Assembly (NCBI GenBank): GCA_903945195.1
Contig: CAJAUT010000011.1
Span: forward strand, 1 to 55,056
Length of the DNA stretch: 55,056 bases
Source: an uncultured bacterium
GTDB lineage: Bacteria; Patescibacteriota; Microgenomatia; UBA1400; UBA12108
Direction: 5' to 3'
A program made the translations under genes and the position numbers. The notes beneath the pieces are model-generated. The model had not been told where the DNA came from, made no database searches, and saw only the letters and a program-made list of their open reading frames with translations. Positions 1-55,056 of the stretch are shown here, piece by piece (the stretch's first letter is position 1; each line of letters starts with the position of its first letter).

Positions 1-1
1 A

Positions 2-778
2 AAAATTATACTTGTATCTGAAGGACAAAGATTACTATTCAAGAAATATTTCCCTAATCATATTAATAAAGTAGTAGTAGTACATCCTGGCATAAATATT
101 AAACAAACAGACGCAGAAATAATTAAAAAATTACGTTATGAGAAAACTATAAACTTCTTGTGTATAGCGAGTGATTATTGGAGCAAAGGAGTTGATTTGA
201 TTATTAATGCTTTTGCAAATGTAGATTTAAGTGAGCATGCGCATTTAATTCTAGTTTGCAACAATATTCCAGAAATAGTCAAAAGTTCTCTGCCCAAGAA
301 TATCGAATTAGTTTCGATGCCAGGTACTAGCGCTAATTCAAAAAAAATAAAGGACAAGCTATATTCTCGCGCACAAGTGTGTATTGTTTTCTCTCATACA
401 GATACTACGGCAGCACTAATGGAAGCGCTTTCCTACGGGCTGCCTTTAATTACACTACGCAATCAACATACAAAAGACTTTGTTTCAAACAATAATGGAT
501 ATGAAATTGATGTGCCATTCTATCTTTATGATGCAGGATATGGCTACAAGTGGAAGACTATGAGTGAATATTATAAACTATTAGAACAGGCAAAAGCTCG
601 CGGAGACTTTGACACGGTTATTAGTGAGTTATCTGATAAAGTAAGATTGCTTATTAACGACGTAAGACTAATTGAAAAAATGTCTATCAATTCCTGTATA
701 CTTGCAAGGGATTCATTCTCCATAAGAAGGCGTAATATACAGTTAAATAATATTTATATAGAGTGTCTAGAAAATTGA
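2..778 (+). CDS. GT4-like glycosyltransferase, 5'-truncated by window edge
   Basis: Frame 2 is open from base 2 through the listed ORF (KIILVSEGQRLLFKKYFPNHINKVVVVHPGINIK...); C-terminal 'TAALMEALSYGLPLITL' resembles the GT4 E-x7-E region. Confidence 0.75.
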   Translation, partial: KIILVSEGQRLLFKKYFPNHINKVVVVHPGINIKQTDAEIIKKLRYEKTINFLCIASDYWSKGVDLIINAFANVDLSEHAHLILVCNNIPEIVKSSLPKNIELVSMPGTSANSKKIKDKLYSRAQVCIVFSHTDTTAALMEALSYGLPLITLRNQHTKDFVSNNNGYEIDVPFYLYDAGYGYKWKTMSEYYKLLEQAKARGDFDTVISELSDKVRLLINDVRLIEKMSINSCILARDSFSIRRRNIQLNNIYIECLEN

Positions 779-790
779 GGAGAATTAACA

Positions 791-1972
791 ATGATAAAAT
801 TAATTAAAAGTTCTTATTATAATGAAGCTGAAACATCAAAAAAATTAGCGAATTTTATTGTATCAACTAAACAATTGTCTTTTGGCTCCGAATGTGAGAA
901 GTTTGAAGATAATTTTTCCACGTATCAAGGAAGAAAAGAATGCGTTTTTTTAAATAGTGGAAGTTCAGCAAATTTAGCTATCATACAGGCTTTGATAAAT
1001 TTAGGTCGACTTAAAAAAGGTGATAAAATTGGTTTTTCGGCACTAACGTGGTCAACAAATGTAATGCCAATTATTCAACTCGGTTTAGTAGCAATACCCA
1101 TCGATGTAGAGATAAACACTCTAAATGTTTCAAGTCAAACGTTTAAAAAAATCTTAACAAACTATCCAGACATAAAGATGTTATTTATTACAAATTTGCT
1201 AGGCTGGACTAATGATATAGATGAGATAGCAAAGATATGTGTAAGCAACAATATTCTTCTAATTGAAGACAACTGTGAATCATTGGGATCTGTATATATG
1301 GGGAAAAAATTAGGAAATTTTGGTTTGGCCAGCACATTTTCATTTTATGTAGGACACCATATGTCTACTGTAGAGGGTGGGGCAGTATGCACTGATGATG
1401 AAGAACTAGCAACTATGATTAGGCTTGTCAGGGCTCATGGCTGGGATCGTAATTTATCTTCTGACCAGCAATTATTAATGAGGAAAAAATTTAATGTAAA
1501 TTCTACTTTTTATTCAAGATACACATTTTATGATTTGGGTTTTAATTTAAGACCTACTGAAATTTCAGGTTTTTTAGGAAATAATCAACTGCAATATTTA
1601 GATCAGATAATTAGAATAAGAGAATCAAATTACGCGGAAATTGCGTCCGAAATCTTATCTAGTGATGAAAAGTATTTCAAATTAAAGACTGAACATATGG
1701 ATGTTTTTTCAAATTTTGCTATACCTTTAATTTGTCGCAATATAAATATTCGTGATGAGCTTGTAAAAAAATGTCATGAGAATATAGAGATACGACCAGT
1801 TGTGGGTGGAGATATGACAGAACAGCCATTTTACCTCAAGTACATGAGCGAATATAAAACGGGTATTTCAGTCTCAAATGCCTCATTGATTCACCATCAG
1901 GGGTTATACTTTGGAAACAATCCAGATCTAACCAAGGAAGAGAAACAATATATAATTAAGACTTTTCAGTAA
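791..1972 (+). CDS. DegT/DnrJ-fold PLP enzyme with Lys-to-His substitution (ColD/RfbH-like sugar 3-dehydratase)
   Basis: FSFYVGHHMSTVEGGAVC: His at the usual PLP-lysine position; about 393 aa. Confidence 0.75.
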   Translation: MIKLIKSSYYNEAETSKKLANFIVSTKQLSFGSECEKFEDNFSTYQGRKECVFLNSGSSANLAIIQALINLGRLKKGDKIGFSALTWSTNVMPIIQLGLVAIPIDVEINTLNVSSQTFKKILTNYPDIKMLFITNLLGWTNDIDEIAKICVSNNILLIEDNCESLGSVYMGKKLGNFGLASTFSFYVGHHMSTVEGGAVCTDDEELATMIRLVRAHGWDRNLSSDQQLLMRKKFNVNSTFYSRYTFYDLGFNLRPTEISGFLGNNQLQYLDQIIRIRESNYAEIASEILSSDEKYFKLKTEHMDVFSNFAIPLICRNINIRDELVKKCHENIEIRPVVGGDMTEQPFYLKYMSEYKTGISVSNASLIHHQGLYFGNNPDLTKEEKQYIIKTFQ

Positions 1973-1975
1973 TAT

Positions 1976-3331
1976 ATGAGTCATTCAAGTAATTTTTTTC
2001 TCAAGTACTCTTATTTGCTAAAAAACATCCTGTGGCTAGGTTTTGATAATATTCTCAGAATTATCTCAGGATTGTTCGTAGGAGTAATGGTAGCTAGAGT
2101 TTTGGGTCCAACAAATTTCGGATCCTACTCTTTTGCACTAGCCTTTTCAGGAGTGTTTACTACTCTTTCGCTAATAGGGAATAACAACATTATAGTGCGT
2201 GATATAACCCATAATCCCTCAAAAAAAGATGAAATAATAGGTAGCGCTATAGCTTTACGAGTAATTGCTGGATCGATTTTTTTTATTTGTAGCATCATAG
2301 CAAATTCAATCTTTTCTCCAAAGTATGTAGACCCTAATCTCAAAAATACAATATTCATAATAAGTACAATAATATTTTTTCAAGTAGTAGATGTATTTGA
2401 ATCATGGTTTCAAGCAAAAATAATGGTAAAGAAAGTAATTCTCGCAAAAGATGCAGCGTTAGTGTTGGGGATAATTTTAAAAATATTGTTGATTTATACT
2501 AAAACGCAAAACATTAGCATGTACGCAGTAGTCTATTTAATAGAGTATATTCTAACTGCTATATTTATTACGTGTGCTTATTATTTTAGTAATGATAGAC
2601 GCATTGGATTGTCTATTAACCTGGAATTACTTAAAAAATACTTTTACAAATCAATACCAATAATATTCTCTGTTCTAGCGATATATATCCAATCAAAGAT
2701 TGACCCAGTTATACTTAGTAAATGGTTATTCCCAAAGGACATTGGGATGTATTCAATTGCAATAAATCTTGTAGATAGTTTAGCCTTCATTCCCATGGCA
2801 ATATACACAACCGCCGCACCAATCATATCAGGAGCAAAAATTTATCTTAGCCCAAAAGACTACCAGCTTAGACTCAAATATATATTTACAATGCTATTGA
2901 TAGTTAGTGGCATTATTTCCATTTTTATCTTTGCTTTCAGCAAGAGCATAATTTTCACACTATATGGCATAGAATATGCCTCCGCAGCAACATTGCTAAA
3001 ACAAATGGCTTTTAGGATAATTTTTATCTCATACGGAATTGGTAGAGGGTTATATATCGTGAATGAGGACTTATTTACATATGCTATGATAAATACTGTC
3101 TGTATGGGGTTATTTGGATTCTTACTAAATATATATGCAATACCGCTGTATGGGATCGTAACTCCAATATACGTCTACTACTTAACAAGTATCATATTTT
3201 TAGTACTCTTCGACTTGTTCTATAAACATACTAAAACTCATGCCAATAATGCTTTACAGTTACTCTTAGATCCTTTCAAAACAATTAAATCAATGTACGC
3301 TTTTGTAGCGCATGGTATATTCATACATTAA
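1976..3331 (+). CDS. Wzx-like polysaccharide flippase
   Basis: Multipass hydrophobic protein; N-terminal LGPTNFGSYSFALAFSGVF typical of the polysaccharide export family. Confidence 0.8.
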   Translation: MSHSSNFFLKYSYLLKNILWLGFDNILRIISGLFVGVMVARVLGPTNFGSYSFALAFSGVFTTLSLIGNNNIIVRDITHNPSKKDEIIGSAIALRVIAGSIFFICSIIANSIFSPKYVDPNLKNTIFIISTIIFFQVVDVFESWFQAKIMVKKVILAKDAALVLGIILKILLIYTKTQNISMYAVVYLIEYILTAIFITCAYYFSNDRRIGLSINLELLKKYFYKSIPIIFSVLAIYIQSKIDPVILSKWLFPKDIGMYSIAINLVDSLAFIPMAIYTTAAPIISGAKIYLSPKDYQLRLKYIFTMLLIVSGIISIFIFAFSKSIIFTLYGIEYASAATLLKQMAFRIIFISYGIGRGLYIVNEDLFTYAMINTVCMGLFGFLLNIYAIPLYGIVTPIYVYYLTSIIFLVLFDLFYKHTKTHANNALQLLLDPFKTIKSMYAFVAHGIFIH

Positions 3332-3340
3332 ATAATTATT

Positions 3341-4057
3341 ATGAATAAGGAAAATAAAATGTCTAATGAAATTACTACAAATCCATTATCAATGTATTCA
3401 AATGCTTACAAATATTCCATATTTGACTCACTAGTTTTTGAAATCCGAAGTTTTCTTGGCAGGAAGTTGCTTGATCGATATCCCGAGGAGAATGCAAGTA
3501 GATATTTAAATCTAGGGTGTGGGAGTATGAGGTTGGTAGGTTGGATTAATGCCGATTTTTTCGATTTAATAGATTTATTAAAGAAAAATAATAAACAACC
3601 AGACTGGATGCTTGATCTAAGGTATCCACTAAACTGTCCAAGTAATTACTGGAAAGGTGTCTACTGTGAACATACTCTAGAACATCTTTCTCCGAATCAG
3701 CAACTAAAATTGATTCAAGAGCTTTATAGAGTAATGATACCAGGTTCTACTATTAGGATCATAGTCCCTGATCTAGAAAAATATGTAAATTACTACACCG
3801 GTAAAAAATCTGATAATAACTTCTCCATCAACTGGCCTAATAAAGCTGAATCTTTCTGGTCACTAACTCAGAATTGGGGACATGCCTCAGTATGGGATTA
3901 CAAACTGATGAAAAAAAGTCTCGAAACTGCCGGATTTATTAAGATAAAAAAAGTTAACTTTATGGTTGGTAGGAATAGAAAATTACAAAATGATTCAAAA
4001 AATAGAGAATGGGAATCCTTATATGTTGAAGCAGACAAACCGACTAATGAAATATAA
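3341..4057 (+). CDS. SAM-dependent methyltransferase-like
   Basis: LNLGCGSMRLVGWINAD and CEHTLEHLSPNQQLKLIQELYRVMIPGSTIRIIVPDLEKYV. Confidence 0.8.
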   Translation: MNKENKMSNEITTNPLSMYSNAYKYSIFDSLVFEIRSFLGRKLLDRYPEENASRYLNLGCGSMRLVGWINADFFDLIDLLKKNNKQPDWMLDLRYPLNCPSNYWKGVYCEHTLEHLSPNQQLKLIQELYRVMIPGSTIRIIVPDLEKYVNYYTGKKSDNNFSINWPNKAESFWSLTQNWGHASVWDYKLMKKSLETAGFIKIKKVNFMVGRNRKLQNDSKNREWESLYVEADKPTNEI

Positions 4058-4958
4058 TCAATTCGACCTTCCAATAGTTCTGATTATCTACAAGAGGAGT
4101 ATTAATTTTGATCTAATAATTAAAAGTCTCAGAACAATAAGACCGACGAAAATATATATTATCGCCGATGGCCCTGCACCAGGGCATGAGCAGGAGTGCC
4201 ATGACACTAGGGTTAAGCTTGAAAAACTCGTCAACTGGCCATGTACTATACAAAAAAATTACGCAGAGAAAAACTTGGGTCTCAAAAAAAGGTTTAGCTC
4301 TGGTATAGACTGGGTATTTGAGCATGAAGATCGAGCTATTTTTATTGAAGACGACTGCATTCCTGACCCATCATTCTTTCGGTTTTGTGACGAGTTACTA
4401 GAAAAATTTAAAGACAATGATCAAGTAATGACCATATCAGGAGACAATTTCCAGTTCGGCAAGCTAAAAATAGATGAAAGCTATTATTTCTCTAGATATC
4501 CCCATGTTTGGGGATGGGCAACGTGGAAAAGAGCTTGGAGTAAATATGATCAAGACATGCAGGATTGGCCAATAAATAAAAAGAATAATTGGTTGGTAGA
4601 CGTTTTAACATCAAGATTATCAGCTTTAAATTGGTCATACATTTTTGATCGTATGTATCAAAACAAAATTAACACCTGGGACTATCAGCTAACCTATATG
4701 AGTCTCAAAAATAAGGGACTAAATATCATCCCATCAGTCAATTTAGTATCAAATCATGGATACGACAATGCAGCGACCCATACAAAGCGCAAGTCAAAAG
4801 TCATGGATATGGCAACGGATACAATGAAGTTCCCCTTGGTTCACCCTTCCAAATTAGAGTGGAATGATCAGGCCGATAAAAATACAGATAGGACAGTATT
4901 TCTAAACCCAATTTCTATGTTATCGTTAGTTATTAAGTCAATCTTGGGGATACTATGA
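4047..4958 (+). CDS. GT2/GNT-I-like glycosyltransferase
   Basis: Start re-assigned to ATG 4047 (the ORF track begins inside the previous CDS); IFIEDDCIPDPSFFRFCDELL. Confidence 0.75.
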   Translation: MKYNQFDLPIVLIIYKRSINFDLIIKSLRTIRPTKIYIIADGPAPGHEQECHDTRVKLEKLVNWPCTIQKNYAEKNLGLKKRFSSGIDWVFEHEDRAIFIEDDCIPDPSFFRFCDELLEKFKDNDQVMTISGDNFQFGKLKIDESYYFSRYPHVWGWATWKRAWSKYDQDMQDWPINKKNNWLVDVLTSRLSALNWSYIFDRMYQNKINTWDYQLTYMSLKNKGLNIIPSVNLVSNHGYDNAATHTKRKSKVMDMATDTMKFPLVHPSKLEWNDQADKNTDRTVFLNPISMLSLVIKSILGIL

Positions 4959-5692
4959 AAAACCTTACAGATAAGCAGTTTTGGGCCAAGTACTGGAGTA
5001 CAAAGAAAGCGACCACCATAGTCACTTCTCGCTACGCTTTTCAAGATCTATTTAACGAAATCCTAACTAAGAAAATAGATGGTACCATGTTAGAAGTTGG
5101 GGGATTCCCAGGATACTTTGCTGTATTTTTCCACAAGTTTTGGGGATATAAAACTACTCTCCTCGACTACTTTGTAGATAAAAAGTTTTTATCTAAAGTT
5201 TGGTCAGCAAATAGTATTAAATCAGAAGCGATTAAAGTTATAGAGAGTGACTTTTTTTCTTATACTACCAAGACCCAATACGATCTAGTTTTCTCTCTAG
5301 GATTTATAGAACACTTTGATGATACCAGCGACGTGATTAGTCGACACTGGAGGCTTGTAGCGAAGGGTGGTGAGCTGCTTATAGTCTATCCAAATTTCCT
5401 TGGTCTTAATGGTCATATGCAGCTAGCTTGGGATCCAGACAATCTAAACAAACATAACTTAGAATCTATGTATATTTCTCGAATAAAAAACTACTTGAAG
5501 GATTTAAAGATTAGTAACGCTAAGGTATTTTATTGGGGAGGATTACGAGTATGGTTGGAGGACTTGCCATCCAGATCTCTCTGGCAAAAATTTGTGGTAG
5601 TTTCGCTCTATGCATTAGGACTGCTTATTAAAAGTTTAGGATTTAACAGCAAATTTCTTTCACCATATATAGTAATATATGCAATTAAATAA
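4955..5692 (+). CDS. SAM-dependent methyltransferase
   Basis: MLEVGGFPGYFAVFFHKFWGYKTTLLDYF; SLGFIEHFDDTSDVISRHWRLVAKGGELLIVYPN. Confidence 0.8.
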   Translation: MKNLTDKQFWAKYWSTKKATTIVTSRYAFQDLFNEILTKKIDGTMLEVGGFPGYFAVFFHKFWGYKTTLLDYFVDKKFLSKVWSANSIKSEAIKVIESDFFSYTTKTQYDLVFSLGFIEHFDDTSDVISRHWRLVAKGGELLIVYPNFLGLNGHMQLAWDPDNLNKHNLESMYISRIKNYLKDLKISNAKVFYWGGLRVWLEDLPSRSLWQKFVVVSLYALGLLIKSLGFNSKFLSPYIVIYAIK

Positions 5693-5722
5693 TTATATGT
5701 CGAAATATCGGAGCATTTAAAT

Positions 5723-6346
5723 ATGTATGGAAAAAATTATTTTAACTGGCAGTCTAGCTATGGTGATTTTGGATCACTCGTAGACCAAGAAAAATTTGCT
5801 GACTATCTAGATAAAAATACGAAAGTATTAGAGTTTGGTTGTGGCGGTGGATATCTATTGTCAAAACTAAATGCAAAAGAAAGGATTGGGATAGAAATAA
5901 ATCCTTCAGCGCGGGCAATTGCCACGAAAAATGGGTTGAATACCGTACCTACATTCAATAAGATTAAAGATAATTGGGCTGATGTCATTATCTCCAATCA
6001 CGCTCTAGAGCATTGTACACATCCACTGACGGAATTAAAAAATTTATATAAAAAATTGAAGAAGAATGGAACCATAGTATTCGTCACTCCACACGAACGC
6101 AACAATAGATACGTGGAAAATGATGTCAATCAACATCTTTATACTTGGAGCGAATTAAATTTAGCCAATCTTTTTAAATTAGCAGGGTACAAAATAATCT
6201 CGGTCGAAACTAGGAAAACTGCCTGGCCTCCTTTTTATCGTCAGATTTACTCAATTTTTGGTCAAAAAACCTTTAGTTTGATAGCTGGTATTTGGGGTAG
6301 GATATTCTCCCCAATGTGGGAAGTAAGAATGATTGCTAAAAAATAA
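5723..6346 (+). CDS. SAM-dependent methyltransferase
   Basis: VLEFGCGGGYLLSKL; ISNHALEHCTHPLTELKNLYKKLKKNGTIVFVTPHE. Confidence 0.85.
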   Translation: MYGKNYFNWQSSYGDFGSLVDQEKFADYLDKNTKVLEFGCGGGYLLSKLNAKERIGIEINPSARAIATKNGLNTVPTFNKIKDNWADVIISNHALEHCTHPLTELKNLYKKLKKNGTIVFVTPHERNNRYVENDVNQHLYTWSELNLANLFKLAGYKIISVETRKTAWPPFYRQIYSIFGQKTFSLIAGIWGRIFSPMWEVRMIAKK

Positions 6347-6350
6347 CAAA

Positions 6351-7598
6351 ATGACCAGCCTAAAGCTTCTAATCATAGGTACTACAGACAACAAGGGCGG
6401 TGCAGCCAGCGTTGGCTGGAATATCGGTGAGACACTCAGGTATCGCGGATATTCAGTAAAATATATTGTAGGATTTAAGTTCTCGGATTCTCCGCACGTT
6501 CATGAACTGAAGACACCCTGGCTCACCAGGTTTCTAGAACACTATCTACCCTACAACTTTACCGGACTTTATCGGCACTTTAGCTCATTTCTCTTAGCTA
6601 ACGACATAGATAGGGGAGCAAGTGAAGAAATCCTAAATCATCCATGGTACAAAGAAGCAGATATAGTCCACTGTCAAAACCTTCATGGTAGCTATTTCAA
6701 GCTAGATACTCTGGTGCGCATGAGTAAAGAAAAGAAAGTTTTCTGGACTCTCCACGACATGTGGGCGATCAGCGGCAATTGCGTCTATACCGACGATCCA
6801 ACGGTATGGAAAAGTGGTGCAAGGGCAAAAGTTAGCATTATGGAGTACCCTCCAATGCTCTGGAATAACGCCAAGTATTTATGGTCAAAGAAAAAGCAAA
6901 TCTATCAAAATAGTCCCTCACTATCAGTGATTGTCCCTTCCCGCTGGCTAGGAGATAAAGTCAAAGAAAGCATTTTGAAGGACAAAAACCTCAGTGTCAT
7001 CTATAACGGTATCAATTCTGAGGTGTTCAAACCTGGAGACAAAGCAAAGTTGAGACTAAAGTACAACATACAGAGAGACAAAAGAATCGTGACGTTTGTA
7101 GCGCAAGGAGGTGGGTATGACCCTAGAAAGGGATGGAACTATATAGAGAAGTTAGCCAAAGCCTATGAGAACGACCCAAACATCTTATTCATGTGCATCG
7201 GTGGCGCCAAGAAAGGGCAAATTGGTAATATCCTATATGTTCCAAATATTTCTGATAAAAAAATCTTGGCAGAATATTACGGCCTATCTGACGTCTTCCT
7301 ATTCACTTCGCTAGCTGAAAATTGCCCACTTGTCGTCCTAGAATCCATGTCTTGCGGGCTCCCAGTTATTAGCTTTGATGTAGGTGGGGTCCCTGAATTA
7401 GTTGAGCATAAAGTCAATGGATACATAGCTAAATACAAAGATGGTATTGATCTATCCAGTGGCCTAAATTGGATTCTCAGTTTGCCGATTACTGAGTTAA
7501 ATAAGATATCAAATTCAAATCGGGCAGAAGTAGTTAGTAAATATTCTATAGACAAGATGGTTGATGTTTATGAAAATCTCTTTAAAAATTCAATTTAA
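6351..7598 (+). CDS. GT4 glycosyltransferase
   Basis: Likely start ATG 6351; FTSLAENCPLVVLESMSCGLPVISFDVGGVPELV. Confidence 0.85.
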   Translation: MTSLKLLIIGTTDNKGGAASVGWNIGETLRYRGYSVKYIVGFKFSDSPHVHELKTPWLTRFLEHYLPYNFTGLYRHFSSFLLANDIDRGASEEILNHPWYKEADIVHCQNLHGSYFKLDTLVRMSKEKKVFWTLHDMWAISGNCVYTDDPTVWKSGARAKVSIMEYPPMLWNNAKYLWSKKKQIYQNSPSLSVIVPSRWLGDKVKESILKDKNLSVIYNGINSEVFKPGDKAKLRLKYNIQRDKRIVTFVAQGGGYDPRKGWNYIEKLAKAYENDPNILFMCIGGAKKGQIGNILYVPNISDKKILAEYYGLSDVFLFTSLAENCPLVVLESMSCGLPVISFDVGGVPELVEHKVNGYIAKYKDGIDLSSGLNWILSLPITELNKISNSNRAEVVSKYSIDKMVDVYENLFKNSI

Positions 7599-8802
7599 GC
7601 TAGTGCTACTAGCAATAGGTTTTTTTGGAATAGCTAGCCTTGTAATCGGAGCTACTTCAGCTGGAGAAGCTCTGATCCATGACGCCCAGTCATATTACAA
7701 TGAGGCAATCTCCGTAGCAGGACAGGGAATCTTTCCAATCAGTGCCACAAGCAATGCGAATTTTATCGATAGAGGATATCCACTCGCATTATCATTGGGA
7801 ATCAAAATATTTGGGTTAAACAATATCGTCGCTCTTCAGATCTTAAACTACATTTTTTGGATCTTATCCTCTTGGCTAGTTTATCTTTCACTCGTAAAAA
7901 TTAATAGTAAATATCCCAGTCGCTTATCTTTACTTATGTTATTTTCTCCATTATTCATGACCTTTTCAGCCAAAATATACTCTGAGCCATATGCCACTTT
8001 TGGGTTATCACTACTCATCTATTCTGTCGTACATCTTCTCGATCAGGAAAAATTTATTGGACACCTCTCACTACTTTTTGGAGCTTTTATACTCTTTTCG
8101 ACAAAAAGTATCTTTATCCTTTTTGTGCCCATTATCCTAATAGTCCTATTACTTAACAAAAGGTGGATCGGGATTCTTTATCTTACAATAAGCATAACCA
8201 TACTTAGTCCATTTTTACTATCATCCTCAAAGGGTGGCAGGTCTATTTACAACCTGGCAATCCAGTCATCCAAGTTAGAGCAGTCATATGATCAAATATT
8301 TGCTTGCGTACCATACTATCTTTCTTACCCACTTGGAAAAACACTACTGCCAAAGTATGAAGCAGTCTGCCATCAAAATGATCCTAATCCACAAATGGAT
8401 GGCTACGATTCCAATCCATATGTTCTTGCATCAGCTAAGCGGGAGACGGGATTTAATTACTTTGACTGGCTAAAGTTAGTGATTACTCATCCAATAAAAT
8501 ACACGATCGTCATCCTTGTTTCACTTTCCAATATAGTCTTTTTTGAAGGTGTATATCCAACTATTCTAATCAAACTTCCCATGCTGCTCATGCTCCCTTT
8601 GTTTGTGATATGCAAAATCATTTTATCTATTTATCTTTGGTCTCGAGTGCTAGTTGTAGCAAAAAAGGAAAATAAATGGTGGTTGTTACCTCTAATATAT
8701 TTTGTTATTATCGTAACCAATTTCCCAATAGAATCTCGCTATTTCTATCCACTTATACCATATATTTATTTCCTAGCTGGATTTAGCTATAAGAAGGTAT
8801 AA
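7561..8802 (+). CDS. GT39-like multipass membrane protein
   Basis: Multiple TM segments; IDRGYPLALSLGIKIFG luminal-loop style. Confidence 0.6.
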   Translation: MMFMKISLKIQFKLVLLAIGFFGIASLVIGATSAGEALIHDAQSYYNEAISVAGQGIFPISATSNANFIDRGYPLALSLGIKIFGLNNIVALQILNYIFWILSSWLVYLSLVKINSKYPSRLSLLMLFSPLFMTFSAKIYSEPYATFGLSLLIYSVVHLLDQEKFIGHLSLLFGAFILFSTKSIFILFVPIILIVLLLNKRWIGILYLTISITILSPFLLSSSKGGRSIYNLAIQSSKLEQSYDQIFACVPYYLSYPLGKTLLPKYEAVCHQNDPNPQMDGYDSNPYVLASAKRETGFNYFDWLKLVITHPIKYTIVILVSLSNIVFFEGVYPTILIKLPMLLMLPLFVICKIILSIYLWSRVLVVAKKENKWWLLPLIYFVIIVTNFPIESRYFYPLIPYIYFLAGFSYKKV

Positions 8803-8809
8803 TTAATCT

Positions 8810-9799
8810 ATGATCTTAGTCACAGGTGGGTGTGGATATATAGGTAGTCATGTAGTAAAAGCTTTGACAGAAGCAGGAGAAAAAGTACTGGTTTACGACA
8901 ATCTCTCTCAAGGGACTAAGGCAGCGCTAATACATGGTGAAGAGCTCGTGGTGGGAGATATTTGCGATCAAGGATCTCTAAAACAAGTTTTTGAAACTCA
9001 CGATATAGAGGCTGTGATCCACCTGGCAGCCCTAGTAAACGCAGCCGAAAGCAACGATAAAGTAGATCTATATAGATCGGTAAATGAGATAGGCTCCCAA
9101 AATGTCTACCAAGCAGCAGTGGCAGCTGGCGTCAAAATGATCATGTACTCTAGCTCTGCGGCAGTCTATGGCACTCCTGTCGGATTAGAGCCTATACAGG
9201 AATCAGCGCCTCTACTACCAACAAATGTATATGGTGAGACCAAACTAGCAGGAGAAAAGTTGCTCCTAGATATCGCTGGTCATGAGGTAAAGTATGGGAT
9301 TTTTCGCTTCTTCAATGTGGGTGGTGCCGAAGAAGGTGGTAGGCTAGGCCAAAGCCGTGAGAGTCGCGCCATCATGCAGAGATTGTTTGCTGTAGCTGCG
9401 GGAGATGATGATCATATCGTAATCAGTGGCCATGACTACGACACCTCTGACGGGACTGTAGTGCGAGACTTTATCCACGTGGAAGATATTGCACTAGCCT
9501 TTGTCCTGGGTCTCAACAATCTACGTAAAGGGAGTAAGTCATTTACCCTCAATCTAGGGTCAGGAGAGTCACATACCATAGGGGAAGTAATAAAAGAAGT
9601 AGGTATTGTGACAGGTAAAAATATACCTCTTATCTACGGACCTAGAATCAAAGGAGATATCAGCTACTCTCTCTCAGATATCTCGCTAGTTCAAAAAGTG
9701 CTAGGCTGGGAACCTGTACATACCCTCAGATTAATCGTAAGAGATGGGTGGAATGCGTACAAAAAACTCTCCTTAAAAGAAGGAAAACATGTCTTATAA
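8810..9799 (+). CDS. galE: UDP-glucose 4-epimerase
   Basis: TGGCGYIGSHVVKALTEAG; YSSSAAVYG; YGETKLAGEKLL. Confidence 0.9.
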   Translation: MILVTGGCGYIGSHVVKALTEAGEKVLVYDNLSQGTKAALIHGEELVVGDICDQGSLKQVFETHDIEAVIHLAALVNAAESNDKVDLYRSVNEIGSQNVYQAAVAAGVKMIMYSSSAAVYGTPVGLEPIQESAPLLPTNVYGETKLAGEKLLLDIAGHEVKYGIFRFFNVGGAEEGGRLGQSRESRAIMQRLFAVAAGDDDHIVISGHDYDTSDGTVVRDFIHVEDIALAFVLGLNNLRKGSKSFTLNLGSGESHTIGEVIKEVGIVTGKNIPLIYGPRIKGDISYSLSDISLVQKVLGWEPVHTLRLIVRDGWNAYKKLSLKEGKHVL

Positions 9800-10400
9800 G
9801 GCCATTATCATCTCATCAGACGACTTAAAGAAAACAATCCCAGACTATTTACCATCCAAAGCATCAGAATTTCACGAGTTATCTGCTCGAATGGCGGATA
9901 AGCAGTTCAAAAATATGCTAGTAGAGACATCGCGTCCCAAGGTGATATTAATGAATGGTGGTTCTGCCTCTGGTAAGACAGAGTTCATGGTCTCACATTT
10001 ATCAAACAAAAACGCGATTATTGTGGATACTACACTACCTTCGATTGAAGGTGCGAGGATAAAGATCGAAAAATCTATGAAATATAATAAAATAGTCGAA
10101 CTTTATTCTGTAATGCCAGATAATCTGGCACGAGCTTTTACTGTATTTCTACACAGAGATAGAATATTTCCTGCCACTCACTTCTATCGCACTCACAGCA
10201 ACTCAAGAATGACATTATTGTGGATAGCTCGAAATTATCCACATATAAAAATAAACATTATTGAAAGTCAATTTTCTGAAGGTATGGATATGATATTTTC
10301 TGTAATTAAATTCAAAAATAGAAATGGGTTAATCAAATATCTCGAAGACATTCAGTTAAGTGAAGATGCTATAATCAAAGCAACTATATCTGAAGGTTAA
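9789..10400 (+). CDS. Zeta-toxin-like P-loop kinase
   Basis: Walker A in VILMNGGSASGKTEFMV; later HFYRTHSNSRMTLLWIARNYP; overlaps galE 3' end by 11 nt. Confidence 0.6.
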   Translation: MSYKAIIISSDDLKKTIPDYLPSKASEFHELSARMADKQFKNMLVETSRPKVILMNGGSASGKTEFMVSHLSNKNAIIVDTTLPSIEGARIKIEKSMKYNKIVELYSVMPDNLARAFTVFLHRDRIFPATHFYRTHSNSRMTLLWIARNYPHIKINIIESQFSEGMDMIFSVIKFKNRNGLIKYLEDIQLSEDAIIKATISEG

Positions 10401-10407
10401 ATATAAT

Positions 10408-10662
10408 ATGAACAAAATAATACTTAAAACCGATCAGAAACATCCACAAATAGTAGCGTACAAGCAGGCTCTAGAGAAAGGGTTAAAAAGTCATCACGTC
10501 CTTCCTCGTGGGAATGAGTGGATAGTAAAAAAAGCAAATACACAGAAAGCATCTGGTGTTTATAGTACGCAATCTGAGGCGATCCAGAATGGTAAGATAT
10601 TTGCCAAAAATAGCGGCTCAGAATTGTTTATCCATGGACAAGACGGTCGAATTCGCGAATGA
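10408..10662 (+). CDS. DUF2188-like small protein
   Basis: HHVLPRGNEWIVKKANTQKASGVYSTQSEAIQNGKIFAKNSGSELFIHGQDGRIRE matches the DUF2188 style. Confidence 0.8.
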   Translation: MNKIILKTDQKHPQIVAYKQALEKGLKSHHVLPRGNEWIVKKANTQKASGVYSTQSEAIQNGKIFAKNSGSELFIHGQDGRIRE

Positions 10663-12218
10663 ATCTAATGCCAAAAAACATGCTCAAATATCTCTTTCCT
10701 TTTATTTTTATAATCTCCTTCTGGTCTTTGATTACACCAATTTTCGAGTTTCCCGACGAGCAAGCACACATAGAGTCGGTAGAGTTCATCGTCAAAGAGG
10801 GTCGCATGCCAGCAGGTGAAGAGTGGGATATGACTGCCGAGATGAAGAGGACCCAAGACCTCCTAGGCAACTTCCGCGATACTTTCGGGAACAACAAGTA
10901 TACCTATCACCCAGATTATCACGTCGAATATGTAGATTCTTTAATAGGCAAATATGAGGCAGAGATTAAATCATTAAACACAGAAGAAAATAGAGATAGT
11001 TACGTCTGGAAAGAAGCCGCTCGCTACCCCCGTCTCTACTACGACTATATGACCATTTGGTATAGATTGTCGGAAAGCAAAGATGTTATCTACCGCATCT
11101 ATGTACTCCGACTAGGCAATGTACTACTTGCGCTAGCTACTGCCTTGATCATCTATCAGTCTGGCCTGCTCATCTTCGCCAAGAAATCCTACGCACTCAC
11201 GCTCACCATGCTAGTCATGCTCCAGCCTATGTATAGCTTCCTCTCTGCTGGTATCAACTCAGACAACCTCCACAATCTGCTCTTTGCAGCTATTGTTTAC
11301 TGTGGACTACGTATCGTGAGAAATGGGTTAAATTTAAATATTTTAGCTCTCACCACTACAGTCGTAGTCCTAGACATCGTAAGCAAACCGCAAGGTTATA
11401 TCGTTCTCCCCATCATCATCATGGCATTCCTTCTCCATATCATCCAAACTAAGAAATGGAAATTGTTATCTATCCTCCTGGCAGTAGGACTCTTGTCACT
11501 TGCTGCAATATTCAGCCCATGGAATCCATATAGCTCTTGGGTCAACTCTGCCAATGTTCATGGAGCTAACTTGATGGATTTCGTGCGCTTCTCACTTAAC
11601 AAGTTGGTCACGCAAAACATTGTCTGGTACTGGGGAGTATTTAAATGGCTAGGGATAGTCCTGCCACCTGTCTACTGGCAGCTAGCCAATAGAGTAGTTC
11701 TACTTGGTGGTCTTGGATTGTTTGTTTACCTATGGAAAGTAATCAAAAAGAATAAGATAATCACTGCTCCCCTTATCACTTTGTACCTGCTACTTGCCAC
11801 TCTCATCTATGTGTTAGCTATTTATTATTTCGACTGGCAATACACCAAAGCCGTAGGCTACTCGATAGGAGTCCAAGCTAGATATTTCTTCCCCACAATC
11901 TCTGCTCAGATGGCACTCCTTATGATCGGCATCTTGTCACTAGGGTGGACTGCAAGAGTCAGGATATGGCTGCGCCGAGGACTCGTCCTATTTATTGTCT
12001 GGATGCAGCTAGGTGGGCTCTGGAGGCTCATTACTAGCTACTACGATGTATCATCAGTTCAATCATTTATCACACAGGCCAGTCAGTATAAGCCATGGTT
12101 TGTCAAAGGGGAGTGGTGGTATCTGTGGATTGGATTATATATCGCTTCCATTCTGTACTTAACTTGGATGGGTATGGTCGGGATAAAGGGAAAGAAAAAA
12201 ATCTCTGACACTAACTAA
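10659..12218 (+). CDS. DUF2142-like membrane protein
   Basis: PIFEFPDEQAHIESVEFIVKEGRMP plus many TM segments; ATGA overlap with previous CDS. Confidence 0.7.
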   Translation: MNLMPKNMLKYLFPFIFIISFWSLITPIFEFPDEQAHIESVEFIVKEGRMPAGEEWDMTAEMKRTQDLLGNFRDTFGNNKYTYHPDYHVEYVDSLIGKYEAEIKSLNTEENRDSYVWKEAARYPRLYYDYMTIWYRLSESKDVIYRIYVLRLGNVLLALATALIIYQSGLLIFAKKSYALTLTMLVMLQPMYSFLSAGINSDNLHNLLFAAIVYCGLRIVRNGLNLNILALTTTVVVLDIVSKPQGYIVLPIIIMAFLLHIIQTKKWKLLSILLAVGLLSLAAIFSPWNPYSSWVNSANVHGANLMDFVRFSLNKLVTQNIVWYWGVFKWLGIVLPPVYWQLANRVVLLGGLGLFVYLWKVIKKNKIITAPLITLYLLLATLIYVLAIYYFDWQYTKAVGYSIGVQARYFFPTISAQMALLMIGILSLGWTARVRIWLRRGLVLFIVWMQLGGLWRLITSYYDVSSVQSFITQASQYKPWFVKGEWWYLWIGLYIASILYLTWMGMVGIKGKKKISDTN

Positions 12219-12220
12219 TT

Positions 12221-12250
12221 TTGTAAACAATTTATATTAAGTAGTATAAT
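12221..12250 (+). promoter_or_regulatory. Putative promoter TTGTAA-N18-TATAAT for the 12257-13303 cassette
   Basis: TATAAT at 12245-12250, exactly 6 nt before ATG 12257. Confidence 0.6.
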
Positions 12251-12256
12251 TTAGTT

Positions 12257-12445
12257 ATGTCCAGTGATCTCAAAGTTAAATTCCTCAAAATTTACGCAAA
12301 TCTTCCCCTTGCAGCCAGAGAAGAAGTAATCGTCGTTGTAGACAATGAACCAATGAGCTGGAACGTCCTACGTATAGAAGTAGAGAATGATACACCAAAA
12401 GGATCAAAAGGTTTGACCATATTATGGCAACTGAAAATTTTATGA
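12257..12445 (+). CDS. Small unknown protein, cassette member 1
   Basis: 62 aa; leaderless-type promoter; 3' end overlaps next CDS. Confidence 0.65.
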   Translation: MSSDLKVKFLKIYANLPLAAREEVIVVVDNEPMSWNVLRIEVENDTPKGSKGLTILWQLKIL

Positions 12446-12654
12446 CTATAAACACAGATCTACAAAAAATTGTTGTAGAAAGACTTAGAAGATTGCCTAG
12501 TCATCTACAGATTTCAATTGGAAATACTAGCTATTCAAACGAAGAATTATTATCAAGTGTCAAAGATGGTACTAAACTAGGACAACAAATAATGGGTATA
12601 CAGCTAGATTACCTGCAAGATTTAGCTAGTGGAAAGATATATCTAGATGAGTAA
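12424..12654 (+). CDS. Small unknown protein, cassette member 2
   Basis: 76 aa; overlaps both neighbours. Confidence 0.65.
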   Translation: MATENFMTINTDLQKIVVERLRRLPSHLQISIGNTSYSNEELLSSVKDGTKLGQQIMGIQLDYLQDLASGKIYLDE

Positions 12655-13303
12655 TTCAATCCTTATTACTCGGCCGAATTACGACATAACAACTAACTAT
12701 TTATTTTACTGGACCGAGCTAGTTATTTCATTTTCTACTAGACATAATGCCGCAATTTATGATCTATCTGGCTCAAAAGCAAATCGTACAAACTTGGAAA
12801 GCTACAATGCCAAGCGTCGTCCAAAAATTATTTTCTTAAATGGACATGGATCATCGGATGTCATAACCGGTCAAGATGACGAAGAAATAATTACGAGTGC
12901 TGATAAAGATTTATCAAGATATCAAAATTGTATTTTCTACGCTAGGAGCTGCCAAAGTGCAAATAATTTGGGAGTTTCCCTAGTAGACAAAGGTGTGAGT
13001 GCGTTTATCGGGTACAAGGAAGATTTTATTTTCTTTCGGAATGAAAATTATTCTACTAAACCGCTCAAAGATCCTATTGCCAGATATTTCTTGGATCCTT
13101 CCAATCTAGTCATGACCACACTAATAAAAGGTAATAGTGTGAAAGAGGCAGATAAAAGATCAAAAAGATCAATGACGAAAAATTTTCTTAAATTACTTAC
13201 AAGTACCTCAAGTACTGATGATCGAGATACGGCTCCATACTTGTGGTCAAATATTAGGGCGCAAGTTGTGTTGGGTGATGAATCAGATAAAATATTAGTT
13301 TAA
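12647..13303 (+). CDS. Clan CD-like (caspase/CHAT/gingipain-like) peptidase candidate, cassette member 3
   Basis: IIFLNGHGSSDVITG (His motif) followed by NCIFYARSCQSANNLG (Cys motif). Confidence 0.55.
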   Translation: MSNSILITRPNYDITTNYLFYWTELVISFSTRHNAAIYDLSGSKANRTNLESYNAKRRPKIIFLNGHGSSDVITGQDDEEIITSADKDLSRYQNCIFYARSCQSANNLGVSLVDKGVSAFIGYKEDFIFFRNENYSTKPLKDPIARYFLDPSNLVMTTLIKGNSVKEADKRSKRSMTKNFLKLLTSTSSTDDRDTAPYLWSNIRAQVVLGDESDKILV

Positions 13304-14580
13304 TTTTTACCCCATATCATCATCAAGGCATTACCTACTTGCTTAGTCCACAATACTTTCTTTTTTCCAAACTGCTCGGTCTCCCAGGTAGACCAGTGTT
13401 CGTAGTCAAATCCAGGTTGCTCTACTATATAAATCAAGAGATCTGCCTGGCTATGTTCACTTAGCTCTACTACATTTAACCCCTTCATCCTCAGTAGACC
13501 TCTGTAGTCATCAGCTTGTGGGACCGATGTACCGGTGGGAAGTACTGCCACTACCGCCACCTTTTTCCCTTTAAGTTCTTCTATACTGGCGATCTCTGAT
13601 ACATTATTTTCTATCTCATAAAGTGGACGCTTAGTGTTTACAGGCATAGATGGGACAGATCCATTTAAAAGTATCCAGATTGTCATGACTAGTAGGGCTA
13701 CTTTTTTATGCTGCAGGACCCACTTGATCATCACATAAAGATAAGTCATAGCTACTCCAAATAGATAGTGCTCAGGTACAGTACCAACCATCATAAAAAA
13801 TAAAAGTCCAAAAATTAGTGTAAGTTTTTCCCATGCTTTACTTTTTTTATCAAAAATAAATAGCAGGGGTAGCGCAAGCGTGAGGTATAGTGATCGCAGA
13901 CCTAGCTGGCTGGTGAGTATCGTCAGATTGCCTAAATGTAGCTGTGAGCCAACAAGCCCAGATCCAGGGTTTGCCATAAATTGGCGCACCAAAAATCCCT
14001 TGGTAATAAACTCAAATAATATTATGGGAGTCCATGGGGATATGTAGGCTGCTAGGCCTAATAGTATTTGTTTCCAGCTAGCTCTATTTGAGATATACAC
14101 TCCGATGAGTATAGGTAGTGCCAAAATACTAGCTGGGTGCATAGCAGTAGCTACGCCAAATAGCAGTGCTGATATCCACAAATTCTTCGTGAAGTAAGTG
14201 GTTGCAAGTCCAGCAAATAAAAATAAAGCGTAAGAAAATCCGTTACCTGGGTGAGTAGCTAGTCTGCTCCATAGTGGTGTGGTCATCACAGCCAAAGCAG
14301 TCAGGATAGTCAAAATATAGTACTTTGAATTTTTAAACATTACATATAAAAATATTAATAGACAAAGAGCTGTAACAAGCATATTAAAATAAATAGGACC
14401 TCGTATATCTCCTCCACTTAGCCACAGTGATGGGTAGTAGAGATAGTAGTAGATAGGACTAGCAGAAAGGCCAGGACTTAATCGTGGACCTAGCCACACC
14501 ACTTTGTGTAAAAAAATATTGGACATCTCATAGAGGTCGCGGCCATAGTCTGTATCTATAGGTAGCATGTTTATATTCAT
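13300..14580 (-). CDS. GT39-like membrane glycosyltransferase
   Basis: Multipass; WLGPRLSPGLSASPIYYYLYYPSLWLSGG. Confidence 0.6.
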   Translation of the reverse strand: MNINMLPIDTDYGRDLYEMSNIFLHKVVWLGPRLSPGLSASPIYYYLYYPSLWLSGGDIRGPIYFNMLVTALCLLIFLYVMFKNSKYYILTILTALAVMTTPLWSRLATHPGNGFSYALFLFAGLATTYFTKNLWISALLFGVATAMHPASILALPILIGVYISNRASWKQILLGLAAYISPWTPIILFEFITKGFLVRQFMANPGSGLVGSQLHLGNLTILTSQLGLRSLYLTLALPLLFIFDKKSKAWEKLTLIFGLLFFMMVGTVPEHYLFGVAMTYLYVMIKWVLQHKKVALLVMTIWILLNGSVPSMPVNTKRPLYEIENNVSEIASIEELKGKKVAVVAVLPTGTSVPQADDYRGLLRMKGLNVVELSEHSQADLLIYIVEQPGFDYEHWSTWETEQFGKKKVLWTKQVGNALMMIWGKN

Positions 14581-14581
14581 A

Positions 14582-15772
14582 TTATTTAGCTATATGCCAC
14601 CATGGCTGTATCCAAAAATAGGAGATCATGAGAGAAAACTCTAATAGTAGTAGGATCACCATAATCTTCCTTGTTTTAGGTACGTAGTGGTAACACGCAG
14701 TCATGCCAAGCGTGTAAATGATGGGTAGGCCAGACATAAAAAATGCCTTCACTTCAGAGTCGTAGGGAAGACGCAGATTGTAGTAAATATAAGCACCAAG
14801 CGCTGTAACTAGGTATGTCATACCTATGGCAAAAACATGTGGATCAGATTTCCTTAGCTTTATCCATCCGACCACCGATAAGATAAACAGTGGGAACCCC
14901 AGTATCCAAAGACCAAGTGCTTTTTTGTGAGTTTCAACAACGGGCACCGTCAGCTGATATCCATCATGCCAAAAAGTATTCCACGTGCCCCCGATAAAAG
15001 AGTAGGTATGCGCCCTAAACAAATCTACCTGAGAGACCCATTGCATATTAGTAAAAAACTTTAGGTCATGAACTTTCTTTGGAGTCTGGTAAGGGAAAAA
15101 CTCTGACGCTATAGGTAATAGTCGCTGATAATGACTATAATTGCGCCAAAAAATAGGTAGAGTTAGCAGCAAAAATATGAATCCATATAAAAGAATTTTT
15201 GACCAGTTTTTAGCTTTATTTAAAACTAGAGAGACTAAATATGCAGGACCCAAAGTCAGTGCCGTGTATTTGTTGTAAAAAGCTAATACTATCAGTAGTA
15301 CGGTAGCCAGTTGATATGGCTTGATCATAAAGATTAGTAAAGACAAACTAATCAGATATACATTTAGGGATTCATTGCTGATCATCGGGACCAAATAGTT
15401 TGCTACCGGTAGAGCTGCAAGTGTCAAAGTAGCTACTAGTCTTGCAGATTTCTCTTTGGGAAAAATCTTTGACACTAGGTAGCCTATGAGTATTAGATAG
15501 GCGAGGTAATACACTACATTTTGTAGTTGTACTGCTTTTACTCCTCCATATAGATATGCAGGTAAGGTATCTAGATAATATAGAGGAGTTTGGTATAGTT
15601 CCCAGCCTTCATGAGGTAGTGGTAAATGCTTATTTGTTTTTAAGTATTCCAAGTACTCTATGTGACCTTGGGCGTCCAGTCCATACAATGGATTAAACAG
15701 TCTGGCATTGTGAAACTGGAATATGGCTATACAGCTCAAAATGCTAGCAAGTAAGAATTTTTGGATATTCAT
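14582..15772 (-). CDS. GT39-like membrane protein
   Basis: LYGLDAQGHIEYLEYLKTNKHLPLPHEGWELYQTPLYYL; TAAAAT-N6-ATG upstream on minus strand. Confidence 0.65.
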   Translation of the reverse strand: MNIQKFLLASILSCIAIFQFHNARLFNPLYGLDAQGHIEYLEYLKTNKHLPLPHEGWELYQTPLYYLDTLPAYLYGGVKAVQLQNVVYYLAYLILIGYLVSKIFPKEKSARLVATLTLAALPVANYLVPMISNESLNVYLISLSLLIFMIKPYQLATVLLIVLAFYNKYTALTLGPAYLVSLVLNKAKNWSKILLYGFIFLLLTLPIFWRNYSHYQRLLPIASEFFPYQTPKKVHDLKFFTNMQWVSQVDLFRAHTYSFIGGTWNTFWHDGYQLTVPVVETHKKALGLWILGFPLFILSVVGWIKLRKSDPHVFAIGMTYLVTALGAYIYYNLRLPYDSEVKAFFMSGLPIIYTLGMTACYHYVPKTRKIMVILLLLEFSLMISYFWIQPWWHIAK

Positions 15773-15842
15773 AACTATATTTTAGTACAGATATTGCCTC
15801 TCATGTTGCATAAATCGTGTGATTTGCTAGCATGATATCTAT

Positions 15843-16448
15843 ATGACAACTTACATAGATTTGTCAGAGAGGGCTAGTGAAAGTAAAAAGACTATTGGTC
15901 GCTCGGTCTCAGTAAATGGTGTCCATGCCGTCGACCTAGAAGTAAAACAATCCGAAAATCTAAATGATCCACTCCTAGATATCAATTTCAAAGTAAACAA
16001 TCCCATCGGTCGGCTCTGGCTCGCATTAAAAAGGATCTGGAAATCCCAAAACACCATCATCTCGCTCCGCTTTACCATTCCCTTGCTCGTCCTACCTATC
16101 GCGCTCTATGTTCTCTATATCCTTTGGCAGGGGAGGGGGATGAGTATCCCCATGTCCAAACTAGGGGTGATCCATCAGGTCAATATGGGTGGGACTCCCC
16201 GCGACATTCTGGTACTACCTACCTCAGATGTTTATGTGATCGACTACGCTAGTAGTTTCAATCAAACTACTAGACTGGCGGAAAAGCCGGTCATAGTGGT
16301 AGGAACCTATCATGCTCCAAGCAATGTGCTAAAGGTAGAAAGCATCACTCCATACTCCCAGCTAGATCTGCCACAAACCGTAGTCACTCCCACTACTCCC
16401 AAGTCTGTTTGGGACAATATCTGGCAGTTTATCGCTCAGTTTAAGTAG
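15843..16448 (+). CDS. Unknown single-TM protein
   Basis: One strong TM segment FTIPLLVLPIALYVLYILW. Confidence 0.6.
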   Translation: MTTYIDLSERASESKKTIGRSVSVNGVHAVDLEVKQSENLNDPLLDINFKVNNPIGRLWLALKRIWKSQNTIISLRFTIPLLVLPIALYVLYILWQGRGMSIPMSKLGVIHQVNMGGTPRDILVLPTSDVYVIDYASSFNQTTRLAEKPVIVVGTYHAPSNVLKVESITPYSQLDLPQTVVTPTTPKSVWDNIWQFIAQFK

Positions 16449-16461
16449 TCTTTTCAAAGTA

Positions 16462-16489
16462 TTGACATTCGGGTCCAATTCGGTATTAT
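16462..16489 (+). promoter_or_regulatory. Promoter TTGACA-N16-TATTAT with TTCGGGTCCAATTCGG in the spacer
   Basis: Seen directly: ttgacattcgggtccaattcggtattat. Confidence 0.75.
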
Positions 16490-16523
16490 TGAATTATATT
16501 AGGGTTTTATGCGGGAGGTGTAT

Positions 16524-17516
16524 ATGACTGCCCAGTCTAAGTCACTTGTTATTTACGAGATCGCTAAAGGCAAGAAGATTTCAATTCCAATTATTAAGGA
16601 TAGTGTCTGGTTAACCCAACCACAAATGTGTGAATTGTTTAGCAAAGATCCAAGAACTATCGGTGAGCATATCATTAATCTTTACAAAGAAAAGGAGTTA
16701 TTAGCTAGACCAACCATCCGGAAATTCCGGATAGTTCAACTTGAGGGAAAAAGACGAATAGTGCGTACTTTGGATCACTATAATTTAGACGTCATAATAT
16801 CCGTTGGTTATAGAGTTAAGTCACTTAGAGGCACACAATTCCGTATTTGGGCTACCAAAGTACTCCGTGACTATATTCTCAAAGGTTACGCAGTAAACAA
16901 ACATCGTCTAATAGATACTGGTATAGATGAGCTAGAGCGTGCGGTCAATTTAATTAGGCAAACTCTAGATTCTAAAGTACTCACTGGTAGTGAGGCCAAA
17001 GGGATCCTCAAAGTCATTACAGATTACGCGCACTCATGGATCTTGTTTCACAAATATGATGAAGGGCACATTGATCTCAGGTCAATTACTAAACCTAGTT
17101 ACATACTGACATACGAGTCAGCTCTCGGACTCATAACACAACTTGCAGACAACCTTCATAGTAATAAAGTTGCCACTAAATTTGTGGGTATGGAGCGTGA
17201 TGATCATGGTCTCGAGCGAATAATCGGTAGCATCAACCAGACATATAGCGGAGTAGATCTCTACACTTCAGTCGAAGAAAAGGCTGCCCACATGCTCTAC
17301 TTTGTGATCAAAGACCATCCATTGATCGATGGAAATAAACGTAGTGGATCTCTCTTGTTTATTCATTACCTCGCACAGAATGGATTGCTCTTTAGAGATA
17401 GTGGCGAGCGCACGATAAATGACAATACTATCGTCGCTCTTGCTCTGCTAATCTCACAAAGTCATCCAAATGATAAAGAGATCATGATTAGGCTCATTAC
17501 AAATCTGTTAACCTGA
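16524..17516 (+). CDS. RhuM-like N-terminus fused to Fic/Doc domain
   Basis: SD gggaggtg before ATG 16524; WLTQPQMCELFSKDPRTIGEHI...IRKFRIVQLEGKRRIVRTLDHYNLDVIISVGYRVKSLRGTQFRIWATKVLRDYILKGYAVN; HPLIDGNKRSG Fic/Doc motif. Confidence 0.85.
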   Translation: MTAQSKSLVIYEIAKGKKISIPIIKDSVWLTQPQMCELFSKDPRTIGEHIINLYKEKELLARPTIRKFRIVQLEGKRRIVRTLDHYNLDVIISVGYRVKSLRGTQFRIWATKVLRDYILKGYAVNKHRLIDTGIDELERAVNLIRQTLDSKVLTGSEAKGILKVITDYAHSWILFHKYDEGHIDLRSITKPSYILTYESALGLITQLADNLHSNKVATKFVGMERDDHGLERIIGSINQTYSGVDLYTSVEEKAAHMLYFVIKDHPLIDGNKRSGSLLFIHYLAQNGLLFRDSGERTINDNTIVALALLISQSHPNDKEIMIRLITNLLT

Positions 17517-17539
17517 TCACAGTAGTGTAAAATGACCTT

Positions 17540-17968
17540 ATGGAAGAAGGAAAAGAAGTCATCGAATTGAATGGGCAGATATTTGCCCTGGTTTTCCGCA
17601 AGTCTCATCGGCCTGAAGGTGTCAATTTCCTCACTCCAGACGACTACACTCTCCAGCTAGGCATGATACAGCACCCAGCCGGTCGCCATATTCGTGATCA
17701 CATCCACAATCCCCATATCCACTACAAAGTAGATACCACGCAGGAATTTTTGTATGTCGAAAAAGGTAAGATCAAGGCTACAATCTACGATTACGGCTGG
17801 AATGTCATCAAAGAAGTAGAATTAGAGGCAGGGGATATACTCCTACAAGTATCTGGTGGCCACGGTTTTGATGTCATAGAGCCCTGCTACCTCATAGAGG
17901 TCAAACAAGGTCCTTTCCCCGGTGACAAACTTATGAAATTCTACCGCGAGGACCCAATTACAAATTAA
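17540..17968 (+). CDS. Cupin-fold protein
   Basis: HIHYKVDTTQEFLYVEKGKIKATIYDYGW...EVELEAGDILLQVSGGHGFDV. Confidence 0.75.
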   Translation: MEEGKEVIELNGQIFALVFRKSHRPEGVNFLTPDDYTLQLGMIQHPAGRHIRDHIHNPHIHYKVDTTQEFLYVEKGKIKATIYDYGWNVIKEVELEAGDILLQVSGGHGFDVIEPCYLIEVKQGPFPGDKLMKFYREDPITN

Positions 17969-17972
17969 CTAT

Positions 17973-18007
17973 CTATGACCTATTACCTACAATCTACAAC
18001 CTACTTA
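17973..18007 (+). repeat. Heptamer minisatellite CTATGAC CTATTAC CTACAAT CTACAAC CTACTTA
   Basis: Period-7 array ending at ATG 18007. Confidence 0.8.
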
Positions 18008-19119
18008 TGATTCCCGTAAACGCACCAATCATCACCCAAGAATCAAAAATGCTCATAAACCGCGCACTTGACGAAGGTTGGATCAGTTCCGCAGGTCCAT
18101 ATATCAATGATTTTGAAAAAGAATTCGCCTCATATCTAGGTGTCAAACATGCAATCACTGTAAATACAGGCACGGCAGCACTCCACATTGCGCTCCTAGC
18201 CGCAGGTATAGGTGAAGGTGATGAGGTCATCGTCCCAGCCTTTACCATGGCAGCCTCCTGGATGGCAGTCATGTATACAGGAGCCACTCCAGTATTCGTA
18301 GATGTAGAGCCAGATATCTACACGATAGATCCTAAACTCATCGAAGCAGCTATTACTTCTAAAACCAAAGCTATCATGCCAGTCCATATCTATGGCCATC
18401 CAGCCGATATGGATCCTATTGTAGAAATAGCCAAAAAACATAAACTATTAGTGATCGAAGATGCCGCCGAAGCTCATGGTGCTACCTACAAAGGCAAGCT
18501 GACAGGCAGTCTCGGCGATATAAATGCCTTTAGCTTTTATGCCAACAAAATCATCACGACCGGTGAAGGTGGTATGGTCACTACAAATAGTGACGAACTA
18601 GCTGAGGTGGCTATCCGCATGAAAGATCTCGCCCACAGCAAAGGTAAAAGATTTATCCATGACGCACTCGGCTACAACTACCGCATGACCAGTATGCAAG
18701 CTGCTTTGGGAAGTGGCCAGCTGCTACATATCTCAGATTTTCTCTCAACCAAAAAGCACATGGCAGAGCTATATAAAAAAGGTTTAGAAGACATTCCCGG
18801 CATTACCCTCCCTGTCACTCGTGACTGGGCCACGCATGTCTACTGGATGTACGCTGTGCTAGTAGATGAGCAAAAGTGTGGTATTTCTAAAGATGAGCTA
18901 CGTGCTAAGTTGCTAGAAAAAGGGATCGACACTCGTGATTTCTTTTATGCTCCAAACACTCAGCCAGCTCTCACAGACAAAGGTTTGGGACGGGAATCTT
19001 TCCCTGTGACTGAGCACATTGCTCAAAACGGTTTTTACCTCCCATCAGGTCTAGCTATCACCGACGAGCAAATTGAGACTGTCTGTGCGACAATGAGATC
19101 TATATGTCAGGGGATCTAA
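18007..19119 (+). CDS. DegT/DnrJ/EryC1/StrS aminotransferase
   Basis: FSFYANKIITTGEGGMVTTN with PLP lysine. Confidence 0.9.
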   Translation: MIPVNAPIITQESKMLINRALDEGWISSAGPYINDFEKEFASYLGVKHAITVNTGTAALHIALLAAGIGEGDEVIVPAFTMAASWMAVMYTGATPVFVDVEPDIYTIDPKLIEAAITSKTKAIMPVHIYGHPADMDPIVEIAKKHKLLVIEDAAEAHGATYKGKLTGSLGDINAFSFYANKIITTGEGGMVTTNSDELAEVAIRMKDLAHSKGKRFIHDALGYNYRMTSMQAALGSGQLLHISDFLSTKKHMAELYKKGLEDIPGITLPVTRDWATHVYWMYAVLVDEQKCGISKDELRAKLLEKGIDTRDFFYAPNTQPALTDKGLGRESFPVTEHIAQNGFYLPSGLAITDEQIETVCATMRSICQGI

Positions 19120-20375
19120 AATCTAAAGGTTTGTTTTCTATTCTCGTGCTTGGATCAGGCAATGTCATAGGCACTATCATCTCTGCAGTTGCACTCATCC
19201 TGTTCTCACGTTTCATGGGACCTAGCGAGTTTGGTTTGTTTTCTGCAGGTCTAGCTGCTATGCAGATCATCATCCGACTGTCTGATCTAGGTACCAATAT
19301 GGCAGCCGAAAGAGCCATCGCTAGGGTGCATGATAGCGATAATAAACTAGCCGATCGCCTCATGCGCACGGCTTTGTATTTCAAGCTAGGTAGCTTTACA
19401 TTATTTGTTGTTATCGCCTGGTTATTGGCACCATGGATAGGCAACTCCTTGCTTCACATCACAGACATATCCATCCTGCGGTTGGCCATAGTGCTGTCTA
19501 TAGGCACAATCTTTTTTGAGTACTCAACTATCGTCTTCCAGTCCACCCATCATTTTGCGCAAGTTGCACGCATCACTATAGCCCAAGCAGTGGGCAAGCT
19601 AGCTTTTGGACTTTTATTTATCTGGCAGGGGATACTGCACGCTAAAGAGGCTCTACTCATTTACGGACTACTCCCAGGCATTGGGGCACTACTAGGGTGG
19701 ACCAAAAATCCTCTCTCTACTTTTAGTCTGCCAAAAACATGGCGCAGAGATTTGTCTATCATCCTCAAAGTTGCCAAGTGGACAGCTGTGGCAGCGGTGG
19801 CAGCTACACTAGCCGACAACATAGACACTTTGATAGTGCAGTCGATGATGAGTAGCTACGACACTGGTATCTGGTCTGGAGCAGTACGCATCGCTACTTT
19901 TGCTAGCGTGCTGGGGTGGTCTGTAGGTTCAGTATTAAATGTCCGAGTAGCCAAATATCACCACAAAGAAAACTTAGATGAATATCTAAAGAAGTCATGG
20001 AAGTTGAGCCTAGGAATTTTTCTCTTAATCCTACTAGCAGTGCCTTTTGCAGAACTAGCTATCCGCCTGACAATCGGCTCAGCATATCTAGTAGGCACTT
20101 TGCCGCTTCAAATCCTGATCATTGCCGCCGGTTTCTCAGGTGCTACCACTCCCTATATTGCACTTTTTTATCTCTTTGATAGACCTCAGTACTATGCCTA
20201 CGCAGGCATCTTGCAAACAGTCATCCTAATTTTAGGGGATATTCTACTCATTCCAATCATGGGACTCTTGGGAGCTGCAACTGTGAGGGTAATTGTGAGA
20301 ATAGTCATTTTAGTATTTACGCTAATCTATGTAAGGAAATCGTATGTATCTTACTATTCTGTATCTCATAAGTAG
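19104..20375 (+). CDS. Wzx-like flippase
   Basis: ILFSRFMGPSEFGLFSAGLAAMQIIIRLSDLGTN; multipass. Confidence 0.85.
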   Translation: MSGDLKSKGLFSILVLGSGNVIGTIISAVALILFSRFMGPSEFGLFSAGLAAMQIIIRLSDLGTNMAAERAIARVHDSDNKLADRLMRTALYFKLGSFTLFVVIAWLLAPWIGNSLLHITDISILRLAIVLSIGTIFFEYSTIVFQSTHHFAQVARITIAQAVGKLAFGLLFIWQGILHAKEALLIYGLLPGIGALLGWTKNPLSTFSLPKTWRRDLSIILKVAKWTAVAAVAATLADNIDTLIVQSMMSSYDTGIWSGAVRIATFASVLGWSVGSVLNVRVAKYHHKENLDEYLKKSWKLSLGIFLLILLAVPFAELAIRLTIGSAYLVGTLPLQILIIAAGFSGATTPYIALFYLFDRPQYYAYAGILQTVILILGDILLIPIMGLLGAATVRVIVRIVILVFTLIYVRKSYVSYYSVSHK

Positions 20376-21732
20376 AATTTGGGACTTTTTAAAACAACCT
20401 CCATTTGTAGATGAACTTTTGTACATCCGCTGGACAGATAGTATTGCCTCAAACTGGATGAATCCCTGGATCACTGTCACTGAGGATGGGCAGCCTCCAT
20501 TATTTTTTTGGCTTGGAGCAATTATAAAAAATCTGACAAATTTAGATACGCTAATGATATTGAGATTAATAAGTATATTTTTTGGCCTGACGACACTTTT
20601 GATTCTGTTGAAAACAGTAACAAAAATATTTGATTCTAAATTGGCAAATATAGTAGGGTTGATTTACGTGATTTTTCCTATGTTTTTGTGGTATGACAGG
20701 TTGGCCATGAGAGAGTCCATGATCACTCTGGCAGCACTATTAGTAGTATACGGTTTGATTAGTAGATTTTTCTTGTCTAAACCAAGTGGCATCTACATAT
20801 CTTTATTAGGTTTTATTTTTGGAATTGCCACCAAAGGTACAGGGATAATTTTTATACCCATCATATTGCTGACCTATGCAATTTATCATAAAAAGATCAA
20901 GTTAGAAAAAAGTGATTTAATCTCATTTAGTATTTTTGTATCTACAATTACATTACTTTATATAGGAGCACATAGCATCATCTCAAAGGGGGAGACCTTT
21001 CTTTTTGAATCGGGAGATTTGCTTAAACATATATATTTAAATACATATTCAACAATCTCCTGGGTATTAGATTACTCTACCTTGCCAGTTTTACTGGTCG
21101 GCATGTGGGGATTTGCAACTCTGATATATCAAAAATCTCAGATCTCAATATACTATTCACTTGTTTTGATTACTACGTTGTTTATAGAGACAGTAGTCGC
21201 AAAAGTTTACTTCCCAAGATATTTTTTATGGACGATGCTATTTTGGATAATATTTATTTCAAAGGGAATACAAGAATTATTTTCAAAACCATTTGGCAAA
21301 ATAGTAGCCATATTTACGGTTATCCCCATCTTGATACTTGATTTCAATATGATCGCTTTTCCATTTAAAGCAAAGCTACCAGAAATCGAGAGGTGGCAAT
21401 ATCTCACTGGCTGGCCATCTGGGTATGGCATAAAAGATATGGCTTTAGAAATTCAAAAAATGCCTATAGATACCTTGGTAGTTGAGGAAAACAACGAAAA
21501 CTGTAGGACAGGTATTCCTTACTATTCTAGTTTATCCATATCTACAGTTTTTTTAAATGACAAGCATATTATCAACCAACATATCGCAGACGGTAAGAAA
21601 GTCTATGCATGTCTAAATATATTAGCTTCTCTACCATGGGATTTAAATAGATCCGCAGATCTGATAGTTGATAGGCCCGAGCACAAATCTAGTCTTAGGC
21701 TATATAAATTAGATTCTCAATTGCCCTATTGA
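20344..21732 (+). CDS. GT39-like membrane glycosyltransferase
   Basis: FVDELLYIRWTDSIASNWMNPWITVTEDGQPPLFFWLGAIIKN. Confidence 0.75.
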   Translation: MYLTILYLISRIWDFLKQPPFVDELLYIRWTDSIASNWMNPWITVTEDGQPPLFFWLGAIIKNLTNLDTLMILRLISIFFGLTTLLILLKTVTKIFDSKLANIVGLIYVIFPMFLWYDRLAMRESMITLAALLVVYGLISRFFLSKPSGIYISLLGFIFGIATKGTGIIFIPIILLTYAIYHKKIKLEKSDLISFSIFVSTITLLYIGAHSIISKGETFLFESGDLLKHIYLNTYSTISWVLDYSTLPVLLVGMWGFATLIYQKSQISIYYSLVLITTLFIETVVAKVYFPRYFLWTMLFWIIFISKGIQELFSKPFGKIVAIFTVIPILILDFNMIAFPFKAKLPEIERWQYLTGWPSGYGIKDMALEIQKMPIDTLVVEENNENCRTGIPYYSSLSISTVFLNDKHIINQHIADGKKVYACLNILASLPWDLNRSADLIVDRPEHKSSLRLYKLDSQLPY

Positions 21733-21759
21733 TCAGGTCATATGTATTAGAATGGAAAT

Positions 21760-22575
21760 ATGTATAAAAATCAAAATGACATAACTATCCACATGGTAGT
21801 CAAAAACGAAGATCAATGGGTATGGTTTGCAATACAGTCAATTCTCCCTTTTGTAGACAAAATCCTAATTACAGATACTGGTTCAACTGACAATACAATT
21901 CAAATTATCAATTCAATAACTTCAGATAAAATTACTTTTAATCAAAAACTTGCTACTACTTCCGCAGAAGTAACTCAAATTAGACAACAACAATTAGAGG
22001 ATACTACGACAACTTGGTGTTGGGCTGTAGATGGAGACGAAGTCTACCCTGAACGTACCGCACGTGAGGTAGTGGACGCTATCAACTCAAATAAGTGGGA
22101 GGGTATCACAGTCCGAAGATATGATTTGCTTGGAGATATCTATCATCGTCAGGTAGAGACGGTTGGTCAGTACAACATGTTTGGACAAAAAGGCCATATG
22201 GTACTAAGGGCATTAAACCTTAAAAAAATTCCTGGGTTACATCTCAGTGGAGATTATCCACTAGAAGGTTATTATGACGCGAAAAATATTGCAGTTTTAG
22301 ACCATGAAAAATCTGACCACTTCATTACTAATAACTATTTATATCACGCCATGTATCTAAAGAGATCTAGCCTAGGAGGGAATTTACCTATGTTCAATAG
22401 AGGTAAATACAAAATCGAAATTGGAATTAAAATTAACGATTCTTTGCCAGAAGTCTTTATGCTCAATCATCCCTCATTTGTCCCAAATCCATTAGTTTCT
22501 AGGGGGATTGGTTATGAACTGCTAGCTAGTATTATTACTCCAATTAAAAATTTAAAGCGTTTTATTTATACTTAA
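21760..22575 (+). CDS. GT2 glycosyltransferase
   Basis: MVVKNEDQWVWFAIQSILPFVDKILITDTGSTDNT. Confidence 0.85.
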   Translation: MYKNQNDITIHMVVKNEDQWVWFAIQSILPFVDKILITDTGSTDNTIQIINSITSDKITFNQKLATTSAEVTQIRQQQLEDTTTTWCWAVDGDEVYPERTAREVVDAINSNKWEGITVRRYDLLGDIYHRQVETVGQYNMFGQKGHMVLRALNLKKIPGLHLSGDYPLEGYYDAKNIAVLDHEKSDHFITNNYLYHAMYLKRSSLGGNLPMFNRGKYKIEIGIKINDSLPEVFMLNHPSFVPNPLVSRGIGYELLASIITPIKNLKRFIYT

Positions 22576-22578
22576 TAT

Positions 22579-22614
22579 ACTTTATGAACTTGATAAACTT
22601 TAAGGACTTTCTAC
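22579..22614 (+). repeat. Nonamer minisatellite ACTTTATGA ACTTGATAA ACTTTAAGG ACTTTCTAC
   Basis: Period-9 array between CDSs, ending 4 nt before ATG 22619. Confidence 0.8.
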
Positions 22615-22618
22615 TTAT

Positions 22619-23680
22619 ATGCGTATAGCCTTCCTACACATGACCATGGGGATAGTAGATCGTGGGGCAGAGCGAGTAGTAGATTTGCTTGCCACTGGTT
22701 TGTCGCAAAACAACGAAGTACTAGTGATACAAGCAGGAAGGGTAGATAGCTCTAAAAAATATCTGTGTAAACGAGTGTACAACCTAGAATCAGCACCTCT
22801 TGTTGCGCCACGCAATTTTTGGGAAAAGATAATGTTTCGAATGTATTTGGACAAGAGTAGTAGGCAAGTCGTAGGATTTACACTTGAAGCAACATTGGAA
22901 ATATCAAAGTTTGATCCAGATTTAATTATTGTAATGAATGGAGCAGAGCAGCTAAAAATCATTAAACACAATTTCCCCAACATAAAAACGGTCGTATTTG
23001 GTGAAGCAGGTATAGGGTACCACGATAAAAATACAATACTAGCAAAACCAGATCTATTTGTGGCCCTTACAGAATCAGCATCCAACTGGGCAAACAAATA
23101 TCGAAAAGGGAATACGCAAATTATTGTTGTTCCAAATCCAGTTGAATTAAAAAAATCAAAGGCCATAGATCTGCACATGCTCTCACCAATAGTCATGGTT
23201 GCAGGAGCACTCACTAGCTATAAAAATATTAGAGACGTGATAGAGGCTGCCAAATCTAATGGATACTCATTACTTTTGATAGGTGATGGAGAAGAAAGTG
23301 AGATAGTCGCCAAGTCTTTGTCCAATTTCCCATCTGATTTCCGCTGGGTAAAACATGTAGATCCAGACGATATGATGTCTTATTATTTGGCCTCAGATGT
23401 ATTCTGTTTTGTGCCAGATCAACAAGAAGCATTTGGAAATGTGTACATAGAAGCCATGGCCGCAGGTCTCCCTATCGTCGCATCCGATGACCCAATTAGA
23501 AGGGAGATAGTTGGAAACAAAGGCATCTATGTAGAGCCACATAATATCGAAAGTATAAAGCTGGGCATGCAAAAAGCCGCCAAATTAGGTAAGCAAAAAT
23601 ACGAAACAGAGCTAACCAGGTTTAGCCTGCCTGTTATTAGTAAACAATTAGGAGCCATCTTCCATGACCTCATCAATTAA
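22619..23680 (+). CDS. GT4 glycosyltransferase
   Basis: FVPDQQEAFGNVYIEAMAAGLPIVASDDPIRREIV. Confidence 0.85.
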   Translation: MRIAFLHMTMGIVDRGAERVVDLLATGLSQNNEVLVIQAGRVDSSKKYLCKRVYNLESAPLVAPRNFWEKIMFRMYLDKSSRQVVGFTLEATLEISKFDPDLIIVMNGAEQLKIIKHNFPNIKTVVFGEAGIGYHDKNTILAKPDLFVALTESASNWANKYRKGNTQIIVVPNPVELKKSKAIDLHMLSPIVMVAGALTSYKNIRDVIEAAKSNGYSLLLIGDGEESEIVAKSLSNFPSDFRWVKHVDPDDMMSYYLASDVFCFVPDQQEAFGNVYIEAMAAGLPIVASDDPIRREIVGNKGIYVEPHNIESIKLGMQKAAKLGKQKYETELTRFSLPVISKQLGAIFHDLIN

Positions 23681-24524
23681 ATCAGTCGCCTCGGCCATCC
23701 TAGCTGTCTACAACGCACAGTCAACGATTCTGCCGTGCATAGAGTCACTACTAGGTCAGTCAGCAAAGGTCGAGATCATTGTGGTAGATGATGGAAGTAC
23801 AGACGGTACTCTCAAAAAACTCAATATTTATAAAGATATTAAAATCCTCAAGCAGTCTCATGGCGGGCCAGCTCTTGCGCGCAATCTAGGTAGTAGTCAT
23901 GCAAACTCCGACATTCTACTTTTTGTTGATGCAGATATGATTTTTGATCGCGATTACGTGCAGGACTTAATTCACCCAATTTTAAATTATAGCCGTGCCA
24001 CTGCGAAGCTCGAAGAGCGAAGCGTGGGGACTTATACAACAGAAGAACAAGTAGCCAACTGGGACAATGTCTGGGCTAGGTGCTGGAATGTCCAAGAAGG
24101 CTGGGAGGATGAGAAAAGATTTCCAAAAAACCCACCAAAGTACGGCACAGATTTTAGGGCCATCCTAAAATCCGAGTTCGACAAAATAGGGGGATTCGAC
24201 AATATTGGCTACACTGACACTTGGAGTTTGTTCAACAAACTAGGTGTAAAGCCACTTAGTACCAAAGCTATTTGTTATCACAAAAATCCAGGCACGCTTG
24301 CTGCAGTATTTAGCCAAGCTCGCTGGGCCGCCAAGCGGCCGTACAAATATGGCATTGTGGGTACCCTCTATGCACTAGTGCGCACCTCGCTCCCTATCTC
24401 GCTAGTTGTAGGTATAGTCAAATCTTACAAGGATCGTAACTTTGCAGTATTCAAAATCATCTACGATCTAGGTAGATTTGTCGGAATTCTAGAGATGATG
24501 GTGAGCGGCAATCTGGCTAAATAG
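23664..24524 (+). CDS. GT2 glycosyltransferase
   Basis: AILAVYNAQSTILPCIESLLGQ; VVDDGSTDGT; FVDADMIFDRDYV. Confidence 0.9.
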   Translation: MTSSIKSVASAILAVYNAQSTILPCIESLLGQSAKVEIIVVDDGSTDGTLKKLNIYKDIKILKQSHGGPALARNLGSSHANSDILLFVDADMIFDRDYVQDLIHPILNYSRATAKLEERSVGTYTTEEQVANWDNVWARCWNVQEGWEDEKRFPKNPPKYGTDFRAILKSEFDKIGGFDNIGYTDTWSLFNKLGVKPLSTKAICYHKNPGTLAAVFSQARWAAKRPYKYGIVGTLYALVRTSLPISLVVGIVKSYKDRNFAVFKIIYDLGRFVGILEMMVSGNLAK

Positions 24525-25223
24525 TTATTTGCCAAATCTTAGTCGCCAAGCTTCTTTGGTATATTCAATCGCCATTTTGCCAAGCTGAGATTTAGATGCT
24601 CCACCTATGCGAGCTTGGTAGGTGGTAGGGACCTCTATAGTCTTCCATCCCGCCTGTGCAGCATAAAAGACTAGTCGTAGATGATAGTCCCCGTATCCAT
24701 AATAAATTCGTTTAAGTCCTAGACTCACTATGTCAGTTTTGCGTACGGCGTAATATCCACTAGTGTTGTCCCAGATAGGTAGTCCAAATAGTCTAAACAT
24801 TCCATTAAATAAAAATGTCGGAAGCATCCTCCAACCTTTCATACCACCGTCGCCTTTAAATCTAGAAGCTACAACCAGCTTTACCTCGCCCTTTAGATTC
24901 TTTAGCATATTTGGCATGTCTTCTGGATCATGGTTGCCGTCGGCGTCCATCCCAATCACGATATTGCCCTCAGCTTTATCTACTCCTTCGCCAATCGACA
25001 GACCTAGCCCATGATTTTTCTTGCGTACTATCAAGCGGATATTTGGATTTTTCTTGGCTGCTTCTTTTACGACCTCCGCCGTACCGTCTGGCGAATCATC
25101 ATCCACCACCACGACCTCGTGTTTGTATCCAGCTTTTTTTAGTACATTTGATACATGGTTCGCGTGTTTGACTATCGCGTCTTTTTCGTTGTACGTAGGT
25201 AGTATGACTGAAACAAAATCCAT
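24525..25223 (-). CDS. GT2, dolichyl-phosphate mannosyltransferase-like
   Basis: VSVILPTYNEKDAIVKHANHV; VVDDDSPDGTAEVVKEAAKK; GMDADGNHDPEDMPNML. Confidence 0.9.
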   Translation of the reverse strand: MDFVSVILPTYNEKDAIVKHANHVSNVLKKAGYKHEVVVVDDDSPDGTAEVVKEAAKKNPNIRLIVRKKNHGLGLSIGEGVDKAEGNIVIGMDADGNHDPEDMPNMLKNLKGEVKLVVASRFKGDGGMKGWRMLPTFLFNGMFRLFGLPIWDNTSGYYAVRKTDIVSLGLKRIYYGYGDYHLRLVFYAAQAGWKTIEVPTTYQARIGGASKSQLGKMAIEYTKEAWRLRFGK

Positions 25224-26788
25224 AAGTAGCCTCCTATTCCTGCTAATGTTATCAGATTGCCAAGCCGTTGTGCAGTGGGAGCACTGTATTTAAAAGACAA
25301 TGTGGTCTCACCAGTATTTACAAAACATGCCATAAGTCCTGAGTCATCTATGTGGGTAGCCAGTCTCGCAGTCACGTAACAATCATTTGGCATCACCCAG
25401 CCGGGGAAATAGGCAGTATTGATCCTCACTTCACCAGCACTACTAGCCTTCACTTTGTAAGTTTGTTCGTTGGATTTATTTACAACTATCTCTATCTCAC
25501 CACTACCACTGATAAACTCTGCACGTTTGCCAAATGGCGAAGAGTATCTAGTGGCGCGCGTTAGTGGTGCATACTCCCCGTACGAGTCACCAGTCTCACG
25601 AGCAAAAAAAGCCAAGTCTTTGTCGGGACCCCAGTAGTCATGGGTATGCGCCATACCACCAGCTTGCCATGCCATGACTAAAGTTATAACGATTGTGATT
25701 ACTTTACGAACTTTATGACTTGATAAACTTTCTACTACTATCGATCCTATCCACGCGGTTGCAAATACAATACATAACAGTAGTCGCCAGGGAAAATCGA
25801 TGATATTTCCCAGAAACAGTTTGTACAGCGGCATAGAAATGGGCAAGATAAATATCAAAGCCACTATGCTTGCCACGCTCAAAAAACGCAGTTCTTTTTG
25901 GCCTTTTTTAAAAGATAAAAATATTGCAGCTGCAAGTAGTACTAGAGGTACAAGCCCTATCTCAAAAGACATGCCGTCAGCTGGTCCAGGAAGTGATACT
26001 CCGTATCCCCAAGGTGAGTGTAAAAGCTGAGAGAGACTAGGAAACATCAGCAATGTGTCAGACAAACTAGGCGAGTAATAGGTATATTTAGTAAGCGCCA
26101 AAGTAGGCATAAGGTTGAACATCGAGATAGCTATCGCAATGACGTATGGAATGAAAAAATCTTTTAATGTCTTGCCTAGTTGTCCTTTTTTTGCATTTAT
26201 TAAAGTGTATCCTAGGAAAAATGCCGAAAAAGCCGCCGAAGCAACAGGGTGTGTAAGAAATAGTCCTGCCCACCCAAGGATAGTAATAGGTAGTGACCCT
26301 GTCGTAAACCCAATTATCAAAAGGGGTGGAAACATAAAAGAGATCGATTCACCAAGTGCTCCCCGGACATATATATCTACAAATCTATATGGAGCCAAAG
26401 AGTATAGGATCGCACCAGCCCAAGCAGCAGGGTAACCATACTTCTTACGTAGTGCCAAATACATAAATACCCCAGATAGGATATAGCTGATGGCTAAGGT
26501 GATCTTGTAACTATCAAATATCGTGGCACCTAGTCTATGCCATAGCTCGTTTAGCATATATGGCAGCTGATAATTGAGCATAAGGACCGGCGAGCCAATC
26601 CCACCTAGTACTTCTTTGGCCCACATGGGGGGAAGCTGGCCATCTGTGAGAGCTGTGTGGTAGGCGATAGCGCGAGAGATATGTGGGTTTACGTCATGAA
26701 ACATGGGAAGTCCGGGGATGGCGAGGTCGGCCGTAAAAAATGCGAGCAAACACGCGAGACTTATTGAGATCAATAAATTCTTTATCAC
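25172..26788 (-). CDS. Large multipass membrane protein, glycan-related
   Basis: Multiple TM segments; YSLAPYRFVDIYVRGALGESISFMFPPLLI. Confidence 0.65.
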   Translation of the reverse strand: MIKNLLISISLACLLAFFTADLAIPGLPMFHDVNPHISRAIAYHTALTDGQLPPMWAKEVLGGIGSPVLMLNYQLPYMLNELWHRLGATIFDSYKITLAISYILSGVFMYLALRKKYGYPAAWAGAILYSLAPYRFVDIYVRGALGESISFMFPPLLIIGFTTGSLPITILGWAGLFLTHPVASAAFSAFFLGYTLINAKKGQLGKTLKDFFIPYVIAIAISMFNLMPTLALTKYTYYSPSLSDTLLMFPSLSQLLHSPWGYGVSLPGPADGMSFEIGLVPLVLLAAAIFLSFKKGQKELRFLSVASIVALIFILPISMPLYKLFLGNIIDFPWRLLLCIVFATAWIGSIVVESLSSHKVRKVITIVITLVMAWQAGGMAHTHDYWGPDKDLAFFARETGDSYGEYAPLTRATRYSSPFGKRAEFISGSGEIEIVVNKSNEQTYKVKASSAGEVRINTAYFPGWVMPNDCYVTARLATHIDDSGLMACFVNTGETTLSFKYSAPTAQRLGNLITLAGIGGYLWILFQSYYLRTTKKTR

Positions 26789-26826
26789 CGTAGCTCTATC
26801 CTACTATAGCCTGATACAATTGTGCC

Positions 26827-28140
26827 ATGGGTTATATATTGTCGCTGGCACTTGTTCTAAGACTTATCTTTATCAATCAGTCGCTCTGGCTGGACGAAAG
26901 TATCGAAGCTCTTGCCCTCATAGGTCGTATGGGGCCACTCATGACCTATGCTCTCGCCGACTACCAGCCTCCTCTCTATCACCTCATAGGCTGGGTCAAT
27001 ACAGAGCTCTTTGGATTTAGTGAAATCGCATTGCGACTACCTTCACTCATGTCTGGATTGCTTACAGTCTTTTTTGTCGTCAAGATCGGTGAGCTTGTGG
27101 CCAGTAAAAAAGTAGGGATAATCGCAGGGCTCCTAGCCGCCACCAATCCACTCCTGATCTACTACTCTGTCGAAGGTCGTACCTATGCCATGACCGCCTT
27201 TTTTGTCACCGCTAGTTTTTACTATTTTATCCAATTAATAGCAAATAAACATGTCTCCAAACTTTATACTTTCTACTATCTACTTTCTACTATATGTTTT
27301 ATCTACACCTCCTATCTATCTTGGTTTGCACTCCTGGCTCAGGGTCTCTATGCCCTCTACAAAAAACGTTTTGACTTGGTGGCTCTCCAGTTTGTCTCTG
27401 CCCTCACGCTTTTGGCATGGTTGCCATCTTTTGTGAGCTCTCTTTCCATCGGTCAGTCAACTCGTGGCAATAGTCCCGAGTGGGGCAGGGTAGTAGGCGG
27501 ACTAGAATGGAAGTCTCTACCTCTTACCTGGGTCAAGTTCAATATTGGTCGTCTAGGTTTTGAAAACAAGCCACTTTACGCTGGGATAGTCACTGCACTT
27601 GGCTTATTCCATTTATATATATTAAAGAAACTCGACTATAAAAAATATTCTGTATTTTTCCTCTGGATTGTACCGCCAATTCTACTTGGGTTGCTCACAG
27701 CTTACTTCCTGCCAGTCTATTCGTACTTTCGCCTACTCTTTGTCCTGCCAGCTTATCTACTACTCTTACCTCTGTCCTCACTCAAACTTTCAAAATATCT
27801 CATTTATCTCAACCTCATCTTTTTGGTTATATTTATGTTTTCACCTAGGTATCACAAAGAAGATTGGCGTTCGCTAATGCAGGACTTGCCTGCAAACAGT
27901 GTAGTCGCCATGCCATCTCGTGCACAAGCAGCCCCGCTCCTTTACTACGGCTGGACTGGAGATATCCTAGAGCCTAGTCATGAGGACTTAACTGGCAATA
28001 AAGTGTACTATGTCCGGTACGTCGAAGATCTCTTTGATGTAAGTAAACTTGGGCAGGCAAACTTTAAAGATTCTGGCTATACTATTACTAATCAAAAGGT
28101 ATACTCAGGCATTCAAATGGATATCTACGCAAAACAATAA
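26827..28140 (+). CDS. GT39-like membrane glycosyltransferase
   Basis: SLWLDESIEALALIGRMGPLMTYALADYQPPLYHLIGWV. Confidence 0.8.
   Translation: MGYILSLALVLRLIFINQSLWLDESIEALALIGRMGPLMTYALADYQPPLYHLIGWVNTELFGFSEIALRLPSLMSGLLTVFFVVKIGELVASKKVGIIAGLLAATNPLLIYYSVEGRTYAMTAFFVTASFYYFIQLIANKHVSKLYTFYYLLSTICFIYTSYLSWFALLAQGLYALYKKRFDLVALQFVSALTLLAWLPSFVSSLSIGQSTRGNSPEWGRVVGGLEWKSLPLTWVKFNIGRLGFENKPLYAGIVTALGLFHLYILKKLDYKKYSVFFLWIVPPILLGLLTAYFLPVYSYFRLLFVLPAYLLLLPLSSLKLSKYLIYLNLIFLVIFMFSPRYHKEDWRSLMQDLPANSVVAMPSRAQAAPLLYYGWTGDILEPSHEDLTGNKVYYVRYVEDLFDVSKLGQANFKDSGYTITNQKVYSGIQMDIYAKQ
27261..27295 (+). repeat. Heptamer minisatellite ACTTTAT ACTTTCT ACTATCT ACTTTCT ACTATAT inside a CDS
   Basis: Period-7 array encoding LYTFYYLLSTI. 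Confidence 0.75.
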
Positions 28141-28184
28141 CTTTATGAACTTTATAAACATTACGGACTTGATAAACTAATATG
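28140..28184 (+). repeat. Nonamer minisatellite ACTTTATGA ACTTTATAA ACATTACGG ACTTGATAA ACTAATATG
   Basis: Period-9; starts at last base of upstream TAA, ends at ATG 28182. Confidence 0.8.
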
Positions 28185-29252
28185 CGTATTGGGATTGATG
28201 TTTCACAAATGTGTTACGAAGGCACGGGCGTTGCCCGCTATGTTTATGGCTTGACCCAGGCTCTCTTAAATCTAGACACTACTCATCAGTTTGTACTTTA
28301 TGCAGGCGCGCTCAGGCAAAGAGATTTTTTTGAAAAGTTAAAGACGCAGTCACCTTGGGACAAAGCAGAGTGGCATATCTTTCCTATCCCTCCAAAAGTG
28401 GCTGGTTTAGCCTTAAGCACTCTACCTATCCACATAGAGTCTCTTGTCGGCAAGGTAGATCTATTTCATAGCTCGGACTGGGTAGAACCACGCGCAAATT
28501 GTCCGGTAGTCACAACCATCCATGATCTAGTATTTATCAAATATCCAGAGACTGTAGAAAAGATGATATTAAATACTCAAGTGAAAAGATTAAATAAAAT
28601 TGTGAAAAATAAAACTCATATCATTGCTGATTCTCGCAGTACCAAACAAGACATTCTAGAAGCCTACAATCTAAACTCAGATCAAATAGATGTAGTCTAT
28701 CCAGGTATAGATGCGAGTTATGTTCCTCAATCGCCTACGGAAGTTGATCGCGTGAAAAAGAAATACAACTTGCCAGACAAGTATGTCTTGTCACTAGGTA
28801 CCCAGGAGCCACGCAAAAACATTTCTCGACTAGTAGACGCCGTCAAAGAACTAGATCTCCCACTTGTGATCGTAGGCAAGCATGGTTGGGGCAACAAAAC
28901 CAAGAGTATTGGCTTTGTGCCAGACGCTGATATCAGAGCTTTATATACCGGTGCCACCGTTTTTGCTTACCCCTCGATTTACGAAGGTTTTGGCTTCCCA
29001 GTCCTAGAAGCCATGGCCTGTGGTACGCCTGTTGTCACCTCAAACATCTCTTCACTGCCTGAGCTAGCAGGGGATGCCGCAATTCTCGTAGACCCAAAGA
29101 GTGTAGATCTCATCAGGGCCGGCATCACGACGGCTATCGAAAACAGAGATATCTGCATTGAGCGAGGGCTCAAACAAGTACAAAAATTTAGCTGGGAAAG
29201 TACCGCTAAACACACACTGGAGGTTTATGAAAAAACTGCAAATAGGCATTGA
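28182..29252 (+). CDS. GT4 glycosyltransferase
   Basis: YPSIYEGFGFPVLEAMACGTPVVTSNISSLPEL. Confidence 0.9.
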   Translation: MRIGIDVSQMCYEGTGVARYVYGLTQALLNLDTTHQFVLYAGALRQRDFFEKLKTQSPWDKAEWHIFPIPPKVAGLALSTLPIHIESLVGKVDLFHSSDWVEPRANCPVVTTIHDLVFIKYPETVEKMILNTQVKRLNKIVKNKTHIIADSRSTKQDILEAYNLNSDQIDVVYPGIDASYVPQSPTEVDRVKKKYNLPDKYVLSLGTQEPRKNISRLVDAVKELDLPLVIVGKHGWGNKTKSIGFVPDADIRALYTGATVFAYPSIYEGFGFPVLEAMACGTPVVTSNISSLPELAGDAAILVDPKSVDLIRAGITTAIENRDICIERGLKQVQKFSWESTAKHTLEVYEKTANRH

Positions 29253-30336
29253 TGTAAATGAAGCCAATGTGGGAAATCGTGTAGGCACAGGACAATATGC
29301 TTACAATATCCTCAAATATTTTTATGGACGCAGTGAAATCAATTTCACCCTTTATCATCGCGATCCACTCCAAGGAGATATGCCAGGAGAGCGCGAAGGT
29401 TGGCATTATCAGCAGGTAGGCCCAAGTAAAGGTTGGATCAGGTTTGGACTCCCACTTTATCTTGCTCTGCACAAGAAAAATGATGTTTTCTGGTCACCTG
29501 CACATTACATGCCGTCAGTTACTGGCGCACCAAGCGTGGTCACTATCCATGATCTAGCCTACGAATACTTCCCCGATCTATTCCTACCGAGTGATCTCTA
29601 TAAACTCAAAAACTGGACTAGAGCAGCGGTAAAGCAGTCAGAAAAAGTGATTGCTGTTTCAGAAGCTACCAAACACGATCTGATAAAACTCTACGAAGTC
29701 GATCCGAGTAAAATTTCGGTAGTGCACAATGGCTACGACTCAGAAGTATTTAACATGGAGTCAAAGATCTCTACAAAACTACTTGCTAGCTACGACCTAA
29801 AACCTGCTACCTACATTCTGTTCCTAGGCACCATTCAGCCTCGCAAAAATGCCAAAAAATTAGTCCAAGCATTTCACCTGCTCAAAGAAGGAGGCTACAA
29901 AGGCAAACTAGTCATTGCCGGCGGCATAGGCTGGCTAGCTGATGAAACTCTAGAGCTCATTAAATCATCTCCTGATTCAAAAGATATTGTCCTTACTGGC
30001 TATGTTTCAGACGAACTTCGAAAAACTTTGTATACCTACGCCGACGTCTATGTCTTACCTTCACTATATGAAGGCTTTGGTGTGCCAGCTATCGAAGCCA
30101 TGGGCTGCGGGGCACCTGTATGTGTCTCAAACAATTCTAGTCTTCCAGAAGTGGTAGGGGACGCAGGACTACTTTTTAATCCCTCAGACCCAGCTGACAT
30201 CGCCTCGTCCATTCTAGAGATCAAAAAAGACCGCGAAAAATGGGTCAAAAAAAGCCTTTCCCGCTCCAAACACTTTTCCTGGGAGAAGTGCGCAGAGGAA
30301 ACTTTGGCAGTATTGACTTCGGGCAAAATTCGGTGA
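29227..30336 (+). CDS. GT4 glycosyltransferase
   Basis: Start ATG 29227 (MKKLQIGIDVNEANVGNRVGTGQYAYN); LPSLYEGFGVPAIEAMGCGAPVCVSNNSSLPEV. Confidence 0.9.
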   Translation: MKKLQIGIDVNEANVGNRVGTGQYAYNILKYFYGRSEINFTLYHRDPLQGDMPGEREGWHYQQVGPSKGWIRFGLPLYLALHKKNDVFWSPAHYMPSVTGAPSVVTIHDLAYEYFPDLFLPSDLYKLKNWTRAAVKQSEKVIAVSEATKHDLIKLYEVDPSKISVVHNGYDSEVFNMESKISTKLLASYDLKPATYILFLGTIQPRKNAKKLVQAFHLLKEGGYKGKLVIAGGIGWLADETLELIKSSPDSKDIVLTGYVSDELRKTLYTYADVYVLPSLYEGFGVPAIEAMGCGAPVCVSNNSSLPEVVGDAGLLFNPSDPADIASSILEIKKDREKWVKKSLSRSKHFSWEKCAEETLAVLTSGKIR

Positions 30337-30341
30337 ATAAT
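30313..30341 (+). promoter_or_regulatory. Promoter TTGACT-N17-AATAAT with TTCGGGCAAAATTCGG between the boxes
   Basis: Seen directly: ttgacttcgggcaaaattcggtgaataat. Confidence 0.7.
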
Positions 30342-30347
30342 TGAACT

Positions 30348-31169
30348 ATGGAAGAACAAAAAATCGCAATTTTCAAGCAAAAAGACATTCGTAAAGTTAT
30401 CTACAAAAAGGAATGGTGGTTCTCAGTAGTTGATGTCTGTGGAGCCCTGACAGATAGTGTGGATGCAGGAGCATATTGGCGTAAACTCAAGCAAAGACTT
30501 ATTGAAGAACAAAGTCAGGTCGTGACATTTTGTCACGGACTGAAATTGATCGCTCCAGATGGTAAAAAATATTTAACTGACTGTGCCAATACAGAAAGCA
30601 TATTTAGAATCATTCAATCAATCCCATCTCCAAAAGCTGAGCCATTTAAACGTTGGCTCGCCAAAGTAGGATATGAACGGGTACAAGAAATCGAAGATCC
30701 AGAACTTGCCCAAAAAAGAGCCAGAGCTATATACAAAGCCAAGGGTTATCCGGACGAATGGATAGATTTGCGCATGCGCGGCATCATGATCCGCGAAAAT
30801 CTCACAGATGAATGGAATAAGCACGGAGTAAAGGCTGGCAGAGAATATGAGATCTTGACTGCAGAGATCAGTAAAGCAACTTTTGGCATGACTCCAAGTG
30901 AATATAAGAAATTTAAAGGTTTAAAACATCAAAACCTACGAGATCACATGGACGTACTGGAGTCCCTATTCTCACAACTTGGTGAGGCGGCAACCACCGA
31001 GATCACAAAGTCAGAAGATCCGCTAGGCTTTATGCCAAATAAAGAGGTCTCAAAAAGAGGGGGTCGAATCGCTGGCGAAGCACGCGAAAAGCTGGAGGAG
31101 ATTACAGGTAAAAAAGTTTCAACAAAAACAAATTTTCTACAATTAAAAAAGAAAAAGGAGCTCAAATGA
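30348..31169 (+). CDS. BRO-N / DinD-like protein
   Basis: IAIFKQKDIRKVIYKKEWWFSVVDVCGALTDSVDAGAYWRKLKQRL; DinD-type middle region AIYKAKGYPDEWIDLRMRGIMIRENLTDEW. Confidence 0.85.
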   Translation: MEEQKIAIFKQKDIRKVIYKKEWWFSVVDVCGALTDSVDAGAYWRKLKQRLIEEQSQVVTFCHGLKLIAPDGKKYLTDCANTESIFRIIQSIPSPKAEPFKRWLAKVGYERVQEIEDPELAQKRARAIYKAKGYPDEWIDLRMRGIMIRENLTDEWNKHGVKAGREYEILTAEISKATFGMTPSEYKKFKGLKHQNLRDHMDVLESLFSQLGEAATTEITKSEDPLGFMPNKEVSKRGGRIAGEAREKLEEITGKKVSTKTNFLQLKKKKELK

Positions 31170-31654
31170 TTACCTGTACTTTTGAAAATGGCAATGTCGC
31201 AAGCCCGGGAATTCGGCATATTACGACGAGCAATATAATTATAAAAGACAATAAAGTATTATTTGTGCTTAGACAAAAAGTCGCAAATAAAATTATGTTG
31301 GAGGAAGGTAAGTGGGGTTTGCCTGGTGGATTCTTTGATAGAGATGAATCATTAACTGAAGCAGTTAAGCGCGAAGTCATGGAAGAAACAGGCTGGGAAA
31401 TAGATGATCTTGTGCTATTTCGCATAAATGACAATCCAAACCGACCTAAAGAAGATAGACAGAATGTAGATTTCATCTTTATCGCAAAGGCAATTAATCG
31501 TACAGGAAGTCATGATGATGAGGTGCGTGAAGTCAAATGGTTCCCGCTAGACTCCCTCCCTCCCATGGACCAAATCGCCTTTGATCATGGGGAAGATTTA
31601 GAGCTTTATCTCAAGCATTTAAAAAGCCCCATGACTCTACCTATTCTTGGTTAA
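31166..31654 (+). CDS. Nudix hydrolase
   Basis: GGFFDRDESLTEAVKREVMEETGWEID (Nudix box GX5EX7REUXEEXGU). Confidence 0.9.
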   Translation: MITCTFENGNVASPGIRHITTSNIIIKDNKVLFVLRQKVANKIMLEEGKWGLPGGFFDRDESLTEAVKREVMEETGWEIDDLVLFRINDNPNRPKEDRQNVDFIFIAKAINRTGSHDDEVREVKWFPLDSLPPMDQIAFDHGEDLELYLKHLKSPMTLPILG

Positions 31655-31657
31655 ACC

Positions 31658-32791
31658 ATGAAAAAATATCTCATCTTTTTTGCGATTTCTCTCAGTCTCT
31701 TTTTGGGGCATTCTATTACAACAAAGCATGCCATCTACGGTGACGGCAATGGCTACTATGTCACGGCCTGGAGTCTACTGTATGACCACACCTTCAAATC
31801 AGATACTATCCTAGAACATCTCAAAAACTTTAAAGGCAAAGACTACACTTTTTCTCGCATCTTCTGGGACGAAAACAAAAATCCATATTCGGTAGGTACG
31901 AGTCTTTTTTGGATCCCTTCCATGGCTATCGCGTCAGTCTTTAGTTCAAACAATCTAGATCTACTACACGAGCTTGGTCCCGGCATCACAGGAATTATTT
32001 TTATGCTAGCTGGACTTTTTTTTATCGAAAAATATTTATTAAATTTTTACACCCCACGTACTACATTTTTCACTATCCTCACACTTTTTATTGGTTCCAA
32101 TCTTTTTTATTACTCGACCCTCGAACCAGCCTTATCTCACCAGCCAGCCTTCTTTTTCATCGCATTTCTTTTGTACTGGACGCGTGATCTAAAAGACAAG
32201 TCATCAAATTATCTAATTCTTGGTATTCTCTTTGGCTTAGTTCAGATCACTCGTATCGCTGACACCTTTCTTTTGATCCCCATCTTTTTTGCACTCAAAC
32301 TAGATATCAAAAAAATCATGCTCATCGGTCTAGGATTTGTCTTAGGCATGGCACCTCAAATCACTGCCCAGTACTATTATTACGGCACAGTTGCCAAAAA
32401 TTTCTATGTGACAGAAGCAAGCAATCAGTGGTCCTTCAAACTCATTCATCTCTTTGAGTATTTATTCTCTTATCAAAAAGGCATGTTTGTTTGGTCACCA
32501 GTTTATCTCCTAGGTATCTATGGTCTAGTCAGGCTAAAGAAATATTTGATCCTAGCTACTTTTGTCTTTATCTGGTGTTTAGGGGCTTTTTGGTCAGAAC
32601 ATTCATCTATGACAGCCGGCTTTGGTCAGCGGCTCGCCATCGCCTCAACTCCCTATCTAGCTATCGGGATTACTTACACCTATGAGAGATTTACACCCAC
32701 CAAACAAGTCATCTACACTTCACTCTTTGCTCTCTGGAATATCTTCTTACTCTATGGCTTCTACATCCTCAAATGGAAAAACCTGTCCTAA
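31658..32791 (+). CDS. GT39-like/unknown multipass membrane protein
   Basis: Multiple TM segments; C-terminus LYGFYILKWKNLS. Confidence 0.65.
   Translation: MKKYLIFFAISLSLFLGHSITTKHAIYGDGNGYYVTAWSLLYDHTFKSDTILEHLKNFKGKDYTFSRIFWDENKNPYSVGTSLFWIPSMAIASVFSSNNLDLLHELGPGITGIIFMLAGLFFIEKYLLNFYTPRTTFFTILTLFIGSNLFYYSTLEPALSHQPAFFFIAFLLYWTRDLKDKSSNYLILGILFGLVQITRIADTFLLIPIFFALKLDIKKIMLIGLGFVLGMAPQITAQYYYYGTVAKNFYVTEASNQWSFKLIHLFEYLFSYQKGMFVWSPVYLLGIYGLVRLKKYLILATFVFIWCLGAFWSEHSSMTAGFGQRLAIASTPYLAIGITYTYERFTPTKQVIYTSLFALWNIFLLYGFYILKWKNLS
32750..32791 (+). repeat. 42-bp repeat copy A (3' end of CDS 31658-32791)
   Basis: ctctatggcttctacatcctcaaatggaaaaacctgtcctaa. Confidence 0.9.
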
Positions 32792-32849
32792 TAATGTGTA
32801 AAATTTTTGGAGGCTTGATCCAGACACGAGGGCAAAAAGCCCTATAGCT

Positions 32850-32877
32850 TTGACAGAAATTCTAATAATGATACAAT
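32850..32877 (+). promoter_or_regulatory. Promoter TTGACA-N16-TACAAT of T-box leader 1
   Basis: ttgacagaaattctaataatgatacaat. Confidence 0.75.
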
Positions 32878-32883
32878 CAATAG

Positions 32884-33149
32884 ACAAGTTAATTAAAAGC
32901 AATTGAGTCTATCGCAATAGACAAGCTGCGTGTGAGAAAGCTGCAAGGCACAAGCACGACGGAAGTCAACCGTAAAAATTGACTAAGCGTGTCGGCAACG
33001 GAGCGCTGAAGAATGAGACTTTCTCATTTATAAAAATATTCCTCCGTAAATGGAGGATTTTTTGTATAAGAAGGTGAAATAGGGTGGTACCGCGTTTTTG
33101 AAACGCCCCTTTTGTTTCCATTAATTGGAGACGAGAGGGGCGTTTTTTT
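32884..33149 (+). promoter_or_regulatory. T-box-type leader 1
   Basis: T-box motif agggtggtaccgcg at 33081-33094; aggg can pair with ccct and gcgttt with aaacgc as antiterminator, exclusive with the terminator; preceding stem tcctcc/ggagga 33040-33057. Canonical Stem I not recognised. Confidence 0.7.
33101..33149 (+). terminator. T-box 1 intrinsic terminator
   Basis: aaacgcccct...aggggcgttttttt. Confidence 0.85.
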
Positions 33150-33193
33150 GTACCCAATTAGGGTGCACCCCCATTTGAAAGGAGGTGAAAAAT

Positions 33194-33463
33194 ATGAGTA
33201 ACAACGAATTGCCTCAGCAATTTGATGCATTAGCACTTGAAACAAGTTTAGCTAACTTAATCAAGTCAAAAGAATATTTGGGGTATTGCTTAACAAGCTT
33301 TTTATTGCATGAGTTTGGTGCAGAATCTAAAAGCAAAAGTTGTGTAGTTTCTCCAGTTGAAGGTGAGGATGCAGGCAAACTGTTTATTGCAGATATTTAC
33401 AGCGCGCCAAGGTTTCTGGAGCCAATGTCTATTCTCCTAAAATCAGCCAAGGAGAGCGAATAA
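33194..33463 (+). CDS. Small protein of unknown function under T-box 1
   Basis: SD aaaggaggtgaaa then ATG 33194; the ORF-track GTG 33185 lies inside the SD. Confidence 0.75.
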   Translation: MSNNELPQQFDALALETSLANLIKSKEYLGYCLTSFLLHEFGAESKSKSCVVSPVEGEDAGKLFIADIYSAPRFLEPMSILLKSAKESE

Positions 33464-33601
33464 TCTATACTGCCTGCCTACTAGGTGCACTACGTAGGCA
33501 GGTAAGTGATTCAGCTCCACGCGAGATATTTCATGTAAGTTTAGGAGTGGAGTGAATTGATATAGCTCAAAATAGTTGAGGAAGTTTTTTCTAGAAATGT
33601 G

Positions 33602-33607
33602 TATAAT
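33602..33607 (+). promoter_or_regulatory. -10 box TATAAT for T-box leader 2
   Basis: TATAAT about 9 nt before the Stem I base AAGCT at 33616; no good -35 seen. Confidence 0.5.
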
Positions 33608-33613
33608 GAACTT

Positions 33614-33955
33614 ACAAGCTTTGATAGAGAAGCAGTAAAACACTTGTCAGTGACACAAGAGATGAAGCGGTTGGTGCAAGACTTCACGTATGCCAGTGTT
33701 TGAATTACCCTCTGGAGCTTAAACCCTAACGAGAGTATCAATTAAGGTTTACGGGGAGGCCCGTGATAGCTGAAAGAGTGTGTCGGCATTGTCGGAGCAC
33801 TCGAAAATAAGCATTTATTGCAAAATTTCGAGTAGCATTCCAAGGAAACAGGAATGCTATTTTTGTAATAAGTGAAAAACAAGGTGGTACCGCGTGTGAT
33901 TAGAACCCTCGCCCTTGTCTATCCCTTTTAGGGTAGATGGGTGTGAGGGTTTTTT
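33614..33955 (+). promoter_or_regulatory. Canonical T-box leader 2
   Basis: Base helix AAGCT 33616-33620/AGCTT 33716-33720; AGAG/CTCT; AAACACT 33638-33644/AGTGTTT 33695-33701; distal-loop motif GGTTGGTG 33669-33676; specifier segment GAAT-TAC-CCTCTGGAGC; T-box aaggtggtaccgcg 33881-33894. Confidence 0.9.
33904..33955 (+). terminator. T-box 2 intrinsic terminator
   Basis: aaccctcgcccttgtctatccc tttt agggtagatgggtgtgagggttttttt. Confidence 0.85.
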
Positions 33956-33973
33956 GGAAGGTGGTGATACAAG

Positions 33974-34363
33974 ATGAATACAATAGAAAGAAAAGAAGAA
34001 CCCTTAAGTCAAAGGGATCAGCTGTTATCTCAGGCACAATCATTACTCAATATTCCGATGAGCGAGAGTATGTCGGCTAGGGCAGTAGATGCTTTTTTTA
34101 GACGTCAGTTCGAGGCTGAAAGACTTTTAGCAATAGTCGCGTTGAGTGATAAGACTGAAGTCTCCATTTCACAAATGATACAGAGGAGTGCTGTTGAACA
34201 AAATGTTATAAGTAGCTTAATTGGGCAAGATAAAATCGAGCTAGCTAAAGAAATTGCTTTAGATCCTCAAAAAGGTCGGGCAGAAAATGCCAACTTATTT
34301 GAAAAAGCAGAGAAATGGATGGAGTCACAGAGAGAATTATCAGGATTTGTTGACTTCGAATAA
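33974..34363 (+). CDS. Small protein of unknown function under T-box 2
   Basis: 129 aa with SD-like aaggtggtga upstream; contains no Tyr, Cys or His. Confidence 0.7.
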   Translation: MNTIERKEEPLSQRDQLLSQAQSLLNIPMSESMSARAVDAFFRRQFEAERLLAIVALSDKTEVSISQMIQRSAVEQNVISSLIGQDKIELAKEIALDPQKGRAENANLFEKAEKWMESQRELSGFVDFE

Positions 34364-34471
34364 CTGATCAATCAATACAAACTAAGGATCCAAGTTTGAT
34401 ATTGATAGCTATATCTTGGTCAGAGCTTTTTTATGCAAAACTAACCTATGATGTTTTCTAGGATATGTTAT

Positions 34472-34513
34472 CTCTATGGTTTCTACATCCTCAAATGGAA
34501 AAATCTCTCCTAA
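34472..34513 (+). pseudogene. 42-bp repeat copy B, relic of a gene 3' end
   Basis: ctctatggtttctacatcctcaaatggaaaaatctctcctaa: 39/42 identical to 32750-32791, all 3 differences synonymous, in-frame stop retained. Confidence 0.85.
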
Positions 34514-34608
34514 ATATACCTCCAATCATTAATAGGTTCGATCCCTACTCAGGAGTAATTGATATACCTTGATATATTTAACTTGTAAAGTAAGTTATAA
34601 TATTTCGC

Positions 34609-35283
34609 ATGAAAAAAAATGAAAATGATATTGGACAGACCATATTTTCTCCTGGGTACTCATTAGACTACGAGGGAGAATGGAAATTACTAGAGCAGCT
34701 GCAAAAGCTAAATTTAGTATTTTGTTTTTGTGATGGCAATGCTTTTAGAAGTAGAGTTGGAAAGCTTATGCTTAATCGAAATGGTGTACCCGCGATTTCT
34801 GCAGCAGTTGGGGATATAACAAAACAACACAATAAAAGATTTCCCCCACCTTCTACATTGTCATTCTTGAGCGATGCAGGTAGTCCACAAGGAGAGTTGC
34901 GTATGTTCAGAGCTGAGCCAATGCGAATGGCTAGCGAATTAATGGTTGCATGCGCTGCACATATTCTGGCATATTGTCCAGCAGATCACCTCAAACATCT
35001 TATTGATTTGTCAGATCCACGTCTCCATTTACTGTATACTCCAGATCCAGTGACTCCAAGGGACTATCGTCAAACTTACGATCAGGTAGTCAGATGTACG
35101 GCTGATTTTTTTCATAAGCATTATCCTGACAGATCTGCAGCGATGACTATTAAGACTCCTACCTCTGCTATTATCTCTCAGAGGATTGCCACAGAAATGA
35201 GAAAGCTGAATTTCTCAATTGTTCCTTCAAGTTGGGGTAATCCACTAACATCATTCGATGCTTTATCTAATGAATTATTGTGA
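34609..35283 (+). CDS. Divergent low-molecular-weight protein-tyrosine-phosphatase-like protein
   Basis: LVFCFCDGNAFRSRVGKLMLNRNG: C-x5-R-S P-loop with the GN of LMW-PTPs. Confidence 0.5.
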   Translation: MKKNENDIGQTIFSPGYSLDYEGEWKLLEQLQKLNLVFCFCDGNAFRSRVGKLMLNRNGVPAISAAVGDITKQHNKRFPPPSTLSFLSDAGSPQGELRMFRAEPMRMASELMVACAAHILAYCPADHLKHLIDLSDPRLHLLYTPDPVTPRDYRQTYDQVVRCTADFFHKHYPDRSAAMTIKTPTSAIISQRIATEMRKLNFSIVPSSWGNPLTSFDALSNELL

Positions 35284-35338
35284 ACTGCAATTTTTAAAGA
35301 TGGTATAGTTTATAGATCAATTGCGGTACAATTGCTCT

Positions 35339-35944
35339 ATGAGCTTCCCAATCAAAGATAAACATGGCAAAAACTTGACCTGGGGCCAGGGTATCTCAAA
35401 GATCTCTACCAGATTTGGTTCTTATTTCCTAGACTTTGAGCTTATGCTCCTCAATCTGACTACCCTTATTCCTCTCCACTCTGTCCGCAATTTCTTCTGG
35501 AAACTAGCTGGTATGCAGATAGGCTGTTGTAGTACTCTCCACACTGGTGTCCGCGTCTTTGACCCCCGCGGCATTTCCGTTGGCGAAGGCACTATCATTG
35601 GCTACGGTACTTTTATCGATGGTAGAGACAGTGTAAAAATCGGCAGTCACACAGATATCGCTTCAGAAGTAATGATCTATAGTAGCGAACATGACCTATC
35701 TAGTCCCGAGTTTGCAGCTGTTCTTGCCCCAGTCACTATCGGAGATTATGTCTTCATAGGTCCGAGGGCCATCATCCTGGCTGGGGTCAATATTGGAGAC
35801 GGGGCAGTAGTAGCAGCTGGTGCTGTAGTGACTAAAGATGTCGCTCCATATACTATAGTAGGTGGCGTGCCAGCCAAAGAGATAGGGGAGCGAAAGTTAA
35901 AAGATCCACATTACAAATTAGGGAGATTTAAACTCTTTCAATAA
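35339..35944 (+). CDS. Hexapeptide-repeat acyltransferase
   Basis: [49 protein letters not shown]...[37 protein letters not shown]; start ATG 35339. Confidence 0.9.
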
Positions 35945-35945
35945 T

Positions 35946-36863
35946 ATGAACAAGCCACTAGTTTCGGTCATCATGGTTTCATACAACACTCGTGACTACA
36001 CCGTCAAAGCGATGAAGACTGCCCTGGATAGTAAAGGTTTTAAAGAGGGACAGGTCGAAGTCATCATGATCGACAACAATAGTCCAGATGATAGCGTACA
36101 GTACACCAAAAAACATTTGCCAAGCGTAAAAGTAATAGCCAACAAAGAAAATCGTGGCTTTGGTGGTGGCAACAACCAAGGTGCCGAAATAGCTAAAGGC
36201 AAATATCTCCTACTTTTAAATCCAGATGCATTTTTAGCCCCTGACTCGCTACGTATCATGGTAGACATCATGGAAAAGAGGGTAGATGTCGTCTCAGTAG
36301 GTCCACAACTGCGGTTTGTAGATGATGCTATGCAGCAGTCCTGCGGATACTTGCCTACACCACTTCGCGTCACCGCCTGGATGTGGTGGCTAGACAAAAT
36401 CCCAGGAGTCAAAAAACTTTTCAAAGAACCATATCATGTCTTTGATCTAGACTGGCACAAAAAAGATCACTATCCAGAATGGCTCATGGGTGCTTGCATC
36501 ATGTTTAGAAAAGAAGAGTTTTTAACTGCTGGTGGCTTTGACGACAAGATCTTTATGTACGCCGAAGAAGTGGAGTTGTATCGCAGGCTCAAAGAAAGTC
36601 TAGGTAAAAAAGTCTTCTTTACGACCGCTACCAAGGTAGTCCATGTCGGTAGTGTTAGTACCAAAAAAGCCAATGCCTATCGCCTCGCATTTGAACTCCA
36701 AGGTATCGAGTACATCTACAAAAAACATTACCCACATCTCTTATGGTATATCCAGTTTGTGATCGACGTAGGCGTCCTCATGCGTTTAGCCTTGTTTAGT
36801 CTCATCCCTAGTCGCCGTGATACGCTGGTTGAATACAAAAAATACTGGAACCGGGCCAAATGA
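35946..36863 (+). CDS. GT2 glycosyltransferase (rhamnosyltransferase-like)
   Basis: VSVIMVSYNTRDYTVKAM; VIANKENRGFGGGNNQGAEIAKGKYLLLLNPDAFL. Confidence 0.9.
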   Translation: MNKPLVSVIMVSYNTRDYTVKAMKTALDSKGFKEGQVEVIMIDNNSPDDSVQYTKKHLPSVKVIANKENRGFGGGNNQGAEIAKGKYLLLLNPDAFLAPDSLRIMVDIMEKRVDVVSVGPQLRFVDDAMQQSCGYLPTPLRVTAWMWWLDKIPGVKKLFKEPYHVFDLDWHKKDHYPEWLMGACIMFRKEEFLTAGGFDDKIFMYAEEVELYRRLKESLGKKVFFTTATKVVHVGSVSTKKANAYRLAFELQGIEYIYKKHYPHLLWYIQFVIDVGVLMRLALFSLIPSRRDTLVEYKKYWNRAK

Positions 36864-38506
36864 AAAAAATCCTGAGTTGGTTAGACGACAATCTCCTGAC
36901 GCTCCTGACAGGTTTCCTCATCGTCATGATCCCTTTGTACCCAAAGATTCCGCTTGCCGAACTCATCCAGGGTTATATAGTGCGTATGCGTCTAGAAGAT
37001 CTACTAGTTATGGGTACTTTTGCACTTTTCCTTGTGCAGCTAGCACGCAAAAAGATCACCTTCCCCAAAAACATGATAGGCAAAGTCATGTTGGTATATT
37101 TGGTTTTTGGATTTTTGTCCGTCCTCTCTGCGATCTACATAACCCAATCTGTGCCAATGGAAAAAGCCCACATCTTGAAAATCTGGCTGCACTGGTTCCG
37201 TAGGATCGAATATTTCTCGCTCTTCTTTGTGACATATGCTGCTATCCGCACCAAAAAAGATCTACTACTGTTAGCCAAAGTAGCCTTTGTCACCTTTGTA
37301 GGAGTCATCCTTTATGGTATCGGACAAAAGTATTTTTATTTCCCTGCTTTTTCCACGATGAATAGAGAGTTTAGTAAAGGTGTCCGTCTTTACCTCCAGC
37401 CAAATAGTAGATTACTTTCTACTTTTGGCGGGCACTATGACCTAGCAGGGTACCTCATGATGATCATTACCTTTACCTTGCCTGCTGCTTGGCTCACCAC
37501 CAAAAAATGGCTCAAAACATTGCTATATATTACTTCACTTATCGCTTATTGGTGTCTGGTCCTTACCACCTCACGCACTTCATTTATTGGATTTATTGTT
37601 GGGATTTCTGTAGTAGCTGCGCTCCTTATAAAATCCAAAGGCTGGGGCTGGTCGCTAAAGAAATGGTTTATCACTATGGCAGTGAGTTTTATGATCATGT
37701 TTACCTTTAGCAATTTACTAGAGAGATTCTTGCAGGTACTGCCAAACAAAGAGATGAGAGACAATATCCTCGCTCTGCAGCAGGTTATCAATCAGCCTTT
37801 TGTCACCGAGCCTCAAGACAGTCAAAATGTGGCAGAACTTCCCTCCCTATTTGCTTTCCTATTTAAAAATGAGCCTCTCAAGCCCATTGATCTGACTGAT
37901 GCAGAAAAGACTCAGCTAGAGATCGTTGCTTCAAGTTCCGATATGCCACCTAGTCCAGTCAAACCTACTCCAAAACCGATTTTGCCATCAGACGTAACCG
38001 AAGAATCCGAAAATATCCGCAAAGAAACTGCCGAGGATGCGGGTATGACCTACACTGGTCCACAGTACTCTGCCAATGCTCTCAAATATGGTCTCTCTAT
38101 GGGTATCAGACTAGATGCCTTGTGGCCACAAGCCATCAAAGGTTTTATGAGCAATCCGATCTTGGGTAGCGGTTATTCGACGCTCGTTAAATCAAATGTA
38201 GGTGAGTTTACCTACGCCGAGTCGACAGACAATGATTATCTGCGCATGTTAGGGGAGACCGGGCTCCTTGGTACTATCGCCTTTTTATATATCATTTATC
38301 TAGTCATCAAATATGCCTATCTCAATCTCTCAGATTCAAATCAGATGACCACGATTTTAAGCCTTGGCGCCATTGGTGCTACCGTCGCTATGTTAGTCAC
38401 AGCCACCTATATAGACATCTTTGAATCATCAAAAGTTGCTTACGTTTATTGGATGATTGCGGCCACGGTCGCCTACATTTATGACCATCAAAAGCCAGCT
38501 AAATAA
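36860..38506 (+). CDS. O-antigen ligase/Wzy-like membrane protein
   Basis: Multipass; LGSGYSTLVKSNVGEFTYAESTDNDYLRMLGETGLLGTIAFL. Confidence 0.8.
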   Translation: MKKILSWLDDNLLTLLTGFLIVMIPLYPKIPLAELIQGYIVRMRLEDLLVMGTFALFLVQLARKKITFPKNMIGKVMLVYLVFGFLSVLSAIYITQSVPMEKAHILKIWLHWFRRIEYFSLFFVTYAAIRTKKDLLLLAKVAFVTFVGVILYGIGQKYFYFPAFSTMNREFSKGVRLYLQPNSRLLSTFGGHYDLAGYLMMIITFTLPAAWLTTKKWLKTLLYITSLIAYWCLVLTTSRTSFIGFIVGISVVAALLIKSKGWGWSLKKWFITMAVSFMIMFTFSNLLERFLQVLPNKEMRDNILALQQVINQPFVTEPQDSQNVAELPSLFAFLFKNEPLKPIDLTDAEKTQLEIVASSSDMPPSPVKPTPKPILPSDVTEESENIRKETAEDAGMTYTGPQYSANALKYGLSMGIRLDALWPQAIKGFMSNPILGSGYSTLVKSNVGEFTYAESTDNDYLRMLGETGLLGTIAFLYIIYLVIKYAYLNLSDSNQMTTILSLGAIGATVAMLVTATYIDIFESSKVAYVYWMIAATVAYIYDHQKPAK

Positions 38507-39923
38507 ACTCCACTTATTATTACTAGCAGCTATCCTGATCTTGGGGGTATTCCTACGTAGTTACAAAATCCATGAGTATCTAGGTGACTGGCATAGTTGG
38601 CGCCAAGTAGATACCGCGAGCGTCGCCAAAGAATATGTCAAAGCGGGCAAGATCGATCTCTTGCACCCTACATTCCATGATTTATCTAGCATTCCTTCAG
38701 GACTAGACAATCCTGCTGGGTATCGCATGGTAGAGTTTCCGCTGCGCGATGGTTTACACGCTTTTATTGCTATGCAGTTCCCCGGCCTTGGATTTCTAGA
38801 GATTGGTCGGGGTCTGTCTATCCTTTTTTCATCTCTTACCATTGTCGCTATCTACCTGATTGTTTACCCTTTGTCTGGTCCACTTGCAGCATTGTCGTCT
38901 GCTTTTGTCTATGCTATTTTGCCCTACAACATGTTTTATGGTCGCGTCATCCTGCCTGAGCCCATGCTTGTCATGTTTACCATGTATACGCTCTATTTCT
39001 ACATAAAATATTGCGACACAGGAAAACTGGAGTACTGGATCACCGGATTACTCGCATTCTCAGCTGCTCTCTTGCTAAAACCTACCTCTCTCATCATCTT
39101 GCTCCCAATGGTCGGCTACTTTTTTGCAAGCTCAAACAAATCTCTCAAATTATTTTTTACCTCGATAGTTCTCCCACTACTTGCCATCATCCCTTATGTA
39201 TTGTGGCGTAAACATATCGCTATCTACCCAGCAGGTATCCCAGCTAGTGCTTGGCTCTTCAATAGTAATGGAATTCGCTTTAAAGGATCCTGGTTCAAAT
39301 GGCTATTTGGCGATCGCATCGGTAAGATGATCTTAGGTTACTGGGGACTCATCCCACTTGGCTTTGGTTTGTCCAAGTTAGGCGAAAATAAAAAAGAAAC
39401 TCTAGTTTATGGCGGTCTCCTGCTGGGCTCACTTGCTTACCTCTCTGTCATCGCCACAGGCAATGTCCAGCACGATTATTATCAGATCCAGATCATGCCC
39501 ACGATCGCGATTCTAGTAGGTGTAGGTATCTCTTATATGATCTCTCTAAAAAAAGGTCTAGCCAAAATATTTGCAGTTCTACTCACTACTTTTATCCTAG
39601 GTTTGTCATGCGCTTTGTCATGGTACGAACTCAAAGGCTTTTTCTGGGTCAACAATAGAGCCATGGTAGAAGCAGGTATCTATATAGACCAAAATACTCC
39701 AAAAGACTCTCTAGTGATTGCGCCTTATCAGGGCGATACTGCTTTCTTGTATCAGACAAATAGGCGTGGCTGGCCGATCGGCGGAGAGATAGACAAAAAA
39801 ATCAAAGCAGGAGCTACCTATTACGTCACGACTACTAGGGATCAAGAATTCAACGAGCTTAAATCCAAATATAAAGTCATTATCGAAAACGACAGGTATT
39901 CAGTAATAGATTTAACCAAATAA
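38481..39923 (+). CDS. GT39-like membrane glycosyltransferase
   Basis: HSWRQVDTASVAKEY; multipass; likely start ATG 38481. Confidence 0.8.
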   Translation: MTIKSQLNKLHLLLLAAILILGVFLRSYKIHEYLGDWHSWRQVDTASVAKEYVKAGKIDLLHPTFHDLSSIPSGLDNPAGYRMVEFPLRDGLHAFIAMQFPGLGFLEIGRGLSILFSSLTIVAIYLIVYPLSGPLAALSSAFVYAILPYNMFYGRVILPEPMLVMFTMYTLYFYIKYCDTGKLEYWITGLLAFSAALLLKPTSLIILLPMVGYFFASSNKSLKLFFTSIVLPLLAIIPYVLWRKHIAIYPAGIPASAWLFNSNGIRFKGSWFKWLFGDRIGKMILGYWGLIPLGFGLSKLGENKKETLVYGGLLLGSLAYLSVIATGNVQHDYYQIQIMPTIAILVGVGISYMISLKKGLAKIFAVLLTTFILGLSCALSWYELKGFFWVNNRAMVEAGIYIDQNTPKDSLVIAPYQGDTAFLYQTNRRGWPIGGEIDKKIKAGATYYVTTTRDQEFNELKSKYKVIIENDRYSVIDLTK

Positions 39924-39958
39924 CTTTATGAACTTTATAAACTTGATGGACTTTAAAC
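39923..39958 (+). repeat. Nonamer minisatellite ACTTTATGA ACTTTATAA ACTTGATGG ACTTTAAAC
   Basis: Period-9; begins at last base of upstream TAA, just before ATG 39965. Confidence 0.8.
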
Positions 39959-39964
39959 TATAAT

Positions 39965-41146
39965 ATGAAAGTCCTCATGCTTACTCCATATCTCCCGTAC
40001 CCCCTAGTTTCTGGCGGTCAGATCCGCACCTACAACCTCCTCAAACATTTATCCAAACATCACGAGATCACTTTGTTCTCTCTGATTAAAGATGAGTCTG
40101 AAAGGGAGCATCTAAGCGAGCTTCACAAATACTGTAAAAATATCCAGCTTTTCAAACGCACTAAAAATCCTTTTGTCTTGCGCAATATCTTGCTGGCTGG
40201 TTTTTCCTCTTATCCCTTTGTGGTCACTCGCAACCTCCCACTCAATATGAAAAAAGCTGTAGGTGACGAACTTGCTCGTGGGAGTTACGACCTGATCCAC
40301 GCCGAGACCTTTTACATGATGCCAAATATTCCACACACCAAAGTGCCTATCATCTTGGCAGAGCAAACTATCGAATATCTAGGCTATCAAGATTACATGA
40401 AAAAAGCCAACCCAATTCTGAGACCTCTGTTAAAAATTGATATAAACAAAATCAAGTATTGGGAGCGATACTTCTGGCAAAAAGCCGACAAGCTCATCAC
40501 CATGTCTAGTGAAGACAAAGAGTTTATCGAGCGGGTGCTTGGTAAGCCTCAAAACATCTCGGTCGTAGCAAATGGAGTAGATCTAGATTTCTTTTCTAAA
40601 GTCAAAAAGAATTTACCATATGATCCCACCGTCTTATTTGTAGGGACCTTTAAATGGCTCCCAAATATCGAAGCGGTAGACGAAATAGTCAAAAAAATTT
40701 GGCCCCTCATCCTCCAAAAACTCCCAAGTGCCAAACTCAAAATCGTCGGCTTTTCACCTACAGAAAAAATAAAAGGTTATGCCAGTGACTCCGTAGAGGT
40801 CCTAGGCGGAATAGAAGATATCAGACAAGCATTTGCAGGCGCTCACGCGCTTCTGGCCCCTATCCGTAGCGGAAAAGGCACTAGATATAAAGTCCTAGAG
40901 GCCATGATCACAGGGACTCCTGTGGTAGCAACTACCTTGGCTGCAGAAGGACTAGACTTAAAGCATGGAGAAAACGTACTGATCGCAGATTCATCGGCAA
41001 ATCTAGCCGCAGCTACAGTTAGACTCCTCGAAGACAACGTATTGCAAAAGAAACTAGCTGTTGCGGGACAGAGTCTGGTCAAAAAAGGTTATAGTTGGGA
41101 TACAATAGCCAAAGATCTAGACAAAGTTTATAAGGAATTTATATGA
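39965..41146 (+). CDS. GT4 glycosyltransferase
   Basis: MLTPYLPYPLVSGGQIRTYNLLKHL; GKGTRYKVLEAMITGTPVVATTLAAEGLD. Confidence 0.9.
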   Translation: MKVLMLTPYLPYPLVSGGQIRTYNLLKHLSKHHEITLFSLIKDESEREHLSELHKYCKNIQLFKRTKNPFVLRNILLAGFSSYPFVVTRNLPLNMKKAVGDELARGSYDLIHAETFYMMPNIPHTKVPIILAEQTIEYLGYQDYMKKANPILRPLLKIDINKIKYWERYFWQKADKLITMSSEDKEFIERVLGKPQNISVVANGVDLDFFSKVKKNLPYDPTVLFVGTFKWLPNIEAVDEIVKKIWPLILQKLPSAKLKIVGFSPTEKIKGYASDSVEVLGGIEDIRQAFAGAHALLAPIRSGKGTRYKVLEAMITGTPVVATTLAAEGLDLKHGENVLIADSSANLAAATVRLLEDNVLQKKLAVAGQSLVKKGYSWDTIAKDLDKVYKEFI

Positions 41147-42045
41147 AAAACAAATTTGATGTCTCAGTTATCATCTTAAATTACAACGCCGAAAAATTTT
41201 TGCGTGAAACCCTAAAATCAGTGGAGATGCAAAAAGGTGTAACAGTAGAAACGATAGTCGTAGACAACAATAGTTCCGATGGTTCCCGTGCCATGGTCGC
41301 CAAAGAATTCAAAAATGCGCGCTGGGTCCAGCGCGATACCTCCCTTGGTTTTTCTGCCGGCAACAATGCAGGTCTTCCATTTGTGCACTCTGACGCAGTT
41401 CTTTTCTTAAATCCAGATGCTAGCTTTACCAAACCAACTGACTTAAAAATGTGTCTAGACAAGCTCTGGAGTGACGACACCATAGGTACCATCACTGGTC
41501 GAGTCAACCTAGTCCTTACCGGCGGGATCGACGAAACCTGCCATCGCGGTTTCCCCACACCCTGGGCAGGATTTACCCATTTTTCCGGACTTTCGAAGCT
41601 TTTCCCCAATGTGCCATTTTTCAATCAGTACACCAAGCGTTACCTAGACTATACAACTGAGCACGAGATCGATGCAGTAGGCGGCATGTTTATGCTCATG
41701 CGCCGCTCTGTAGGCAAGCAAGTGGGGTGGTGGGACGAAGATTATCCGCTCTACGGGGAAGATATAGATTTTTGTTATCGCCTCAAAGAAGCAGGCTACC
41801 GCAATCTTTACTGGCCCAAGGTCAAAGTGTTGCACTACAAAGGTGTGACAACCGGCATGTCCAAACAAAGTAGTACGGTTAGTACCGCCAAAAAGGACAC
41901 AATCCGCCGCGTCAAAGGCTGGTCAGTCCAGGCTATGGAGATCTTCTATCGCAAACATTACGTCAAAAAATATCCCTTCTTTATCAACTGGCTCGTATTC
42001 CTAGGGATAAAAGTGATGAAGTTCCGCCGCGTCACCATGGCCTAG
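41143..42045 (+). CDS. GT2 glycosyltransferase (rhamnosyltransferase-like)
   Basis: VSVIILNYNAEKFLRETLKSV; DNNSSDGS; FLNPDASF. Confidence 0.9.
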   Translation: MKNKFDVSVIILNYNAEKFLRETLKSVEMQKGVTVETIVVDNNSSDGSRAMVAKEFKNARWVQRDTSLGFSAGNNAGLPFVHSDAVLFLNPDASFTKPTDLKMCLDKLWSDDTIGTITGRVNLVLTGGIDETCHRGFPTPWAGFTHFSGLSKLFPNVPFFNQYTKRYLDYTTEHEIDAVGGMFMLMRRSVGKQVGWWDEDYPLYGEDIDFCYRLKEAGYRNLYWPKVKVLHYKGVTTGMSKQSSTVSTAKKDTIRRVKGWSVQAMEIFYRKHYVKKYPFFINWLVFLGIKVMKFRRVTMA

Positions 42046-42056
42046 TTTGTCCCTAT

Positions 42057-42091
42057 CTACAATCTACGACCAACGATCTATAATCTAAGTT
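42057..42091 (+). repeat. Heptamer minisatellite CTACAAT CTACGAC CAACGAT CTATAAT CTAAGTT
   Basis: Period-7 array abutting ATG 42092. Confidence 0.8.
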
Positions 42092-43174
42092 ATGAATATC
42101 GCAATCGATGCTAGGTTTTATGGCACTGGTCACACAGGCCTAGGCAGATATACAACCAATGTTCTCAAGTACTTGCCTAATTACTTTAAGGGTCGGACCC
42201 TTAAAGTCTTGCTTCGTGACGCTGAGTACGACAACTTCCCCTCTGGCAAAAACATCGTCAAGATCCACGCCGAGATCCCTCATTACTCACTAGCCGAGCA
42301 GATCATGATGCCTAGACTCCTAAAGTCGATTGGGGCTGATCTCCTCTATACCATGCACTTCAATGCTCCAATCTACGCTGGTATCCCAACGATTATCACT
42401 GTCCACGACCTGATCAAATCTCATTTTACTGGCCGCGATACTACCACTCGAGCACCCTGGCTCTACACTCTCAAACGTTTCGGTTACAACCAGGTGATCA
42501 AAAATACTCTTCTTAAAGCTTCTGACATCATCGTCCCTACAAACACAGTCAAAAACGATATACTAGGGATGTTTACTAGCGTCAAGCCCGAGCGAATACA
42601 TCCTATCGCAGAAGCTCCTGACGAGATTTTTAGAACTTCAAATAACTTGAAGGACTTGATGAACTTGAAAAACTTGCCACTAAATTACATCTTATTTGTG
42701 GGTAATGCCTACCCCCACAAAAACCTCTCTGTGCTACTGGAAGCCATGAAATCCCTATCAGATTATGAGCTAGTCATTGTCGCCAAATCTACTCCATTTT
42801 TGTCTCGCGCACTTGCTCCCTATGACCAAACTAGGATCCATCTACTGCAAAATCTCTCTGACCAAGATCTTGTTTCTGTATACAAGCAAGCCAGTCTCCT
42901 AGTTACCCCGTCTCTTATGGAAGGGTACGGTCTAGTAGGTCTAGAAGCCCTTATGGTGGGCACTCCAGTTGTCGCTAGCAACATCCCAGTCTATCGCGAA
43001 GTGTATGGTGACAAAGTCACCTATTTTGACCCGACCTCATCCAACGACCTTGTTCGTGCAATTAGTTCCGTAGGGGCGAGGCATGCCTCGCCCGTGTTCC
43101 ATTTTGCAAGATCATGGGACGACGTCGCAAGAGATATTTCGGAGGTCATCCATGCACGTAGCTCTAGTCTATGA
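42092..43174 (+). CDS. GT4 glycosyltransferase
   Basis: TPSLMEGYGLVGLEALMVGTPVVASNIPVYREV. Confidence 0.9.
   Translation: MNIAIDARFYGTGHTGLGRYTTNVLKYLPNYFKGRTLKVLLRDAEYDNFPSGKNIVKIHAEIPHYSLAEQIMMPRLLKSIGADLLYTMHFNAPIYAGIPTIITVHDLIKSHFTGRDTTTRAPWLYTLKRFGYNQVIKNTLLKASDIIVPTNTVKNDILGMFTSVKPERIHPIAEAPDEIFRTSNNLKDLMNLKNLPLNYILFVGNAYPHKNLSVLLEAMKSLSDYELVIVAKSTPFLSRALAPYDQTRIHLLQNLSDQDLVSVYKQASLLVTPSLMEGYGLVGLEALMVGTPVVASNIPVYREVYGDKVTYFDPTSSNDLVRAISSVGARHASPVFHFARSWDDVARDISEVIHARSSSL
42183..42207. repeat. 25-nt palindrome inside GT4 CDS
   Basis: ACTTTAAGGGTC-G-GACCCTTAAAGT, 12-bp arms. Confidence 0.85.
42645..42677 (+). repeat. In-CDS nonamer array ACTTGAAGG ACTTGATGA ACTTGAAAA ACTTGC
   Basis: Period-9; encodes NLKDLMNLKNL. 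Confidence 0.75.
43074..43093. repeat. 20-bp perfect palindrome inside GT4 CDS
   Basis: GGGCGAGGCATGCCTCGCCC, encoding GARHASP. Confidence 0.9.
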
Positions 43175-44210
43175 TCGTCTAAACAAGATCGGTGGGGCAG
43201 AGCAGATCCTCATTGCACTTCATGAGCTTTATCCCAGTGCCGATTGGTATACCAGTTTCTGGAATCCTAGCACTGCGCCATTTTCAAAGGATTGGCAGGT
43301 TCATAGTTTCAAATATCTACGAAGTCATCATGAGTGGTTTCCATGGGCGATGCCATTTATCTTTGAGTCCTTTGATCTACGTGACTATGACTTAGTCATC
43401 TCTATCGGTAGCGCCGAGTCCAAAGGGGTAATCACGGGCCCAAGTACGCTACATCTAAACTATTGCCTTACTCCCACCCGTTATCTTTACTCTCACAAAG
43501 ATGAGTATCTATCAAACCCTTTGTACAAATGGATCGCAGGATTTTTGCGTAAATGGGATCTAGTTACAGCAACTCGGCCAGATAAAATGATTGCAATAAG
43601 TACTCAAGTGAAAAATAGAATAAAAAAATACTACAACCGCGATGCAGATATCATTTTCCCCCCCGTCGACACCACCAAATTCAAGCCTTCCGGGAGACTC
43701 CCGGAAGGTAAATATTTCCTCGTTGTGTCTAGACTTGTGCCATACAAAAAAATTGATGTCCTAGTCAAAGCCGCAAACCTAGCTAAAGTAAATCTCATAA
43801 TTATCGGAGAGGGCAGTGAATACTCAAAGCTAAAGTCGCTCGCGGGTCCCACAGTCACGCTCCTGGGTCATATAGACGACAAAGAGCTCGCCAGCTACTA
43901 CCAAAATAGTCTGGCATATCTGCAAGCAAACGAAGAAGATTTTGGCATCTCTATGTGTGAGTCACTTGCATCAGGCAGACCAGTGATCGCCTACGATGCA
44001 GGTGGTGCTAGAGACATAGTTATTCCAGGAGTAAACGGTACTTTGCTGCCCTCAAACTCAGTTTCTTCATTTGCAAAAGCCCTCAAAGAGTTTGATACAA
44101 TGTCCTACGTAGCTGCAGATTGTATAAATTCTGCTACTAGATTTGATAGAGAAAAATGGAAACAAAGCATACAAGAAAGGATAACTAGTTTATGGACAAC
44201 AAAAACGTAA
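43152..44210 (+). CDS. GT4 glycosyltransferase
   Basis: Start ATG 43152; VALVYDRLNKIGGAEQILIALHELYPSADWYTSFWNP. Confidence 0.9.
   Translation: MHVALVYDRLNKIGGAEQILIALHELYPSADWYTSFWNPSTAPFSKDWQVHSFKYLRSHHEWFPWAMPFIFESFDLRDYDLVISIGSAESKGVITGPSTLHLNYCLTPTRYLYSHKDEYLSNPLYKWIAGFLRKWDLVTATRPDKMIAISTQVKNRIKKYYNRDADIIFPPVDTTKFKPSGRLPEGKYFLVVSRLVPYKKIDVLVKAANLAKVNLIIIGEGSEYSKLKSLAGPTVTLLGHIDDKELASYYQNSLAYLQANEEDFGISMCESLASGRPVIAYDAGGARDIVIPGVNGTLLPSNSVSSFAKALKEFDTMSYVAADCINSATRFDREKWKQSIQERITSLWTTKT
43686..43708. repeat. 23-nt palindrome inside GT4 CDS
   Basis: CCTTCCGGGAG-A-CTCCCGGAAGG, encoding PSGRLPEG. Confidence 0.9.
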
Positions 44211-45274
44211 AAGTTCTCATCATGTGCGGCGGCAAGGGTACTCGTATGTGGCCTATTTCCAATATGGCTCACCCCAAACAATTCGAAAGTATTTTAGGCG
44301 ATATCTCCATGTTTAGGGAGACTGTCGACCGTGTACTTACTTCTTTTAAGCCAGAAGATATTTATATTGCCACCTCAGGTCTTTTTGCTGATCAAATTAA
44401 AACGCAAGCCACCGAGATTCCGAGCGAAAACTTTATCTTCGAGCCAGCCATGCGCGACAATCTAGGAGCACTAGGGTTGGCTACTTCTATCATCGAAAAA
44501 CGCAATCCAGGGTCTGTCATGGTCTTGCTCTGGGGCGCAGATCATCTAGTCAAAAAAGTAGATGTTTTCCTTGATGCTTTAACTAAAGCTGCCGAACTGG
44601 CAAGCGAGAGTGACAAGATGATCCTCATCGACTCAGTAGCTACCTACCCTACCGTTCACAATGGTTGGATAGAGATAGGCAAAAAGATCTCTACTCACAA
44701 AGGATCAGATGTCTATGAATTTATTCGCCAGGTAGAAAAACCAGATCTAGCCAAAGCCCAAGAGTTTTTTGACTCAAAAAATTACCTGATTCACACTGGA
44801 TATATGGCTACCAAAACTAGTTTGCTTTTGCAGTTCTACAAAGAATATGCTCCAGAGACATACGCGATCATTGAGCGCATCACAAACGCAGTTGATACTA
44901 AAGAATTTGAAAGTGTTTTGGAAACTGAGTATCCAAAATTTGAAAAGCTCTCTGTCGATTACGGACTTTATGAAAAACTTCCCTCAAGCACTCAGTGGGA
45001 GATGCCTGCCGAGTTTGGCTGGGTAGACGTAGGCACCTGGGAACTTCTATATCATGGCTTAGACAAGGATGAAAATGGCAACGTAATCATCGGTAAAGCC
45101 AATTTGATCAATGTCAAAAACTCTTTGATCATCACCAAAAAAACGGGTATCATGGGACTCATCGACCTAGATGGTGTGATAGTTGTAGAAACAGATGACG
45201 ACATGTTGGTAGCACCTCTAAAGGATGCTCCAAAAGTCAAAGAGCTCTATGCACTCATCGAGTCACAAACATAA
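44192..45274 (+). CDS. manC: Mannose-1-phosphate guanylyltransferase
   Basis: VLIMCGGKGTRMWPISNMAHPKQFESILGDISMFRETVDRV. Confidence 0.85.
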   Translation: MDNKNVKVLIMCGGKGTRMWPISNMAHPKQFESILGDISMFRETVDRVLTSFKPEDIYIATSGLFADQIKTQATEIPSENFIFEPAMRDNLGALGLATSIIEKRNPGSVMVLLWGADHLVKKVDVFLDALTKAAELASESDKMILIDSVATYPTVHNGWIEIGKKISTHKGSDVYEFIRQVEKPDLAKAQEFFDSKNYLIHTGYMATKTSLLLQFYKEYAPETYAIIERITNAVDTKEFESVLETEYPKFEKLSVDYGLYEKLPSSTQWEMPAEFGWVDVGTWELLYHGLDKDENGNVIIGKANLINVKNSLIITKKTGIMGLIDLDGVIVVETDDDMLVAPLKDAPKVKELYALIESQT

Positions 45275-45277
45275 ACT

Positions 45278-45907
45278 ATGAGTTACATCCCAGCAGTCAA
45301 AAGAACCCTCGATATCATAGTCGCTCTCATCTTGGGCATGATCTTTTTGCCAGTGTGGTTAGTTGTTCCTTTTCTCATTGTCATGACCTCACCTGGCCCT
45401 ATCATCTATCGTCATAAAAGAGTGGGCAGGGACGGCAAGCCATTTTCTATGTACAAATTCCGCTCGATGGTCATAGATGCCGATGATATCTTGCACAATC
45501 AAGATAAAAATCTCCTCAAAAAATTCAAAAAAATGGACTGGAAACTCGAAGCCAAAGATGATCCTCGCATCACTCCACTAGGGAGGGTTCTGCGCGCCCT
45601 GACGATCGACGAATTCCCTCAGATCTACAATGTCCTAGTTGGCGATATGTCTATGGTCGGCCCTCGCGCCTATTTATCACGCGAACTCGACGAACAAGTG
45701 CAAAAATATCCAGGAACTGCTAAACTGATGAAGACTGTGTTAAAAGCCAAGCCAGGTATCACAGGTCTATGGCAGGTATCTGGTCGCAACGAAGTCACTT
45801 TTGACAAGCGGGTAGGCCTTGACGCAGAATATGTAAATAATCTTAGTTTATGGAATGATCTGGTAATCCTATGCAAAACCCCGAAGGCAATGATCAGCAA
45901 GTGGTAG
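45278..45907 (+). CDS. Polyprenyl-phosphate sugar-1-phosphate transferase
   Basis: VKRTLDIIVALILGMIFLPVWL; GPIIYRHKRVGRDGKPFSMYKFRSM; DEFPQIYNVLVGDMSMVGPRAY. Confidence 0.95.
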   Translation: MSYIPAVKRTLDIIVALILGMIFLPVWLVVPFLIVMTSPGPIIYRHKRVGRDGKPFSMYKFRSMVIDADDILHNQDKNLLKKFKKMDWKLEAKDDPRITPLGRVLRALTIDEFPQIYNVLVGDMSMVGPRAYLSRELDEQVQKYPGTAKLMKTVLKAKPGITGLWQVSGRNEVTFDKRVGLDAEYVNNLSLWNDLVILCKTPKAMISKW

Positions 45908-47859
45908 ATTCACAAGTTCTCATAGAAGCTCATGAGACAGATGGGGTAGTACAACCTATGACAGACTCACTTATCACCCCAGTTAAATCAAAAAAATCTC
46001 TATTCAAACGACCCTGGTTTCTAATCCTGTTAGCTGTAAGCTGCATGCTGTTAGCCATCGCGGTTTGGCTAGGAGTTGTTGCCAAGTTCACCTACGACAA
46101 AGTAGGTGCAATTGAGACACATTTGACCGCTACCTCAACCGCCTTTGCTTCACGTGATCTTGCACTTGCTGAGTCCGAGTTAGCAAATACCAAGACAGCT
46201 TTGTCAGATGCCAAAAAATCCTACGACGCCGTGGGTCCTTTGCGCTATGTGCCGCTTTTAGGTAGCTATCTTAAAGACGTAGATCATCTATTTGTTGCAG
46301 GAGAAAAGGGGACAGAGATCGGCGATATGGTGATCTCTGCTATCAAGCCTTATGCCGACATCATGGGCTTTAGTGGGACAGAGACTGTAGATCTAGGTTT
46401 ACAAACTGCCGAAGATCGCATCATCTTTGTCGCGACAACTGTAGAAAAGATTGCGCCTCAAATGGATCAAATTTCCGCCAAACTCAAAGAGGTCAGTAAA
46501 GAGTTTGAGTCGATCAACGAAAATAGATACCCAAAAACCATCATGGGCAAGCCAGTACGCGAAAAAATCTTGACTATGAAGACTACAGTTGCTGGCGCTG
46601 CCGAGTCACTGGGTCAATTCCAGCCTATCGTCAAGCTATTACCAGATCTCCTAGGCAATCCAGATCCAAAGAAGTATTTGATTATGTTCCAAAACGATGC
46701 CGAGCTTCGCCCCACCGGCGGCTTCCTCACGGCTTATGCCACCATGACTATCCTCAAAGGCAAGATCACCCCAGGCATCTCCGAAGATATCTACACGCTT
46801 GACGCCGGGTTCAAGAAAAAGGTGCCAGCACCTGACCCAATCAAGAAATATCTGCCACTTGTCTACAACTGGAATCTACGCGACATGAATCTCTCGCCAG
46901 ATTTTAAAGATTCTATGGACACCTTCACGACTTACATGAAAGAATCATCCGTCGCCCCAGAATTTGACGCGCTCGTGGCTATCGACACCGAGGTGCCAGT
47001 GCGTATCCTCAAAGTCCTAGGGCCAATAGGAGTACCTGGATATGGTGGCAAGTTCAGTGCAGAGATAGATCCACGCTGCGACTGTCCTCAGGTCATCTAT
47101 GAACTCGAAAACATCATTACTCGTCCTACCTATGAGATCCGTGAAGGTAGAAAGAGTATCCTAGGACCTCTCATGAACTCTATGCTTGCCAACATGATGG
47201 GCTCACCAAAAGCCAAATGGGCCGAGTTCTTCAATATCTTTACCGAAAGTATCAAAGAAAAGCATCTACTGATGTACTTCAAGGATGAAAACAAACAAAA
47301 TGCGGTCGAAGTCCTAGGTGCTGCAGGCAGGATCAATGATTATGTCGGCGACTATCTCCATATCAACGATACCAATTTTGCCGGAGCCAAATCCAATATG
47401 TTTGTGACCCAAGAAACTGAGCACACAGTCACAGTAAATGGCGATGGTTCCCTCACCAAAAAACTGATCCTCACCTACAAAAATCCTCGCAAAGGTGACA
47501 ACTGCAATCTAGAAGCCGGGCTACTCTGTCTAAATGGACAGCTTCGCACCTGGCAGCGTATCTACGTGCCAAAGGGCTCGATCTTAAAGAGCGCCAAAGG
47601 TTACGAGCTAGATAGTACAACCACTGAAGATCTAGGTAAGACTGTGTTTGAAGGCTTCTTTATCCTAAGTCCTGAATCCGTCAAAAAACTAGAAGTCGAG
47701 TACACCGTGCCAGCTGGCGTAGTAAAAGGAGACAACTACAATCTCTTGATCCAAAAGCAGCCAGGTACGAAAGATATCAAGACCACTATCACAGTCGGTA
47801 CCGCCAAGCCCAAGACCTATACCCTCGACTCCGACCAGGAGATTATTCTGCCACGCTGA
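45871..47859 (+). CDS. DUF4012-type membrane protein
   Basis: KKYLIMFQNDAELRPTGGFLTAYATMTILKGKI. Confidence 0.85.
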   Translation: MQNPEGNDQQVVDSQVLIEAHETDGVVQPMTDSLITPVKSKKSLFKRPWFLILLAVSCMLLAIAVWLGVVAKFTYDKVGAIETHLTATSTAFASRDLALAESELANTKTALSDAKKSYDAVGPLRYVPLLGSYLKDVDHLFVAGEKGTEIGDMVISAIKPYADIMGFSGTETVDLGLQTAEDRIIFVATTVEKIAPQMDQISAKLKEVSKEFESINENRYPKTIMGKPVREKILTMKTTVAGAAESLGQFQPIVKLLPDLLGNPDPKKYLIMFQNDAELRPTGGFLTAYATMTILKGKITPGISEDIYTLDAGFKKKVPAPDPIKKYLPLVYNWNLRDMNLSPDFKDSMDTFTTYMKESSVAPEFDALVAIDTEVPVRILKVLGPIGVPGYGGKFSAEIDPRCDCPQVIYELENIITRPTYEIREGRKSILGPLMNSMLANMMGSPKAKWAEFFNIFTESIKEKHLLMYFKDENKQNAVEVLGAAGRINDYVGDYLHINDTNFAGAKSNMFVTQETEHTVTVNGDGSLTKKLILTYKNPRKGDNCNLEAGLLCLNGQLRTWQRIYVPKGSILKSAKGYELDSTTTEDLGKTVFEGFFILSPESVKKLEVEYTVPAGVVKGDNYNLLIQKQPGTKDIKTTITVGTAKPKTYTLDSDQEIILPR

Positions 47860-47867
47860 CATTTTTG

Positions 47868-47896
47868 TTGAAACTGTTGACCTAGAGTGATATACT
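47868..47896 (+). promoter_or_regulatory. Promoter TTGAAA-N17-TATACT
   Basis: ttgaaactgttgacctagagtgatatact. Confidence 0.6.
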
Positions 47897-47909
47897 GTAG
47901 CAATAAACG

Positions 47910-47942
47910 CCTCGTCTATGCCTCGGCTCGACGAGGTTTTTT
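47910..47942 (+). terminator. Intrinsic terminator
   Basis: cctcgtc...gacgagg followed by TTTTTT. Confidence 0.8.
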
Positions 47943-47959
47943 AATGCTAAAATGATGAT

Positions 47960-48547
47960 ATGTCCAAAACAATTCTCTATATTGATGGAGAAAACTTGAA
48001 ACATTATCTCAAAACTGTACTCAAGAGTCAGGGTATGACAGGTCAAAAACTTAACTTAGAAAATTTTGATTATGGTGGATTGTTTGATAAGGCCTTAAAA
48101 GGCCTAGTTATTCAAGAAAAAAGATATTACTCCGCAAAGATAAGATTTCATTTAGACAATGCCGATCAATCCAAAAAACTTATTTTAAAGCAACGCATTC
48201 AAAAATCTAATCTTGAAAAAAGCGGGATTCAAGTAATCATTGGTGGAAATGTGAGACCTCAAGAAGTCAAATTAAATGGGAAAAAGAAAACAATATTTCA
48301 CGAAAAAGGGGTTGACGTCAAAATAGCCGTTGATTTAGTTGCAAACGCCTGTGATAAAACCATTAAAACTGCTATCCTCTGCAGTTCAGATTCTGATTTG
48401 CAGCCAGCAATTAAAGAAATTGCATCTAGAAAAGTTGAAACAATCTACCTTGGTTTTGAAAACAATCCCAACAAAGGGCTCATGTATACGACTGGTCGTA
48501 CTATCTTGATTAGAAACTCAGAAGTGCTAGACATATTCAACAAATAA
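47960..48547 (+). CDS. NYN-domain (LabA-like) protein
   Basis: ILYIDGENLKHYL; KGVDVKIAVDLVANACDKTIKTAILCSSDSDLQPAIKEI. Confidence 0.85.
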   Translation: MSKTILYIDGENLKHYLKTVLKSQGMTGQKLNLENFDYGGLFDKALKGLVIQEKRYYSAKIRFHLDNADQSKKLILKQRIQKSNLEKSGIQVIIGGNVRPQEVKLNGKKKTIFHEKGVDVKIAVDLVANACDKTIKTAILCSSDSDLQPAIKEIASRKVETIYLGFENNPNKGLMYTTGRTILIRNSEVLDIFNK

Positions 48548-48552
48548 ATTTC

Positions 48553-49098
48553 ATGAAGTACCAAAAGTTCTCAGGCATCATCATCAATAGACATATAGTC
48601 AAAGAATCTGACCGTTTCCTCACGATCTATACCCTGGAAGAAGGCAAAATCTCAGTCTATGCCAGAGGTGTCCGCAGCGTCAAATCCAAAAGGGGGAGTC
48701 AGATAGATCTTTTTTCACACATCCGTTTCGAACTCTTTGAAAAAAATGATAGGCGCACGCTCACAAGTGTGGAGCTACTGGATGGGCACCATATCAGTAA
48801 AACTAGTCTCGCCAATATCTCTCGTCTTTTCCAGATAGGGGAGCTAGTAGATAGGCTCACGGTCGAGCACGACCCGCACGAGGAGGTGTACGAGCTACTC
48901 GTTACCGCACTAGCCAATCTCTCCCGTTTTGAGACTCCCGAGTATCTGCTCCGCTTCAAAGTCCGTCTTTTGTATCTCCTAGGTTATCTGACCTCACTGG
49001 AAAACTGGAAAACCGGAATACCGGAGCACGATACAATAGATGAATATATCGACACTCTCCTCGACCGTCCACTCCGCCCCAAATTGGCTCTGCACTAG
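48553..49098 (+). CDS. recO: DNA repair protein RecO (short form)
   Basis: GIIINRHIVKESDRFLTIYTLEEGKISVYARGVRSVKSKRGSQIDLF. Confidence 0.85.
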   Translation: MKYQKFSGIIINRHIVKESDRFLTIYTLEEGKISVYARGVRSVKSKRGSQIDLFSHIRFELFEKNDRRTLTSVELLDGHHISKTSLANISRLFQIGELVDRLTVEHDPHEEVYELLVTALANLSRFETPEYLLRFKVRLLYLLGYLTSLENWKTGIPEHDTIDEYIDTLLDRPLRPKLALH

Positions 49099-49143
49099 AC
49101 AGGTAGGGTAAAATACTTTAAATACAATATTGGAGATTAAGTT

Positions 49144-49476
49144 ATGAGACATACAGATAGAGCTTTTAATCCTTCCCAAGCGGGACATGATGTTGGCACA
49201 AAGCCAGAAATGGGAGCTGATACATCTAGGAATTTTAAAGTCTCAGACTCTGATCCTCACGTATTAGAAACACAATGTGTTGAAGATAGAAGAGCCTCCA
49301 GGGCCTTTTCTAGTAGATATGATGGCTGGACTGCTGGATTTCAGCTAGATGATGTAGACGATATCAGATTTGATGATCTGGATATGGTACCACAAATGCT
49401 AGTAACTCTAAATAATCTCTCTAGAGAATTAGAGCGTTCACTTTCAAAGGCAGGAGCTCCCCTAGGTCGTAGCTAA
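49144..49476 (+). CDS. Hypothetical protein
   Basis: 110-aa ORF between recO and glyS with upstream gattaag; no family recognised. Confidence 0.45.
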   Translation: MRHTDRAFNPSQAGHDVGTKPEMGADTSRNFKVSDSDPHVLETQCVEDRRASRAFSSRYDGWTAGFQLDDVDDIRFDDLDMVPQMLVTLNNLSRELERSLSKAGAPLGRS

Positions 49477-49538
49477 CGAATAGACCACCACTAGATTTGA
49501 GTCTTGCCTAACACACATTCAATGTGTATATTTGTGGA

Positions 49539-49826
49539 ATGCAAAAAAGAGGATTTGAGCAAATAGGTGGACTCAAAGTGTCGTCAAGGAACTTTAAGAT
49601 TGACGACAAAGATTCTCTCACTGTGGTGCTTGATGAAAAGGGGGATGGAAACATATTTGCGTCCGTATTTCTAGCCGGCTCTATCCCACGCTGCGTGATT
49701 GACCTAGCAGGTAGTTCTGACCGAAAAAAAACAGGAGTACAATTTGCTTCCCCTGAAGATGCGCAAACAGCTTTGGAAATATTAAATACAGAAAAAAATA
49801 AGAAAAAGTCAAAAAATAAGTCCTAA
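49539..49826 (+). CDS. Hypothetical protein
   Basis: ATG 49539 preceded by TATATT-N6. Confidence 0.5.
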   Translation: MQKRGFEQIGGLKVSSRNFKIDDKDSLTVVLDEKGDGNIFASVFLAGSIPRCVIDLAGSSDRKKTGVQFASPEDAQTALEILNTEKNKKKSKNKS

Positions 49827-49877
49827 ATTTCCTAGGCACTGTCAGCTATTACATTATCTTCATGCTAAAATAATCGC

Positions 49878-51248
49878 ATGACCACACTCGCAGATATAAC
49901 TAGTCTCGCCAAGCGCCGCGGCTTCTTCTACGCCGGCTCCGACATCTACGGAGGCCTTGCCAACACCTGGGACTATGGTCCCCTAGGTGCCAGTCTCAAG
50001 AAAAAAATCAAAGATCTCTGGTGGGATCGTTTTATCGAACGTCGCGACGACATGGTCGGTCTAGACTCCTCCGTGATCTCTAGTAGCAAAGTCTGGGAAG
50101 CATCTGGTCACGTAGCCAGTTTCGCCGATGCCATGGTCGACTGCAAGACATGTCATGGTCGTACCCGCGCCGATCACTTGATCGAAGACAAACTAGACAT
50201 CAAAGTCGAAGGCAAATCACTGACAGAACTGACCGCAATCATCAAAGACAACAAAATCAAATGTCCCACTTGTGGCGGCACCGATTTGACCGACGCTAGA
50301 TCTTTCAATCTCTTGTTCCCAGTCCATCTAGGTATCTTGGCAGAGACCGCCGACCTTGCTTATCTGCGCGGCGAGACAGCTCAGGGGATTTTTATCAACT
50401 TCAAAAATATCTTGGACTCTAGCCGCGTCAAGCTTCCTTTTGGTGTAGGCCAGATGGGCAAAAGTTTCCGCAACGAGATCACCAAAGGTCAGTCGATCTT
50501 TCGCACTGTCGAGTTTGAGCAGGGTGAGATCGAGTACTTTTTCAATCCAAAAACCGAAAACTGGGAAAAACTATTTGATCAGTGGCTCAATGCCATAAAA
50601 GGTTTTGTCATCCACACTTTAGGTATAAATGAAGAAAATCTGCGCGTCAGAGAGCATGATGATCAAGAGCGTAGTTTCTACAGCAAAAAGACTGTCGACC
50701 TAGAATACAACTATCCCTTTGGCTTCAAAGAGCTCTGGGGTCTAGCCTACCGTACAGATTACGATCTAAATCAGCACATCAAACATAGTGGCAAAGATTT
50801 GTCTTACACAGATCCGTATACTCTCGAAAAATTTGTCCCTCACGTCATCGAGCCAGCGGTCGGTATAGATCGCTTGGTCCTCATGGTGCTCTGCGATGCC
50901 TACTGGGTCGACGAGGCCAATCATCGCACAGTTCTTAAACTATCTCCTACACTCGCCCCTTATACTGCAGCCGTTTTCCCACTAGTCAAAAACAACGATA
51001 GTATCGTAACTCGTGCCAGAGCTGTCTTTGACGATCTAAACAAAACCTTCCGCACTGCTTGGGACGAAAGGGGAAATATAGGTAAACGTTATCTATACCA
51101 AGACGAGATTGGTACTCCATTTTGTGTGACCATCGACCACGACACGCTAGTAGACTCTATGGTCACTGTCCGCGATCGCGACACTATGCAGCAAGAGCGC
51201 GTCGCTATCGACAAGTTAAACGAATATATTTCTGCTAAACTAAAATAA
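49878..51248 (+). CDS. glyS: Glycyl-tRNA synthetase (class II, single-chain type)
   Basis: GFFYAGSDIYGGLANTWDYGPLGASLKKKIKDLWW; LRGETAQGIFINFKN. Confidence 0.95.
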   Translation: MTTLADITSLAKRRGFFYAGSDIYGGLANTWDYGPLGASLKKKIKDLWWDRFIERRDDMVGLDSSVISSSKVWEASGHVASFADAMVDCKTCHGRTRADHLIEDKLDIKVEGKSLTELTAIIKDNKIKCPTCGGTDLTDARSFNLLFPVHLGILAETADLAYLRGETAQGIFINFKNILDSSRVKLPFGVGQMGKSFRNEITKGQSIFRTVEFEQGEIEYFFNPKTENWEKLFDQWLNAIKGFVIHTLGINEENLRVREHDDQERSFYSKKTVDLEYNYPFGFKELWGLAYRTDYDLNQHIKHSGKDLSYTDPYTLEKFVPHVIEPAVGIDRLVLMVLCDAYWVDEANHRTVLKLSPTLAPYTAAVFPLVKNNDSIVTRARAVFDDLNKTFRTAWDERGNIGKRYLYQDEIGTPFCVTIDHDTLVDSMVTVRDRDTMQQERVAIDKLNEYISAKLK

Positions 51249-52045
51249 TGAAAAAAAATACAATCATCGCAGTCGTTAGTGTCATACTAGTTCTAGTTCT
51301 TGGCATCTTCCTCCTTACAAAAAAATCGACCAAAACTACAGTTGTAGAAGAGGACACCAAAATCGATCTCCCCATCAATGTCTTACCTATCGCCGAGCGT
51401 CCATTTATTACCTTGTCACCTGACGACACAGGTCGCAGCCTAGATATCGCTGTCTCTAGTGCCCCAACCTCTGGCCTGATGGAGTATGAGATGATCTACA
51501 ACGCTAGTGGTAAGCAAGAAGGCGCGCTAGGTAGTATTTCACTTGGTTCTGCGACTCAGCCTATTGTTAAGTCAATCTTGCTAGGGAGCAAATCTGGTGG
51601 TGGCAAAGTGACCTATCACGAAGGTGTCACTGGGGGCTCTATCACAGTGACCTACGGCGAGACTAGGCTCAAAGAGAGCTGGAACTATCTACATTTTGAT
51701 CCCGCAGATCCTACTTTTTCTGCAACCGACGGCAGATTTTCTGTCGCTCTAACCAAGACTGCACTTAAAAAAGACGGTGTCATCATCACCATGAAAAACT
51801 TTGGCTATCCAAAAGCTGGCCTTCCAGAGGGTGTTAAAGTTGTCTCAGGCCCATATAGCTACTTCACTCAAACTGCGATCAAAGGTACCGCCTCCGTCAC
51901 CATCAAACTCCCAGCAGGTGAGCACATAAATCCAACGATGTACGAATGGACAGGTACTACCTGGAAAAAACTAGCTGGCAAACTCGCTACAGACGCTGTA
52001 ACCGCCTCCTCCACTAGTTCAGTCTTCCTCGTCACCGCCGAGTAA
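51248..52045 (+). CDS. Hypothetical exported/anchored protein
   Basis: N-terminal TM IIAVVSVILVLVLGIFLL. Confidence 0.7.
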   Translation: MKKNTIIAVVSVILVLVLGIFLLTKKSTKTTVVEEDTKIDLPINVLPIAERPFITLSPDDTGRSLDIAVSSAPTSGLMEYEMIYNASGKQEGALGSISLGSATQPIVKSILLGSKSGGGKVTYHEGVTGGSITVTYGETRLKESWNYLHFDPADPTFSATDGRFSVALTKTALKKDGVIITMKNFGYPKAGLPEGVKVVSGPYSYFTQTAIKGTASVTIKLPAGEHINPTMYEWTGTTWKKLAGKLATDAVTASSTSSVFLVTAE

Positions 52046-52068
52046 GTCTATAGTGTATACTAGGGCGT

Positions 52069-52338
52069 ATGAAACCAGCAAAAGTACTCACATATAGGGT
52101 TGTTATCAAAAAAGATGGGAGTGGTTTTCATGGTATGGTACCACTTCTTCCTGGATGTCACACTACAGGCAAAACCGTTGAAGATACTAGGATAAATCTC
52201 CGGGAAGCCATTACTTTACATCTACAAGTTATGCGTGATGAGGGTATGGATATCCCACGCGAATCCGGGCTAGAAATGATCGAATCCTTTGATGCAGCTA
52301 CTATTTTTGGTAAAAATAACCCGTTAGCATATGTCTAA
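52069..52338 (+). CDS. hicB: HicB-like antitoxin
   Basis: YRVVIKKDGSGFHGMVPLLPGCHTTGKTVEDTRINLREAITLHLQ. Confidence 0.85.
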   Translation: MKPAKVLTYRVVIKKDGSGFHGMVPLLPGCHTTGKTVEDTRINLREAITLHLQVMRDEGMDIPRESGLEMIESFDAATIFGKNNPLAYV

Positions 52339-52558
52339 ATTGCCGGTATTAACAGCAGTCAAATTAATCAAAATACTCACGAAGCAAGGTTTCATTTACA
52401 AAAGATCATCGGGTAGTCATCAAACATATCAGAGCCCAGTATCAAAGAGAATGGTAACAATCCCGGTCCATCGAGGTAAAGATCTTGGTAAAGGCATCAC
52501 TAAGGCAATTATTGCAGACGCGGGCTTTACCGAAAAAGAATTTATCAAACTGATATAA
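52331..52558 (+). CDS. hicA: HicA-like toxin
   Basis: KLIKILTKQGFIYKRSSGSHQTYQSP...TIPVHRGKDLGKGITKAIIADAGFTEKEFI. Confidence 0.9.
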   Translation: MSKLPVLTAVKLIKILTKQGFIYKRSSGSHQTYQSPVSKRMVTIPVHRGKDLGKGITKAIIADAGFTEKEFIKLI

Positions 52559-52565
52559 TTTCTTT

Positions 52566-53177
52566 ATGAAATATTTGATCATGCATGGATCATACGGCTC
52601 TCCAGAAGAAAACTGGTTCCGCTGGCTAGAAAAAGAACTTAAAGCAAAAGGTAATGAAGTCATTCTCAAACAGTTCCCGGTCGATGACTGGGATGAAGTG
52701 ACAAAAATTGGCCCAGCCAAAATATCTGAGTTCACTCCCAAGCAAAATTTATCTACATGGGAAGATTTTTTCGTCAAAAATATCTTGTCAAAAGTAGGGG
52801 ATGAGCCATTTTTCTTTATCGGTCATTCTTCGGCTCCCATTTTTATGCTACACATGCTGCAAAAATATGATTTTAAGGTTGCAGGCGCAATCTTTGTGTC
52901 ACCATTTTTTGATATGCCAGATCGTCCAGAGATCTGGCAGTTTTATCCCACCAACAAAACCTTTTACAACTACGACTTTGATTTCACTAAAATCAAATCC
53001 CAAATCCTGAGTAAAACCTATGTGGTTTACGGAGACAATGATCCTTATGTACCAGCCTCGCAGCCCCCACTGTTCGCAGAAAAGCTTGGCAGCGAGCTGA
53101 TTGTCGTGCCAAGTGGCGGCCACTGCGGCAGCATCTTCAAAGAGTTCCCACTAGTCCTAGAACTTTCTCAAAAATAA
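52566..53177 (+). CDS. RBBP9/YdeN-like alpha/beta hydrolase
   Basis: MHGSYGSPEENWFRWLEKELKAKG; FFIGHSSAPIFMLHML. Confidence 0.8.
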   Translation: MKYLIMHGSYGSPEENWFRWLEKELKAKGNEVILKQFPVDDWDEVTKIGPAKISEFTPKQNLSTWEDFFVKNILSKVGDEPFFFIGHSSAPIFMLHMLQKYDFKVAGAIFVSPFFDMPDRPEIWQFYPTNKTFYNYDFDFTKIKSQILSKTYVVYGDNDPYVPASQPPLFAEKLGSELIVVPSGGHCGSIFKEFPLVLELSQK

Positions 53178-53228
53178 TTTTCAACGCTAAAATTTAGTAC
53201 TTACATTTTCTAGACCCATAGAGTGAAT

Positions 53229-53244
53229 TTCGGGTACTATTCGG
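53229..53244 (+). promoter_or_regulatory. Third copy of TTCGGGnnnnATTCGG operator candidate
   Basis: ttcgggtactattcgg, about 115 bp upstream of mraZ. Confidence 0.6.
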
Positions 53245-53281
53245 TAAGTATAACAAACAGAGATTTGCTAGTACAAAACCG

Positions 53282-53310
53282 TTGACAACTATATCAATTT
53301 AATCTATTCT
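53282..53310 (+). promoter_or_regulatory. mraZ promoter TTGACA-N17-TATTCT
   Basis: ttgacaactatatcaatttaatctattct. Confidence 0.7.
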
Positions 53311-53315
53311 TAACC

Positions 53316-53335
53316 AAGTGGGAATAAGTGGGAGA
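53316..53335 (+). promoter_or_regulatory. Putative MraZ operator AAGTGGGAAT AAGTGGGAGA
   Basis: 10-bp-spaced direct repeats with GTGGGA core just upstream of mraZ. Confidence 0.75.
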
Positions 53336-53344
53336 TAGTCTTAT

Positions 53345-53776
53345 ATGTTTATAGGCACATATTATCATTCGTTAGACGAAAAAAATCGTGTATCTATCCC
53401 CATTTCTTTTCGTACCGAACTCACCCCTGGTTCAGTCGTCACCAAAGGTCTCGATGGCTGCCTATTCATCTTTACCGGCGAGTCCTGGAACAAACTAGTC
53501 ACCAAGCTCGAAGCTCTACCACTTACGAGCAAACCAGCGCGAGATTTCTTACGTTTGCTCACCTACAACGCCACTCCGCTTGATACGGACAAGCTCGGCC
53601 GAACTTTACTTCCAGAAAATCTCATTAGCCTTGCAGGTATCAAAAAAGATGTAGTTTTTGCTGGTGCTTTGACTCGCGTCGAAATCTGGGACAAAGCTAC
53701 CTATCACGCATATGTCGATGGCTTATCTTCTGCCGAAAACGAATTATCCGCTTCACTCTCGGAGCTAGGAATCTAA
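53345..53776 (+). CDS. mraZ: Transcriptional regulator MraZ
   Basis: FIGTYYHSLDEKNRVSIPISFR; VTKGLDGCLFIFTGESWNKL. Confidence 0.95.
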   Translation: MFIGTYYHSLDEKNRVSIPISFRTELTPGSVVTKGLDGCLFIFTGESWNKLVTKLEALPLTSKPARDFLRLLTYNATPLDTDKLGRTLLPENLISLAGIKKDVVFAGALTRVEIWDKATYHAYVDGLSSAENELSASLSELGI

Positions 53777-53778
53777 AT

Positions 53779-54663
53779 ATGCCATACCCACTCCACACAC
53801 CAGTCATGCTAGATGAGGTCATCCACTACCTAGATCCTACGGCCGGCAAACGTTTCATCGATGCCACTCTTGGCTACGCAGGTCACGCTCTAGGGTTACT
53901 CAAAGCTGGTGCTGAAGTAGTAGGGATCGACAGAGATATAGATCTCCTAAACATCGCCATCGAGCGCGTCACCAAAGAAGGCTTTATCAAATCATTTACT
54001 CCAGTCAACTATGCATTTTCAGAAGCATTAGACAAAGACAAAAACTTGCTCGAAGGCAAATTTGACGGCATCTTGTTTGATCTAGGTGTCAGTAGTTACC
54101 AGCTCGATACCCCAGAGCGCGGCTTTTCTTTTCGCTACGACGCACCGCTTGATATGCGCATGGACAAAAGACTGGGTGTCACCGCCGCCGATCTGGTAGG
54201 GGGTCTTGGCAAAAACGAACTAGTCGAGCTTTTTGAGACACTAGGTGAAGAAGGAAATGCCAAGCGCATTGCAGGCGCCATCTGCTCAGAGAGGCTCATC
54301 AGAAAAATCGAAACTACAGAACACTTGGCCAATCTAATCATTCAGACAGTTGGTCGCTCCCGTGGCATCCACCCAGCCACCAAAGTATTTCAGGCACTTC
54401 GTATGGCCGTCAACAGTGAAAGATTGGAGCTCAAAGCCGCTCTGCCCTCGGCTTTGAGCTACCTTAAAAAGGATGCCATTATCTGCGTCATCTCTTTTCA
54501 CTCCCTAGAGGATCGCATTGTCAAAAACTGGATGAACGATGCAGAGTCCGCTGGTCAAATCGAAATCATTACTAGTGGTGTTATAGAAGCTGGGACAACC
54601 GAAGTAGCCAAAAATCCTCGTTCTCGCTCCGCCAAGTTGCGCGTAGCCAAAAGGATATTATGA
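53779..54663 (+). CDS. rsmH: 16S rRNA (cytosine1402-N4)-methyltransferase RsmH
   Basis: HTPVMLDEVIHYLDPTAGKRFIDATLGYAGHA; FDLGVSSYQLDTPERGFSFRYDAPLDMRM. Confidence 0.95.
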   Translation: MPYPLHTPVMLDEVIHYLDPTAGKRFIDATLGYAGHALGLLKAGAEVVGIDRDIDLLNIAIERVTKEGFIKSFTPVNYAFSEALDKDKNLLEGKFDGILFDLGVSSYQLDTPERGFSFRYDAPLDMRMDKRLGVTAADLVGGLGKNELVELFETLGEEGNAKRIAGAICSERLIRKIETTEHLANLIIQTVGRSRGIHPATKVFQALRMAVNSERLELKAALPSALSYLKKDAIICVISFHSLEDRIVKNWMNDAESAGQIEIITSGVIEAGTTEVAKNPRSRSAKLRVAKRIL

Positions 54664-54929
54664 AAATAATTAAATTCTTATCGTTTATCATAGTTGCCCT
54701 AGTTTTAGGCAATGTCACGTTAACCAATAGATCTCTCGACGAGTCTCTAGTAGTCTCAAACCTTTCGCGTGATATAGCTACGCTTCAAAACGAAAATACT
54801 ATTTTAAAAGCCGAAGTGGCAAGTGCTGGTAGTATCAAACAGCTCAGTGCTAGGATCGAAGCCGCTGGCTTTGTAAGTACTGGCAATATCGCCTCTTTGC
54901 CTTCTGTTTCAAATGTTGCTTCTCGCTAG
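54660..54929 (+). CDS. FtsL-like septum protein
   Basis: Short N-terminal TM plus coiled-coil; position between rsmH and an FtsI-like start. Confidence 0.6.
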   Translation: MKIIKFLSFIIVALVLGNVTLTNRSLDESLVVSNLSRDIATLQNENTILKAEVASAGSIKQLSARIEAAGFVSTGNIASLPSVSNVASR

Positions 54930-54943
54930 ACTATAATGTCTTT

Positions 54944-55056
54944 ATGCACGACCGTATCAAGTATTTATTTTTAGGTTTTTTATTTAGCATTGCTCTTATT
55001 ATCTTGCGCCTTAGTTACTGGCAGGTGGTTAGAGGTAGTGATCTCTCCTCCCAGGC
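54944..55056 (+). CDS. Start of FtsI/PBP-like protein (3' truncated)
   Basis: TATAAT-N6-ATG; MHDRIKYLFLGFLFSIALIILRLSYWQVVRGSDLSSQ. Confidence 0.75.
   Translation, partial: MHDRIKYLFLGFLFSIALIILRLSYWQVVRGSDLSSQ

Follow-up and report, generated by a model that had tools for sequence, protein, structure and literature searches.

Three overlapping genes on one strand of an ultra-small bacterial genome encode a predicted one-domain CHAT-type cysteine peptidase (P3) preceded by two mini-proteins (P1 and P2). The genes form an operon and are co-inherited, the predicted protease fold of P3 carries a conserved His/Cys pair, and decay within the trio is one-sided, affecting P3. We see an even chance that the trio constitutes a compact, autonomous, and horizontally transferred module of the toxin–antitoxin or abortive-infection type, in which a protease effector is controlled by two small partners. 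The source genome comprises 1.05 Mb, is 97.6% complete, and lacks ribosomal protein uL30, which is present in 13 of 14 control genomes; loss of uL30 is typical of CPR bacteria, and together with the genome sizes of about 1 Mb among its relatives this points to a member of the CPR (Patescibacteria). Positions refer to the window, that is, the whole stretch of 55,056 nt that was analyzed. The cassette spans about 1 kb and encodes a single catalytic domain plus two mini-proteins. Its features are as follows:

12221 to 12250, plus strand: predicted promoter of the trio, TTGTAA-18-TATAAT, its end lying 6 nt ahead of P1 (single-site match with comparative support)
12257 to 12445, plus strand: P1, small partner protein of 62 aa (open reading frame and conservation in relatives)
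12442 to 12654, plus strand: P2, 70 aa from the ATGA overlap, or 76 aa if read from 12424
12647 to 13303, plus strand: P3, 218 aa, CHAT-type clan CD cysteine peptidase by predicted fold
12839 to 12850, plus strand: catalytic His motif NGHG, P3 residues 65–68, with His67
12938 to 12961, plus strand: catalytic Cys motif YARSCQSA, P3 residues 98–105, with Cys102

The three overlapping ORFs of 62, 76, and 218 aa described in an earlier sequence-only reading of this DNA are present on the plus strand. P1 and P2 overlap by 22 nt if P2 is read from 12424, and an 8-nt overlap joins P2 to P3 (ATGAGTAA, found likewise in 18 of 72 loci). P2, however, probably starts later, at the in-frame ATG at 12442, and then comprises 70 aa, because the resulting −4 overlap of the P1 stop with the P2 start (ATGA) recurs in 36 of 69 relatives. 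Across the 72 distinct P3 loci, both junctions mostly overlap or are a few nucleotides apart. Moreover, dN/dS values of about 0.02–0.16 for P1, P2, and P3, obtained from close pairs (unsaturated ones only), indicate purifying selection, and thus each of the three ORFs has the character of a genuine gene.

One promoter common to the trio, as had also been proposed, is backed by comparison between loci, while the site in the window taken alone is not significant (14 such sites in the stretch versus 15.3 expected). In 23 of the 38 bacterial loci, a TATAAT-like box matching in five of six positions starts 10–19 nt before the P1 start (7.3 in shuffles, maximum 14), most commonly 13–15 nt ahead of the P1 ATG, and a Shine–Dalgarno-like motif precedes P1 in none of the 38. 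Archaeal loci carry a TATA-like box at −34 to −25 from P1 in 20 of 30 cases, compared with 2.5 in shuffles. The P1 mRNA is probably leaderless in bacteria and archaea, with the transcript starting at P1 itself. With promoter boxes spaced for leaderless transcripts in bacteria and archaea alike, the cassette seems to be transcribed as a unit of its own, and the gene overlaps together with the promoter suggest that the small upstream genes are co-transcribed with P3.

Structure prediction, which the sequence-only reading had named as the check on its assignment of the third ORF to the clan CD peptidases, yielded a well-supported CHAT/clan CD cysteine-peptidase fold. The AlphaFold2 model of P3, based on 33 sequences, reaches a pLDDT of 97.2 and a pTM of 0.93, and its top PDB matches in Foldseek are almost exclusively clan CD peptidases (E 9e-7 to 7e-4), led by SAVED-CHAT (8tl0, E 9e-7) and followed by gingipain RgpB (4ief, E 2e-5) and by GPI8, separase, and caspase (E 2e-4). 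The layout of P3 fits clan CD, with the His in an HG motif and the Cys ending the next core strand. All 72 relatives compared have Cys102 and 69 of 70 have His67; the nine added loci keep both residues without exception. Both motifs named in that reading are found in P3, but His67 and Cys102 are 35 residues apart and not “about 50”. The predicted fold and the His/Cys residues argue for proteolytic activity of P3. At the level of family profiles, Pfam returned weak Peptidase_C25 matches in 3 of 33 members (best E 0.0029, below the curated cut-off) and no CHAT family match, and the sole PADLOC-DB 2.0.0 hit, to E1-E2 at E 0.016, does not amount to a match with a known defence model. An aminotransferase match in the PDB sequence search was taken as chance. 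P3 is basic (median pI 8.8), whereas P1 and P2 are neutral to acidic. Because no signal peptide or extra domain is visible on reading the sequences, P3 is expected to reside in the cytosol as a CHAT-type peptidase of one domain.

Among characterized proteins, SAVED-CHAT of type III CRISPR shares with P3 the best fold match, the CHAT His/Cys pair, and the organization as a several-gene module. In contrast to SAVED-CHAT, P3 lacks a SAVED or other sensor domain, its partners are unrelated in sequence, and no Cas genes were noticed in the stretches inspected. Pfam detected no Cas gene among ten window flanks, and among the best 25 of 186 families in the flanks of 41 loci, the only Cas-related matches were of Cas4 and PrimPol type, with two proteins each. 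The TPR-CHAT protease of Craspase (Csx29, with Csx30/Csx31) is a CHAT protease controlled by partners, as proposed for P3, and matches P3 weakly in Foldseek (7xss, E 0.03), but the trio has neither TPR repeats nor gRAMP/Cas7-11, and P1 and P2 have no detectable relation to solved chains. Peptidase family C25 resembles P3 by the gingipain match and the weak Pfam matches mentioned above, yet P3 has no evident secretion signal, pro-domain, or Ig domain.

The two small proteins are probably paralogues. Aligned by hhalign, P1 and P2 match at E 4e-4 over 31 columns with a probability of only 37%, and the P2 profile scores above 5 bits on 26 of 69 P1 proteins versus 0.8% of shuffled ones. Conserved P1 residues are F9, P17, R21, W35, E41, L53, and L56. 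Conservation is concentrated on NLP..R.E, W35, and E41 in P1 and on R20, G33, and G53 in P2 (numbered from 12424). The P2 model, folded from an alignment that left out the viral row, consists of a helix, a β-hairpin, and two helices (pLDDT 86.4), and has no fold relative in the PDB (best E 0.35). No real match to either family was found in Pfam, PADLOC, PHROGs, or NCBIfam, nor any detectable relation to a solved chain in the PDB sequence search, and neither Pfam on the members nor the P2 fold search revealed a recognized fold of antitoxin, sensor, or DNA-binding type. Over the 33–34 members of each protein, Pfam gave no consistent family, and weak matches with HTH-type names or to DUF7713 were not accepted; sigma and response-regulator matches to P2 in the PDB sequence search were taken as chance; and Pox_VP8, Bdr, and acylphosphatase matches of the window proteins were sub-threshold and not common to relatives.

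The strict linkage of the three genes is evident from their co-occurrence. P2 accompanies P3 in 72 of 72 distinct loci and P1 in 69 of 72, which bears out the expectation that the small ORFs are conserved with the protease. Two of the three loci without P1 are contig ends and the third belongs to an archaeal virus; in G154, where the P3 locus lies at a contig edge, P1 was found at the end of another contig. Each cellular locus with a full-length P3 that is not interrupted by a contig end (about 80, from CPR-like bacteria and DPANN archaea) has P1 and P2 immediately ahead of P3, and nine further loci outside profile building contain all three genes each. The P1 and P2 profiles were built from the first 35 loci, and the archaeal matches, mostly at E 1e-15 to 1e-32, are thus independent of them. 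A separate P1 search of 374 genomes of the class found 35 carriers, 34 of them in common with the 37 P3 carriers, and the sole P1 carrier without a P3 match (G302) retains P1, P2, and the first 21 codons of P3.

The known occurrence of the trio in the sampled sets is limited to small-genome bacteria and archaea. P3 relatives, about 32–49% identical to P3 of the window, occur in 8 of 89 close genomes, 37 of 374 genomes of the class, and 12 of 380 of the phylum, as well as in about 32 of 279 genomes, remnants included, in the phylum of the Woesearchaeota locus L001. The counts for the close and the archaeal genomes result from removal of false positives, weak P3 matches (G056, G048:C94, and G807; 5e-4 to 5e-5) lying within glycosyltransferase or hydrolase genes. 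Overall, the trio is present in about 3–10% of the sampled ultra-small bacteria and 12% of the sampled ultra-small archaea. Such sparse carriage argues against a housekeeping or lifestyle protease of episymbionts that, aided by two accessory subunits, would serve cell division, symbiosis, or control of the surface and have no role in conflict. The strong purifying selection on the trio, its restriction to small-genome bacteria and archaea, and the position of some copies next to ftsZ/ftsA or, like that of the window, in surface-polysaccharide regions are in line with this explanation, while the repeated inactivation of P3, the absence of an evident signal peptide, and the carriage of a distant two-gene version by a virus are at odds with it, and we regard it as rather improbable.

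The trio is inherited as a unit. Distances of P1, P2, and P3 correlate with Mantel r of 0.56–0.66, compared with a permutation maximum of 0.20. In the P3 tree, the archaeal/bacterial grouping involves at least two changes and bacterial families are interleaved, indicating that the unit moves between lineages. Signs of transfer, namely the patchy occurrence, the interleaved families, the two to three trio copies in some genomes, and the absence of a constant neighbour, suggest a spread of mobile type. A two-gene version is carried by the Methanofastidiosa virus vir519 (BK063666.1, L047:4687-5630), in which a P2-like protein of 66 aa overlaps a 248-aa P3 relative of 26% identity that keeps the His and the Cys and has an added C-terminal transmembrane helix. 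This distant viral pair, along with the patchy spread and the decay of the trio, would fit a selfish or viral cargo module used by viruses or elements against rivals or for control of the host, the cellular copies being remnants. We consider this origin very improbable: BK063666 is the only P3 carrier among 50,697 phage records, none was found in 72,556 plasmids or in a scan of viral contigs of limited sensitivity, and the cellular copies are under purifying selection.

A marked asymmetry is seen in the decay of the cassette. P3 is disabled with P1 and P2 intact in 12 loci, whereas no locus combines an intact P3 with a damaged P1 or P2. The lesions comprise nonsense codons (L020, L032, L039, L070, and L075), truncations or deletions (L046, L068, L078, L085, L152, and L162), and an H67Y exchange (L044). 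By gene length, the chance that all twelve would fall in P3 is about 0.61^12 = 0.003, a value that is only rough, given that the loci share ancestry, that the length-based null takes in neither selection nor tree relatedness, and that some of the P3 stops could be assembly errors. Further, degenerate P3 remnants without P1 and P2 occur at L169 (near a contig end), L170, and L172, and L171 keeps P2 only; none of these remnants has an intact P3. A P3 that is costly or toxic and held in check by P1 and P2 would be expected to decay in just this way, and the one-sidedness is the single new clue to function beyond the earlier reading.

The same pattern bears on the possibility that P1 and/or P2 are substrates of P3. 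A signal would then cause P3 to cut its partners, e.g., close to the invariant Arg21 in P1 or to Arg20 in P2, thereby releasing an active fragment or ending inhibition, as Craspase acts on Csx30. Clan CD enzymes often cut after Arg or Lys, known CHAT systems have dedicated small substrates, and both the strict three-gene linkage and the conserved basic residues within the otherwise variable P1 and P2 would be explained. However, none of the twelve loci with a broken P3 shows damage to P1 or P2, which is odd for pure substrates and argues against their being only that, and the two proteins display no sign of a processed peptide, a signal, or a variable core. We judge a substrate role unlikely, though worth serious consideration.

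Control of a toxic protease by P1 and P2 has its closest organizational parallel in type II toxin–antitoxin systems. As in these, small genes, inferred to be co-transcribed, lie upstream of and overlap a larger, often inactivated gene, the partners outlast the putative toxin gene (12 versus 0), and the loci are patchy, transferred, and found among toxin–antitoxin-like genes. The trio differs in having two paralogous partners instead of one antitoxin and a protease of putative toxicity instead of an RNase, kinase, or AMPylase. EACC1 and ternary conflict systems likewise combine a caspase-like peptidase with small non-catalytic partner domains, but they are described as occurring mostly in multicellular bacteria, with NTPase or vWA cores, none of which is present in the trio (PMC7159879, PMC8195603); a keyword search of PMC7159879 gave no mention of Patescibacteria or Woesearchaeota. 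Searches of Pfam, NCBIfam, PHROGs, PADLOC, and PDB sequences gave no convincing match for the trio, and no description of it was found in the open-access literature on CHAT and caspase-like proteases (CPR, DPANN, toxin–antitoxin, and conflict systems), which covers Craspase, CalpL, SAVED-CHAT, and ternary conflict systems. The earlier statement that no described system has this exact trio is upheld in all libraries and open-access literature examined.

No neighbour gene is constant across trio loci. Some neighbours are Fic, HEPN/MNT (nucleotidyltransferase) pairs, type IV restriction, or TOTE genes, and most are ordinary genes, including FtsZ/FtsA and glycosyltransferases; the trio of the window sits in a surface-polysaccharide region. 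At 9789–10662 of the window, 1.6 kb upstream of the trio, lies what may be another pair of toxin type: a Zeta-toxin-like P-loop protein (PF06414, E 1.7e-7) followed by an 84-aa DUF2188 protein with a match to PDC-S16, a PADLOC candidate family (E 1e-20). A RhuM–Fic fusion protein (PF13310, E 3e-26; PF02661, E 2e-9) is encoded at 16509–17516, and two further genomes have relatives of RhuM/Fic genes in the vicinity of their trio. The convergent gene at 13300–14580 encodes a predicted membrane protein without a Pfam match, its stop overlaps the P3 stop by 4 nt, and nearby genomes hold distant relatives only. In L085 (G302 contig 3), P1–P2 adjoin a C5 DNA methyltransferase and a Vsr-like endonuclease, as read from the sequence.

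For a toxin–antitoxin or abortive-infection-type module, we infer that P1/P2 bind P3 and act as inhibitors or sensors, that P3 is toxic, and that a trigger and a target exist; these elements could be linked in the following way. P1 and P2, the small α/β paralogues, would be made first from overlapping genes on one, probably leaderless, mRNA and would bind P3, keeping it inactive or tuned. A trigger, probably infection or stress, or else damage or loss of P1/P2, would free P3, and the released CHAT-fold cysteine endopeptidase would act as effector by cleaving host or viral proteins, whereupon growth would stop.

The defence repertoires of CPR bacteria and DPANN archaea are poorly understood, and the CHAT-protease immune systems known to us are large and CRISPR- or NTPase-linked. 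Tentatively, and with somewhat less than even confidence, we propose that the trio represents a previously undescribed three-component protease toxin/immunity system characteristic of ultra-small episymbionts, both bacterial and archaeal. Its one-domain CHAT protease would be restrained by a paralogous mini-protein pair of a new fold family, and the system would cross the domains of life. If P3 is toxic, the trio would be simpler than any other CHAT effector system known to us and would offer a tractable model for the control of caspase-like proteases.
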